Shown piece by piece: positions 1 through 50,953 of a stretch of 50,953 bases of DNA; positions within the stretch are counted from its first letter, which is position 1, and each line of letters opens with the position of its first letter. Below the pieces are notes generated by a model. It had not been told where the DNA came from. It was given only the letters and a program-made list of their open reading frames with translations, and made no database searches. The DNA is from a virus. A program made the position numbers and the translations under genes. The DNA is taken from positions 1-50,953 of the IMG/VR virus record IMGVR_UViG_3300024252_000020; one strand, given 5' to 3'.

Positions 1-270
1 ATCAGAATTTGCGCTGGATAATTCATCTTTGAGTTCTTCAACTTCTGATGGGTCTCTACCACTAGCTATTGCCAACATTGAAGATATACTACCTGTGAGC
101 ATTCCAATAATTCCAATTAATATATCACGGTTTTCTTCTACGATTTTTGTTGTTGATAAGAAATATATAAGCTCACAAATCAGAGCCATAAATACAACAC
201 TTGCCCACCATCCTCGTTTAGCTTTGTCACTTTTTGTAAATTGTTTTTTTACTTTATCTTCTTTGGACAT
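1..270 (-). CDS. Partial holin-like small membrane protein
   Basis: The reading frame begins with ATG at 268-270 and is still open at the left edge, giving 90 visible residues (start MSKEDKVKKQ). A basic N-terminus of about 20 residues is followed by two hydrophobic segments at roughly residues 21-39 and 50-68, separated by a short charged loop. An acidic tail (SEVEELKDEL) follows. This topology fits small phage holins or holin-like proteins, but there is no signature that proves it. It would lie at the end of the minus-strand fibre/cyclase cluster, 59 bases after the preceding gene, with its own candidate late promoter in that gap. It could equally be another small inner-membrane protein. 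The C-terminus is not seen. Confidence 0.7.
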   Translation of the reverse strand, partial: MSKEDKVKKQFTKSDKAKRGWWASVVFMALICELIYFLSTTKIVEENRDILIGIIGMLTGSISSMLAIASGRDPSEVEELKDELSSANSD

Positions 271-294
271 GAATCTTCTCTAATGTAATGTTTA

Positions 295-308
295 TATTTA
301 TATTTATA
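295..308 (-). promoter_or_regulatory. Candidate T4-type late promoter, two overlapping TATAAATA copies
   Basis: On the minus strand TATAAATA occurs at 302-295 and again at 308-301. This matches exactly the T4 late promoter -10 element recognised by gp55, and it lies about 25-38 bases upstream of the membrane-protein start at 270. A gp55-like factor is encoded at 29627. The tract is a simple ATATTT-type repeat in an AT-rich genome, so chance is possible. Confidence 0.4.
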
Positions 309-329
309 TTTTATCACAAAAAAACTTTT

Positions 330-758
330 CTATAGATCAACTTTTTTAATCATTATATATGAGAAACCATCATCAATCGAACAAGTTCCGCTTAATGAAG
401 TAATTTTTACTTTTAATGTTTTCGTACTACTACTAACAAAAACTGCAGCTGTTGATCCGTCTATACCTACTTTATTGTCCTGTGTAGAAGATCCTTTTGT
501 ACTTTGCTCAACATCGTCTATAAGCAAATTCCAGTCTGCATAGTTTGCGATTAAATTAGAATTGTTTATTCCAATGCAACATGTTATTAAATAGTAGCCC
601 GTTTGTAGTACTATATTGTTTGAATTGATTGTACAACCCGTGTTATTATATATTGAAGAAGTATTAATATTTACAATATCATTTGCTGACAAATTTCCTG
701 AGTTATTTGTTTTTGTTAACAAAACTTTCATTTCTCTTTTATTTAATGAGTATGACAT
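330..758 (-). CDS. Small C1q/TNF-like jelly-roll virion protein
   Basis: This 142-residue protein is rich in Ser, Thr and Asn. The alternating beta pattern (LQTGYYLITCCIGI, WNLLIDD, AAVFVSSSTKTLKVKI, FSYIMIKK) is the layout of C1q/TNF-type jelly-roll domains that phages use as trimeric adhesion tips. It is the last of three tandem genes whose products all begin with MSY and have similar size, so they are probably diverged paralogues. It starts 3 bases after the stop of its upstream neighbour, consistent with one polycistronic mRNA. The fold is inferred from pattern, and the receptor and position in the virion are unknown. A small head-decoration role is the main alternative. Confidence 0.7.
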   Translation of the reverse strand: MSYSLNKREMKVLLTKTNNSGNLSANDIVNINTSSIYNNTGCTINSNNIVLQTGYYLITCCIGINNSNLIANYADWNLLIDDVEQSTKGSSTQDNKVGIDGSTAAVFVSSSTKTLKVKITSLSGTCSIDDGFSYIMIKKVDL

Positions 759-761
759 TTC

Positions 762-1178
762 TTATATCTCTATTTTTATTATCTTTAAGTTTGCCCTAGC
801 AACATCTTGAGAAGTTGTCATTGATGCAGCTACAGAGTAGTTTGGATAATGTGAGTTTCCAAAGTGTATAGCAATATCGTCTCCTCGAGAAACTCCACCT
901 GCACCGGTGTAACTACTTTCAGGTAATTGGCAACCCATAAGATGATAATTAGATGTATTTCCGCTATAAGTAATTCTTGCTATTCCATATGTATTAGTGT
1001 CAGCTGAAAAACATGCTTCACTATAATATGAAATATCATCATCAGAATTAATATTGTCTCCATTCATAGAAAGCCAATTGACGTTAAACGTGTTAAACGT
1101 CGGGTTAGTAGTTCCTGATATTTTTCCAATATCAAATGGAGAAATATTTTCATTTGATGTGTTTAGTATATAACTCAT
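762..1178 (-). CDS. Small beta-rich virion/adhesion protein, paralogue of its neighbours
   Basis: The protein has 138 residues, beginning MSYILNTSNE. The start at 1178 is preferred over an in-frame ATG at 1199 because a strong GGAGG lies 5 bases upstream of it, and because its first base overlaps the stop of the upstream gene (TAATG). The composition is polar, with many Asn, Ser, Thr and Gly, and short predicted beta strands end in ANLKIIKIEI. That closing hydrophobic strand resembles the end of the 330-758 product. Together with the genes on each side it forms a trio of short probable adhesin or decoration proteins directly downstream of the cyclase gene. There is no catalytic motif. The function is inferred only from size, composition and context. 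Confidence 0.7.
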   Translation of the reverse strand: MSYILNTSNENISPFDIGKISGTTNPTFNTFNVNWLSMNGDNINSDDDISYYSEACFSADTNTYGIARITYSGNTSNYHLMGCQLPESSYTGAGGVSRGDDIAIHFGNSHYPNYSVAASMTTSQDVARANLKIIKIEI

Positions 1179-1654
1179 TATAACCTCCAAATACAGCATC
1201 TAGGTTTTGTATAATATGTTCCAGGAGTTGTGGTATCAACTGCTGTTGTGCCTACGTCTTTAAGTCTTAACTCATATGTATTACTATTGCTAGTAACAAA
1301 AATTGCCTTTTCGTCTGCAACGATGTCACCATATCGACCTTCAGCATAATTATTGCTGCCAGCGACTTTGCCAATAATTCCTACATGTTGTGAATTTGTT
1401 ACATCATACCACTGAAATGTTGTGTAATCGTTTAACCCTGTTTGCAGTATAAACGCTTCAAGTATATATGTCTTATTATCATTTGGTATTGTAAATTGTG
1501 AGCCACTTTTTGTTAGCGTAAACGTAGATGAAAAAGTTGTATCTAATGTTGACCACGTCACAGGTTGATCAGCTGACAAGGATGATACTGAAGCTCCGTA
1601 ATAAACATTTAAGTCGCCTACTATAATTGGTTTTGAATTAGAGTTGTAACTCAT
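1178..1654 (-). CDS. Small C1q-like jelly-roll virion protein
   Basis: The protein has 158 residues (start MSYNSNSKPI). The start at 1654 is chosen because AAAGGAC lies a few bases upstream and because the ATG overlaps the stop of the cyclase gene in an ATGA arrangement, giving translational coupling. An upstream in-frame ATG at 1705 lies inside the cyclase and lacks such a site. The strands YILEAFILQTG, TTFQWYDVTNSQHVGIIGK, AIFVTSN and TYELRLKDVG match the pattern of C1q-like domains. The protein ends with PRCCIWRL. It is the first of three tandem MSY-starting proteins. An adhesin or fibre-tip role is likely but unproven. Confidence 0.72.
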   Translation of the reverse strand: MSYNSNSKPIIVGDLNVYYGASVSSLSADQPVTWSTLDTTFSSTFTLTKSGSQFTIPNDNKTYILEAFILQTGLNDYTTFQWYDVTNSQHVGIIGKVAGSNNYAEGRYGDIVADEKAIFVTSNSNTYELRLKDVGTTAVDTTTPGTYYTKPRCCIWRL

Positions 1655-2520
1655 ATTTGTCCTTTGATTAATAGTAATATATATGAAATTGATGTGTATA
1701 TCCAACCAATATAATAGTTCAAGTCTATACCTGACATTACGAAAAACAGGTTGTTTGCATGAAAACTATTTGAAGAGTGTATTAGACCAATAATTAAATA
1801 GATAAACAAAATTATTGAAATCCTATAAAAAACCCACCATGATACTTCTTTTATTGTTTTATTTCTTAAACTTACTTTAATTTTTCTTGCGCCTCCAAGT
1901 CTTTTAACTTTTTCGCCGCTCTGAGGGGGTTGTATGTGTGATTCTTCTAGACCCATAACAAATATTTGTTCTGGCTTTTTAACACCTTTGAATTGATATA
2001 GACCTGCAAGTGCTATTTTTGCATTTTTTGGAATGAACCTATTTGAACTTGTTCTTTCTTTAAATTTAATATAAGCAGGTTTACTTAATAATATTTGATT
2101 AGGGCCACAAATACTCATAGTTCTAGCAGCAATATTTTTACCTATACCTTCAAGATTTATTCTCTTTCCTCCCGCTCGAACCATATGCTCTTCAGACTTA
2201 ATGATGAGCATCTTATCCCAATGAATTCCTACTCTACTTTGAAATGGTATTTTTTTCTTTTTCAAGAAAGCTTTGTATTCAAAGCCAAATGCTATAGCAT
2301 CTTGAACTGTTCCAAAATACATTAGATGCCCATCACTTGAATCTACCAGCTGTCCGTTGTGCTTAGCAATAAAACTCATTACATATCTATCATGAATACC
2401 AAACCACTGAGCAGCAACATGTGAGCCGTTTCTTTGAACAAATTTAGTACTTCCTATAATGTCTGTAAGAACTATTGCAATATAATCCTCTACCATTGTG
2501 TCTTTAAAATCATTGTTCAT
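1651..2520 (-). CDS. Class III nucleotide cyclase with C-terminal membrane anchor
   Basis: This 289-residue protein has a class III adenylate/guanylate cyclase catalytic domain at residues 12-190. The first metal-binding Asp is D20 in LTDIIGSTKF. The second is probably D63 in LVDSSDGHLMYF, where the loop appears one residue shorter than usual. The transition-state Asn and Arg are N129 and R133 in NIAAR, and the C-terminal GLYQFKGVKKPEQIFVM is typical of the fold. The usual base-selecting Lys before the second Asp is not evident, so the nucleotide made is uncertain. A basic linker leads to two hydrophobic segments (about 227-248 and 267-286) that should place the enzyme at the inner membrane. 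The gene is coupled by ATGA to an adhesin-like gene and overlaps the Cys-rich gene upstream by 11 bases. No cyclic-nucleotide-binding effector is encoded nearby. Confidence 0.88.
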   Translation of the reverse strand: MNNDFKDTMVEDYIAIVLTDIIGSTKFVQRNGSHVAAQWFGIHDRYVMSFIAKHNGQLVDSSDGHLMYFGTVQDAIAFGFEYKAFLKKKKIPFQSRVGIHWDKMLIIKSEEHMVRAGGKRINLEGIGKNIAARTMSICGPNQILLSKPAYIKFKERTSSNRFIPKNAKIALAGLYQFKGVKKPEQIFVMGLEESHIQPPQSGEKVKRLGGARKIKVSLRNKTIKEVSWWVFYRISIILFIYLIIGLIHSSNSFHANNLFFVMSGIDLNYYIGWIYTSISYILLLIKGQI

Positions 2521-2722
2521 TTATACACACGCATTTATCTTGCATTTGAAGACAATTACTACAAATACAATCAGGCCATACACATCTTGTTGCAATAATC
2601 TTGCATTTACAATTGTATTTAACACATTCACAATCTTTGTCGTCTATATTACACAGAGGACAGATAAGCTCGTCAGGAATATCTTCTGCAAAGTTTCTTA
2701 AATATTTTCTTTCTGAAGACAT
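2510..2722 (-). CDS. Cys-rich, probably metal-binding mini-protein
   Basis: The protein has 70 residues, 12 of them Cys, in a run of short CxC and CxxC motifs: CPLC, CECV, CKC, CICSNC and CVC. This pattern suggests binding of several zinc ions or a metal-thiolate cluster. The N-terminal 20 residues are charged and lack Cys. It is the first gene of the minus-strand cluster, and its 3' end overlaps the cyclase start by 11 bases, so the two are probably co-translated. No known family is recognised. Possible roles are a zinc-finger regulator, a metallothionein-like protein, or a protein that binds a host partner. Confidence 0.65.
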   Translation of the reverse strand: MSSERKYLRNFAEDIPDELICPLCNIDDKDCECVKYNCKCKIIATRCVWPDCICSNCLQMQDKCVCINEQ

Positions 2723-2759
2723 TTTTTAACCTTTTAGCCTTTATGTTAATAATTATTCT

Positions 2760-2765
2760 TATAAT
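2760..2765 (+). promoter_or_regulatory. Candidate -10 box (TATAAT)
   Basis: TATAAT lies 24 bases upstream of the ATG at 2790, in the 67-base gap between divergent genes. No convincing -35 element is visible at the right distance. AGGA at 2775-2778 could serve as the ribosome-binding site. Confidence 0.3.
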
Positions 2766-2789
2766 ATACTAAATAGGACAATATTAACA

Positions 2790-3068
2790 ATGTTAGATAA
2801 AACGCCGTTAAAGAGCAAGAAGTTTATAGCATATCTAATCGCAGACTTTGGCTGGAAAATTATAATAATATATATGCTTATGCATTTAAAGTCTAAATTA
2901 GAGACGCAAGAACTGACGTTCCTTCTAACAGTAGTTATTACAAGTGGAATAATACAAATTGGTTACATTTTAGGTCAAGCTGCGTTAGATAAATATATAA
3001 ATGCAGCTGTTGAAATATTTGATAGAGACGAAGATTCAGATAAGAAGAGAGAAAATAATGAAGAATAA
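2790..3068 (+). CDS. Holin-like small membrane protein
   Basis: The protein has 92 residues. A short basic N-terminus precedes two hydrophobic segments at about residues 13-32 and 42-62. The C-terminal 20 residues are highly charged (FDRDEDSDKKRENNEE). Two or three membrane spans followed by a charged cytoplasmic tail are typical of phage holins, and a similar topology appears in the partial gene at 1-270. It is the first plus-strand gene after a divergent intergenic region, and its 3' end overlaps the next gene by 11 bases. No endolysin is recognised beside it, so the holin assignment rests on topology alone. Confidence 0.65.
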   Translation: MLDKTPLKSKKFIAYLIADFGWKIIIIYMLMHLKSKLETQELTFLLTVVITSGIIQIGYILGQAALDKYINAAVEIFDRDEDSDKKRENNEE

Positions 3069-3300
3069 CTTGTTAGTAGAAAAACTCGAAGTTGATAATT
3101 GTGAGATATTTTTAGACAAAGCTGAATCTTTGTATTTAACAGAAGAAGTAATTAGTTTAAAAAACAATAATTCGCTTAATATTGATAGTGTAAGAAGGAT
3201 TTTAAAAGTTTTTAAAGAAAATAACACAGTAAATTATTATTCTAACAAGGATATTAACAACATTTCAGAAAATTTATTAAATAACGTAAAAAAAAACTAA
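3058..3300 (+). CDS. Small protein of unknown function, zero-frame product of a likely frameshift gene
   Basis: The protein has 80 residues (MKNNLLVEKL start). The ATG at 3058 is preceded by AAGAGAGAAAA and overlaps the end of the holin-like gene. An upstream in-frame ATG at 3001 has no better site and lies deep in that gene. The sequence is Leu-, Asn- and Glu-rich, predicted helical, and ends NNVKKN at TAA 3298-3300. The last codons form the heptamer A AAA AAC directly before the stop, and the -1 frame continues open for a further 200 bases. The short form may therefore be only one of two products. No family is recognised. Confidence 0.65.
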   Translation: MKNNLLVEKLEVDNCEIFLDKAESLYLTEEVISLKNNNSLNIDSVRRILKVFKENNTVNYYSNKDINNISENLLNNVKKN

Positions 3301-3506
3301 TTAAAGAAGAGTTAGGGAGAAATTTTTCTACGCAAAAAGGTGTGTTAAGCACAATTAACGACACTGGATCAGTAAGTCCAGAGAAACTTGTAGCTGCTAA
3401 AGGTTTTGATACATCAAATTTTTTTAATGAAGATGATGATGATGAAGAAGAAAACTTTGTTGTTATTAGAAATCTTTTGACAAAAATAATTGTAAATGAT
3501 AAATAA
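3285..3506 (+). CDS. -1 frame extension of the 3058 gene
   Basis: This frame is open from after a stop at 3282 to TAA at 3504-3506. From 3303 it encodes KEELGRNFSTQKGV and onward, then an acidic stretch (NEDDDDEEE) and a hydrophobic end (FVVIRNLLTKIIVNDK). The composition is that of real phage protein, yet there is no ATG. The only alternative start is a GTG at 3342 with AAAAAGG right beside it. The simplest reading is that ribosomes enter from the 3058 gene by a -1 slip at 3291-3297, giving a protein of about 149 residues. A single-base error in the nine-A run at 3288-3296, or a genuine frameshift mutation, would produce the same picture. Confidence 0.5.
   Translation, partial: RKKKLIKEELGRNFSTQKGVLSTINDTGSVSPEKLVAAKGFDTSNFFNEDDDDEEENFVVIRNLLTKIIVNDK
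3291..3297 (+). promoter_or_regulatory. Candidate -1 ribosomal frameshift heptamer A AAA AAC
   Basis: In the frame of the 3058 gene the codons read GTA AAA AAA AAC TAA, so the heptamer is in the correct X XXY YYZ phase, with the zero-frame stop immediately after. The -1 frame then reads CTA ATT AAA GAA GAG and stays open to 3506. A weak stem (3318-3322 with 3325-3329) is the only downstream structure I can see, and its loop is too short to be convincing. Confidence 0.5.
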
Positions 3507-3523
3507 AGTTTTCTATAATACTT

Positions 3524-3778
3524 TTATCTTCTAACCTTCCTTTTTAATATATACTTTTCTCTATATAATAAATTGTGAAAAGCCTGAATAACTTCTTTAG
3601 TTATGTCTTCAACTTTAGAATCAAAATCTTTGTCAATTTTTTCTACATTGTTAAATTCAGACTTAATAATGTCTTTGACCTTTTTTTCAATTTCTTTTTT
3701 TTTAAATTTATCTAATTCTTTTTTAATTAATGACTTAATTTTTTTTAAATCAGATTTAGTTAAGTTTTCGTTTACCAT
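3524..3778 (-). CDS. Small charged helical protein, unknown function
   Basis: The protein has 84 residues and is dominated by Lys, Glu, Asp and hydrophobics in heptad-like spacing (LKKIKSLIKKELDKFKKKEIEKKVKDI), so it is almost certainly alpha-helical or a short coiled coil. It starts at 3778 with AGAGG a few bases upstream. It is the only minus-strand gene between two plus-strand blocks, and its stop is 17 bases from the end of the frameshift gene. An open frame on the opposite strand (3603-3809) covers the same DNA but is an AT-rich shadow with no ribosome-binding site. No domain family is recognised. Confidence 0.6.
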   Translation of the reverse strand: MVNENLTKSDLKKIKSLIKKELDKFKKKEIEKKVKDIIKSEFNNVEKIDKDFDSKVEDITKEVIQAFHNLLYREKYILKRKVRR

Positions 3779-3791
3779 TTGTATACCTCTA

Positions 3792-3799
3792 AATTTATA
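3792..3799 (-). promoter_or_regulatory. Candidate late-promoter-like box (TATAAATT)
   Basis: The minus strand reads TATAAATT, one mismatch from the T4 late consensus TATAAATA, 14 bases before the ATG at 3778. The leader would be very short, and the match may be chance in AT-rich DNA. Confidence 0.22.
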
Positions 3800-3811
3800 T
3801 AGGACTTAAAT

Positions 3812-5443
3812 TTGAATAATAATGACTGGAATAAGTATTTTCCTTATGACAAACCTCGAGAACAACAGGAAAGAGTAATCAATAAAGTTCTTGAAGAATT
3901 TAAAAGTGGAAAGAAATATGCTATTGTTGACTGTGGTACTGGTATTGGAAAATCTGCAATAGGTCTGACAATTGCAAGATCAATAAACAACAGTTCAGAA
4001 TTTAGTGGTACATTTGAGAGTGGAGCTTATTTTTTAACAACTCAGAAGATATTGCAAGATCAATATGAGAAAGACTTTTCTAAAACGTCAGGTCTCGTGT
4101 CATTATATTCTTCCTCAAACTATAGCTGTAAGAATGATAAAAAAGCTTCATGTAAGGAAATACAGTCTGGATTAAGAGCTAATAGTCTTCCTAAGAAATT
4201 CAATAATTGTAGTTATGATTGTGCGTATAAAAAGAAAAAGAAAGACTTTATTGAAAAAGAGTTGGGTATAACAAACTTTAGTTATTTTTTAACTGAAAAG
4301 AATTATAGTCAAAAAGTTCCAAACAAAAAAGTGTTAGTGATTGATGAGGCGCATAATCTAGAAAACGAGTTATCTAGATTCATAGAAATAAGTATATCAT
4401 CATACTTTTCAGATAAAATATTAAAGTTAAAGGTTCCTAATGATTTAAATACACAGTTTAAAGCTTATAAATGGATTAAAGATATATACTATCCAGCAGT
4501 AAAGTCTAAATGTGAATTCATTAGTAAACAACTTTCAAAGTTTGGTATAACTTCTAATAAGCTGGAAGAGTTCCAAAAAATAACAAAAAACTTCGATATG
4601 TTATCTGCGCACGAAAAGAAAATACTACAGTTTATTAGTTTATATGATAGAGATAATTGGATATTTGACATTGAAGAAAAACAACAAAGTAATAAAAGAT
4701 TTGTTTTTAAACCAATAGACGTTTCTCATTATTCAACTCAATATTTGTTAGACTATGCTGACTATATTGTTTTTATGTCTGCAACTATTATTTCGCACGA
4801 AGGGTTTAGTCTTACACTTGGTTTACCTTTTGATAAAACTGTATCGATAAAAGAAGACTCGCCATTCCCATCAGCTAATAGACCCATAATATTTTCTTCG
4901 TGTGGAAGTATGTCTTATAAAAATTTGCAAAATACACTTCCGAACATTATTAAATCAATTGATGCTATACTTGAAAATCATAAGAACGAAAAAGGAATAA
5001 TACATACACATAGTATAAAAATAGCAGAGAGTGTTTATAAGAAGTTACAACGCAAATATAAAAGCAGACTTTTAATTGCTTACGGCAATGATAGAGATAA
5101 GATGCTTAAAAAGCATATGTCTTCAAAAAACCCAACTGTTTTATTATCGCCCTCTATGTCAGAGGGTGTAGATTTAAAAGGAGACCTTTCAAAATTCCAG
5201 ATTTTATGTAAGGTACCTTTCCCGTATCTAGGCGATAAAGTAACTAAGAAAAAAATGTCTAAATGGAATTGGTGGTATGATACACAAACTGTAAGAACTA
5301 TAATACAAAGTGTAGGAAGAAGTATTAGATCTGAAAAAGATACCGCTGTGACATATATATTAGATGATGACTGGAGAAGACTTAAGGGTAAATCTAAAAA
5401 TCTATTTCCAGAAAGTTTTTTTAAAAACTATCACGAATATTGA
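3812..5443 (+). CDS. DinG/XPD-family Fe-S DNA helicase
   Basis: This 543-residue superfamily 2 helicase should unwind DNA 5' to 3' with ATP. Walker A is CGTGIGKSA (residues 41-49). Four Cys (106, 114, 133, 137) follow in the spacing of the [4Fe-4S] insertion of DinG and XPD. The DEAH box is at 178-181, then FMSATI, the SEGVDLKGD motif, and motif VI QSVGRSIRS near the C-terminus. It is shorter than typical bacterial DinG (about 700 residues). The start is TTG at 3812 with AGGAC 6 bases upstream; there is no in-frame ATG nearby. It heads a plus-strand operon with a Nudix enzyme and a GroEL-like protein. In phages such helicases serve replication, recombination or removal of R-loops. Confidence 0.92.
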   Translation: MNNNDWNKYFPYDKPREQQERVINKVLEEFKSGKKYAIVDCGTGIGKSAIGLTIARSINNSSEFSGTFESGAYFLTTQKILQDQYEKDFSKTSGLVSLYSSSNYSCKNDKKASCKEIQSGLRANSLPKKFNNCSYDCAYKKKKKDFIEKELGITNFSYFLTEKNYSQKVPNKKVLVIDEAHNLENELSRFIEISISSYFSDKILKLKVPNDLNTQFKAYKWIKDIYYPAVKSKCEFISKQLSKFGITSNKLEEFQKITKNFDMLSAHEKKILQFISLYDRDNWIFDIEEKQQSNKRFVFKPIDVSHYSTQYLLDYADYIVFMSATIISHEGFSLTLGLPFDKTVSIKEDSPFPSANRPIIFSSCGSMSYKNLQNTLPNIIKSIDAILENHKNEKGIIHTHSIKIAESVYKKLQRKYKSRLLIAYGNDRDKMLKKHMSSKNPTVLLSPSMSEGVDLKGDLSKFQILCKVPFPYLGDKVTKKKMSKWNWWYDTQTVRTIIQSVGRSIRSEKDTAVTYILDDDWRRLKGKSKNLFPESFFKNYHEY

Positions 5444-5450
5444 GGGAAAA

Positions 5451-5921
5451 ATGAACGAACAAAAGCTTACGGGCGCAGGAATAATTTGTTATATAGATAA
5501 TACAGAAGGTCTAATAGAAGAGCTAGAAAAAGACTATTTGTTTCTTACATTGGAAGACAAAAACAATCAATATGATTTTCCTAAAGGCGGCCTTAATGCT
5601 AATGAGTCGATATTGGACTGCGCTAAAAGAGAAGCGTATGAAGAAGCTAATATTACATCATTAAATATAGATAGACTTTTAATAGACAGGATAGACAAAG
5701 CACATATCTGCGGAAGTGGTTTAGTTTTGTTTTTAGCTAAATTAGACATACATTCTATTGAAAGTATTGAAATAAAATTTAACTATGAAATAAATGATTA
5801 CGAGCACAAGCAAGAATTTTTCTATTTAACAAAAGAAAGAGTATTAGAAAAATTGCCTTTTTATTTAAACAAAAGTCTAGACTGGGCTTATAATATAATA
5901 AAAAAAGCGAGCCATGAATAG
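5451..5921 (+). CDS. Nudix hydrolase
   Basis: The protein has 156 residues with a Nudix box at residues 46-68: G46, E52, R60, E61, E64 and E65 are all in place, and only the late Gly is replaced by Asn67. Enzymes with these residues hydrolyse nucleoside diphosphates linked to another group, such as oxidised dNTPs, NADH, ADP-ribose, dinucleoside polyphosphates or capped RNA; the substrate cannot be read from sequence. The start at 5451 is chosen for the GAGGG site 5 bases upstream, just after the helicase stop. An upstream in-frame ATG at 5364 lies inside the helicase. The 3' end overlaps the GroEL-like gene by 8 bases, so the two are probably translated together. Confidence 0.9.
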   Translation: MNEQKLTGAGIICYIDNTEGLIEELEKDYLFLTLEDKNNQYDFPKGGLNANESILDCAKREAYEEANITSLNIDRLLIDRIDKAHICGSGLVLFLAKLDIHSIESIEIKFNYEINDYEHKQEFFYLTKERVLEKLPFYLNKSLDWAYNIIKKASHE

Positions 5922-7107
5922 TCAACTTCTTGAATTATTTTATAAATTAAAAAAATTTAATAATAAATTTAAAAATAAAAAGTTAAGGTTTATAACAAAT
6001 GATTGTGTATACGAAAGCAACTTTTTCTATACATATCTTTTACAACAATGTGAAGTATTAAAAGAAAGCCCATATAAAGACATTCTATTTAATTACTTGA
6101 TAAAATCAGAAAATGTATATCCAGGAAGCTCTTATTATCTAGTAGAAAAGCTTTTGTTGAAATTGAATGGTAATAATAACGAAAGTATCAAAGTTAAAAC
6201 AGAGAGCAACTTGTTTAATTTCAAGCGTTATTTGCAAAAAGTTTCTAGCAGGCAAGAATATGTAGATTTATTTTTGAGCATACTACACTTTAGCGGGCCC
6301 GATGCTGTGTTGACGTGTAAACCTACAAACAATATTGAAACAACAGTAGTTAAAAAAAATAATACTAAATTCGATATAAATATACATGAAAGTTTTAGCG
6401 GAATATATTTTTCAAATCAAAGAGAGACAACTAAAGAGTTTATAACTTCTGTAATGGATGTTTACATTGAAAAAGAGTCTGAGATAATGTCTTTAATGAA
6501 TTATGCTAGTGAACAAAAAATGCCTGTTGTATTAGTATGTAGAGGAATATCAGACTACGCGGTGAAAGCATTAAGAAATATAATACTCAAAAGTGGTGTA
6601 TATATTTACCCGTATATTGCTAAATTTGACAATGAAGATCCATTCATTATGAATGATTTGTCAGACGCATTTGATATTAATTTATTTTCATTAGAGTCAG
6701 GCGACAGTCTTTATACAGGTATAGTTGAAAAAACAAGTTGTAAAAGGTTGAAGCTCAAGCCTGAAAGTATTGAAGTATTTAAAATAAACAAAACTTTAGT
6801 TGATAAAATTAACAAACAAATAAGTAAAGCTGATGGTGAGGTTAAGAAGTATTTATTGAAAAGAAAGAACAGGATTACACCTAACATTGTAGAAATACAT
6901 ATTCCTAAAAGTAACATAAAGTTTATAGACGAAATAAAAAGTCTTATAAGATGTTACAATAGTTGTATAGTGTTTGGGCTATTAGAAGATGAAAATAAAA
7001 ACATAATACCTGTAAGAGAAGACTTAATAACAAAAACATTGTCTGATAAATTGTTTGATTGTTTAAACAATATTGGGTGTGTTGTAATAAAGGATAAAAA
7101 TGTCTGA
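5914..7107 (+). CDS. Highly diverged GroEL-like (Hsp60) protein lacking the ATP-binding motif
   Basis: Read against GroEL from memory, this 397-residue protein aligns in order along most of the chain. Residues 26-31 (FITNDC) match ITKDG. Residues 69-80 (YPGSSYYLVEKL) stand where GDGTTTATVLA should be. Residues 118-170 match the VGKEGVITVEEG...FDRGYISPYF stretch. Residues 203-263 (MPVVLVCRG...) match the apical KPLLIIAEDVEG stretch. Residues 297-331 match the INQIRAQIEE...GGVAVIKVG stretch. The chain ends soon after, so the second half of the equatorial domain is missing. Loss of GDGTT implies no normal ATPase ring. It may be a capsid- or tail-folding cofactor, a host-GroEL partner or inhibitor, or a virion protein. 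It overlaps both neighbours by 8 bases. The homology is my inference from pattern and is not computed. Confidence 0.62.
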   Translation: MNSQLLELFYKLKKFNNKFKNKKLRFITNDCVYESNFFYTYLLQQCEVLKESPYKDILFNYLIKSENVYPGSSYYLVEKLLLKLNGNNNESIKVKTESNLFNFKRYLQKVSSRQEYVDLFLSILHFSGPDAVLTCKPTNNIETTVVKKNNTKFDINIHESFSGIYFSNQRETTKEFITSVMDVYIEKESEIMSLMNYASEQKMPVVLVCRGISDYAVKALRNIILKSGVYIYPYIAKFDNEDPFIMNDLSDAFDINLFSLESGDSLYTGIVEKTSCKRLKLKPESIEVFKINKTLVDKINKQISKADGEVKKYLLKRKNRITPNIVEIHIPKSNIKFIDEIKSLIRCYNSCIVFGLLEDENKNIIPVREDLITKTLSDKLFDCLNNIGCVVIKDKNV

Positions 7108-7573
7108 TCATATTAAACATTTAATTGAGTGCCAATGTGTTCTTAATATTTTTAAAAACAAAACAAGGCCTGTATTTCATAAATTCAAGGTGTTTTCACA
7201 AATAGATGAGAATGATAGTATTAAAGAAAAGTATGTTATTTGCAATAATTGTGATATTGTACATAGAGTTTTTGAAGTTTGCAAAAGCGAGATAAAATGG
7301 GGGTCAGAAAATTTAAAAAGCTTAGTTACTACTAAAGATGATATAAAATTCAATCTTGAATCTAGAAACTTTGAAAACATTGTAATAGAGTTAGAGAAAA
7401 ACAATATAGACTTGTGTGAATGGGAGTATATAGAATATTTATTAGACAATAAAAAAGAAGGACAAATAGTATTAAACAAAAGTGAAATTGATAATAATAT
7501 AGTATACAATGTTCTTTACATTAAAAATGAAAATTTTTCTATTAAAAAAGAAATTCAACAAAGGTTTTTGTAA
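7100..7573 (+). CDS. Unknown protein with N-terminal zinc-ribbon-like Cys pairs
   Basis: The protein has 157 residues. Two Cys pairs in the first third (CQC near residue 11 and CNNC near residue 48) suggest a small zinc-binding domain. The C-terminal half is charged and predicted helical (FENIVIELEKNN, CEWEYIEYLLDN). The start overlaps the stop of the GroEL-like gene by 8 bases, and the next gene starts immediately after its stop, so it belongs to the same operon. No known family is recognised. The tight coupling to the pseudo-chaperonin makes a functional link plausible but not shown. Confidence 0.7.
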   Translation: MSDHIKHLIECQCVLNIFKNKTRPVFHKFKVFSQIDENDSIKEKYVICNNCDIVHRVFEVCKSEIKWGSENLKSLVTTKDDIKFNLESRNFENIVIELEKNNIDLCEWEYIEYLLDNKKEGQIVLNKSEIDNNIVYNVLYIKNENFSIKKEIQQRFL

Positions 7574-7801
7574 ATGCTTGATCCAAACAAAATTGATGAT
7601 TTGAAATCAATCGAAAAATGTAGAAAAATAGCAAGAGAAGTTATTGACTTTGGAGTAAACGAAAAAGAGATGATTAAGTTAATAGGTATTTTGTCTCTCG
7701 AACTAGAGGACATAAGTTTAATGAAAAGAATTCATTCTCTTTTTAATGAAGAAAAAATTAATGATAGTAAAGATATTAAAAAAGAAAAAATAATTATTTG
7801 A
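7574..7801 (+). CDS. Small helical protein, unknown function
   Basis: The protein has 75 residues, highly charged and predicted helical throughout, with a Lys- and Ile-rich end. The ATG at 7574 follows the stop of the upstream gene directly (TAAATG). AAAGG at the end of that gene provides a ribosome-binding site about 10 bases upstream. It is followed 11 bases later by the histone-like gene. No motif or family is recognised. It is taken as real because of operon position, spacing and typical composition. Confidence 0.6.
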   Translation: MLDPNKIDDLKSIEKCRKIAREVIDFGVNEKEMIKLIGILSLELEDISLMKRIHSLFNEEKINDSKDIKKEKIII

Positions 7802-7812
7802 AAGGAAATCAA

Positions 7813-8037
7813 ATGTCTGATAATGTTGATAGTATAGACACGGATGATAGTGACTACGTAGTGCCAGAAAGTATAAGTGAATTTTATGGGCAAGTCAAGC
7901 TTTTAGTTGAATCTATGGAAGAGGATGCGCTTAAAGCAAACAAAGGTAATAAGGCTGCAGGTGTTAGATTGAGAAAAAGTTTAAGATATTTAAAGTCAAG
8001 ATCAGGTGAGTTTGTTAAGTTTACTTTAGGTAAGTAA
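7813..8037 (+). CDS. Hc1-like (histone H1-type) DNA-binding protein
   Basis: The protein has 74 residues with an acidic N-terminus (SIDTDDSDYVVPES) and a core that matches the Hc1-like family of bacterial histone H1-type proteins: a helix (FYGQVKLLVESMEEDALKA), the hallmark KGNKAAGVRLRKSL, and a second helix. The family binds DNA non-specifically and is common in Bacteroidetes, Chlamydiae and some large phages. The start at 7813 is preferred over an upstream TTG because AAAGGAAAT precedes it. Its 3' end overlaps the convergent sigma-like gene by 12 bases. A likely role is organising phage DNA or modulating host chromatin; the acidic N-terminus is unusual for the family. Confidence 0.72.
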   Translation: MSDNVDSIDTDDSDYVVPESISEFYGQVKLLVESMEEDALKANKGNKAAGVRLRKSLRYLKSRSGEFVKFTLGK

Positions 8038-8271
8038 TTTATTTAATTTGACTAAAGAATTTTTTTCTATTTGACACACTCTCATTCTTGTTATATCAAA
8101 TAGATCACCTATATCTTGTAATGTCATGTCTTTATTCTCATTAACTTTGTTAATAATGCAGTTATTTGATGTAGATAGATCATGCCAGTATCTACACTTT
8201 TCATTGACGCAAGCCTTTTCGCAATTTTTATGAGCTGTGAAACAAGATATATTTGAGTTTTTAATAGCCAT
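8026..8271 (-). CDS. Sigma region-4-like HTH mini-protein with Cys cluster
   Basis: The protein has 81 residues. Residues 49-75 (MTLQDIGDLFDITRMRVCQIEK...) match the helix-turn-helix of sigma-70 region 4.2, which reads -35 elements and touches the RNA polymerase beta-flap. The N-terminal half has five Cys (10, 17, 21, 26, 38) and two His, suggesting a metal-binding knuckle. No region 2 is present, so alone it cannot melt a promoter. A comparison is T4 gp33, a sigma-4-like late co-activator that works with gp55, and a gp55-like protein is encoded at 29627. The first codons, start and ribosome-binding site are identical to those of the divergent phoH gene. An ordinary repressor or activator is the alternative. 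Confidence 0.75.
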   Translation of the reverse strand: MAIKNSNISCFTAHKNCEKACVNEKCRYWHDLSTSNNCIINKVNENKDMTLQDIGDLFDITRMRVCQIEKNSLVKLNKLLT

Positions 8272-8357
8272 TATAAAACCTTTCTATTTATTATTAAGAT
8301 ATAATTAGTATTATAGAAGTGGAAGGAAGGTTTTATAATGGCTATTAAAAACTCAAA
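8252..8357. repeat. 31-bp perfect inverted repeat spanning two divergent gene starts
   Basis: The left arm 8252-8282 is the exact reverse complement of the right arm 8327-8357, with a 44-base spacer. Each arm contains AAGG, TTTTATA, ATG and the codons for A-I-K-N-S. The sigma-like gene (minus) and phoH (plus) therefore share an identical translation initiation region. Outside the arms the two genes are unrelated. Confidence 0.95.
8283..8326. promoter_or_regulatory. Spacer with back-to-back TATAAT boxes
   Basis: The spacer carries TATAAT on the plus strand at 8300-8305 and TATAAT on the minus strand at 8315-8310. Each is about 32-38 bases from the start codon it faces. They are good candidates for a compact divergent promoter for phoH and the sigma-like gene. 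No clear -35 elements are visible. Confidence 0.4.
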
Positions 8358-9660
8358 AAAATTGTTTATTATTGATACAAGTGTTCTTTTGTACGATAGA
8401 AGTTGTATAGAGAATTTAAAAGGAAACGATATTGTTATTCCGCTTATTGTTCTTGAAGAATTAGACAAATTCAAGGCTAGAGAAGGAATCTTAGGTGAAA
8501 ATTCTAGATATTTCAATAGATTTCTTGATGATTTAAGAAAAAAAGGTAGCTTGCACAAGGGAATATATATTGAAGAAATAAATGCGTTAATAAGAATAGA
8601 AACAAATAATTGCTGGTTAGGATTAGAGAATCTAGATTCAAAATCAAATGATAATTTAATAATAGCAACAGCAAACTATCTTAGGAAAAGTTCAAATGAT
8701 TATGAAGACATTATAGTAATTACAAAAGATATCAATCTAAGAGTAAAATGTGATGCAATAAACATAGCAGCAAATGATTATTATGCTGACTACGAATTTT
8801 TAATAAACAAAAACACATATTCAGGAATTAACCAGATTGAAGTTGAAAGCAACATAATTGATGATATATACAATAATAAGTATATTGCTTTATACAAGGT
8901 TCCAGCGCTTACAGAAGTACACGAAAATGAATGTATTGTCCTTAAATCAAAAGAAGAGTCATCATCAGCTTTAACTATTAAAAAATTCAACAGTCTAGTT
9001 TTAGCTTCGACAAAGCAAGATATCTTTAAAAAGACTAAAATAGAAGCTAAAAACAAAGAACAGATTTTTGCGCTAAATCTTTTGTTAGATGAAAGAATAT
9101 CGTTGATGACGATGACTGGAGTTCCTGGTAGTGGAAAAACATATTTGGCGCTAATGACAGCGCTAAGTGAAATTGAAAAAGAAAATAAGAAAAGAATAAT
9201 ATTCACAAGACCTATTCAAACTGTGGGTAAAGATATTGGTTTCTTACCAGGCTCTTTAAGTGAAAAAATGGCGCCTTGGTTGTCACCTATAGTAGACAAT
9301 TTCAGGAATCAATTTGGAGATATGTCTTACTTTAACTTGATGATGGAAAAAGGTACAATTGATGTAGCACCTTTATCTTATATTAGAGGAAGAAGTTTCA
9401 ATGATGCAATTATAATTGTAGACGAAGCTCAAAACGCAACAGTTCATGAGCTTAAAACTATTATTACAAGGACTGGAAAAAATTCAAAAATATTGTTATT
9501 AGGTGATATTGAACAAGTAGATTTGCCATATGTAAATAAGTTTTCAAATGGTTTGACAATAGTAACAGAAAAGCTCAAGAACGAAAAGCTTGTAGGTCAT
9601 GTTCACTTTGAAAAAGGATATAGATCTGACTTGGCTAATGCAGCTGCAAAACTTTTATAG
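8338..9660 (+). CDS. phoH: PIN-PhoH family ATPase/nuclease
   Basis: The protein has 440 residues. The N-terminal PIN nuclease domain (about residues 8-150) begins with the acidic motif FIIDTSVLLYD (D13) and IVLEELDKFK. The C-terminal PhoH P-loop domain (about 230-440) has Walker A GVPGSGKT at residues 261-268 and Walker B IIVDEAQN around 358-365. The family couples ATP-driven RNA unwinding to ribonuclease activity in characterised bacterial examples. PhoH genes are frequent in marine phages, though their role there is unsettled. The start at 8338 has AAGG 8 bases upstream inside the inverted repeat. Nine bases separate it from the fibre-block gene at 9669. Confidence 0.93.
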   Translation: MAIKNSKKLFIIDTSVLLYDRSCIENLKGNDIVIPLIVLEELDKFKAREGILGENSRYFNRFLDDLRKKGSLHKGIYIEEINALIRIETNNCWLGLENLDSKSNDNLIIATANYLRKSSNDYEDIIVITKDINLRVKCDAINIAANDYYADYEFLINKNTYSGINQIEVESNIIDDIYNNKYIALYKVPALTEVHENECIVLKSKEESSSALTIKKFNSLVLASTKQDIFKKTKIEAKNKEQIFALNLLLDERISLMTMTGVPGSGKTYLALMTALSEIEKENKKRIIFTRPIQTVGKDIGFLPGSLSEKMAPWLSPIVDNFRNQFGDMSYFNLMMEKGTIDVAPLSYIRGRSFNDAIIIVDEAQNATVHELKTIITRTGKNSKILLLGDIEQVDLPYVNKFSNGLTIVTEKLKNEKLVGHVHFEKGYRSDLANAAAKLL

Positions 9661-9668
9661 GAGAAAAT

Positions 9669-9995
9669 ATGTCATCAAAGATATACGATCAAAACAGACT
9701 CAGGAAAAACTACCCGTTGCTTAGAGTAAAGCCTGTTTATTCACAAATAGTTGTAGGAGAAGCAGGTAATATTGGAGGTATTGATGTAGAAACAGCTATA
9801 ATACCCTTTGTAGACTCATTTTCTGGACAGTACTCATTCCAGAAGACATATACAGCAATACCTACAGTTGCTATATCACCTGAGACAGAAAATGTAAATA
9901 TATTTGTTACAACATTAACAAATTCTGAAATTATAATACAGAGTTCAGCTCCTTTTACTGGGAGTGTTCATTTGCAAATATTTAGCGAGGACTGA
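9669..9995 (+). CDS. Small beta-rich virion protein (H-type-lectin-like pattern)
   Basis: The protein has 108 residues. After a basic N-terminus, the second half has alternating strands: SGQYSFQKTYTAIPTVAISP, NIFVTTLTNSEIIIQSS and FTGSVHLQIFSED. The run from an F/Y-K-Y strand through P-x-V and back resembles the H-type lectin-like repeat found in phage tail adhesion proteins. The next gene has the same pattern at shorter length, so the two are likely paralogues. The start has AGGAGAAA 2-3 bases upstream. It opens the long plus-strand fibre block. Carbohydrate binding is inferred and not shown. Confidence 0.65.
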   Translation: MSSKIYDQNRLRKNYPLLRVKPVYSQIVVGEAGNIGGIDVETAIIPFVDSFSGQYSFQKTYTAIPTVAISPETENVNIFVTTLTNSEIIIQSSAPFTGSVHLQIFSED

Positions 9996-9998
9996 TCT

Positions 9999-10214
9999 AT
10001 GTTGTATGAACATGGCAATTTTTTGTTTGGACAAGATGAGACTATAAAAAGAATTGACTTGCAAAAGGCTTATCAGACTAGTCCTGTTGTAAAAATATCA
10101 AATTCTGAAGACTTAACTTTACATTTAACCGAAGTTCAAAATAGTTATTTTGTTATCAATAAAAATACCAACAAGTCAACAACTGTTTATTACGTAGTTA
10201 TAGAAAGAAGTTAA
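9999..10214 (+). CDS. Small beta-rich protein, paralogue of the 9669 gene
   Basis: The protein has 71 residues. The strands IDLQKAYQTSPVVKIS, LTLHLTEVQNSYFVI and TTVYYVVIERS follow the same order as the C-terminal half of the preceding protein, so it appears to be a single minimal lectin-like domain. The start is 3 bases after the previous stop, and the next gene starts 3 bases after its own stop. It is probably a virion or fibre-associated component. No family can be named with confidence. Confidence 0.6.
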   Translation: MLYEHGNFLFGQDETIKRIDLQKAYQTSPVVKISNSEDLTLHLTEVQNSYFVINKNTNKSTTVYYVVIERS

Positions 10215-10217
10215 ACA

Positions 10218-10754
10218 ATGTCTACAAGAGACTTTTTAAGTAATCAAATAAAAGTAAAAAAAATAATTGGGTCAGAATCGCAAGGACCAAAATTGATTGT
10301 CTATCCTGATACGAGTTCAACAGACAGTATCGGAGGAATTAATTCCGAGATGTTAGGCAACGTAGGCACTGATACGTTTCTATTCGTTAGCGGAACTATT
10401 TGTGGAAAAGAAAGAAATATACCTCACTCTGTCACAGTCTTTGGTGGTGATGTCGTTATTAGTGGATCTTTACACGTTGAAAAAGGAAATACTAGTTTAT
10501 GGGAGATAGACCCTGATGACAGCAATAATTTGGTGCCTACTAATATTTTAGACGGTGATACTGGTTTGTTTGCGTTAGACTTCAATACAACATTAGATAA
10601 TGGTAATATTGAAACTGTACAATATACAATGACAAATAGATCTTATGGCAATGATAAATACTTTGAGTTTGATGGTGATGAAAACGTAACGCCTAGAGAC
10701 ATAGAAAATGAAAACAGCATATGTTTGTTAAACGTAGTTAATGGAAACGCTTAA
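10218..10754 (+). CDS. Fibre-associated structural protein
   Basis: The protein has 178 residues. A central stretch (FLFVSGTICGKERN, HSVTVFGGDVVISGSLHV) has the beta-strand and Gly-Ser turn pattern common in marine phage fibre proteins. An acidic C-terminal half (TNRSYGNDKYFEFDGDENV) follows. It lies between two tiny lectin-like genes and the first giant fibre gene, with a 15-base gap to the latter that holds an AAAAGGA site. It may be a fibre hinge or adaptor, or a fibre chaperone. The assignment rests on pattern and neighbourhood. Confidence 0.62.
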   Translation: MSTRDFLSNQIKVKKIIGSESQGPKLIVYPDTSSTDSIGGINSEMLGNVGTDTFLFVSGTICGKERNIPHSVTVFGGDVVISGSLHVEKGNTSLWEIDPDDSNNLVPTNILDGDTGLFALDFNTTLDNGNIETVQYTMTNRSYGNDKYFEFDGDENVTPRDIENENSICLLNVVNGNA

Positions 10755-10769
10755 AAAGGATTGATTTAA

Positions 10770-13004
10770 ATGGCAGATATAGAAAAATTAGTATATTACT
10801 CGAATGGTAGTAAAAAAGTTCTAAAGTCTTCTGATAGACTTGTTATTCAAAGTGGCGGGTTAGCATTTGAAGGAAGTACAGATGATGACTATGAAACACA
10901 ATTAGCTGTCGAAGATCCGACAGCTGATAGGACTTTAACATTACCAAATGCTACAGATACGTTAGTAGGGAAAAATACGACAGATACATTAACAAATAAA
11001 ACTTTGACTAGTGCAGTATTAAATACGGGAGTCTCAGGTACAGCTATCAAAGATGAAGATAATATGTTATCTAATAGTAATACTCACTTAGCCACACAAC
11101 AGTCTATTAAAGCTTACGTTGATACACAAGTATCTTCATCATCATCAGTTTCAGCTGATGATATTACAACAGGTGACGCTGCTGTTACTCTTGCAACATC
11201 AACCGGAAATATTACTTTAGACGCACAAGGTAGTGATACAGATATTATCTTCAAAGGAACAGACGGTGGTTCTGATACAACATTTTTGACATTAGATGGA
11301 TCTGCAGCAGGTGCAGCAACATTCAATTCAGGTATAACTGTAGGTGGAAATTTAATACCTTCATCTGCAAATACTTACTCTTTAGGTTCATCTACTGCTG
11401 AGTGGAGTGACTTATATATGGGTGATGGCTCTAAGATTTATCTTGGCAATGATCAAGACGTTTATTTAGAGCATGATCCAGATGACGGCATACAGATGCA
11501 CATGTCAAGTGAAGGAGCTATTGAACCTACTTTCTCGATTGTTCATAATAATGCTTCTTCACACTATCAAGGTCCGTCTCTTCAATTACATAATACAACT
11601 ATGGATTCTGCATCTGACTTAATAGGATCCATAAGATTTACGGGTGCCAGTGTATCATCATCTACAGTGTATGCTTCAGGATTAGGTGGTAATTCTGGAA
11701 CAGGCACAAATATTTACTTTAATGTATGTCCATCCGGGGCAACTCAACAAACAGCCTTAGACATTACAGGTGTAAGTAATACAAACGGAACAATTGTTCG
11801 AATTAATGATCACAACGGCTCTACAACAGGACTTAAACTCGGTAATACACTTGTAACAGCATCTGGGACTGATTTAAATATTCTTGATGGTGTAACATCA
11901 ACAACTTCTGAAATCAATCTACTTGATGGTGGCACAGCTGTTGGGTCTTCAATAACAGTAGCAGATGCTGACGGATTTATTATTAATGATGCAGGAATAA
12001 TGAAGACAATTCCTGCATCCGACCTTAAGACATACATTGGCGCTGGCGCTGCTGATGATATTACAACTGGCGATGCAGCAGTTACTCTTGCAACATCTGC
12101 AGGCAACATTACGATTGACGCACAAGGTAATGATACAGACATTATCTTCAAAGGAACTGATAATATTGCTGACATTACCATGCTTACATTAGATGGTTCA
12201 GCAGCAGGTGAAGCTACGTTTAATGCTGGAATAATTACTGGAGGAAACATAACCCCCGCAGCGTCAGACACATATTCTTTAGGATCATCTTCAGCTGAAT
12301 GGTCTGATTTATATTTAGGCGATAATTCTAAGATTTATTTTGGAAATGATCAAGATGTATTTTTAACACATAGTAGTGATAGTGGGTTATTCTTTGAAAT
12401 GAATAGTTCTATTCAGGATTTAGGTGATCCTAGTTTTACAATTAGAACAAACGTCGCAAATACTACAGCTAATGGTCCTAGCGTTACATTACAAAAAGTA
12501 TATACACAAGCAAATGACTTAATAGGAAGAATAATATTAAGAGGGAATAGCGATTATCACTCTGTTTTTGAAACAAAGTATTTAAGCAGTACAGCTGATA
12601 GTGAATATTCACAATTAGATATGAGAGTATTATCAGGAGGAACTTCTGCAATAAACACGGGTGCATCAGGTATTACAATAATGGGTAATGCTTCAAGTAG
12701 TGTGCCTGAAGTTTTGAATAATGGTCCGACAGGTCTAAAAGTAGTACCAGGTGACCCTAGTTCTAGAGCTAATTATTCTCATATATATTCTAAAGACGTG
12801 TCAGCATCAGCTGAAGTTTTTGTTCAAGACGAAGCAGGAAATGTAACTCAGATTTCTCCTCACAGTGAAGAAGGAGATTGGATATATTGGTCTGAAAATG
12901 TTAAGACGGGTAAGAAAGTGAAAGTTAATATGGAGAAAATGATTAAGAGATTAGAAGTAATAACTGGTGAATCATTTTTTGAAGAATATGTTGAAGGAAA
13001 CTAG
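10770..13004 (+). CDS. Modular tail-fibre protein (744 aa)
   Basis: The N-terminus (MADIEKLVYYSNGSKKVLKSSDRLVI) is of the same type as that of the minus-strand fibre at 24062, probably the attachment end. Two near-duplicate modules follow: DDITTGDAAVTLATS...GNITxDAQG and then SLGSSxAEWSDLYxG...GNDQDV, at about residues 127-240 and 427-540. Between them lies [20 protein letters not shown] (about 388-408). The same modules recur in the 1700-residue fibre. The C-terminal 60 residues (EEGDWIYWSENVKTGKKVKVNMEKMIKRLE) are charged and helical, possibly a trimerisation or chaperone-type end. AAAGGA lies 10 bases before the ATG. There is no enzyme motif. It probably forms an elongated trimeric fibre. 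Confidence 0.82.
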   Translation: MADIEKLVYYSNGSKKVLKSSDRLVIQSGGLAFEGSTDDDYETQLAVEDPTADRTLTLPNATDTLVGKNTTDTLTNKTLTSAVLNTGVSGTAIKDEDNMLSNSNTHLATQQSIKAYVDTQVSSSSSVSADDITTGDAAVTLATSTGNITLDAQGSDTDIIFKGTDGGSDTTFLTLDGSAAGAATFNSGITVGGNLIPSSANTYSLGSSTAEWSDLYMGDGSKIYLGNDQDVYLEHDPDDGIQMHMSSEGAIEPTFSIVHNNASSHYQGPSLQLHNTTMDSASDLIGSIRFTGASVSSSTVYASGLGGNSGTGTNIYFNVCPSGATQQTALDITGVSNTNGTIVRINDHNGSTTGLKLGNTLVTASGTDLNILDGVTSTTSEINLLDGGTAVGSSITVADADGFIINDAGIMKTIPASDLKTYIGAGAADDITTGDAAVTLATSAGNITIDAQGNDTDIIFKGTDNIADITMLTLDGSAAGEATFNAGIITGGNITPAASDTYSLGSSSAEWSDLYLGDNSKIYFGNDQDVFLTHSSDSGLFFEMNSSIQDLGDPSFTIRTNVANTTANGPSVTLQKVYTQANDLIGRIILRGNSDYHSVFETKYLSSTADSEYSQLDMRVLSGGTSAINTGASGITIMGNASSSVPEVLNNGPTGLKVVPGDPSSRANYSHIYSKDVSASAEVFVQDEAGNVTQISPHSEEGDWIYWSENVKTGKKVKVNMEKMIKRLEVITGESFFEEYVEGN
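11147..11489 (+). repeat. Fibre module, copy 1
   Basis: About 340 bases encode DDITTGDAAVTLATS through LGSSTAEWSDLYMG and GNDQDVYLEHDPDDG. The closest relative is at 12048-12385 in the same gene, and related copies lie near 21500 and 22195 in the 18208 gene. Confidence 0.75.
12048..12385 (+). repeat. Fibre module, copy 2
   Basis: This is a direct repeat of the 11147-11489 module, with mostly synonymous and a few replacement differences ([29 protein letters not shown]). Copies keep phase, so recombination between them would preserve the reading frame. Confidence 0.75.
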
Positions 13005-13111
13005 CATTTTAATAGTATCATAAATAAAAAATTAAAAATCAAGAAAGATATTATTTAACTAATTAAAAAGTATATTTAGATTAGAAAAGTAAAACAGGAG
13101 TCAGATATAAA
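13005..13111 (+). promoter_or_regulatory. 107-base leader of the 1690-residue fibre gene
   Basis: CATAAATA at 13019-13026 is one mismatch from the T4 late consensus and would give a leader of about 80 bases. AGGAG precedes the ATG at 13112 by about 12 bases. The gap is almost pure A and T otherwise, and no hairpin terminator is visible. Confidence 0.28.
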
Positions 13112-16100
13112 ATGGCAACAAAAAATTTAGTACCTAGAACAAATAATGAAGGCGAGTTGGGAATATCAACCAGAAAATGGAAAGGTATAAATGCAGTTAG
13201 TGGTTCTTTTGAAGAAATTCAAGTAAAAAGTTTAAAAGATTCCGCTGGCCAAAATCTTATAGAAGCAGGGACCAATGTAACCATAGATTACGCCGATAAC
13301 AAGATTAAAATTAATTCTACCGGTGGCGGTGGAGGAAATACTGACAAAATAGAAGAAGGAGCTTCTTCTGTAGAGGTTGTTGATAATGTAGATACATCTA
13401 CAACTACTGAAATTATATTTAAAATGGAAGGACAAAAAAGATGGTCAATTGATGCAAATGGACATTTCCTTCCAGCAGCAACAGACTTATATAATATTGG
13501 TGGTCCTGGTTATAGAGTAAATCAATTACATTTAGAAACTGATGCTTTAATATTTAAATCACTAAATGTACTTGAATCTAGATTAAATGTTACTGGTAAA
13601 AGCAAATTGCAATTTGGTGTGCTAGCTGGCAACATGATAGCTTATGACAATATTGTAACTGCAAAGGCCGACGTTAGAGTTGCAACTGTTGAAAATTTTG
13701 CAGGAACTTATAGTTTTACAAACTTAACTGCAACTGCTTCAAGTGCTTTAGAGATAGACGGCATTACACTTGCAGCAGATGACAGAGTTCTTCTTAAAGA
13801 TCAAACAATTGCAACACAAAACGGGATATACAAAGTATTTGTTACTGGGAGTAATAACTCTGCGCCAATACTTCAAAGAACATTAGATTTTAATGAGGGT
13901 TCTGATTTTAGCAATGTTAAAGTTAGCGTTTTGGAAGGTACAAAAAATTCTCAAAAAATATTTTTTACTGTTCCAACAATATCAGGTGAGTCTTTAACTC
14001 AAACGAATAATTTAAAATGGTTAGATATAAGTGGAGGGGGTGGAGGTCTAGAAAAAGTAGAGGATGACTCAGCGCCTAAATTAGGTGGCGCATTAGATGT
14101 TAATGGTAAAAGTATAATAAACTCTGCTAATACGGGTATTATTGTTAAAACTAATAACCTTACGCAAAACTATCCTACTGGTGGTATAATGTTAATGGAC
14201 AATAATACCACCAGTAATACCTATGGCAAACACAATTACTTGCAGATTATGCCTCCGACTGACACATCTGGGGACACTACAAGTCGACTTAGTTTTATCA
14301 GTTCAGATTATTCTAACTTTTTGCACATTGAGTTTGATCCATCTTTGTGGCATATGAGTCAATCCTTAGGTCTGCATCATTCTTTTAGATTTCCTGCGCT
14401 TGTGCAAAATGAAAAAGACAATGGATTTTCTACTTTTGCAACACAAGAATGGGTTATACATCAAGGATATGCAACAAATGCTATACAGACAGCTGATAAT
14501 GCATCATTAACGTCACTTCTAATCACAACTATGGGTACCAATGCCAGCAATGCAGCAACTAAAAGCTATGTAGATTCAAAAGCTATGGGTGTTAGTAAAG
14601 TACTAGACACTTGTAAAAGAACAACAGTCAATGCAATTAGTACTTCTGATGCTGGTTATGATTCTACTAATAAAAGATTTACAAGTGTAGCGCAAGAAGA
14701 CATAAATACATCAACTGGCTTTGATTCAAAGAATACAAGTGCAAGTCCAGCTGAAACGGATCTTGTATTCGGTGATAGAATTCTTGTAAAAGATCAAACA
14801 AATGCAACACAAAATGGTATTTATAAGGTTACAGCTGTAGGTACATTAAACTCAGAATATTGGGTATTAGATAGAACAACTGACTTTGATACCGCTTACG
14901 AAGCAAATGGAACTTTTGTATTTGTTACTGAAGGTACACAATTTGGTAGTAATGGTTTTGTTTGTACTAGTCCTACAACAGCGGATACAGTTGGTACAGA
15001 TAATATTAGTTTCGCAATAAATTCTGCAGCATCTAGAACTACAGTTGCTGACCCGCTAACTAAATCTAACAATCAAATTTCTCTAAACTTAGATGGTAAA
15101 ACACTTGGACTTATAGAGATCAATAACAGCGGAACACCTGATACGTTAGGAATTAAATTAAACGGCAGCGCGCTGGGAAGTTTAAATTCTTTAAACAACG
15201 ATGATTTGTTTTACGTTGAAAGACAAAACAATGACGGTGGCATAGCTTTTAAAGCGCGAAGATTAGATACACATAATTCTACAAAATTAAAAACATTTAT
15301 TACAAACAGCACAGATAATCAAGTCAAAGCTACATACACAACAGGTACGTCTCCTTTGTTTAAAGATGAATTTTTGATACAGCTTACTAAAAAAGCGATA
15401 ACTGAGCAGACTGTATATGATCCTGACATATCTGTTAATGGTGAAGTTCAAAGTGATGATTACTTATTGATTGCTGATACATCAGATACAACAGATACTA
15501 ATTTACGCAAAATTAAGGTTGAAGATTTAAAGATTAAAAACTTCGATATTCATAGCTTACCTGAAGATGAAACTGATCAATTGACAAGTGACGATGAAAT
15601 TGCTGTTTATGATATTGGTACAAGTAAAAATGTTAAAGTAACAATAGCAGAATTGTCTACGTTATTATCTTCAACTGGTAGCGGAAGTTTAACTTATAAA
15701 AAAGTAGAAAACCAATCAACAGATCTTGCACTTGATGCTATAGCTAATATGCACTATCATATAATACAAAATGATCCTGGCGGAAACATAAAGTATACCT
15801 TAGACTTGGTGAGTACAGCGGAGACATTTACTGCTGGTGATATGATTAAAGTAACAATGTCTCCTAAAAATCAGTATGAGCTAAATCCAGATCATGCAAG
15901 CTTTACACAATCAGGCTCAGATAATATTGTTCAAGTAACTTTTAGTGCGAATACTATTGTAAGCTATAATCAAAATGATTTTGTTAGACCTTTAGAATTG
16001 GTTTATAATGGAACAAATTGGACTAGTTCACTTTCTAGTACACGTGAATCGTTTAATCAAGCAGACTTAACTCAAACTAGTATAGGTAACGATTTAACTT

Positions 16101-18184
16101 CTTCTTCAGACTTTAATAAATACTCAAACTATTTTGTTAATGATGAAGATGAAAATCTAGCCTTTGATATTGACAGCGCAGCAAATGCATTAAGTTATGG
16201 GTTTAAAGCAGGAGACAAAAAGACTATATACTTTACGCATTCAGCAAACAAACAAGTAACAATAACTTCAGCTGCATCAGATATTTTGGCCAAAGGTACA
16301 GCATTTGGTTCAAATAGCAATGCAAAAACTATTAAATTTACAAATGATGGAGTAAATAAAGTTTGTTTAACTTTGGTTAAAGTTGATGTTGACTCAACTA
16401 CAGTTAATTCGCCTAGATGGATTATAGAGTATGTTTTAGATAGTGCACCAAGTGGTTTACCAACTGGAATTGCTACACACGTGTTAAAATCTGATGGTAC
16501 TACTTGGGCTGGGGGAAAAATAGCTTCAGAAAATATGGGTCCTGGCTCTGTGACAGGAGGCACTACCGATAGTATTATATCATCAAAAACAATTGTTGGT
16601 GGTGACTCTGGTAATATTGACGATCATACTATTGACAATAAGCGACTTGTTAAAAGAGCTAACAAGAACGTTCTTGGTGTTTTAACCACAAATACAGCTT
16701 CTCCTCAAGCAGTAGGTGATATTACTGTTGTTACTGATTTAGGTGATTCAAGCAATACTTTTAATGACACAAATTTAGTAACAGCAAAAGCTATAAGGAG
16801 TTATGTTAGTAATGAAATACAAAATGTATCATCCCCGGAGACTGTTAATATTGAAATGGAATATAAACATCTATGGACGGCAATGGAAATACTACCTAAC
16901 ACTGAAAATATAATTCCTGCGCAAGCTTTATTATATCATGATCCTATATTTAGCTATCCATCAATTCCCAACAAGCTAAATTATTTCATATATACTCCTA
17001 TTAATCAAGATACTTGGGTCGCTGCGGGGAGAAATCTTTTTGCGCCCATCTCTATGGCAATATTACATGGACAGGGAGTTTTAGATACAGGAACAAAAGT
17101 TATTTTACCGAAAGTAGGTCATTTATATGATACGCTAATTGATAGACAAAACAACAATATCAAAACCGTTATCTCGATCTCTACCGGTCTGAGGAAAGCA
17201 GATGACAGAGCGTCAAGCCCAACGGAGGCAAGTGTTGTTGTTGATTATCCTTTCGCTTTAGAGATTAGCAAAGAAGATGTTAGTGCTATAGATTTTTGGA
17301 AATATTATGGTGAGGATGGAACAAAGATTAATCCCCTAGCTGAAATGAGATCGTCGACGCCTTCATCTCAATTATTAGTAAGTGATTCATATGTTACTGA
17401 TACTGCTGACACTTGTTGTTATGTTTCGTTAGGCAACAATACCTATAATGCAAAAAGCTATGGAACAGCCGGCAACCCTTTGTATCCAAGAATAACTTAT
17501 ACAAATACTGAAGGTATTGAAACAAAGACATTTGACTTAAAACATTCTATAAGCTATTCATCGTATCCTAAAGAGTTATTTGCAGGTGATACTTATAATA
17601 GCACCACCGACCAGACCAACCCGGGGTTACGGGACACTGCAACAGGATTAATGGACCTCTCTGGAGCAACCCTAGACGGTTCAGGTCGGACGAAGTGGCA
17701 TTCGCATCTCGTACAGACCGGGCCCAATGATTCATCACTGCCAAGTTACTGGTCCGCATCCCCCGGAAACTTTCCTCCAAGGACTGTTAAGCTTAAAAGA
17801 TCATATACAGACGCAAACGGCGCAACATTTGATGAAGAATCAGAATTTTATGACTTGACACACACTCGCAGCCCCTTCGGGTCCTCAACGCAAGCCAACA
17901 CCAGGATGGCGAACACTTCAGCCACAGACTCAAATAAAATTGGCGACCCCTATGGATATTTCCGCCGATTCGTCCGATCGAGAAGCTTGATCGTTTGGAA
18001 GGAATATGATTTAGTAGCAAAACCACAAATTAAAGACGACAACGGCAACATCATCCAGCATAAGCATATAGAATTTTCAAGAATTAATTCTGCTGGAGGA
18101 TCACCATCAATTAGGATGGCAAATCATTCAGCTTCTATCACAGGTGACTTCAGAATGCCTATTACATCAAGATGGCCGGAATAA
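13112..18184 (+). CDS. Giant tail-fibre protein (1690 aa) with a compositionally distinct tip
   Basis: The N-terminal part has fibre-type turns (ENEGELGIST analogues, STGGGGGNTDKI). Two copies of a phage fibre repeat with the motif DRVLLKDQT...QNGIYKV lie near residues 224 and 553; a third is in the 1700-residue fibre. Residues 1-1240 are repetitive, polar and beta-rich. From about residue 1240 the sequence changes to a non-repetitive domain (EMEYKHLWTAMEILPN onward) with more Trp, Pro, Cys and Arg, probably the receptor-binding tip. Its DNA is locally much richer in G and C than the rest. It ends RMPITSRWPE. It is taken to be a long side-tail fibre. Cell-surface receptor and enzyme activity are unknown. 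Confidence 0.82.
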   Translation: MATKNLVPRTNNEGELGISTRKWKGINAVSGSFEEIQVKSLKDSAGQNLIEAGTNVTIDYADNKIKINSTGGGGGNTDKIEEGASSVEVVDNVDTSTTTEIIFKMEGQKRWSIDANGHFLPAATDLYNIGGPGYRVNQLHLETDALIFKSLNVLESRLNVTGKSKLQFGVLAGNMIAYDNIVTAKADVRVATVENFAGTYSFTNLTATASSALEIDGITLAADDRVLLKDQTIATQNGIYKVFVTGSNNSAPILQRTLDFNEGSDFSNVKVSVLEGTKNSQKIFFTVPTISGESLTQTNNLKWLDISGGGGGLEKVEDDSAPKLGGALDVNGKSIINSANTGIIVKTNNLTQNYPTGGIMLMDNNTTSNTYGKHNYLQIMPPTDTSGDTTSRLSFISSDYSNFLHIEFDPSLWHMSQSLGLHHSFRFPALVQNEKDNGFSTFATQEWVIHQGYATNAIQTADNASLTSLLITTMGTNASNAATKSYVDSKAMGVSKVLDTCKRTTVNAISTSDAGYDSTNKRFTSVAQEDINTSTGFDSKNTSASPAETDLVFGDRILVKDQTNATQNGIYKVTAVGTLNSEYWVLDRTTDFDTAYEANGTFVFVTEGTQFGSNGFVCTSPTTADTVGTDNISFAINSAASRTTVADPLTKSNNQISLNLDGKTLGLIEINNSGTPDTLGIKLNGSALGSLNSLNNDDLFYVERQNNDGGIAFKARRLDTHNSTKLKTFITNSTDNQVKATYTTGTSPLFKDEFLIQLTKKAITEQTVYDPDISVNGEVQSDDYLLIADTSDTTDTNLRKIKVEDLKIKNFDIHSLPEDETDQLTSDDEIAVYDIGTSKNVKVTIAELSTLLSSTGSGSLTYKKVENQSTDLALDAIANMHYHIIQNDPGGNIKYTLDLVSTAETFTAGDMIKVTMSPKNQYELNPDHASFTQSGSDNIVQVTFSANTIVSYNQNDFVRPLELVYNGTNWTSSLSSTRESFNQADLTQTSIGNDLTSSSDFNKYSNYFVNDEDENLAFDIDSAANALSYGFKAGDKKTIYFTHSANKQVTITSAASDILAKGTAFGSNSNAKTIKFTNDGVNKVCLTLVKVDVDSTTVNSPRWIIEYVLDSAPSGLPTGIATHVLKSDGTTWAGGKIASENMGPGSVTGGTTDSIISSKTIVGGDSGNIDDHTIDNKRLVKRANKNVLGVLTTNTASPQAVGDITVVTDLGDSSNTFNDTNLVTAKAIRSYVSNEIQNVSSPETVNIEMEYKHLWTAMEILPNTENIIPAQALLYHDPIFSYPSIPNKLNYFIYTPINQDTWVAAGRNLFAPISMAILHGQGVLDTGTKVILPKVGHLYDTLIDRQNNNIKTVISISTGLRKADDRASSPTEASVVVDYPFALEISKEDVSAIDFWKYYGEDGTKINPLAEMRSSTPSSQLLVSDSYVTDTADTCCYVSLGNNTYNAKSYGTAGNPLYPRITYTNTEGIETKTFDLKHSISYSSYPKELFAGDTYNSTTDQTNPGLRDTATGLMDLSGATLDGSGRTKWHSHLVQTGPNDSSLPSYWSASPGNFPPRTVKLKRSYTDANGATFDEESEFYDLTHTRSPFGSSTQANTRMANTSATDSNKIGDPYGYFRRFVRSRSLIVWKEYDLVAKPQIKDDNGNIIQHKHIEFSRINSAGGSPSIRMANHSASITGDFRMPITSRWPE
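17590..18060 (+). other. GC-rich mosaic patches in fibre tip coding sequence
   Basis: Patches such as 17600-17785, 17866-17935 and 17955-18000 use codons ending in C or G (CCGGGG, GGGCCC, TCCGCCG) unlike the A/T-ending codons elsewhere. They alternate with normal AT-rich stretches within one open frame. This suggests recent recombination with a GC-richer fibre gene. Smaller patches begin near 17030 and 17165. Confidence 0.6.
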
Positions 18185-18207
18185 ATAAAAAAAAGGAATA
18201 TTAAAAA

Positions 18208-21200
18208 ATGATTAATTCTATTAGTTTAGTTAACTCAAGAATAGAAGAAAACTTTGATCTTGCAATATCAATGTTAGATGTATTTTATATTGATGGCAAT
18301 AATATAGAAATAGATGTCGTACAAATTGGAAATGCTATTGAACTTCAAACGTTGTTTGATGTTAATATTGCAAATGTAGCTAATAATCATTTCCTAGTAT
18401 ATGATAGTAGCACGTCTGAATGGGTAAACAAATCAGCAGTAAATGCATTAGTCTCACTAGGTTTAACAGCAAATGCAGTTGAATTGAATTATAATGACAT
18501 ATCAACATTAGGATTAGCTGAAGCTTCAAAAACTTTGACGTTTGATTCAAGTGGTTTAACAACATTACCAGATAATTTTAAAATTCAAATTGGTACTGGG
18601 AGCGACTTGAAGTTATATCACGACGGTACAGACTCATTTTTAACAAATGCAGTTGGTGTGTTAAAGATAGCAACAGAAACAAGTGGAGTGCCTGTTCAAA
18701 TTGGACATTCGACTTCTGAAGTTACTGTTGGACAAAACTTAACAGTTACGGGTGATTTATCAGTAAGTGGTAAAAAGGTATCACATTCGTTAGCGCATCA
18801 AGTAATATATGTTGACATAGAACAAACATATACAGCACCAGATGTAGGTGATGGGAGCGTGAATCTTCCGTTTACAACTATAGGTGATGCTCTCGCATCG
18901 GTTACAGACAAAACAAAAGATACAACTATTTTATTACAAGCGGGGACTCACACTTTTAACACATCAGATGATGACGTTTGGACAGGTGCATTGTCGTTTG
19001 TTGGTGTATCTCGTTCTGAGACTATTGTAACAGCAGGATCTCTCACAGATAATTGCTTTTACATGAAAAATAAAAATGGAGGACTCCAGTTTAGGTCTCT
19101 CACTGTCGACACATCAGCATACGGAATTTATGCACGTTCATGTAGTAATGTCGTAATCGATGACGTTCGATTTGTTCGCTGTGGATCAGCAGGAAATTCT
19201 GTTGATCATGATGGTTCAAAAAATCAGGTTGACCAAGCTGCTGTATGGGCTGGCAGCGATACTTCGAATGGTGGGGCAACTCGTATACGATCATGTACAA
19301 ACGTTCAAGTTTCTAATTGCTTTGTAGAGTATTGTTTGCGTGGCTTGAGAATACAAGATTGCACAAATGGAAGTGTTTATGGAAACAAAACGTATAGAAC
19401 ATTAGAAAGCGGAATCTATCTTGCAGCGGGCTCTTATACAGGAACAGATGGTTGTACAGGCATACAAATTCATTCAAACGTTGTTGAAGAAGCTGCTAAT
19501 AATGGTATACTTGTTGTAGGCGGAAAAAGTAATGTTGTAGTAAATAACACAATCATTTCTTCATGGAACTCATCAATTCAAATTTGGCATGGCTTAGAAG
19601 TCACCGTTGAATCAAATACGATGACTAACGGGAATCATAAAGTATGGAATGGTATAGGATTGGATGGAGATTCATATGGACAAATTGTGTGTATGGGATC
19701 AACAAACATAGGATCGGGCAAATATTTATTGCACTCTTCACACAACTCAGCAATGAGGTGTAATCAAGGAAGATTAAATATTGTTTACAATGTTGTTATA
19801 AATCCAAACTATGATGCAAATAATGCAGCAACTATTATGACATACCCGACAGCTAATGGTGAGAATGAGTATACTAGTAATCTAAACATTAGTGATGCGC
19901 CAGAAGAAGTTGTTAATGCAGGAAGTGCTGCTAATAATCTTAGTCAAAAATCAGTTAGAGGAGGTGTTTCTCTCGCTACTACAACAATTGAAGGTATTAT
20001 TGAAATAGCTACTGATGCTGAAGCTACTGCTGGTAGCGAGAATAATAAGGCACTTGTACCTTCTAATATAGGAAGCATATCATCTACACAATTATCAGAT
20101 ACAACAAGTATTCTACGTAGTACGAATATCGGTTCTTCAGTACAGGCATACGACGCAGACTTAGAAGCGATTTCAGGTCTAACTTCTGCTTCTGATAAAG
20201 GTATACAGTTCACTGGTTCAGGCACAGCAGCAACATATGATTTAACAGCTGCGGGTAAAGCTTTGCTGGACGATGTTGATACATCTGCGCAAAGAACAAC
20301 TCTTGGTCTAGGTATTGGAAACAGTCCAGAATTCACCAGTTTAACACTTTCAGCGCAAGCCAATACATTGATAATGAACAGTCAAAAGATTACAGGCCTT
20401 GCAACGCCTACATCAGACGATGATGCTGCAACAAAGAGCTACGTAGATGGGGTTGCTCAAGGCTTATCAGCTAAAGATTCTGTTAGAGCAGCAACAACTG
20501 TTGACGGAACACTAGCGTCAGCTTTTGCAAATAGTCAAGTTATTGATGGAGTTACATTAGCAACAGGTGATAGAATTCTTCTCAAGAATCAAACATCAGG
20601 GTCAGAAAACGGTGTGTATACTGTCAATGCTTCGGGCACACCGACTAGATCAGTTGATTTCGACTCAAATGCAGAAGTAGCTAAAGGAGCATTTATCTTC
20701 GTAGAAGAAGGAACGACAAATGCAGATGCAGGTTTCGTACTAACAACTGACGGTTCTATTACCTTGGACACAACATCACTTGCATTTACACAGTTTAGTG
20801 GTGCAGGAAATATTACTGCAGGTGATGCTTTAGAAAAGAGTGGTAACACACTTAGCGTTAAAGTAGACGATAGTTCAATTGAAGTTAGTTCTGACGCACT
20901 TCGTGTTAAAGCAACAGGAATCACAAGCGCTATGTTGGCAGGTTCTATTGCCAACTCAAAACTAAATCAATTAACCACAGCAAACAAAGTTGCTCTTTCA
21001 TCACTTGATTTAGACGGCGGAACAGATATTGGTGCTGATCTTGTTGACGCTGACCTTGTTGTTGTAGACGACGGAGCTGGCGGGACAAATCGTAAATCTG
21101 CACTTTCAAGAATGAAGAAATATATTTTCTCTGCAGTAAGTGGTGACGCAACAGCTTCTGATTCAGGCACATTATCACTGGACTCGTCGTCAATTACAGG

Positions 21201-23310
21201 ACAGACTGCTAAAGGTTCTATCGCTGATAATGATCTAATTTTAATTGCAGACTCAGCTGATTCAAATAATCTTAAGAAAATGACTAAGGCAACCTTTGTC
21301 ACAGGCCTGGGTGTTGCCTCAGCTATAGATGATCTTACAGACGTTACAATTACTTCAGCAGGAAGTTCTGAATATCTTAGATATAACGGTTCTGCATGGG
21401 TTGATTCTTCTTTAAGCATTGTGGATGATACAACACCTCAGCTTGGCGGCAACTTAGACCCAAATGGAAACTCAATAGCAGGCCACTTGACCCCATCAGC
21501 ATCAGATACTTACACGTTAGGTTCAACTTCAGCAGAATGGGCTGATTTATATCTTGGAGAAAGTTCTAAGATTTATTTTGGAAATGATCAAGATATATTT
21601 TTAGAGCATGATCCTGACAAAGGTCTTATTCTTGATATGACAACTGATAGCGCTACACACCCACAGCTTTCATTGAAATCTGCGTTTGCCACAGCTGCAG
21701 CAGGTGCCACTTTACAATTCCTTAGTGAAACTTCTTCACCTGCAGCCGGTGATATCATAGCAACAATTAGTGCTGATAGTAGAAATGCTGCAGCAAGTGA
21801 TCATTCATATGGTGATATACGTTTTAGGATAGAAGATACAACAACTGGTTCTGAAGCAGGAGGAATATACTTCTACCCATCTACAGACGGTTTCCCGTCA
21901 GGTAATAACGTAACTGAAACTTTGAAGTTGCTTGGAAATACTTCTGGTCATAGAATAGTTGATGTTGTAGGACACGACGGCGCTAATTCTGGTTTAAAAC
22001 TTGATGGAACGTTAGTAACGTCAATTGCGTCTGAGCTTAATTTACTTGATGGCGGAACAGCAGTTGGTTCTTCAATAACCGTGGCAGATGCTGACGGATT
22101 TATCGTTAATGACGCAGGAACAATGAAGACAATTCCTGCTTCTGATCTTAAGACATATATCGGTTCACCAGCAGCTACTGATTTGACAAAGACTTCTGGT
22201 AATATTACGATTGATGCTCAAGGCGATGACACAGATATTATCTTCAAAGGAACAGATGGTGGAACTGATACAACATTCTTAACCCTGGATGGTTCAGCAG
22301 CAGGTGCTGCAACATTTAACGCAGGTATAACAGCTGGTGGTTCATTACTACCTTCTGCAGCAGATACTTATAATTTAGGTTCAACTTCTGCAGAATGGGC
22401 GAATTTATATCTTGGTGATTCTTCAAATATTTATTTCGGCAATGACCAAGATGTTTTACTTTCACATGATCCTGATGACGGTTTATCACTTACTGTTCCT
22501 TCTTCAAGTGCATATGATCCTCAATTTGAAATAAAAAGTGATAGTTCTTCATCGAATGGTCCTAAATTAAAGTTAAGACTAGATACCTCTTCTCCTAGTG
22601 CAAGTGACAAAGCTGGGTTGATATCATTTCATTCGAATGACGCATCAGGATATGATAAGGAATACTCTGTAATATTCGGATCAATAGTTGATACATCATC
22701 TTCAAATGCTCATGTAGGTAAATTAACACTATCAGCTAGACCAGGAGCTGTTAATAGTTCTAATGGATTACATGTTGAAGGAGTTTCTGGCAACAATGCA
22801 GCTATTAAAGTAAATGTATATCCACATAATGGAACAGATTCTGGACTTCATTTACATGGGACATTAGTAACGTCAACTGCAGCTGAGCTTAATGTATTAG
22901 ATGCTTCAGCTCAGAGTCCTAGTGATGATGAAGTTCTAACATATACAGCAGCGAGTGGTTTACATTGGGCATCTGCTGGTGGAGGTGGCGGAGGAAGTCT
23001 TCCTCCAGAAGTAAAAGCGGAAACAACATCAAGCTTTACAGTTTCACTTACACCGTCAAATGCTTCTAACTTTAACTCCCTTGAAGTTATTTATGCAGTA
23101 AGTAACGGTAGTACAGCAGTTACAGCAACGCTACCAACAGCTGCAAGTATTGAAGGTAAAAAGGTTCACGTTAAACGTTTAGGAACAGCTAACGTTACTG
23201 TTGATGGTTATAGTTCTGAGACAATAGATGGATCAGCGACATTTGTATTAACAACACAATATAGTTCTGTAACAATGATATCAGATGGCACTAACTGGAT
23301 TATTATTTAA
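18208..23310 (+). CDS. Giant modular tail fibre/spike with right-handed beta-helix (1700 aa)
   Basis: The order along the protein is: a fibre shaft to about residue 205; a right-handed parallel beta-helix at about 206-540 ([15 protein letters not shown], then repeated strands such as [37 protein letters not shown] and NVVVNNTII) as in pectate-lyase-type spikes; a DRILLKNQT...ENGVYTV repeat near 787; two [14 protein letters not shown] modules near 1105 and 1390; [20 protein letters not shown] near 1282; and a Gly-rich hinge ([14 protein letters not shown]) before a small C-terminal beta domain (about 1595-1700). The beta-helix may bind or cleave surface polysaccharide, but I cannot identify catalytic residues. 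AAAGGAA precedes the ATG. It shares modules with both other giant fibres. Confidence 0.83.
21511..21624 (+). repeat. Fibre LGSTSAEW module, copy 3
   Basis: This encodes [20 protein letters not shown] and [13 protein letters not shown]. It is related to the modules at 11379-11489, 12283-12385 and 22370-22485. Confidence 0.7.
22195..22485 (+). repeat. Fibre module, copy 4
   Basis: This encodes [20 protein letters not shown] through [14 protein letters not shown] and [15 protein letters not shown]. It is the counterpart of the full module at 11147-11489 and 12048-12385 and is preceded by the shared [11 protein letters not shown] segment (from about 22040). Confidence 0.72.
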
Positions 23311-23334
23311 GCAATAAATTTAATATATTCTAAA

Positions 23335-23598
23335 TCAATACTCTTCTAAGCGTGACATCAACGTATCTATTATATAACTAAACGAAGAAGATGTTATTGA
23401 CCATAGAATTAACGTTTGAATATCTTTAGCCTGTGAGGGTTCAAGTATTAGCAAACTAATCCAACCAGCATGAAAACCCGTGCAGTATGAACAAGAAAGC
23501 AGATTGTCTATTATCTGAACTCTGTTTTGTATATAAGACGTCTTGTTCATCATTCCGAATGTTAAACCATAGCAAAATAAAAGTTCAATCAGAGACAA
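23335..23598 (-). CDS. Small membrane protein with CxxCTGFHAGW motif (DUF1360-like)
   Basis: The protein has 87 residues. The core CSYCTGFHAGWISLLIL resembles the CPFCxGFW signature of small DUF1360-type membrane proteins found in phages and bacteria. Hydrophobic segments lie at about residues 3-16, 44-52 and 60-77. The start is TTG at 23598 with AAGGAG about 7 bases upstream; there is no ATG in a better place. It follows the calcium-motif gene on the same strand by 15 bases and ends 24 bases from the convergent giant fibre gene, with no visible terminator hairpin between them. The function of the family is not known to me. Confidence 0.6.
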   Translation of the reverse strand: MSLIELLFCYGLTFGMMNKTSYIQNRVQIIDNLLSCSYCTGFHAGWISLLILEPSQAKDIQTLILWSITSSSFSYIIDTLMSRLEEY

Positions 23599-23613
23599 TT
23601 CTATAACTCCTTA

Positions 23614-24000
23614 TCACTTAGATTTCTTTTTTCGTGAAGATCGATTTTTTCTTTCTTTTTTAATGTCTTCTTTAGGTTTTGTTTTACTAACTATACCTTT
23701 TTGAAAATCAGCTCTTTCTATTTTTGTTTTTATAGGATTACTATCTTTAGACTGAACGATTCTACAACAAGACGATTTTGCGCTTTGCTCAAATATTTCA
23801 ACGCTATCAGGAAGACCATCACCATCACAGTCAAAACCTAGATCAATTTTAATCTCATTCAAAGCCAAATAAAGCATTTCTCTCTCTTTAATAGCTTCTT
23901 CTGGAAAAGGGTGCAGTCTATTTGACCTAGACAACTCTAAACTCATAAGTCTAGAAACAGCTTCACCTAGACCTATACGAAGAATTTTTTCTTTGCTCAT
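23614..24000 (-). CDS. Protein with thrombospondin type 3-like calcium motif and basic tail
   Basis: The protein has 128 residues. Residues 57-69 (DCDGDGLPDSVEI) form a DxDxDG calcium-binding loop as in thrombospondin type 3 and dockerin-like repeats. The N-terminal 55 residues are helical (GEAVSRLMSLELSR, REMLYLALNEIKID). The last 40 are very basic (KPKEDIKKERKNRSSRKKKSK), which could contact nucleic acid. It lies between the fibre gene at 24062 and the small membrane protein, all on the minus strand, with GGAGAT near the start at 24000. It may be a structural accessory protein. No whole-length family is recognised. Confidence 0.68.
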   Translation of the reverse strand: MSKEKILRIGLGEAVSRLMSLELSRSNRLHPFPEEAIKEREMLYLALNEIKIDLGFDCDGDGLPDSVEIFEQSAKSSCCRIVQSKDSNPIKTKIERADFQKGIVSKTKPKEDIKKERKNRSSRKKKSK

Positions 24001-24037
24001 AATTAATCTCCAATTGATTTAATATAATATAATATTA

Positions 24038-24043
24038 ATTATA
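24038..24043 (-). promoter_or_regulatory. Candidate -10 box (TATAAT) for the 24000 gene
   Basis: The minus strand has TATAAT 38 bases upstream of the ATG at 24000, in a 61-base gap after the fibre gene that is nearly all A and T. Chance is likely. Confidence 0.22.
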
Positions 24044-24061
24044 AAGATTAATTAAATTAAT

Positions 24062-25963
24062 TTATCCTAGATCAGCAATAAATTGAGGCATCCAAATAAT
24101 ATCAACATCAGTTACAGCAGATGAGTTATATTCTGTGCTTATTCCTAGTCTCCAAACCATACCGCTTGTAGGAACTGTTGTTGTTGCTGTTCCAGCTGTG
24201 CTACTTAAGTATACCCACTGTCCTTGACCAGTTGTTGCAGAAGTTGTCTTAACATTTACAACACCTCCATGGACAGTATGCACCATAATTGCGCTAGTAT
24301 TGTTTTCAGCTGAAGTTTGTAGGGCAACACCAAAGGGAACATTTAGGTAGTTATTCGAATCATCACAATCAGAAAGTTCAAGACCACCATTAGCTCCCGT
24401 TTCAAAACTTAAAACGTGACCAACAGCAAATGCTGGGTGAGCTGCTGCTGGAACTAAACTTAGTCCTGCATTACCAGCAATTATTAGAGGCTGACTTACA
24501 TCTACACGACCTGCAGCAACTTCAACAACATTACTACCAGCAACTTGTAAGTCAACGCTTTGTCCTGAAGGTGCATCTACAACAATATCAGTTGAAGATG
24601 TTGCTGTTATTTCAAAAGTACCTGAAGATGTTGTGAGTAAAATATTTCCGTCACCTGCTGTGATATCATCTGCTGCAATTGATGAAGCTGTAACGTTTGT
24701 CTGGAAGTATGATTTAAGTGTTGTGGCTGCTATTTGCTTCATTGCGCCGTCATCATTTACGATAATTCTATCAGCATCTACTACTGTCATTGGAGAAGCT
24801 GATGTATCGCCATCAAGGATGTTAAGCTCTGCTGTTGTAATAGTGGCATCATCAAGGATGTTAAGTTCAGCTGCTGTTGATGTTACAGCTGTTCCGTTTA
24901 TTTTCAACCCACTAGTAATAAAGTTAACATTTTTATTGAAAGCAATATGTGAACTAGCATCTACCCATGTTATAGTAGCATCTGCACCATCAATAGTAAT
25001 TCCAGCACCATTTGCAGCAGCACTATTAGCAGCGCCGTTAGCAACAACAATATTTAAATCTTCAACTGTTAGTGTTGATGTATTAAGAGTAGTTGTATCA
25101 CCATTTACTGTAAGGTCACCTGTTACTGTTACATTACCTGCAAATAGTGCAGATGATGAAGCAGCTGTTGCGTGTGGTGTTAATGTCATATGAGTGACAT
25201 ATGTATTTTGAGACGCTATATCATTTCCAAGAGATAAAACACCGCCGTCTGCAACTGACATTTTCCAAGAATCACCAGCATCATCACCTTGATCAGCTTT
25301 AAGGTAAATAGATCCTGCATTTCCTTCGCCACCTTGAAAAATTTGCCCAGTAGCGTTTTCAAAAGTATTTGATTGAGTGAACGATAAAGATGATGTTCCA
25401 ATATAAGTTTTAAGACGAGAAATAGTAGACTTTCGATTTGTCCCATTTGCGCCATCATCTATTACAAATAAGTCAGCATCAACTATTGCAGCACCTATAT
25501 CTGTACCACCATCAATATCTAAGTTGGCTATAGCAAATGCTCCATCATTACAATCGAGAGTAGTAAATGTTCCTGCAGCGGCTGATGCGCCACCAATTAC
25601 AACACCATCAGCTGTCCCGCCATTAATATCTGCAGTAGTTACAGTGCCTAAATTTGTAAAAGTAATACCAGAAGCATTAACTTGAGAAGATGCATCAACT
25701 GTAATAGCTTTCGATGCTGCTGCTGTGCCTAATGTTGTTATGTCAACATAGTTTAATTCTGCAGCTGTAGCTGTTACGCTTGCTAACTTATTTAATTCTG
25801 CAGCTGTAGCTGTCATTGTTGTAGAACCTATTACAAACCCGCTTGCTGGGACTGTCAGGCTGCTCGTTAGCTCTATCCCATAGATCTCAACAGATTCATT
25901 GTCTCCGATTTTTTTAAAACTTCCGCTTTCATATATAACTAATTGATCAGTATAATCAGCCAT
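24062..25963 (-). CDS. Modular tail-fibre protein (633 aa)
   Basis: The N-terminus (MADYTDQLVIYESGSFKKIGDNESVEIYG) is similar in layout to that of the 744-residue fibre, suggesting the same attachment site on the virion. The body is Ala-, Thr- and Asp-rich with repeats of TATAAELN/TAELNILD, VTGDLTVNGDTTTLNTS and VVDADRIIVNDDGAMKQI; the last is related to [13 protein letters not shown] in the plus-strand fibres. The C-terminal 130 residues (AFAVGHVLSFETGANGG, GVALQTSAENNTSAIMVHTVHGG, WVYLSSTAG) form a compact beta domain that resembles head-decoration-type folds. It reads opposite to the neighbouring fibres and is the first gene of its short minus-strand operon. It is probably an alternative or additional fibre. 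Confidence 0.82.
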   Translation of the reverse strand: MADYTDQLVIYESGSFKKIGDNESVEIYGIELTSSLTVPASGFVIGSTTMTATAAELNKLASVTATAAELNYVDITTLGTAAASKAITVDASSQVNASGITFTNLGTVTTADINGGTADGVVIGGASAAAGTFTTLDCNDGAFAIANLDIDGGTDIGAAIVDADLFVIDDGANGTNRKSTISRLKTYIGTSSLSFTQSNTFENATGQIFQGGEGNAGSIYLKADQGDDAGDSWKMSVADGGVLSLGNDIASQNTYVTHMTLTPHATAASSSALFAGNVTVTGDLTVNGDTTTLNTSTLTVEDLNIVVANGAANSAAANGAGITIDGADATITWVDASSHIAFNKNVNFITSGLKINGTAVTSTAAELNILDDATITTAELNILDGDTSASPMTVVDADRIIVNDDGAMKQIAATTLKSYFQTNVTASSIAADDITAGDGNILLTTSSGTFEITATSSTDIVVDAPSGQSVDLQVAGSNVVEVAAGRVDVSQPLIIAGNAGLSLVPAAAHPAFAVGHVLSFETGANGGLELSDCDDSNNYLNVPFGVALQTSAENNTSAIMVHTVHGGVVNVKTTSATTGQGQWVYLSSTAGTATTTVPTSGMVWRLGISTEYNSSAVTDVDIIWMPQFIADLG

Positions 25964-26097
25964 TTCTAAATCCTTTCTTCGCTTTGTATTGCTTATATTT
26001 ATTAAATATCACATGTCAGTTTAAAGTTAGTATTTGTCATATAATTTTATAAAACAATAAGTCTTTTAATATAATATAAATGAAAGCGAGGTCTAAT
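25964..26097. promoter_or_regulatory. Divergent intergenic region with promoter-like boxes
   Basis: For the minus-strand fibre there is AATAAATA at 26003-25996 (one mismatch from the late consensus) and AAAGGA just before the ATG. For the plus-strand nuclease there is TATAAT at 26070-26075 overlapping TATAAATG at 26075-26082, but this leaves only about 15 bases to the ATG at 26098. No hairpin is visible. Confidence 0.3.
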
Positions 26098-26931
26098 ATG
26101 ACTGTATTAAAAGAACATATTTCTTATTCTGAAGTGCGTCAGTGGAAGGAATGTTCATGGAGACATAAACTTCTTTATATAGATAGACTATCAACATTTG
26201 AAGAAAGCCCACATTTGCATTATGGTACTATAATCCATGATGCGTGCGAACATTTTCTTAAAACAAGAGAATTGAAAGTAGAAGAAGTTAAAAATAAAAT
26301 TAAAAAAGTATGGGATAAACAAGGATTTGACTCTGAGGACTTTGTACAATTACAAACACAGAAGGCACAGCTTCAAGGATGGAAATATAAACATAGTAAG
26401 CTTAAAGACTGGCTTGATTGGTCCAGCGCAAGTATAAATGCTATACCTGAATTTCTAGAAGAGAATTTCCCGGGCTGGACAATAGTTTCAGCTGAAGAGC
26501 CGTTATATGAGTCAATGGAAAACATTCCCACGAAATTTAAAGGGTATATAGACTGCATTATTAAAGTACCTTACAAAGACGATTATAAGTATTGGGTTAT
26601 AGACTGGAAGACTTCAAACGGAAGAGGCTGGTCTTTAGATAAACAGAGAGACTTTAATACACAAGCGCAAGTTATACTATATAAATATTTTTGGGGTTTG
26701 AAAAACAATATAGACTTTAAAAACATACAGTGCGGTTTTGTGTTACTTAAAAAGCTAAAAACTTCTAGTAAAACGTGTCAGCTTGTTAAGGTTTCAAGTG
26801 GTCCTAAAAACTTAGAAAAGTCAATGAAAATGGTAAGAAGTATGATAAAGTCTGTTGAAAAAGAATTTTATTTAAAAAACAGACACTCGTGCATGTTTTG
26901 TGAATTCAAGGGAACTGAACATTGCAAGTAA
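26098..26931 (+). CDS. PD-(D/E)XK nuclease of Cas4/RecB type with Fe-S cysteines
   Basis: The protein has 277 residues. Catalytic elements are H47, D152 in GYIDCII, D169 and K171 in WVIDWKTS, and the Q189/Q191 region of TQAQVILYKY. C19 near the N-terminus, in the typical KECSWRHKLLYID, together with C265, C268 and C276 at the end, matches the [4Fe-4S] arrangement of Cas4, AddB and viral RecB-like nucleases. It should cut or resect DNA ends in recombination or replication. The start at 26098 is chosen for GAGG about 6 bases upstream; an ATG six codons earlier lacks one. It overlaps the glycosyltransferase gene by 10 bases. No CRISPR genes are near, so a phage recombination role is more likely than Cas4 function. 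Confidence 0.88.
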   Translation: MTVLKEHISYSEVRQWKECSWRHKLLYIDRLSTFEESPHLHYGTIIHDACEHFLKTRELKVEEVKNKIKKVWDKQGFDSEDFVQLQTQKAQLQGWKYKHSKLKDWLDWSSASINAIPEFLEENFPGWTIVSAEEPLYESMENIPTKFKGYIDCIIKVPYKDDYKYWVIDWKTSNGRGWSLDKQRDFNTQAQVILYKYFWGLKNNIDFKNIQCGFVLLKKLKTSSKTCQLVKVSSGPKNLEKSMKMVRSMIKSVEKEFYLKNRHSCMFCEFKGTEHCK

Positions 26932-28178
26932 TAGATGAAAAACAGAAGATTTTAGTTATATCTGACCATGCTTTGTATTCTAGCGGTGTAGCTGTTCAAA
27001 CAAAATCACTAATCATGGGATTATTAAAAACACAAAAGTATGAGTTTATACAGCTAGGTGCTGCTGTAAAGCATAAAGAATATAGCACAATTACAGTATC
27101 AGAAGACTTTCATATAAAGCCCATCGATGGTTTTGGTAACAAGAATTTATTAAGGTCAATCCTAATAAACGAAAGACCATCTGCAATAATAATATTTTCT
27201 GATCCAAGATTTTTTGAGTGGCTTTTTGAAATGGAAGACGAAATACATCAAGTATGTCCAATACTATGGTGGCATGTTTGGGATAATTGTCCTACGCCTA
27301 GATTCAATGACTGGATGTATGAATCTGTAGATATTATTAACTGTCATTCTTACTTGACTTATAGAATGTGTAGCGAAAATTTTCCTGACAAAACAAACTT
27401 TATACCCCACTCATTTTCTAAAACACAGTTTTTTAGATTAGATAACAATACAAAGGAAAAAGAGAAAGAAAGAATTTTAGGTAAAGAAAGAAAAGACAAT
27501 TTTGTTTGTCTCTGGATTAACAGGAATTGTTATAGAAAAAGACCCGGTGACGTTTTATATTCTTGGTCATTGTTTTTGAAAAAGTTAAGTAAAGAAAAAA
27601 AGAAAAAAGTTACGTTATTGATGCATACGAACCCAGAAGACAATTCGGGACAAAATCTAATTGAAATAGCAAAAAGTTTAAATATATTAGATACAATTGC
27701 ATTTTCAGTTGACATATTAGAAGAAAAGTTTATTAATATAATTCACAATATATCTGATGTTTGTTTAAACATGAGTTATAATGAAGGATTTGGACTTTCA
27801 ACGCTAGAGTCTATGATGGTAGGAAATCCAATTATAGCAACAAAAACGGGCGGTCTATATAGACAAGTAGTTGATTTTAGAGACAACACAGAAAATGGTG
27901 TAGCGTTAGAGCCAGAAGTCAAATCACTATCAGGGACTCAGGCTGTTCCTTATATATTCAAGGATTTTGTTAGCTGTGAAAAGGTTGCTTCTGCTATTTT
28001 TAAATTATATAACTTAACACCGTTACAATACAAAGCTATTAGTAAGAAAGTTGAAGTGTATTCAAGCGTTGCTTTTTCATACGAAAGCACAATTAAAATG
28101 TGGGATATTTCTTTATCAAAAACAATAAACGACTTTAAACATAGACAAAGTAAAGCAAAGGTTGCATATATAAAATGA
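26922..28178 (+). CDS. GT4-family glycosyltransferase
   Basis: The 418-residue, two-domain GT-B protein has an N-terminal domain with ILVISDHALYSSGVAVQT and a C-terminal donor-binding domain with the family motif E288-x7-E296 (EGFGLSTLE), followed by GNPIIATKTGG. Such retaining enzymes move sugar from a nucleotide-sugar to an acceptor. The start is TTG at 26922, with AAGGGA about 8 bases upstream, overlapping the nuclease stop. The downstream gene encodes a second GT4-like enzyme joined by ATGA. Acceptors could be modified bases in phage DNA, virion proteins or host surface glycan; the sequence does not say which. The Lys- and Glu-rich insert near residues 178-190 is unusual. Confidence 0.86.
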   Translation: MQVIDEKQKILVISDHALYSSGVAVQTKSLIMGLLKTQKYEFIQLGAAVKHKEYSTITVSEDFHIKPIDGFGNKNLLRSILINERPSAIIIFSDPRFFEWLFEMEDEIHQVCPILWWHVWDNCPTPRFNDWMYESVDIINCHSYLTYRMCSENFPDKTNFIPHSFSKTQFFRLDNNTKEKEKERILGKERKDNFVCLWINRNCYRKRPGDVLYSWSLFLKKLSKEKKKKVTLLMHTNPEDNSGQNLIEIAKSLNILDTIAFSVDILEEKFINIIHNISDVCLNMSYNEGFGLSTLESMMVGNPIIATKTGGLYRQVVDFRDNTENGVALEPEVKSLSGTQAVPYIFKDFVSCEKVASAIFKLYNLTPLQYKAISKKVEVYSSVAFSYESTIKMWDISLSKTINDFKHRQSKAKVAYIK

Positions 28179-29341
28179 AAAAAGTTTTATTAAAAGGACC
28201 AATTTTAACAAACTCTGGGTATGGTGTACATTCTAGACAAGTTTTTAAAGCGCTTAGAACAATAAATGATATAGACTTATATGTTCAGTCTACTATGTGG
28301 GGAAATACTTCTTGGATATTAGACGATAATTTCGACAATGGGATAATTGCTTCTATTGTAAAGTATTGTCACAAATCGAAAAAGGGATTAAAGTATGACA
28401 CTTCATATCAAGTCATGTTGCCTAGCGAATGGCAAACAATAGCAGATAAAAATATAGGTATAACAGCAGGTTTTGAAGCTAATATTGTCAAATCATCTTG
28501 GATTGATTCCTGTAATAATATGGATCATATAATAGTGCCCTCAGAATTTTCTAGAAATGCATTTATTACGACTTCAATAAATTGTAACAAAAAAATAATA
28601 ACAAACATGTCAGTTGTAAACGAGTGGTATTATGACGAATTTGATAAAGATATTAGTAACGAAGAGTACTTAATCGACTTAAAGTATGACAAAAACATTC
28701 TTATTATTGGACAAATTTGTAGCATTAATAGTTATGAATGTGATAGAAAAAATATACTAAAAACTGTGTCTGTTGCAGCTGAATTTGTAAAAGACAAGGA
28801 TATAGGAATTATATTAAAAGTAAATCTAGGAAGTTATAGCGTCTCTTCTTTCAATAAAATTAAAGATGTACTAAAAGAATTACTTCCTGACGACGTTTTG
28901 AAAAAAGTTGCTATTGTTTTTGGATCTTTAGACGTCAAAGAACTCAAAAGTTTATATGAACACAAAAAAATAAGTTGCATGTTATCTGGTACAAGTGCTG
29001 AGGGGTGGGGCTTGCCATTTATAGAAGCTGCTTCTTGTGGAATGCCTATAATTGCACCAAACTTTTCAGCGTATAAGGAGTTTTTAGGAAATGATTTTTT
29101 AAAAATAGAGTATGATATGAAGATAGTTTCAAAAGAATACTCTAATTTTTTTGATGAAGACACGTCACCTTTATGGTCAAACTTTAGAGAAGATAGTATG
29201 AAAAAATGTTTGCGGGATTTTTTTAAAAATGAAGACATATATATAGAAAATTCTAATAGACTAAAAAGTATTATTAAACAAAACTATAACATGTTGTCTA
29301 TAATAGAAGATTATAAAAAAGTCTTTGAAAGTAATTTTTAA
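28175..29341 (+). CDS. Second GT4-like glycosyltransferase
   Basis: The protein has 388 residues. The N-terminal Gly-rich start is KGPILTNSGYGVHSRQVFKAL. The acceptor half is followed by ILIIGQICSINSYECDRKN and the donor-site motif E276-x7-E284 (EGWGLPFIE), then AASCGMPIIAPNFSAY. The layout is the GT-B fold of family GT4. It overlaps the preceding glycosyltransferase by ATGA, so the two are made together and probably act in one pathway, for instance successive sugar additions. No methyltransferase, base-hydroxylase or sugar-nucleotide synthesis gene is in the window, so the acceptor remains open. Confidence 0.83.
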   Translation: MKKVLLKGPILTNSGYGVHSRQVFKALRTINDIDLYVQSTMWGNTSWILDDNFDNGIIASIVKYCHKSKKGLKYDTSYQVMLPSEWQTIADKNIGITAGFEANIVKSSWIDSCNNMDHIIVPSEFSRNAFITTSINCNKKIITNMSVVNEWYYDEFDKDISNEEYLIDLKYDKNILIIGQICSINSYECDRKNILKTVSVAAEFVKDKDIGIILKVNLGSYSVSSFNKIKDVLKELLPDDVLKKVAIVFGSLDVKELKSLYEHKKISCMLSGTSAEGWGLPFIEAASCGMPIIAPNFSAYKEFLGNDFLKIEYDMKIVSKEYSNFFDEDTSPLWSNFREDSMKKCLRDFFKNEDIYIENSNRLKSIIKQNYNMLSIIEDYKKVFESNF

Positions 29342-29343
29342 AT

Positions 29344-29646
29344 ATGCTTTACATTTTAATCTTCTCTATTTTAATAAATTTTATATTGTTATACTTTTGT
29401 ATAAAATTTGGAATTACAATTATAAAAATTCAAGAAATTATTGAGGAATGTTTAGATGTAATTGATGAAAAGTACAATAACGTTGTTAGAATCCTAGAGA
29501 TTCCTGTTTTTTCTGACAGTCCAGAAATTAAAAGGATGATTAATGAACTTGATCAAATAAAACTATCAATTATCTATATTGCAAACAAACTTAGCATGAA
29601 TGATTTACGTACAGAAGAAGAAAAGGATGAAGAGTTTGAAAAGTAA
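29344..29646 (+). CDS. Small single-pass membrane protein with helical domain
   Basis: The protein has 100 residues. The first 28 form a strongly hydrophobic membrane segment (MLYILIFSILINFILLYFC). The rest is an acidic amphipathic helix region ending in RTEEEKDEEFEK. It starts 2 bases after the glycosyltransferase stop and its end overlaps the late sigma factor gene by 20 bases. No function is recognised. A membrane-associated partner for the adjacent enzymes or a lysis accessory are possibilities only. Confidence 0.68.
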   Translation: MLYILIFSILINFILLYFCIKFGITIIKIQEIIEECLDVIDEKYNNVVRILEIPVFSDSPEIKRMINELDQIKLSIIYIANKLSMNDLRTEEEKDEEFEK

Positions 29647-30355
29647 GGATAAAAAACAAAAAAGCAAAAAAAATTATTATTTTACTAAACAGACTCAAGA
29701 GATGATTGTTAAATACCAGAATGAGAAGCTTAAAAGAAAAAAGGATGAGATTTATAGTTTGTATATACATCCAGCGCTTACAGAGCTTGTTCACAACTTA
29801 GTTTCAGTATATAAATACAAGTCAGCAAATGAAAGTATTCTTCATTTAAAGTCTGACTGTGTTTCTTTTTTATTTGAAACATTACACAAGTGGAATCCAG
29901 AAAATGGAACAAAAGCATTTTCTTATTTCAATGTTGTAGCAAAAAACTGGTTAACTATTAATTCTAGAAGACTTTTGAAAAACGCTAAAAGAAGTGTATC
30001 TATGGATTCATTAGAAGATTTTTCTAGTGACGAAAAAAGGTGTTTGGCAGAAATTGATATTGACTACTCACATGAAAATATATTCGTCAAGGATGAAAAA
30101 TTCGTCATTATAAGAGAAATGATAGAATATATAAAAACTCTACTTAAAGACGAGAAAGACATAAGGTGTATTGACGCAATACATCATATATACAATAATA
30201 TTGATAGCTTGGATTACTTAAATAAGCGTGCCATTTTTGTTTACTTAAGAGAGATATCTGGCTTAAACAGTTCAGAGTTAAGTTCTTCTTTGTCAAGTAT
30301 TAGAAAACATTATAAAAAAATTGCTGGACCAGATAAAATGTTTGACTGGTTTTGA
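29627..30355 (+). CDS. gp55: gp55-like late transcription sigma factor
   Basis: The protein has 242 residues. A basic N-terminus (MKSLKSKDKKQKSKKNYYFTKQT) is followed by HPALTELVHNLVSVYKY, then SDCVSFLFETLHKWNPENGTKAFSYFN and VAKNWLTINSRRLLKN. These read as the sigma region 2 helices (core binding and -10 recognition) in the arrangement of T4 gp55. There is no standard region 4, as expected for gp55. In T4 the factor directs RNA polymerase to TATAAATA late promoters with gp33 and the sliding clamp. The start at 29627 is picked for the purine-rich GAAGAAG upstream; an ATG at 29600 is possible. It lies just before the baseplate operon. Confidence 0.78.
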   Translation: MKSLKSKDKKQKSKKNYYFTKQTQEMIVKYQNEKLKRKKDEIYSLYIHPALTELVHNLVSVYKYKSANESILHLKSDCVSFLFETLHKWNPENGTKAFSYFNVVAKNWLTINSRRLLKNAKRSVSMDSLEDFSSDEKRCLAEIDIDYSHENIFVKDEKFVIIREMIEYIKTLLKDEKDIRCIDAIHHIYNNIDSLDYLNKRAIFVYLREISGLNSSELSSSLSSIRKHYKKIAGPDKMFDWF

Positions 30356-30365
30356 GGTGTGATCA

Positions 30366-30740
30366 ATGATAGAAAACGTCGATGAAATATCAAAAAAAAT
30401 AAGTAAAAACGAGAAAAAAGAAAATCAAATTAAGAATTTTTCTGATATACTTGAATCTATAGATACTTTGGAAAACAAAAAAAAGATGTTATGGAAAGAA
30501 GTATATGAAAACTCTATTGAAGACAGAGAAAAGGCTAAACTTTTATTTAACGACGCATATATTTCAATGCAAGGTGGCGTTAACGAGCATATGAACATAG
30601 GTGCTATTATGTCTAAGTATATTGAAAGAATGAGTAAGTCTAATGATCAAATTTTAAAATTAGCTGAGCTAATTGCAAAAGAAGAAGAAAAGTCCGAGTC
30701 AATTTCTTCAGACGACATATTTAGTCAAATAAACGGATAA
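30366..30740 (+). CDS. Helical protein of unknown function between sigma factor and baseplate genes
   Basis: The protein has 124 residues and is predicted almost entirely helical, with coiled-coil character near the N-terminus (SKKISKNEKKENQIKN) and a conserved-looking core (RAKLLFNDAY-type, MQGGVNEHMNIGAIMSKYIERM). The acidic end is EEEKSESISSDD. GAGG lies about 10 bases upstream of the ATG at 30366. Position and size would suit a small terminase subunit, a late co-activator or a baseplate chaperone, but no motif decides among these. It stops 3 bases before the hub gene. Confidence 0.68.
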   Translation: MIENVDEISKKISKNEKKENQIKNFSDILESIDTLENKKKMLWKEVYENSIEDREKAKLLFNDAYISMQGGVNEHMNIGAIMSKYIERMSKSNDQILKLAELIAKEEEKSESISSDDIFSQING

Positions 30741-30743
30741 ATT

Positions 30744-32645
30744 ATGTTTATACAAGCAAGAGCTTTATATATTATAGGAAACAATGTAGGAAATGCAGCA
30801 AAGATAGACGAAGATTTAAGCTCTGCTGGGATAAAAAATAGATTTTTCAATAGTAACCCAAGCATATTTTCCAATAGAGAATATATTAATTTTTTAAACA
30901 AATTGCCGCCAGAGTGCGTTTTTGCTGTAAAGAGTAATTCTAGCTTTAATAGTAATGAGTCTGCTGTATTCATAATATCAATCCCGTTTGTTTCTTCACA
31001 CCTCGGACTAGCAGTAAAAGTAGGAGAAACAATATGGCTTCAAGAAAACAATATTTCAAAAGGTGAAAGTAATTTCTATAGCATAAATGGATTTTATTTA
31101 GGTAGAGCTCATAGCTATTTTACGTCCGAGGATGTTAGTTACTGTTACGATTCTAGAGAAGAAAATATATTTAAATCTTCTAGAAAGTCATTCGCAGAAT
31201 CAAACATAACAAAAAACAACGTTTATGATAAGATGAAAAATATCAAGCAAGAAAACATAAGAAAGCATGCAGTTTATTCTCATGATTTTAACATACGCGC
31301 TGAAGAATCTAAATTTGTTTCTAACTCAAATATATACTTTAAGGATAAAATAAACTCTTATTCTTTAAAACCTACTTCAATGTTTATTAAAAATCCAGAA
31401 GATGTTGCAGTTCGTGGTACATATAATACCTTAGTGAGTTTAACAAGTGAAGTTGACAATTATTCTAAAGATACAAGATACGGTTCTATAGAACTTGTAG
31501 CAGGATATGGAGAATACTCTAAGAAAAACGTAGAATATGTCAGCCTATCATTACAAGATAGTAACAACAATGCATTAAACAAAAAAACAGAACTGCTTAA
31601 ATTTGAGTCAGATATTGCAGGATTACAGATACATAATGGAATTCATTATGAAACAATTAAGTCGAACATGTCTTTTGTTAATGAAGGATTAGCTTCAAGC
31701 TTAAACTTAAACAAATACGAAAACAACTACTTGACATCTAAATACAGATATGATAGAGATGCTGCATCATTCTCTATATCAGAATATAACTTGAGAAATT
31801 TAGAAATAAATAAATATAATAAACTAAATATTCAAGATATACAAGACTTTGTTTACGAAAACAATACTCAAGGCAGCTTGCTTGATAACAATAAATTTAT
31901 AGTACATACAGTTCCTAAAAATTATCCAGACATAGAATCTTCTAACATTGTTGACATATACTCAGGCGGCTCTTCACTCTCAGGAGTTGCTGATAGTATT
32001 ATTTTTTGTACACACTATACTAAACATGGGGGTAACGAAGATTACAACAATATAAGACTAATACAAAGCAACAGTGATGACAACTTGTCGTCACAGATCG
32101 CTTTAAATAGTTCTGGCAATATATTAATTGATGGTCATAAAATATTAATTGGATCTTATGATAGATTAAGAAATAAAAAAAATGGTAAGTCAGCGCTAGT
32201 GTATTTAGGTAATTCTGATACTTCGCAAAGTGTAGTATTAGGTGAACAATTAAATCAATTTTTAGAAGAAATTGTAACAGTCCAGAAAACAGTATTTGTT
32301 TTGCTTAAGCAGATATTAATGTCAATGAACGAAGCAGATACAACTTCACATGTTGTATTAGATCAAACATTACAAGCTTTACAAGAATTATCAATTAGCG
32401 GCTCAATGCTACCGGCGCCGCTTGCACCTGTAGCCGCAATATTTTCAAATTTATTGGGGGGTATTGCACAACCGATGATGGATAACGAAAGCTTAAAAAA
32501 TACAAATAGTAGTAATGAAACGTTTATAAAAGAAAAGATTTTGACAAATAAAAACAATGACAGCACAGAGTTATACATCAAGAAGCTTGAAAATATTGTC
32601 AATAATCTTGATAAACAATTAAGTAAATTTGTTAAAACTTCATGA
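30744..32645 (+). CDS. Baseplate hub protein (gp5/spike-like)
   Basis: The protein has 633 residues. The N-terminal third contains FVSSHLGLAVKVGETIWLQE and GFYLGRAHSYFTSEDVSY, the pattern of the gp5-type OB-fold in phage spikes. The central region has beta-structure typical of tail-needle proteins. Near residue 445-500 the sequence SSGNILIDGHKILIGSYD and YLGNSDTSQSVVLGEQLNQ matches the usual end of phage baseplate spike or assembly V-type proteins. The last 130 residues are helical, with a hydrophobic stretch (APLAPVAAIFSNLLGG). No lysozyme domain is seen, unlike T4 gp5. It precedes gp25 and gp6 in the expected order, and it probably forms the hub or membrane-piercing needle base. Confidence 0.75.
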   Translation: MFIQARALYIIGNNVGNAAKIDEDLSSAGIKNRFFNSNPSIFSNREYINFLNKLPPECVFAVKSNSSFNSNESAVFIISIPFVSSHLGLAVKVGETIWLQENNISKGESNFYSINGFYLGRAHSYFTSEDVSYCYDSREENIFKSSRKSFAESNITKNNVYDKMKNIKQENIRKHAVYSHDFNIRAEESKFVSNSNIYFKDKINSYSLKPTSMFIKNPEDVAVRGTYNTLVSLTSEVDNYSKDTRYGSIELVAGYGEYSKKNVEYVSLSLQDSNNNALNKKTELLKFESDIAGLQIHNGIHYETIKSNMSFVNEGLASSLNLNKYENNYLTSKYRYDRDAASFSISEYNLRNLEINKYNKLNIQDIQDFVYENNTQGSLLDNNKFIVHTVPKNYPDIESSNIVDIYSGGSSLSGVADSIIFCTHYTKHGGNEDYNNIRLIQSNSDDNLSSQIALNSSGNILIDGHKILIGSYDRLRNKKNGKSALVYLGNSDTSQSVVLGEQLNQFLEEIVTVQKTVFVLLKQILMSMNEADTTSHVVLDQTLQALQELSISGSMLPAPLAPVAAIFSNLLGGIAQPMMDNESLKNTNSSNETFIKEKILTNKNNDSTELYIKKLENIVNNLDKQLSKFVKTS

Positions 32646-32694
32646 AATTCTTTGTTGTTTGATAATTATTATTAAAGATTTATGAAGGTTTTAA

Positions 32695-33177
32695 ATGTCT
32701 CAGTATGTTTTTAAAAACACGGGAAAGAATATAAATGATATAAAAAAGCGTATTAGTCGTCAAGATGTCATTGAAGCTGAGATATCTAGTCCAATAGGCA
32801 TTGTTTTGCCGTTAAGGAGTAGTCAAAAACCTAGTGAAACTTTGTTTTCAATGACGTATGACGAAAATGATCAAATTAAGGTAAATTTAAAAAATTTAAT
32901 TTTAACTAAAAAAGGTGAATATTTAGGGCGCCCTAATTTTGGAACTGACTTGATAGAACTATATCATTCAAGTAACAAAGAAAATGTTGATGAATTAGCG
33001 ATGGAAGAAGTTAAAAATGCTGTTTCCGTTTATATGCCTTTTATAGACTTAGAAGACTATACTTCAAAAATAGTTAATGCTACAGAAATAAATTCACCTT
33101 ATATTGAAATATCTATAAAGTATTCATACAAAAACAAAAAAAACGAAGTTTTATTAAAACTACAATTCTCGAGGTAA
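32695..33177 (+). CDS. gp25: gp25-like baseplate wedge protein
   Basis: The protein has 160 residues. The core IKVNLKNLILTKKGEYLGRPNFGTDLIELYH is the gp25/lysozyme-like wedge fold signature conserved in T4, P2 and contractile injection systems; the G-R-P-x-F-G turn is diagnostic. It sits at the inner baseplate where the sheath begins. The ATG has GAAGG about 6 bases upstream in the 49-base gap after the hub gene. The N-terminal 50 residues before the core are longer than in many gp25 proteins. The gene is directly followed by gp6, the normal partner order. Confidence 0.9.
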   Translation: MSQYVFKNTGKNINDIKKRISRQDVIEAEISSPIGIVLPLRSSQKPSETLFSMTYDENDQIKVNLKNLILTKKGEYLGRPNFGTDLIELYHSSNKENVDELAMEEVKNAVSVYMPFIDLEDYTSKIVNATEINSPYIEISIKYSYKNKKNEVLLKLQFSR

Positions 33178-33183
33178 TAAATA

Positions 33184-35049
33184 ATGTCTAACCCTAGATT
33201 TCATAATAAGTTAAAAAATTATAGAAATAAAAATAAAGTTATTAAAAAAGATTTTAACGGATTTAGAAACGAGTTATTGGATTACGCAAAAAGCAACTTT
33301 AGCAATCAAATACAAGACTTTTCTGAAGCATCACTGGGTGGTATGTTTTTGGACTTTGCTGCTATTGTAGGTGAGTCTTTAAGCTTCTATATGGAACAAC
33401 AATTCAATGAACTTGATTATGAGACATCTTCTAGCGATTATAATCTAATAAGTCATCTAAGAAAAGCAGGAGTAACTTCAGGGTACGCATCCCCTGCTAG
33501 CGCATATGTAGATTTCTATATAGAGGTTCAAGCTGAAGTTACTTCTTTGTCTGACGTTTTGATTCCTAAAAGTATGTATTTGCCTATTATAAAATCAGGC
33601 ACAAAATTATCATCATTAGAAGGTATAAATTTTATATTAGAGGAAGATTTAGACTTTAATAAAGGTTATGATAATATTACAATAGGAGAAACTGATCAGA
33701 ATGGAAAGCCACTTTCTGTTATTATTGTAAAAAAAGGTATTTGTGTATCTGGAGATGAGATTCAAGAAAGCGTAACTTTTAATTCTGGGGATGCTGGTAA
33801 TTTCATCAGTTATACTTTATCAAATCAGAACATAACTAAATTATTGAAGATAACTGATGATGACTACAATGATTATAAAGAAGTTGAATACCTTTCTCAA
33901 GACACAGTCTATGAAAAAATAGAAAATAGCGAAAATGCATTTTTTGAAATTAAACCTGCGCCATTTAGATATGTAACAGAAAGAAATTTTGATTCGGGAT
34001 TAACAACAGTAAGATTTGGAAATGGAGAGGGTAAAACAATAGAAGACGGTATTTTAACTAATCCTGAAGATTATCTTTCGTTACCGTTGTTAGGTAAAAA
34101 TTATTTTGCTAAAAAATCATTAGACCCAAAAAAGCTACTAAACAGTGATAGTTTAGGCGTTTCGCCTTCAGGGAAAACTCTTAGTATTGTATATAAGTAT
34201 GGAGGCGGCACTTCACATAATGTCAACGCTAATACGATTAACGAAATAATAGAATTGAACATAGTATACCCTAATATTGGAGATATTTCTGTTGATCAAA
34301 ATGTTAGGCTTATTAATTCAACAATTGGAGTAAATAATGAGGATGAAGCTGTTGGTGGTAGTAATAGTCTAGATTTAGAAGAGTTAAGAGAACAAATTCC
34401 TGTTGTATTAAAGCAGCAGTCTAGAATTGTTACACATGAAGACTTATTGGCAAGAATATATACAATGCCAACAGACTTTGGTAAAATACATAAAGCTGCT
34501 GTTATAAAGAATCCTTATACAAAGTCAGCAAAAGACTTGTTTATCATTTGCAAAAACGATGATGATCATTACATTTATGCTAACGATGCCATAAAAATAA
34601 ACCTGTCTAAATATTTAAATGAATACAGACTTATAGGCGACAGCTTAAATATTATTGATGCACCTATTTATAACTTTTCTTTGTTTTTAAAGATAAAAGT
34701 AGCTCAAAGCTATGACACAAACACAGTTATAAACAAAGCGATATCTAGCATTTATCAAAACATGAGATTTGATACACTACAGATAGGTGAAGGAATTAAC
34801 ATTAATGACATTATATCGTTAGCACTTTCAGTAAATGGGGTTTCTACAATTATATCTAATTACAAGACAATCGTAAGGTCTAAAAACAACACAGATATTA
34901 CATCACAACAATCGATATTGAACTTACAATACAACAGTTCCAGATTTTCATCTAGAGAAAAATATATTGATGGCATAGTTTATCCTCCTAAAGGTGGCAT
35001 TTTTGAATTAAAGTACCCCTCTTATGATATAGAAATTGTTAGCGGTTAA
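33184..35049 (+). CDS. gp6: gp6-like baseplate wedge protein (baseplate J family)
   Basis: The protein has 621 residues. The N-terminal helical part includes EASLGGMFLDFAAIVGESLSFYMEQQFNE and AGVTSGYASPASAYVDFYIEV. The middle has TVRFGNGEGKTIEDG, then the conserved LEELREQIPVVLKQQSRIVTHEDL followed by MPTDFGKIHKAAV. These are the gp6/J wedge hallmarks. The protein dimerises around the baseplate inner ring together with gp25 and gp7. The start at 33184 is 6 bases after gp25, with GAGGTAATAA upstream. The size is near that of T4 gp6 (about 660). Confidence 0.87.
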   Translation: MSNPRFHNKLKNYRNKNKVIKKDFNGFRNELLDYAKSNFSNQIQDFSEASLGGMFLDFAAIVGESLSFYMEQQFNELDYETSSSDYNLISHLRKAGVTSGYASPASAYVDFYIEVQAEVTSLSDVLIPKSMYLPIIKSGTKLSSLEGINFILEEDLDFNKGYDNITIGETDQNGKPLSVIIVKKGICVSGDEIQESVTFNSGDAGNFISYTLSNQNITKLLKITDDDYNDYKEVEYLSQDTVYEKIENSENAFFEIKPAPFRYVTERNFDSGLTTVRFGNGEGKTIEDGILTNPEDYLSLPLLGKNYFAKKSLDPKKLLNSDSLGVSPSGKTLSIVYKYGGGTSHNVNANTINEIIELNIVYPNIGDISVDQNVRLINSTIGVNNEDEAVGGSNSLDLEELREQIPVVLKQQSRIVTHEDLLARIYTMPTDFGKIHKAAVIKNPYTKSAKDLFIICKNDDDHYIYANDAIKINLSKYLNEYRLIGDSLNIIDAPIYNFSLFLKIKVAQSYDTNTVINKAISSIYQNMRFDTLQIGEGININDIISLALSVNGVSTIISNYKTIVRSKNNTDITSQQSILNLQYNSSRFSSREKYIDGIVYPPKGGIFELKYPSYDIEIVSG

Positions 35050-35066
35050 TTTAAAAAGGAGAAAGA

Positions 35067-36995
35067 ATGATAGTTTCATCATTGGTTAATAAAGATACAT
35101 ATATTACAAACTTAAACTTAGGATTAACAGATGCAACTTATTCTAACGTTGGTAAAGCATCAACACTTGACCTATTTAAAATATCAAAAGAAAATAAGAA
35201 CGTTAAGGCTAGATCTTCTTTAACAATAGTAAACCCACTTTTAGATCTAATTAATCAAAAAACATTTACACTTAAAGACGGAAGTAACAACTCAGTCACC
35301 TTTGAAATTGATAGCAGCTCACAATATAGTGATGGTAGAGTTAATGCAAGTGGAAATGTTATCATAGGAGTTGATAGTACTTCTCCCGGCGTAAATCAAC
35401 TTCAAAAAGTTATAGATTCAATTAATAACGTGAATGTAATGGATCAAAAAATAAATGGCGGATCACATGCATTACCCAAAACCTTGACATTAAACATTAC
35501 AGCACGAAAACTTGATAGCAAGAGAGCTTTATTAGAACAAAGTGTTAAAGGTGAAGAAGGTGAAACAGAAATAACAATGGACGCTGACGCAAACTTTACA
35601 ATAACAAACTTTGTAAGGATTCAGAGTTCATCTATTTTATTGAATTTTGATCTAAACGATTTTAAAGATAAATTCGTTCAAAGCGGAAATTTAGCTAATT
35701 CTGTATTTAGTTTGAAAGCAAATTACAGAGCATTTATAAAGTTGTTTGATGTGGGATTCGCAAGTTCGAGGCCTAAAAATTTTAGCTTAAAGATGAGTGT
35801 GCTAAATAACGATTTTAATGAAGGAATTGGTTCAGATATTTATAACTTTTCTGACGTAGGCGAACCAAATTTTTCCAAGATTGATGAAACAACATCTTGG
35901 TCTATAGAAAAAATAATATCTGAAGCAGATTGTGTTAGTGGTTTTTACAAGAATATTGAAACCATAAACAACTTTTCTAAAGGGGACGAAAATTGCGTAT
36001 TCGAAATTACAGACTATCTTCATGAGTTCTTGGCAGGTAATCAAACAGCTACCAGTTTTACTATCTGTTTTGACTTTGACAACATGTTTGACGAATATAC
36101 ATATTTTCTAAAAAGGTTTGGCAGTTTGCAAATAAATAGCAAAACGAAGAAACCTAGGCTAGAAGTGCACATAGACGAAACAAAAATAACACAATTTGCA
36201 GGCCAGACCACTAAAAAGTACTTAAATTCGCAAGAATACTTTTATCTTTACAACAAAACTAACAAACTAAATAGTTTTGATAATAGTAAAACTTATAAAC
36301 TAAAATTAGAATATATTAATAGTAGTAATGAAAATTCACTACAAGATTCAAATAATAATCATATTGTATCTTCTAATAATGTCTATGATTTTAGAGGTCA
36401 ATTAAAAGAAGGAATAAAATCTTTTGTTATATCTAATAGTTTGATAAGCCAGTTTAATTCTGATATTGAACAGGCTCTTTTGACATCTAATAGCGTAAAA
36501 ATAAAACTTACATACTATTATGAATATACAGATGTTAATAATGTTTTGCAAACTGTTACAATAGTCACAGAGAACGTTGATTTTTATAAAAGAGTATATT
36601 CAACTTCAATAAATAGAAAAAAAATAAATACTATAATAAAATCCCAAAATTTTGATTTCGAAGCAAATAATCAAATTATCAATTTAACTGTTGATTTTAT
36701 TGATGTAGCTAAAGAGTATAAAGCTGTTAATATACCAATTCAGCTAGAAGGCGAGAATCTTGGAGATGTTGCTTATTCTATCTACGACATAGATACAAAT
36801 GAAGAAATTATCTTAAAAGATGAGGCGGGAAATAACGCTAATAAATTGTTCTATAACGGTAAAAACTATAATTTAAGCTTTTTTGCTAGCGAAATTTATA
36901 AAGATAGAAGAATTAATTTTAAATTTTATTACAATGACGAAACAAACGTCCTTCAGGATACAATATATGACAAAAAATTTAATTTAAGGTTTTAA
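35067..36995 (+). CDS. Large beta-rich baseplate/tail structural protein
   Basis: The protein has 642 residues. The start (MIVSSLVNKDTYITNLNLG) and SNVGKASTLDLFKIS resemble a DNRLRE-type virion domain. It also has a copy of the marine-phage motif KTFTLKDGSNNSVTFEID (about residues 70-88). Further strands include SILLNFDLNDFKDKFV and KKPRLEVHIDE. The C-terminal 200 residues are Asn-rich and beta-predicted. AAAGGAG lies just before the ATG, and the stop is 2 bases before the next gene. By position it may occupy the place of gp7, gp8 or gp10 in the wedge. No catalytic motif is visible. Confidence 0.7.
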   Translation: MIVSSLVNKDTYITNLNLGLTDATYSNVGKASTLDLFKISKENKNVKARSSLTIVNPLLDLINQKTFTLKDGSNNSVTFEIDSSSQYSDGRVNASGNVIIGVDSTSPGVNQLQKVIDSINNVNVMDQKINGGSHALPKTLTLNITARKLDSKRALLEQSVKGEEGETEITMDADANFTITNFVRIQSSSILLNFDLNDFKDKFVQSGNLANSVFSLKANYRAFIKLFDVGFASSRPKNFSLKMSVLNNDFNEGIGSDIYNFSDVGEPNFSKIDETTSWSIEKIISEADCVSGFYKNIETINNFSKGDENCVFEITDYLHEFLAGNQTATSFTICFDFDNMFDEYTYFLKRFGSLQINSKTKKPRLEVHIDETKITQFAGQTTKKYLNSQEYFYLYNKTNKLNSFDNSKTYKLKLEYINSSNENSLQDSNNNHIVSSNNVYDFRGQLKEGIKSFVISNSLISQFNSDIEQALLTSNSVKIKLTYYYEYTDVNNVLQTVTIVTENVDFYKRVYSTSINRKKINTIIKSQNFDFEANNQIINLTVDFIDVAKEYKAVNIPIQLEGENLGDVAYSIYDIDTNEEIILKDEAGNNANKLFYNGKNYNLSFFASEIYKDRRINFKFYYNDETNVLQDTIYDKKFNLRF

Positions 36996-36997
36996 CG

Positions 36998-39900
36998 ATG
37001 CTATTCAACAAATCAAAAAATAGTGGACAAAAATCTCATAATCAATTCAAACATACATTACAAGCATCTACTTTTAATAGTACTAATGAAGGCAGTAATA
37101 TTGAACTTAAAAGCTTTCTTGATTTATATGACCAGAACATATCAGAATATTTTGACAGGATAGACGGATACGACGGATTTTTTTCAACTCAACAGCTTGA
37201 GAGTGTAGACTTTAGCAAGTTTGAAGAACACGTATTTTTTGACTCTGCTATAGAAAAAACAAATTATTCTTTTAAAAAGATATTCAATGACTTTCCTTAC
37301 GACGGAAATAAGAACGAAGTCGTAAGCTTTTTAAATAGTTTAGACGGATATTCTAGGTTTATTCTACAAAAAAAGCACTTTAAAAATATTGGATATCTTA
37401 GGTTTGATGGATCACACATTTTAAAAATTGTTGATAGAAACGGATGGGTTTTAAATGACTATAAGCATCAAATCAAAACAGGTAATCTAAATTTAACAAA
37501 CAAATTTAACTTTTCTTTTGACTTCTGGATATACCCGTTTTCAGGAATAAACGAACAACAAGTTATATTGCAAAAGTTAAACGATGATAAAAACGGTTAC
37601 ACTCTGTATTTAGAAGTAATTGATCAAACTAAATTTAATTTAGTTTGCATGATAAAAAAAGATAATGTCACTCGAGTGTGTAAAATTAAAAACTTTTCTA
37701 ATTTTTTATCTCAAAACGATTGGAGTCATGTAAACATAACCTTTTCAGCAGCTATACAAGAAGAAGCTATACAAGAAAACATAACGTCAAATTGTCAAAT
37801 ATACGTGGATGGAATACCTGTCCAGACTTCTTCAAGTTGCAATAATGTTATGGAGCTTGATGATTCATTCAATACAGCAGAAATGACAATTGGTTCTGGA
37901 GAATTAGACAACGTTCAAAAAGGATTCTCAGGTTTAATTGATGAGCTTAAGATATATTCAGGTGAGACAAGAAGTAGAGATACTATTGTAAAAGAAAAAA
38001 ATGAAAATGTTACTTCTAAAAATTCTTTAAAACTTTATTTAAGGTTTAATGAACCTGTAGGTGATTACGTTAATAACAAAATGATCTTAGATTACTCAGG
38101 TAATAAATTGCATGCAATTTCTAACAAGGAAAACATATCATCTTTAAGAGGCGAATATTCATCTATAAAAACGCCTGTTAAATATGAGCGTCTAGAGAAC
38201 AATCCTGTTTTGTTTGCTAGTCATGATGATGCTATTGATGTACAAAAAGATATAATTGAAGATGCTAAAAGATATGACTTGAATAATCCAAATTCTTTTT
38301 GGAAATTATTACCTAAAAACTTGTTTATTGAAGGGTCTGATTTTGATAATATAAACGAAACTTATCTAAACGAGGAGATATTAGAAAAAACTGGTAATGT
38401 ATTTAATGTCAAATCAAAAGCAAATCAAAAAATGATAAATTTGTTTGTAATATGGGCTAGATTTTTTGATCAATTTAAACTATATATAGACTCTATTTCA
38501 AAGATAATAGATATAAATTATGATACATTAAACAGCGGGAAAAAAATTGACGGAATGCTTCTTCCAGTTGCGTTAAAACTATCAGGGTTTTCCTTTAAAG
38601 AAATCCTTCCTTACCCGATATTAGAGAAACTAAACAACAAGAATCTTACACATGAAGAGCTCATATCTGACATATCTATTAGACAAATACAAAACAATTT
38701 ATGGCAAAGGTTTTTAATTAATTCTAAGGATATATTAAAGTCAAAAGGAACATTGTCAAGTATAAATTCAGTATTCAATTCTTTTGGTCTAGAAACATCA
38801 AAGTTTATATCAATAAAAGAATTTAATGGTCAAAACAAGTTTAACATTGATAATAATCTATACTCGAAAAAAATCAATCTAAAGGAAATAGACTTTTCTT
38901 GCGGCGACAAGTTGTTTGAAAATGCAAGTATAAGTAATAGATTATTATTCTATACTCCCGTTTACAATACAGATCAAGTAGGCGTGCCATTAAAAATATC
39001 AGAAGACTGGTTTTTAGAATCATTCTATAGTTTTAAGTCTCATAACAAGACAGTATATAGCATTAACCAATCTCTTTTTAGATTAGATAATGAGACAAGG
39101 TCAGCAGGCGGATTTCAATACTATGCAAGACCTCATATAAACGTTACATTTGAAAGAACAAGTAAAGAAAGCACTACAGGGACAGTTAAAATTTATTTAT
39201 ATGAAAATAGCGTGTTGAAAACATCATCTATTGAAAATATTAACTTAATGAGTGGCGCGTTATACCATGTTTCATTACAGAGGAAAAAAATAAAACACAC
39301 AGATGACAGTCTTTCTTATATAGAATATAAATTATCTGTGTTGAACGCGTCTAATGAATTTTATTCAAAAGAAGCTAAAGAATCTTTAATTATAACAAAT
39401 CAAGACATATCAGGAAAGAACGCAGCTAACAATAGGTTTTCTATTGGCTACTACGAAGCTTATGAGAGTACAAATAGAGTAAATAATTTATCTTATGAAA
39501 CAAACTTCGAAGGAAGAATATCAAATTTTAGAATATATAACAAGTCATTATCAACGCAAGAAAGGTTTCTTAAAGGAAAGGCCATAAATACTGTTTCTAT
39601 AGATAATGGCATAAAATCCGCGGTTTTAAATATAGACTTATTCCAAGACATAAATAGCTTATCTATAGACAGCAACCTGTACACTATAAGCTCGCTACTT
39701 GATCTAAGTCATAGTGAATCTAATATGTATAACAAGGCATACGTTTATGCAGGTAATGATGTTGTATCTTTTAAACCTTTCACATCAAGGAAGTTTGAAT
39801 CATTAACGCAGAATCATGAAGTTGATTTTCCAAAAAGTAACAATTTTATTTATATTAATGATTTCAAAAGCGACAATATTAAAAAACAGTACCAGAATTT

Positions 39901-40414
39901 TAATATTGTTAATACGCCTAGAGTCTCCCCAGAATATTTATATTCTAAGGACAACAGACTAAGCATTGACTTTTCTCTAGTTAACTTTCTAAATCAAGAT
40001 ATTATAAAGATTGTTAATATTAACAAGAAATTCTCTGAGCGTCTTTCACAAGTATCAAATTTATATGACGATTCTTACAAAGACTTACATACATTGCGAA
40101 ATGATTATTTTGAAAGACTTGAAAAAGAACTGTACATTCCTGAAATTTACCAGATGTATAAATACTTTGACAATATATTAGAAGAATTACTTTACGAATG
40201 TATTCCATCAAAAATGAGATATAAAGGCTTTAATTTTGTTTATGAATCACACTCTTTAGAAAGAAATAAATATAGATACGCGGGTATTAACAGTTTACTG
40301 CCAGTTGTCTCAAATGATAACTTATATAGTTACAATAAAAACCTAAGCGATGTGACAAGATATAGACAAACAGAGACTATTGATTATAGCGTTGTTGAAA
40401 AGAACAAGAGGTAA
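36998..40414 (+). CDS. Baseplate wedge-like protein (1138 aa) with LamG-type domains
   Basis: A concanavalin/LamG-type jelly roll spans about residues 131-330 (FNFSFDFWIYPFSG, NGYTLYLEV, WSHVNITFS, GFSGLIDELKIYSGE). A helical block at about 430-600 includes KMINLFVIWARFFDQFKLYID, LLPVALKLSG and SKGTLSSINSVFNSFGL; this last string is typical of wedge-initiator-like (gp7-type) proteins in T4 relatives. A second LamG-like part lies at about 665-855, ending EGRISNFRIYNKSL. The LamG inserts could bind host glycans or decorate the baseplate. Between the two LamG parts and at the C-terminus the chain is Asn/Ser-rich. It overlaps nothing and is spaced by 2 bases on each side. Confidence 0.74.
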   Translation: MLFNKSKNSGQKSHNQFKHTLQASTFNSTNEGSNIELKSFLDLYDQNISEYFDRIDGYDGFFSTQQLESVDFSKFEEHVFFDSAIEKTNYSFKKIFNDFPYDGNKNEVVSFLNSLDGYSRFILQKKHFKNIGYLRFDGSHILKIVDRNGWVLNDYKHQIKTGNLNLTNKFNFSFDFWIYPFSGINEQQVILQKLNDDKNGYTLYLEVIDQTKFNLVCMIKKDNVTRVCKIKNFSNFLSQNDWSHVNITFSAAIQEEAIQENITSNCQIYVDGIPVQTSSSCNNVMELDDSFNTAEMTIGSGELDNVQKGFSGLIDELKIYSGETRSRDTIVKEKNENVTSKNSLKLYLRFNEPVGDYVNNKMILDYSGNKLHAISNKENISSLRGEYSSIKTPVKYERLENNPVLFASHDDAIDVQKDIIEDAKRYDLNNPNSFWKLLPKNLFIEGSDFDNINETYLNEEILEKTGNVFNVKSKANQKMINLFVIWARFFDQFKLYIDSISKIIDINYDTLNSGKKIDGMLLPVALKLSGFSFKEILPYPILEKLNNKNLTHEELISDISIRQIQNNLWQRFLINSKDILKSKGTLSSINSVFNSFGLETSKFISIKEFNGQNKFNIDNNLYSKKINLKEIDFSCGDKLFENASISNRLLFYTPVYNTDQVGVPLKISEDWFLESFYSFKSHNKTVYSINQSLFRLDNETRSAGGFQYYARPHINVTFERTSKESTTGTVKIYLYENSVLKTSSIENINLMSGALYHVSLQRKKIKHTDDSLSYIEYKLSVLNASNEFYSKEAKESLIITNQDISGKNAANNRFSIGYYEAYESTNRVNNLSYETNFEGRISNFRIYNKSLSTQERFLKGKAINTVSIDNGIKSAVLNIDLFQDINSLSIDSNLYTISSLLDLSHSESNMYNKAYVYAGNDVVSFKPFTSRKFESLTQNHEVDFPKSNNFIYINDFKSDNIKKQYQNFNIVNTPRVSPEYLYSKDNRLSIDFSLVNFLNQDIIKIVNINKKFSERLSQVSNLYDDSYKDLHTLRNDYFERLEKELYIPEIYQMYKYFDNILEELLYECIPSKMRYKGFNFVYESHSLERNKYRYAGINSLLPVVSNDNLYSYNKNLSDVTRYRQTETIDYSVVEKNKR

Positions 40415-40416
40415 TT

Positions 40417-41505
40417 ATGCCAATTACAGAAATAAATATTTCTTCATCTAGAAACTCAGTATTCAATGAGTCTAAAGGTATAAAGATAAACTATGAAACT
40501 ATTGATGCAAATAATTTAAAAAACTCGTACACAACAAACAACACCTCAGATAGATTTAATTACAAGCAAGTAGACAATAGTAAAAAAATATTTTTAAATT
40601 TCTCTTACAAAGAGACTCAGTCTTCTGAATATGTTACCTCAAAAAAAATATATGGTGAGATTACTAATAACAATCTAGGCAAAGTTTATATTGATCCTTT
40701 TAGTGATAAAGAAAGTATAAGTCAAGTAAATGTTAGTCACAAAACAAGAAAACGCGCAGTAAATAGTTTTAACTCGTTCAATGGTGATATCCATTATGAA
40801 GAGCACAAATGCTTGCCTTTTTATGACAAAGTTAATCCTATAAATGAAAACAACTTATTATTAGAAAATTTTGAAGATGAAAAATTTGACTATGCGTTTA
40901 CTTTTAATTACTTTAATTTTACATTTAGGGGCGGCAGAATAGACGCATTTTCTAATATTTCAAAAATACAAATGCACGAAGCAGCTGTTGATGCTGAAAA
41001 AGGTTTCTCATTTTCGGATTTAGGAAAAAGCAAGTCTGCGTTCAAAGAAAACAATACAATAACTAACAAATATAGAAAAGATGATGATATAGTTTTCCCA
41101 TACTCAGACAGTATAGATAAAGCTTATCTAACTGATAATAGAACTGTAAAGAAGCTAGATAAACTTAATTATATTTATAACGCTGATGATGGGACATATT
41201 CAGAAGATAGTTCAACAAATGTATTAACTCCTTATTTTGTTTCTTCGAGTGACGCAAGATACTTTGAGTATGAAGAAAAAAATATCACACCTTACAGAGA
41301 CATAACTTCAAAAAACAACTTTTGGTGGATTCAAAACAATAAATATAAGTTTACTGATGTTGATATTAATGATAAAATACTCGATATTCGAAATAAAAAC
41401 GACATCTTTATAGAAGACTTGATATACTCATCCCACGGTAAAGACATAAATAAAGAGTATAGTGCAGGAAGAGATTCAATTGGATTTTATGAAAGTATTG
41501 ACTAA
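40417..41505 (+). CDS. Tail/baseplate structural protein of unknown function
   Basis: The protein has 362 residues, polar and very rich in Asn, Ser, Lys and Tyr, with short aromatic strands (FDYAFTFNYFNFTFRGG, NNFWWIQNNKYKF). GAGG lies 5 bases before the ATG. Its stop overlaps the start of the next gene as TAATG. The composition matches its neighbours on both sides, so it is probably part of the same baseplate or proximal tail assembly. No domain is recognised and no catalytic motif is visible. Confidence 0.72.
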   Translation: MPITEINISSSRNSVFNESKGIKINYETIDANNLKNSYTTNNTSDRFNYKQVDNSKKIFLNFSYKETQSSEYVTSKKIYGEITNNNLGKVYIDPFSDKESISQVNVSHKTRKRAVNSFNSFNGDIHYEEHKCLPFYDKVNPINENNLLLENFEDEKFDYAFTFNYFNFTFRGGRIDAFSNISKIQMHEAAVDAEKGFSFSDLGKSKSAFKENNTITNKYRKDDDIVFPYSDSIDKAYLTDNRTVKKLDKLNYIYNADDGTYSEDSSTNVLTPYFVSSSDARYFEYEEKNITPYRDITSKNNFWWIQNNKYKFTDVDINDKILDIRNKNDIFIEDLIYSSHGKDINKEYSAGRDSIGFYESID

Positions 41506-44189
41506 TGCCTAAGATAAGAACAAAAAAAATTGGTAATATAGAAAAATCAGGTATATTAAACCAAAACTTTAGAAAAACTTTAAGAGATGACCAACATTTA
41601 AGCAATTTTGTATTAAGAGATAACTTTCATAACAATTATTCAATAGATAATGATGTTATTCAATATAATGATAATAATACAATTCTATTTATAGAAAAAA
41701 GCGTTAACTCTACATTAGGAATTGAAGACAAATATTTCAGCGTTAACAATAAACTAATTCATACACCAAACAATTTCTATCAAATCAACGAAAGCAGTTT
41801 CAACGTTAACAAAATAACAGAGTCAAAAGACTATAATCATTTAATATACGAAAACTATAAAAATGAATTAAACAATGACAAATATAAACCTTTTAACGAA
41901 GATTTCATTACAATAGAAACAATATCTTCATCTTCATATGACGATTTAATAACTAAAACTTCTTCATTTGACTCAATATTTTACAACAAAAAACAAGAAC
42001 AATATCAAGTTAAAAAAGATTATGAAGAAATAAATGTAAATTTCAACAAGCAATTTGTTTATATGTCATTTAATAAAAATACAGATATGTCAATAATAAA
42101 CAATTATGTAAAGTTTCCAAGCTCTACAGCGTGGAATACTAGTGAATGTTGCTTTTATGCAGGAACAAACAATACTTTGTACTTAGATAAAAGCAGCAAT
42201 AATAAAGCAAGATTTCTTGGTCATACTAATTTAAAGTCTGGCTTTGATATTGATGATTTTGTGCAATATTCAAATTATATAACTCATAACCCGCTAACGA
42301 TATACCCAGACGACGTAATAGGGACAAGCGCAAAGTTTATAAACGGTAACAGTGTATCTAATCCTATTAGTGATTTTGGCTTTCCTTACTCGAACGAATA
42401 TGAAGGAAAAAATGAAGTTCTTGTTCCAGCAAGTGATTTTATAAATGAAGATTTTATTTTAGAAAAAATACATGTTGAATTCAAATTGCAAAATTTTGCA
42501 ATTTCAAATAACCAGAGTATCCCTTGCTTTAATACACTTAACTTTTTTGTAATTAATCAGAAAGAAGATATTAATACTATAAACAAACAATACGATAACC
42601 TTTTTTATGACGCAAATAGTGATTTACTGGAAATAGAGTATCAATTAAATCCAGGAACGAGTGGCGCAAATAGTCTAGAGAGTATAAATAGAACAAGAGA
42701 CATTACAGATACAGCGTTTAGAAGTACTATTGACTTTAATGGACCTTTTTCTGAAGCCGAGTACGAAAGTTCAGGATTAGATAAAGTGTTGGAAGAATAC
42801 ACAATATTTAATGCAAACCCTGAAGACGACAAAAACAAGTCTAGAGAGCTCATTACTAGCATAAAAATTGCAAACATTGGTAACAAAGCATACGGCAGTT
42901 ACTTTTCAACGTTAGAAGGATTTGATGCTGTAATAGAGACTGATGTTGATAACTCCAGCATGACTAATTGGGATGGTCAAAATGTATATGATAATATACT
43001 TAACAACGATTTTAAAACAGTCAAAGTAACTAAAGATATAAGTAGTTATAACAGTAACGATCACCTTAAAAGGTTTAGTATGTTTCACGTATATCCTAAA
43101 CAAAGAAGCAGTAGATCTGGAATGGACATAACATCGGATCGATCATGGGCAGGGGTTGGAGAAAACGTTTTGGAAAATCCCGAGGGACATGTACAAAGCT
43201 ATCTAAGACCTCAAGACAAATATTTATTTCCAATTGATGCAGGATCTGAAAATGAAATTAGTAATCCTTATATTTTAAAGCCTAAAGATAATTTGATTTT
43301 TGGTTTTAATTTTGCGCCAAGCATGTTGTTTAATGATGACACAGTTAATAGTAAAAAATATCAAGACTTAACGGGTCGTGACGTTGTTGTTTTAGATTTA
43401 AGTAATTTAAAAATAAAATTATTAGGAAGGTATATTGCAGAAGGTAAAGTTTTCAAGCCAAAACTTAATGAATTTGAAAATAAAAATGTAAAAAAAATAA
43501 ATGAGTTTGCTACAAACGTTGTTGATAAAACAGGATTACCGCAACAATTCATGTTAAAAGGTGTCTATTATGATAGCTATTCTTCTTATAGCGAGTATCC
43601 TAACGCAATATCTAGTGGTAAAAATTCATTTTCTAATATGATTAATATCCCGTTGTCAATTAATAGTGTGCCTCAAGGATGGACAACGCTTGACGGATTG
43701 CATTTACATTTTAACAATGTACGGTTATCAAGAGATGATTTATATTTTAACAATGTAAATGATGAAAGAATAATTGATGAAAGAATAGCTGTATACCAAG
43801 CGGGTTTAGGCTATACAGATATGCAAATAAGCAATGAATTCTACAGGTTTAGTGTTGACCATTTTGGACATTTTTTTGATAAAGAAAATAATCATCGTCA
43901 TAAGGCTTTAATTCATGTAAAAAGAGGAAAGTCATATTTTAATGTAACAAAAAAGTTTAGAGTTAATGGTCTCTATACACAAAAAACTGGCAATTCTAGT
44001 GATGGTGCACAACACGTTATTAATAGTTACAATAAGGATTCGCATGCAAGAATAGGTAAAACAACTTATGAATCTACTGAAGGTGCTACTGCTCAATATT
44101 TATTATATCTTGGCGAAATAGGCAAGATTGTTGATGGCGAATCTAGTTTTATTTTTATTGATGGCATGCCACAACCTGAAGCGAGTTAA
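41505..44189 (+). CDS. Large structural protein of unknown function (894 aa)
   Basis: The protein has 894 residues with a composition like the previous one. The first 220 residues are Asn/Asp-rich with few hydrophobic runs. A middle part is beta-rich (EKIHVEFKLQNFAIS, CFNTLNFFVINQ, LKDNLIF-type strands). The last 250 contain PSMLFNDDT, VVVLDLSNLKIKLLGRYI and FYRFSVDHFGHFFDKENNHRHKALIHVKRG. The His-rich HFGHFF...NNHRHK segment could bind metal. It overlaps the upstream stop by one base and lies 22 bases before the next gene. A wedge or tail-fibre attachment protein is possible; no family is identified. Confidence 0.72.
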   Translation: MPKIRTKKIGNIEKSGILNQNFRKTLRDDQHLSNFVLRDNFHNNYSIDNDVIQYNDNNTILFIEKSVNSTLGIEDKYFSVNNKLIHTPNNFYQINESSFNVNKITESKDYNHLIYENYKNELNNDKYKPFNEDFITIETISSSSYDDLITKTSSFDSIFYNKKQEQYQVKKDYEEINVNFNKQFVYMSFNKNTDMSIINNYVKFPSSTAWNTSECCFYAGTNNTLYLDKSSNNKARFLGHTNLKSGFDIDDFVQYSNYITHNPLTIYPDDVIGTSAKFINGNSVSNPISDFGFPYSNEYEGKNEVLVPASDFINEDFILEKIHVEFKLQNFAISNNQSIPCFNTLNFFVINQKEDINTINKQYDNLFYDANSDLLEIEYQLNPGTSGANSLESINRTRDITDTAFRSTIDFNGPFSEAEYESSGLDKVLEEYTIFNANPEDDKNKSRELITSIKIANIGNKAYGSYFSTLEGFDAVIETDVDNSSMTNWDGQNVYDNILNNDFKTVKVTKDISSYNSNDHLKRFSMFHVYPKQRSSRSGMDITSDRSWAGVGENVLENPEGHVQSYLRPQDKYLFPIDAGSENEISNPYILKPKDNLIFGFNFAPSMLFNDDTVNSKKYQDLTGRDVVVLDLSNLKIKLLGRYIAEGKVFKPKLNEFENKNVKKINEFATNVVDKTGLPQQFMLKGVYYDSYSSYSEYPNAISSGKNSFSNMINIPLSINSVPQGWTTLDGLHLHFNNVRLSRDDLYFNNVNDERIIDERIAVYQAGLGYTDMQISNEFYRFSVDHFGHFFDKENNHRHKALIHVKRGKSYFNVTKKFRVNGLYTQKTGNSSDGAQHVINSYNKDSHARIGKTTYESTEGATAQYLLYLGEIGKIVDGESSFIFIDGMPQPEAS

Positions 44190-44211
44190 CTTAAAAGAAA
44201 AGAAGTAAAAA

Positions 44212-45216
44212 ATGGCAGGATTTTTAGATAAAAAAAGAAGATTGATAGATTATAAGCTTACTGAGTATGGAAGAGAAAAGTTGTCTAAGGGTGACTTAAG
44301 CTTTAAGTTTTTTACTTTTTCTGACAAGTCTTTGTTTTATGATTCTAACTTGACTAGCGAATATGATTTTAAGACGTCATCATTAGAAAGTTTTATGCCT
44401 TTTGAAGCAAGATTTAGTGAGGGAAACATAATAAATCCTGAATTTGTTTTGTCTAATACAATAAAGTTTGAAAGCAAGTCAAGAAGCAAGTTATATACAG
44501 TTCAAAGTAGTGATAGAACAGTAGCTGAGATTATTAGTGATCAACAGTTTTTAGATGATAGAGATGTTGATAACAAATCGCAGCATGATGAAATTCTTTT
44601 TGATAGAGTGTTTAGAAAATCAATATATGATTTTAAAAATAACGAGTTTATATTGCAGTATCCTACTATTAAATTTCCTGTTGAAAGTATTGTCAATATT
44701 CCTTCTATAAAAAAAGATTATAGATTTAGACATTTTACAAGAAATAAAAAATTAGTGCCTATAAGCAAAAGTGGTGTTTCTGTTAATTTGGGGCAGGAAG
44801 AAGACTTTAATAGTTTAGAGTATTTATTTAAAAATTTAGAAATTGAAAATTTAGATATTAATTCTTTAAAAGATAGAGAGAAAGTTATAAATGTAATAAT
44901 TAGAGAACTTTCAAAAGACAAAGGAAGTATTTTTAAATTAGAATATGAGTTTTTGCAAGACAATGCCAAAGAAACTGATGAGTATTTATTTGAGCTTCAT
45001 TCAATTAAAGACAACAATTTATCCAAGTTAGTGTTTGTAAATTTAGGTGAGTTTATAGATAGTATAGAACAAGACCAGTTTACTGTGTATCTTATAGGAA
45101 AAGTTGTTCGAACAATAAATGAAAAAGAAAACTTTAACAAGGAAAATAGAACTTTGATTTTTGATTTAAACAAAGACTATGTGTTTTTAAATATTTTTAC
45201 AATGGTTATTAGATAA
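44212..45216 (+). CDS. Conserved-looking structural protein with FLDKKxRxIDYxLTxYG start
   Basis: The protein has 334 residues. The first 45 (MAGFLDKKRRLIDYKLTEYG, then KLSKGDLSFKFFTFSD) form a distinctive N-terminal domain that I recall from structural genes of distant T4-type phages, where it is usually unassigned. The rest is charged and Asn/Ser-rich, with helical stretches (SLKDREKVINVIIRELSK). A purine-rich site (AAAAGAAAAGAAG) precedes the ATG. The 3' end overlaps the next gene start by one base (TAATG). It probably belongs to the tail or baseplate. The molecular role is unknown. Confidence 0.72.
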   Translation: MAGFLDKKRRLIDYKLTEYGREKLSKGDLSFKFFTFSDKSLFYDSNLTSEYDFKTSSLESFMPFEARFSEGNIINPEFVLSNTIKFESKSRSKLYTVQSSDRTVAEIISDQQFLDDRDVDNKSQHDEILFDRVFRKSIYDFKNNEFILQYPTIKFPVESIVNIPSIKKDYRFRHFTRNKKLVPISKSGVSVNLGQEEDFNSLEYLFKNLEIENLDINSLKDREKVINVIIRELSKDKGSIFKLEYEFLQDNAKETDEYLFELHSIKDNNLSKLVFVNLGEFIDSIEQDQFTVYLIGKVVRTINEKENFNKENRTLIFDLNKDYVFLNIFTMVIR

Positions 45217-48200
45217 TGAGTAATATAATAAAGTCAGTAAATGTTAACAGTATTAAAAAGACCACAGATTCCATATACGTTCCAGTCAGAATAGATATAA
45301 AAAGCGCTGCTGCTAAAGATGCTCGATATATTAAGATAGTAGTGTTACCTCAAAAATTTAGCACTAATCAAAGCACCACATCAAATTTTCCAAAGAATGT
45401 TAACATGGAAATGCCAGTATTTGTTAATGATAACAAAATAGATCCAGAAGAAATGGGAACAAATAGCACGCCTTATATTTATAAAAATATATTTTCAAAA
45501 AACATTGCAAGCAACTTGCTGCAAACAGATTTTAGTAAACTTGAAATATACCCAGAGAATTCTGATATGTTTTTTGATGAATATATTGTTAACATTCCAA
45601 AAAGAAACATATCAATAAATTTATTTACAGATTCTAATCAAGAAAATCCGCATTATTTTATAGTTTACTGTCTAGACACTAATGAAAACATTATTGATTA
45701 TACCATTACTAATTCACCTTCTGAAACTTTTAAAATTGAAGACTATCCTGACGCAAGCCCTGAGTTTATAAAAGAAGCGTTTATTGATGAAATAGGTTCA
45801 TCTTTAGATATTGTCTGGAATCCTTTGACGTTTAATGACTTAAATGTCATACAGACTGGACCACATGTTAAAATAAATTACTTAAAACTATTGATGTTTT
45901 ATAATACAATTAATAACAATCCTACTAATAACAATCCTACTAATAACAATCCTACTAATAACAATCCTACTAATAATTCAAGCTATCAAAATCCTACTAA
46001 TAATGAGATAAGTCAACGTTCTATTGACAACACTGAATTAGCAGAAAATTTACTTTTGGCAAATCTAGACTTTGATATTACTTTAAGATATTTTGTTGAT
46101 GGAAATGAAGAAAGCTTTCAAACAAAGTTAGAAACAACGCCTTTTATAATAGAGGGTGAAGGAGTTGTGATAGCATCAAAATTATTTGAAGCTGCAAACA
46201 ATACAGCAAAAAGGTTTTCTAATAGTTTGACAAAAATAATATTTAATGTCGAGAGTGAGGGTTCTACAAATACCGTAGCTGACAAGTTTTCAAATAGCTT
46301 TATACCTAATTTATATAGATACTTTAATGATAATGCAGTAGAAAATATTGACATGGAAATTACTATATCATACGAAAATTTTTCGTATACAAAAGATATA
46401 TCTGTGTCTAAAAACAACTTTATGCAATATTTTTCCAAGTTTTTAGAATTTAACAGAAGAGAAATTATAATAAACACTTTTAACGACAAATTCAATTCAG
46501 AAGTCATAATGAGTGATAAAATAAATAAGTTTGCTGTTAAATTAAGCGTAGATAAGTTTAACTTTGGTTCTTATTCATTGGGCTTGTTAAACAATTTTTC
46601 AATATTGAGGTTGGCTGTCGATGAGAGAATAGTCAACAGGCTTTACTTGGATGACAATCTTACAGAAGACAACTTTATAAATAATTTTAATAACAACAAT
46701 TTCTATATTAACTCTGTATTTAACAATGAAACCATTACAGACTTTTATTTGAAAAACGTTACTGAGGGTAGTCAAATAAAGATAGTCATAGAAGGCGTTG
46801 AAGTTTTTGAAAATAGTCACGACAAACCCGAACTTATGAAAATAATAAATGTTTTCCCAGACTATTTTAGTTATCTTGGAAACTTGTATGACCAATCAAC
46901 AGTTGCTTCTGATAGTATGCGAATTAGCAAAGTCGATGTAGTAAAAACTCAAAAAGACTTTTACAAGATTTTTAATGTTTCATTATTGAACAATCAAATT
47001 TTAATAAATGTTAACATCAGTGATACTATAAATAGAGAACTATTGAATACTGTGTTGGATATTGATCTAAGGGGCGACTCAATCGGAGACAGCGTATTAA
47101 AAAACAAGATTCAAAGTAATGCAATAGTGACAGCAAAAGTATTTTCAAATTCATCTAAGAAGTTTTTATTTACTATTTATAGAAAACTATCTGATCTGGA
47201 TTTTGTTGATGAAAATACTATAAAATTAGATTTATCAAAAGAAATAAACGTTTCATTAGAAGATATAAAAGTAGAGGTTAAAGGATTTCTCCTTAACAAA
47301 GGAATGATTGATGAGTTCGGGAAAAGTCAAAGTGATGATACGTTTAAAAACAAACTTACGCTTTTCTTGACTAGCTTGATTTCTAATAGATTTTATTTGA
47401 TAGAACAGTCTATTAATATTATGTGGTTTAGTGAAGTCAGAAGTAATGATAAAATAATCAATGAAGTAGGTAAACTTTTAGACTCTTCAAAAGTAATACC
47501 ACCGAAATTGTTAGTTTCTACAACACCGAAAATAGATAATAATAAAGTAATAGAAACAAACAAAGCTCCAAAGCTAGACCTTTCATCCTTGAGTAAAGAT
47601 ATATTTTCCTCTTACACTAAAAATCATAAAAACAAAGAAGGCATTAATAGAAATATATTAAGTTATTGTTTAGACTTTAACTTTCAAAATATAGATGTAA
47701 AAGATGTAGAAAACAACGTTGTTTTTCATATAAAAGACAACAAGATTATTGTTGGCAGGAATAAAGACAAAAATGATTGTATGTTTGGATTTAGTTTAAA
47801 GAGAAAAAATAAGTTTTCTATTGACGTTAACGATAGCGGAACTAGTTCAATAAACGTATATAGCTTATTTGTACCTAGCTTTTATAATGAGTCAATTAAT
47901 CAGGACATTATTAACATAAAAGATAGTAATGTAAATAGCGCTGGTTGCATAATAGACTTTGATTATATCGATATTATAAACAACTTCAAAACGTATAACA
48001 GATACAAAACAGAGCTTAAAATAGATAAGAAATTCAAAAAGCCTTTAAATTTCAACGAATCATTCTATAACAAAGCAAAGTATATTTACAATTCAAGTGG
48101 TAGATTAAAGTTAAAGTCTATTGTAAATAGAGTAGTATTAGAAATTAGTAAAAAAAATGGCGAAAAAAAGATATACGCTGTAAATTTTGATTTGGGATTT

Positions 48201-48308
48201 AATCCTATCGATAATAAAATTTCTAGTAATAATAAAAGTAATTTATCTATTGATATAAATAATAACAAGCTGTTTAATCCTAATATAATATTGTTATTCG
48301 ACAAGTAA
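45216..48308 (+). CDS. Large structural protein (1030 aa) with NNNPT repeats
   Basis: The protein has 1030 residues. The N-terminal 220 are beta-rich (SIYVPVRIDIKS, YIKIVVLPQKF, HYFIVYCLDT) with possible fibronectin-like strands (SLDIVWNPL). Residues 233-252 are four perfect NNNPT pentapeptides, followed by a degenerate copy, a likely flexible linker. The region after that alternates helices and strands without a recognised family. A Pro-containing stretch lies near residues 763-800. The coding sequence is coupled to the previous gene by TAATG and lies 8 bases before the next. It is probably a virion protein of the baseplate or tail, but nothing more specific is visible. Confidence 0.73.
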   Translation: MSNIIKSVNVNSIKKTTDSIYVPVRIDIKSAAAKDARYIKIVVLPQKFSTNQSTTSNFPKNVNMEMPVFVNDNKIDPEEMGTNSTPYIYKNIFSKNIASNLLQTDFSKLEIYPENSDMFFDEYIVNIPKRNISINLFTDSNQENPHYFIVYCLDTNENIIDYTITNSPSETFKIEDYPDASPEFIKEAFIDEIGSSLDIVWNPLTFNDLNVIQTGPHVKINYLKLLMFYNTINNNPTNNNPTNNNPTNNNPTNNSSYQNPTNNEISQRSIDNTELAENLLLANLDFDITLRYFVDGNEESFQTKLETTPFIIEGEGVVIASKLFEAANNTAKRFSNSLTKIIFNVESEGSTNTVADKFSNSFIPNLYRYFNDNAVENIDMEITISYENFSYTKDISVSKNNFMQYFSKFLEFNRREIIINTFNDKFNSEVIMSDKINKFAVKLSVDKFNFGSYSLGLLNNFSILRLAVDERIVNRLYLDDNLTEDNFINNFNNNNFYINSVFNNETITDFYLKNVTEGSQIKIVIEGVEVFENSHDKPELMKIINVFPDYFSYLGNLYDQSTVASDSMRISKVDVVKTQKDFYKIFNVSLLNNQILINVNISDTINRELLNTVLDIDLRGDSIGDSVLKNKIQSNAIVTAKVFSNSSKKFLFTIYRKLSDLDFVDENTIKLDLSKEINVSLEDIKVEVKGFLLNKGMIDEFGKSQSDDTFKNKLTLFLTSLISNRFYLIEQSINIMWFSEVRSNDKIINEVGKLLDSSKVIPPKLLVSTTPKIDNNKVIETNKAPKLDLSSLSKDIFSSYTKNHKNKEGINRNILSYCLDFNFQNIDVKDVENNVVFHIKDNKIIVGRNKDKNDCMFGFSLKRKNKFSIDVNDSGTSSINVYSLFVPSFYNESINQDIINIKDSNVNSAGCIIDFDYIDIINNFKTYNRYKTELKIDKKFKKPLNFNESFYNKAKYIYNSSGRLKLKSIVNRVVLEISKKNGEKKIYAVNFDLGFNPIDNKISSNNKSNLSIDINNNKLFNPNIILLFDK
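45912..45971 (+). repeat. Four perfect 15-bp tandem repeats (NNNPT)
   Basis: AATAACAATCCTACT is repeated four times in tandem, in frame. A partial fifth copy lies at about 45988-46004. The unit is 15 bases, so gain or loss by slippage changes only linker length. Confidence 0.97.
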
Positions 48309-48316
48309 AGTGTAAT

Positions 48317-50953
48317 ATGTCAACATTTAATAATTCTAAAAGTAGTAAAAGTACAAACAAAAATAATAAAAAATATTTTTCAAGCGCCATTGCTGATGAA
48401 ACTGGTCACAGTTTAATCAAAGAATCTGAGGAAAAACCTCTAACTTCAACTGCATCTCAAAGTCCGTTATCTCAAAGAATGACTTCTGACTTAACTAGTT
48501 CATCTTTAAATTCGTTAGGAGATACATCTATAAATGAAATCAGCAATCAGGCAAATAGTCTTGCTACAGACATTGGAGAACTTCCTAGAACTGCGAATAT
48601 AAGACATCAAGAAGAAATAAATAGAGTTGTCAATTCATCACTGAGTGAAGATGAATACACAAGCGAGTTATACACGTTTTATAATAAGTCAATAGATATT
48701 AAAAGGTTAAGTCAGACTAAAGCTGTAAAGACATTATATGACAGTCTTAGCCTTGATAACTCATCAAATATTGAAAACAATAATAATATTAGCTTACTAT
48801 CTCATGAAAATTATAAAATTACAAAGCTTGCGTCAAGCAAGTTTTCTTATATGGGAACTACAATAAACTCAAATGGAACATTTATACATCCAGATCAACT
48901 AAGTATACTAAATTCATCATATTACAATGGTAAATTAAGCAATATTAGCAAAAGATTTTTTTTTAACAACAAAGTAACAGATAGTTTTCAAGAAGTCTAC
49001 ATAGATAGCGTAAAAACAAATAGCGACAAAAAAAGAGACTATTTAAATTCGTTTGATGAGTTAGTTAAAATATCAAACGAATTTACGGCTAGTAAAAACT
49101 TTGCAAATCAAGTTATTGATTATGCGAGTAAAGGAAAGAATAATAACTACTTTGGAAAGATTATAAATTCAATATATAAAAATGACGCTATTGTAACGTC
49201 AAATATTGATACACATGTAAATGATGATTTTTTACTTATAAACAATGTTTCTAACAATACTGATACAGATAATTTTTTACATGAAAACTTGGAGTATGTT
49301 CTAGAAAATTATTATAAGCTAAAATTCAATGAACAAGTAGACGAAGAAGAAAGTCTAAGTATAGTAGACTCAGACGCATTCGTTGCAAGGTTAATTGGAT
49401 ACTGCGGCTTGTCTTTAGAAAATATTCATGACGGAAGTTTTACAGCTAACGATTATAAAAAAGAAACTGACTTAAATTTTGATTTATATGATACACTAAT
49501 AAACAACAAAACACTAAAGACTATATCAGCTATTTCTTTAGTTAACGATTATAATTTACTTAAAGCAAACACAAATCAAACACAAATCAACATTACATCT
49601 CCTTATTACACTAATACTCTGCGACTCCCTTCAATAAAAAAAGTCGCAAATGAAATAGAATTCAAAGCTGATTCTATATTTTATATAAAAGATTATTACT
49701 TAAATGATGAAACTAACTTTTACAATTTTAAAAAATCTTACGCATTGCAATTTAAAGATAAAACACAGAAACGCTTTAGTCCGCCTTATATCAAAACGCA
49801 TATTGATTTTGTAAAGAGAGATATTCCTTGGATGTCTGATAATGATTTGAAAAATATCGACTTATCAGTACCTGAGGTCGGCAGTTCGTCGATATCGTTG
49901 ACAGATGCTAGGTTTGAAGCTAATTTTGGATTGAGCAAGTTAGATTACATGTCATATAGAAATAACTTGCTAGAAATTGATGCTTTTGTTCACCAGAGCA
50001 AAAAAAGAATTTCCCTTATATACTTCGATGCAGATAGTGTAGTTAGGGAAACAAACAAGGATGACTCCAACAATATAAAATACCTATCAGCGCCGACATT
50101 TAGTTTTTACTCATCTTTTTCTTATGAAAGCGATTACAGCGAATCAGCGCTAGATGATGGTTTTGAAGCAAGTCGTATTAATTACGGTCACAATGACGAT
50201 AGCAGAAGTCTTGGGTTTAGTGACAAAGATCTATTCGTTCAAAGATTTACTACACATCAAGGTGTGCTTTTCAACTTCGTCAAAAATGATGTTTTAAGGT
50301 ATAGACCTAAATTATGGAATGAGCTTGACAAGTCAAGAGTATCTTATTCTTACTCTCCAAGCAATGTGACTAATTCACTTGAATATGAGGATTCTCTAAG
50401 GTTTTTTATTGATAGAAATTGGTCAGAAATTGCTATTGAAGAGAGTGGACCTGGTAAGATTAATACTAAGTTTTTTAGCGACATAGGCTTCGGCGCTGTC
50501 AGGTCTAGGGCAGGACATACATTAAAGAAGTTAACAGCACGTAACGCTATTAGCGATATTTCTAAAATACCCACAATAAAGTCAAAAGTGTATCTACCTT
50601 TTATATGTGTTTCCAATACTAATAAGTCGTATGATTTTAATAGCGATGATATAAAGACAAAGTTTTTAGATAGAAGTGACAGTTTATTAACAAGCGAAGA
50701 AGAAAAGTTTAGAGATAGAGTTATTTTGTCTTCTACATCGAGAGATTATCCGAACAAAGTTAAAAATTTTGTTAAAGACATTAAGCAAAAATCTACTTCT
50801 GGAGAAGGTGATAATGATTGGATACACAGGTCGTTTAGAATAAAGAGGAATTTATTTAGTTTAAAACAAACATTATTAAAAGACTCTGACTTTTACGGGT
50901 TTTTAAGGTCACATTCAAAAAAATGTGATAATATATTAAAAAGTAAGGTTGAT
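48317..50953 (+). CDS. Partial large structural protein, open at the right edge
   Basis: The frame opens at ATG 48317, 8 bases after the previous stop, and has no stop up to the window end, giving 879 visible residues. The first 75 are Ser-, Asn- and Lys-rich and probably disordered (MSTFNNSKSSKSTNKNNKKY). Charged helical and short beta segments follow, including HQEEINRVVNSSLSEDEYTSELY and LRFFIDRNWSEIAIEESGPG. The composition matches the preceding virion proteins of the same operon. There is no known domain or catalytic motif. The ribosome-binding site is weak (GTAAAGTGTAAT), so translation may depend on the upstream gene. Confidence 0.75.
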   Translation, partial: MSTFNNSKSSKSTNKNNKKYFSSAIADETGHSLIKESEEKPLTSTASQSPLSQRMTSDLTSSSLNSLGDTSINEISNQANSLATDIGELPRTANIRHQEEINRVVNSSLSEDEYTSELYTFYNKSIDIKRLSQTKAVKTLYDSLSLDNSSNIENNNNISLLSHENYKITKLASSKFSYMGTTINSNGTFIHPDQLSILNSSYYNGKLSNISKRFFFNNKVTDSFQEVYIDSVKTNSDKKRDYLNSFDELVKISNEFTASKNFANQVIDYASKGKNNNYFGKIINSIYKNDAIVTSNIDTHVNDDFLLINNVSNNTDTDNFLHENLEYVLENYYKLKFNEQVDEEESLSIVDSDAFVARLIGYCGLSLENIHDGSFTANDYKKETDLNFDLYDTLINNKTLKTISAISLVNDYNLLKANTNQTQINITSPYYTNTLRLPSIKKVANEIEFKADSIFYIKDYYLNDETNFYNFKKSYALQFKDKTQKRFSPPYIKTHIDFVKRDIPWMSDNDLKNIDLSVPEVGSSSISLTDARFEANFGLSKLDYMSYRNNLLEIDAFVHQSKKRISLIYFDADSVVRETNKDDSNNIKYLSAPTFSFYSSFSYESDYSESALDDGFEASRINYGHNDDSRSLGFSDKDLFVQRFTTHQGVLFNFVKNDVLRYRPKLWNELDKSRVSYSYSPSNVTNSLEYEDSLRFFIDRNWSEIAIEESGPGKINTKFFSDIGFGAVRSRAGHTLKKLTARNAISDISKIPTIKSKVYLPFICVSNTNKSYDFNSDDIKTKFLDRSDSLLTSEEEKFRDRVILSSTSRDYPNKVKNFVKDIKQKSTSGEGDNDWIHRSFRIKRNLFSLKQTLLKDSDFYGFLRSHSKKCDNILKSKVD

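Follow-up and report, generated by a model that had tools for sequence, protein, structure and literature searches.

An inverted repeat shared by the start regions of phoH and a sigma-4-like gene in a clade of phages: a possible lock against read-through

Two divergent genes with the same start region

We analyzed the whole of the IMG/VR virus record IMGVR_UViG_3300024252_000020 (50,953 bases), hereafter the window. A phoH gene and a small gene for a sigma-70 region-4-like protein lie head to head in it. Their start regions form the two arms of a perfect inverted repeat, so each arm holds the Shine-Dalgarno (SD) sequence, the ATG and the first codons of one gene (Table 1). When the arms were lengthened to 39 nt, 92% complementarity remained. 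The first-pass annotation had described this repeat, the spacer and the divergent TATAAT boxes, and the coordinates confirmed all three. It had also called the two genes otherwise unrelated, which agrees with the different domains found in their products.

Table 1. Positions of the features at the locus in the window
Feature	Position	Strand	Evidence and remarks
Last gene of the converging upstream operon, Hc1-like	7813..8037 (start TTG 7798 or ATG 7813)	+	12-nt overlap with the end of the sigma-4-like gene
Sigma-70 region-4-like protein, 81 aa, conserved Cys/His N-terminal part	8026..8271	-	Pfam Sigma70_r4, E 7.5e-9; 17-member alignment
Start-to-start hairpin region	8248..8361		-51.7 (+) and -41.5 (-) kcal/mol; SD and start codon paired in the predicted fold of RNA of either strand
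Left arm	8252..8282	-	SD (AAAGG), ATG and M-A-I-K-N-S codons of the sigma-4-like gene; perfect 31-bp repeat; co-varies with the right arm in relatives
Spacer (hairpin loop), 44 nt	8283..8326		Orientation constant in 6 distinct close relatives; predicted fold extends the stem
TATAAT, candidate -10 box of phoH	8300..8305	+	32 nt 5′ of the phoH ATG; consensus match only
TATAAT, candidate -10 box of the sigma-4-like gene	8310..8315	-	38 nt 5′ of its ATG; consensus match only
Right arm	8327..8357	+	SD (AAGG), ATG and M-A-I-K-N-S codons of phoH; perfect 31-bp repeat; co-varies with the left arm in relatives
phoH (PIN_4 and PhoH ATPase, 440 aa)	8338..9660	+	Pfam PhoH 2.9e-54, PIN_4 9.1e-27; phrog_2765 1.2e-95

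This repeat is the longest inverted repeat in the window, and the runner-up has 17 bp. When 40 first-order Markov sequences as long as the window were searched for repeats within 300 nt, the maximum ranged from 11 to 16 bp, and about 1.5e-10 repeats of 31 bp would be expected. The repeat, or a changed version of it, was also present on seven other IMG/VR contigs from separate metagenomes, which excludes an assembly artefact at a contig join. We also considered whether the repeat is simply the general ribosome-binding site of the phage. This was rejected, because the window contains AAGGTTTTA just four times, and the arms account for two of these.

The promoters of both divergent genes are expected in the spacer. 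The TATAAT on the phoH side is retained in four of the six members of the closest clade and has no good -35 box. On the other side, 16 of 25 clade members have a TATAAT 34-42 nt ahead of the sigma-4-like ATG. A promoter scan of the region stayed at the chance level despite the TATAAT on both strands. No T tract follows either arm, and no intrinsic terminator (a short G+C-rich stem with a U tract) was found in 7900-9800. In an Rfam search, only miRNA-type hairpin models were matched, all far under the gathering score.

Several other features of these genes were recorded. In the sigma-4-like protein, C10, H14, C21, C26, H30 and C38 are invariant in 17 relatives and lie N-terminal to the region-4 helix-turn-helix. 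This pattern is suggestive of a zinc-binding domain joined to a DNA-binding domain of the -35 type. The AlphaFold model of the protein has low confidence (pLDDT 62), which is too weak to judge such a domain. The ORF at 7798-8037 (+) matches a histone H1-like Hc1 model (Pfam PF07432, 3.5e-11) and remains a neighbor of the small gene in the close clade. In virus records with the small gene, it almost always lies head to head with phoH, even where PhoH identity is only about 36%, L065 being the exception. This near-constant pairing suggests joint regulation or joint function. Elsewhere in the window, the ORF at 29600-30355 (+) looks by eye like a phage late sigma factor, although neither PHROG nor Pfam gave a match. 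Contigs binned with MAGs (L214, L216, L217 and others; Halobacteriovorax, Methylococcaceae, Flavobacteriales) also carry relatives of the small protein and give possible but weak hints of hosts.

Joint change of the arms in related phages

Relatives were gathered with PhoH, with the small protein, with profiles of both and with DNA patterns. The DNA-pattern search saturated the close repeat type in IMG/VR. Among cultured phages, the region had no DNA match and the best PhoH identity was 34%; the head-to-head PhoH/sigma-4 pair was not found in the three annotated cultured-phage regions examined.

The closest clade comprises six distinct sequences with 76-100% identical PhoH. In this clade the repeat is kept while its content shifts in both arms together. 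The genes start with ATG GCT ATT AAA AAC, ATG ACA CTT AAA AAC, ATG ACA CTT GAG AAC or ATG ACA CTT AAY AAY, and the N-termini of the two proteins are matched within each phage (MAIKNS/MAIKNS, MTLKNS/MTLKNS, MTLEN/MTLEN and MTLNN/MTLNN). In the alignment, six of 35 pairs were altered on both sides, and 95.7% of cells were paired, against 38-54% when the pairing was slid by 1-3 columns. Similarly, the sister clade (L031, L040, L023, L033 and L028) has a different stem, in which a bulge at the SD is constant; three of its pairs were altered on both sides, and 95.0% of cells were paired, against 41-53% when slid. Further variants were seen outside these groups. L026 has a perfect 21-bp repeat that ends at the two ATGs, and in L022 the ATG and three more codons are common to both genes (MNEN in both proteins). 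In L081 the start codons are just 15 nt apart and both SD sequences overlap within one palindrome, GGAGCTCC.

The arms were more alike within a phage than across phages (12.4 vs 9.19 ± 0.30). Among PhoH relatives under about 52% identity, the likeness within a phage was not above that between phages, and the predicted fold of the region resembled that of shuffled sequence. Distant relatives keep the head-to-head genes while the repeat is absent. The first-pass annotation had proposed that the identity of the arms came from recent duplication by inversion, gene conversion or strong selection and could be checked by co-variation in related phages. The identity is indeed not due to chance, the arms change jointly in both clades, and an explanation requires gene conversion or strong selection.

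The same comparisons bear on two readings in which the arms are binding or recombination sites. One is a shared operator, at which one trans-acting factor (a RegA-like repressor, a small RNA, a DNA-binding regulator or possibly the sigma-4-like protein itself) keeps the arms identical. The core from SD to ATG is invariant in both arms of the six close relatives and could be a binding site for a factor, and the sigma-4-like protein has the DNA-binding helix-turn-helix of region 4. Phage T4 RegA likewise acts at translation start regions, but its operators are unstructured, A+U-rich and protein-bound (PMC3014915). Moreover, codons 2-6 vary from phage to phage, although the two arms of any one phage match perfectly or almost perfectly. 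L026 and the sister clade also have a different core, so that a fixed site would need a changing factor. RegA was above the Pfam cut-off in none of the 12 large relatives, which are fragments, and one weak match was seen. We consider a shared operator improbable, and the RegA-like version suggested by the first-pass annotation was not supported. The other reading is an invertible promoter, or a recombination site, bounded by the repeats. It would fit the position of a promoter-bearing spacer between inverted repeats. However, the arm sequence varies between phages, unlike a recombinase site, and the spacer has a single orientation in all six close relatives. This suggestion of the first-pass annotation thus found no support, and we give it almost no weight.

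A third reading is neutral. Nearby inverted starts that share an SD and an ATG might be copied onto each other by template switching, limited only by how much change the N-termini tolerate. In phage T4, bacteria and yeast, the homogenization of arms is an established process (PMC8604942), which can create and maintain hairpins (PMC8794818). Several observations resemble its products. On the branch of the window and L010, a block change from ACACTT to GCTATT occurred in both arms, for which other causes are possible, and the repeat extends as far as unconserved N-terminal codons of both proteins. L026 is likely a case of directed copying in which the sigma arm was turned into the phoH arm. Its sister L027 shares that phoH arm and not the sigma arm; ACA before the ATG is typical of phoH and not of the sigma-4-like gene in the clade, and L026 has the only sigma start with ACA-ATG. 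On the other hand, five lineages of the sister clade have retained the bulge at the SD (sigma side GAAAGG, phoH side GAAAGAT) even as its flanks co-vary, a pattern unlike that of whole-arm copying. Inversion of the spacer, another outcome of template switching, was not seen among the six close relatives.

Predicted folding and the converging operon

As the arms are kept matched in the relatives, any RNA that crosses the site should fold into a long hairpin that hides the start signals. The predicted fold of 8232-8377 had -54.9 kcal/mol, compared with -20.4 ± 3.4 for shuffled sequences. In the + strand RNA, all 18 SD and start positions of phoH were paired in this prediction. The spacer also prolongs the helix, so that a single long quasi-palindrome extends from codon 7 of phoH to codon 7 of the sigma-4-like gene, a feature that the first-pass annotation had missed. 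The picture differed for an RNA begun in the loop at 8314 (an assumed start site), whose predicted fold was like that of shuffled RNA (z 0.15). Across the relatives, z was -10 to -13 in the close clade, reached -8.3 in other clade members and was about 0 in distant relatives. By a hand count, G-U cells numbered 13 on the + RNA and 7 on the - RNA, which does not clearly favor the phoH side.

As a control, we called ORFs in five phage records of the clade, the window included, and folded 36 divergent start pairs. The phoH/sigma pairs ranked as the lowest five, with z from -3.0 to -11.0. The 31 other pairs, many of them equally close, showed no excess folding (mean z 0.07, sd 0.94, minimum -2.0). 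Proximity of divergent genes alone does not yield such repeats in these phages; the repeat is restricted to this gene pair and this clade. A general copying process is therefore insufficient.

A long duplex may also serve as a cleavage site, and stems with more than 30 pairs are typical targets of RNase III. RNase III might cut the stem and separate or destroy read-through RNA, with the pairing of the ribosome-binding site being incidental. A stem of this length is predicted on both strands. However, nearly all hairpin members have the SD and the start codon inside the stem, a placement that processing alone would not need, and several relatives have short or bulged stems. We consider this explanation very unlikely.

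The + strand operon upstream (3812-8037) converges on the sigma-4-like gene, and no terminator was found before phoH. Because its last gene overlaps the end of the sigma-4-like gene, there is no room for a terminator, and RNA polymerase could cross the small gene in the antisense direction and reach phoH. We compared the neighborhoods of 66 distinct loci. With neighbor classes and a 12-nt limit that were both set after seeing the data, a hairpin (z ≤ -3) was present at 15 of 19 loci where an upstream + gene overlaps the end of the sigma gene by at least 12 nt without a terminator, and at 0 of the 47 others. One of the 15 folded loci, L053, had no arm-to-arm pairs and was left out as a case of this hairpin in the tree test. 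Within the clade, the median z was -5.4 with the overlap and -1.2 without it. Among the hairpin-free loci with a converging gene, 13 carry a strong intrinsic terminator between that gene and the sigma-4-like gene. In the distant relatives L046, L051, L055, L060, L072 and others, strong terminators that look bidirectional, flanked by an A tract and a T tract, lie between the converging genes, immediately ahead of where the small gene ends.

The link was not significant after correction for kinship. About four of five phylogenetically independent pairs agreed and none disagreed (sign test, median P = 0.125). The wider class of a converging gene without a terminator, although mechanistically cleaner, gave a weaker link, with about 1.5 of five pairs in agreement. 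Six distant phages (L054, L063, L071, L078, L083 and L091) have a converging gene without a terminator and yet no hairpin, and L032 has the overlap with a z of only -1.1. Because of the post-hoc classes, the kinship, the weaker wide class and these distant counterexamples, the tie between the hairpin and a converging, overlapping, terminator-free upstream operon is only suggestive.

Neutral homogenization does not predict such a link, nor does it account for the absence of excess folding in the other divergent pairs. As copying alone leaves the restriction to a single gene pair and the persistent bulge unexplained, selection for pairing is a likely filter. We regard the purely neutral reading as rather unlikely.

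A possible read-through lock and its relation to known systems

The reading that we prefer, to which we give an even chance, is that the site is a read-through lock common to the two divergent genes and that its arms are kept alike by template switching filtered by selection. RNA entering from the upstream operon would carry the antisense of the sigma-4-like start first and the phoH start next. The two start regions would pair into a hairpin of about 35-40 pairs over the phoH SD, the AUG and the first codons, which is roughly the footprint of the 30S subunit. With its start buried, phoH would not be translated from read-through RNA. RNAs begun at promoters in the loop would lack the 5′ strand of the hairpin and would be translated. 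RNA of the opposite strand would form an equal hairpin, and the sigma-4-like gene would be locked against transcription from the phoH side. The hairpin thus probably silences both genes except when transcription starts at their own promoters between them. No gene was seen near phoH that transcribes towards the sigma-4-like gene, so the lock on the latter may be a by-product. Replication template switching between the arms would keep them alike, and selection for pairing would act as the filter.

The origin of such a lock may be simple. When two genes lie head to head, the AAGG and AUG of one start always face, in read-through RNA, the CCUU and CAU that derive from the other. A partial lock would thus exist from the outset, and only its extension would be needed. 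More tentatively, and with less confidence than in the lock as such, we suggest that the lock is mutual. Each of the divergent genes would serve as the anti-ribosome-binding site of the other, template switching would have perfected the match, and the hairpin would stand in for a terminator between converging operons.

In its presumed action, the site is best filed with the hairpins of phage T4 that sequester a ribosome-binding site and contain an internal late promoter. In T4 genes e, soc, 49 and I-TevI, long transcripts bury the ribosome-binding site in a helix, and transcripts from the internal late promoter do not (PMC3014915, PMC2988022). These, together with mobE of Aeh1, resemble the present case, in which long transcripts would pair the SD and start codon in a stable predicted helix and promoters between the strands would give RNAs predicted to be unable to form it. 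The differences lie in the 5′ strand. In T4 it is plain leader; here it is the antisense of the SD, ATG and codons of another gene, one stem serves two divergent genes, and the perfect stem (31 bp in one run) enters the coding region. The novelty would be that the 5′ strand is the start of a second gene.

Two further comparisons can be made. In the protection of IS10 and IS50 from read-through, an inverted repeat folds over the ribosome-binding site in RNA that starts outside the element but not in RNA that starts inside it. The repeat is a transposon end in those elements, whereas here it consists of two phage gene starts and there is no transposase. Quasi-palindromes made by template switching share with our case the block-wise identity of the arms, including amino-acid changes, and hairpins that last over time (PMC8604942, PMC8794818). 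The phoH/sigma case differs in being confined to one gene pair and tied to a neighborhood, which suggests that selection acts in addition to the mutation process.

If the read-through lock is true, it would be a compact way of insulating a phage gene from read-through that needs neither a terminator nor a protein. It would also mean that an inverted duplication can spread into coding sequence, and that two unrelated proteins can share an N-terminus for reasons of RNA. In these phages the hairpin forms a natural series, from perfect to bulged, absent and replaced by a terminator, in which the parts of template switching and selection in the making of a hairpin may be separated.
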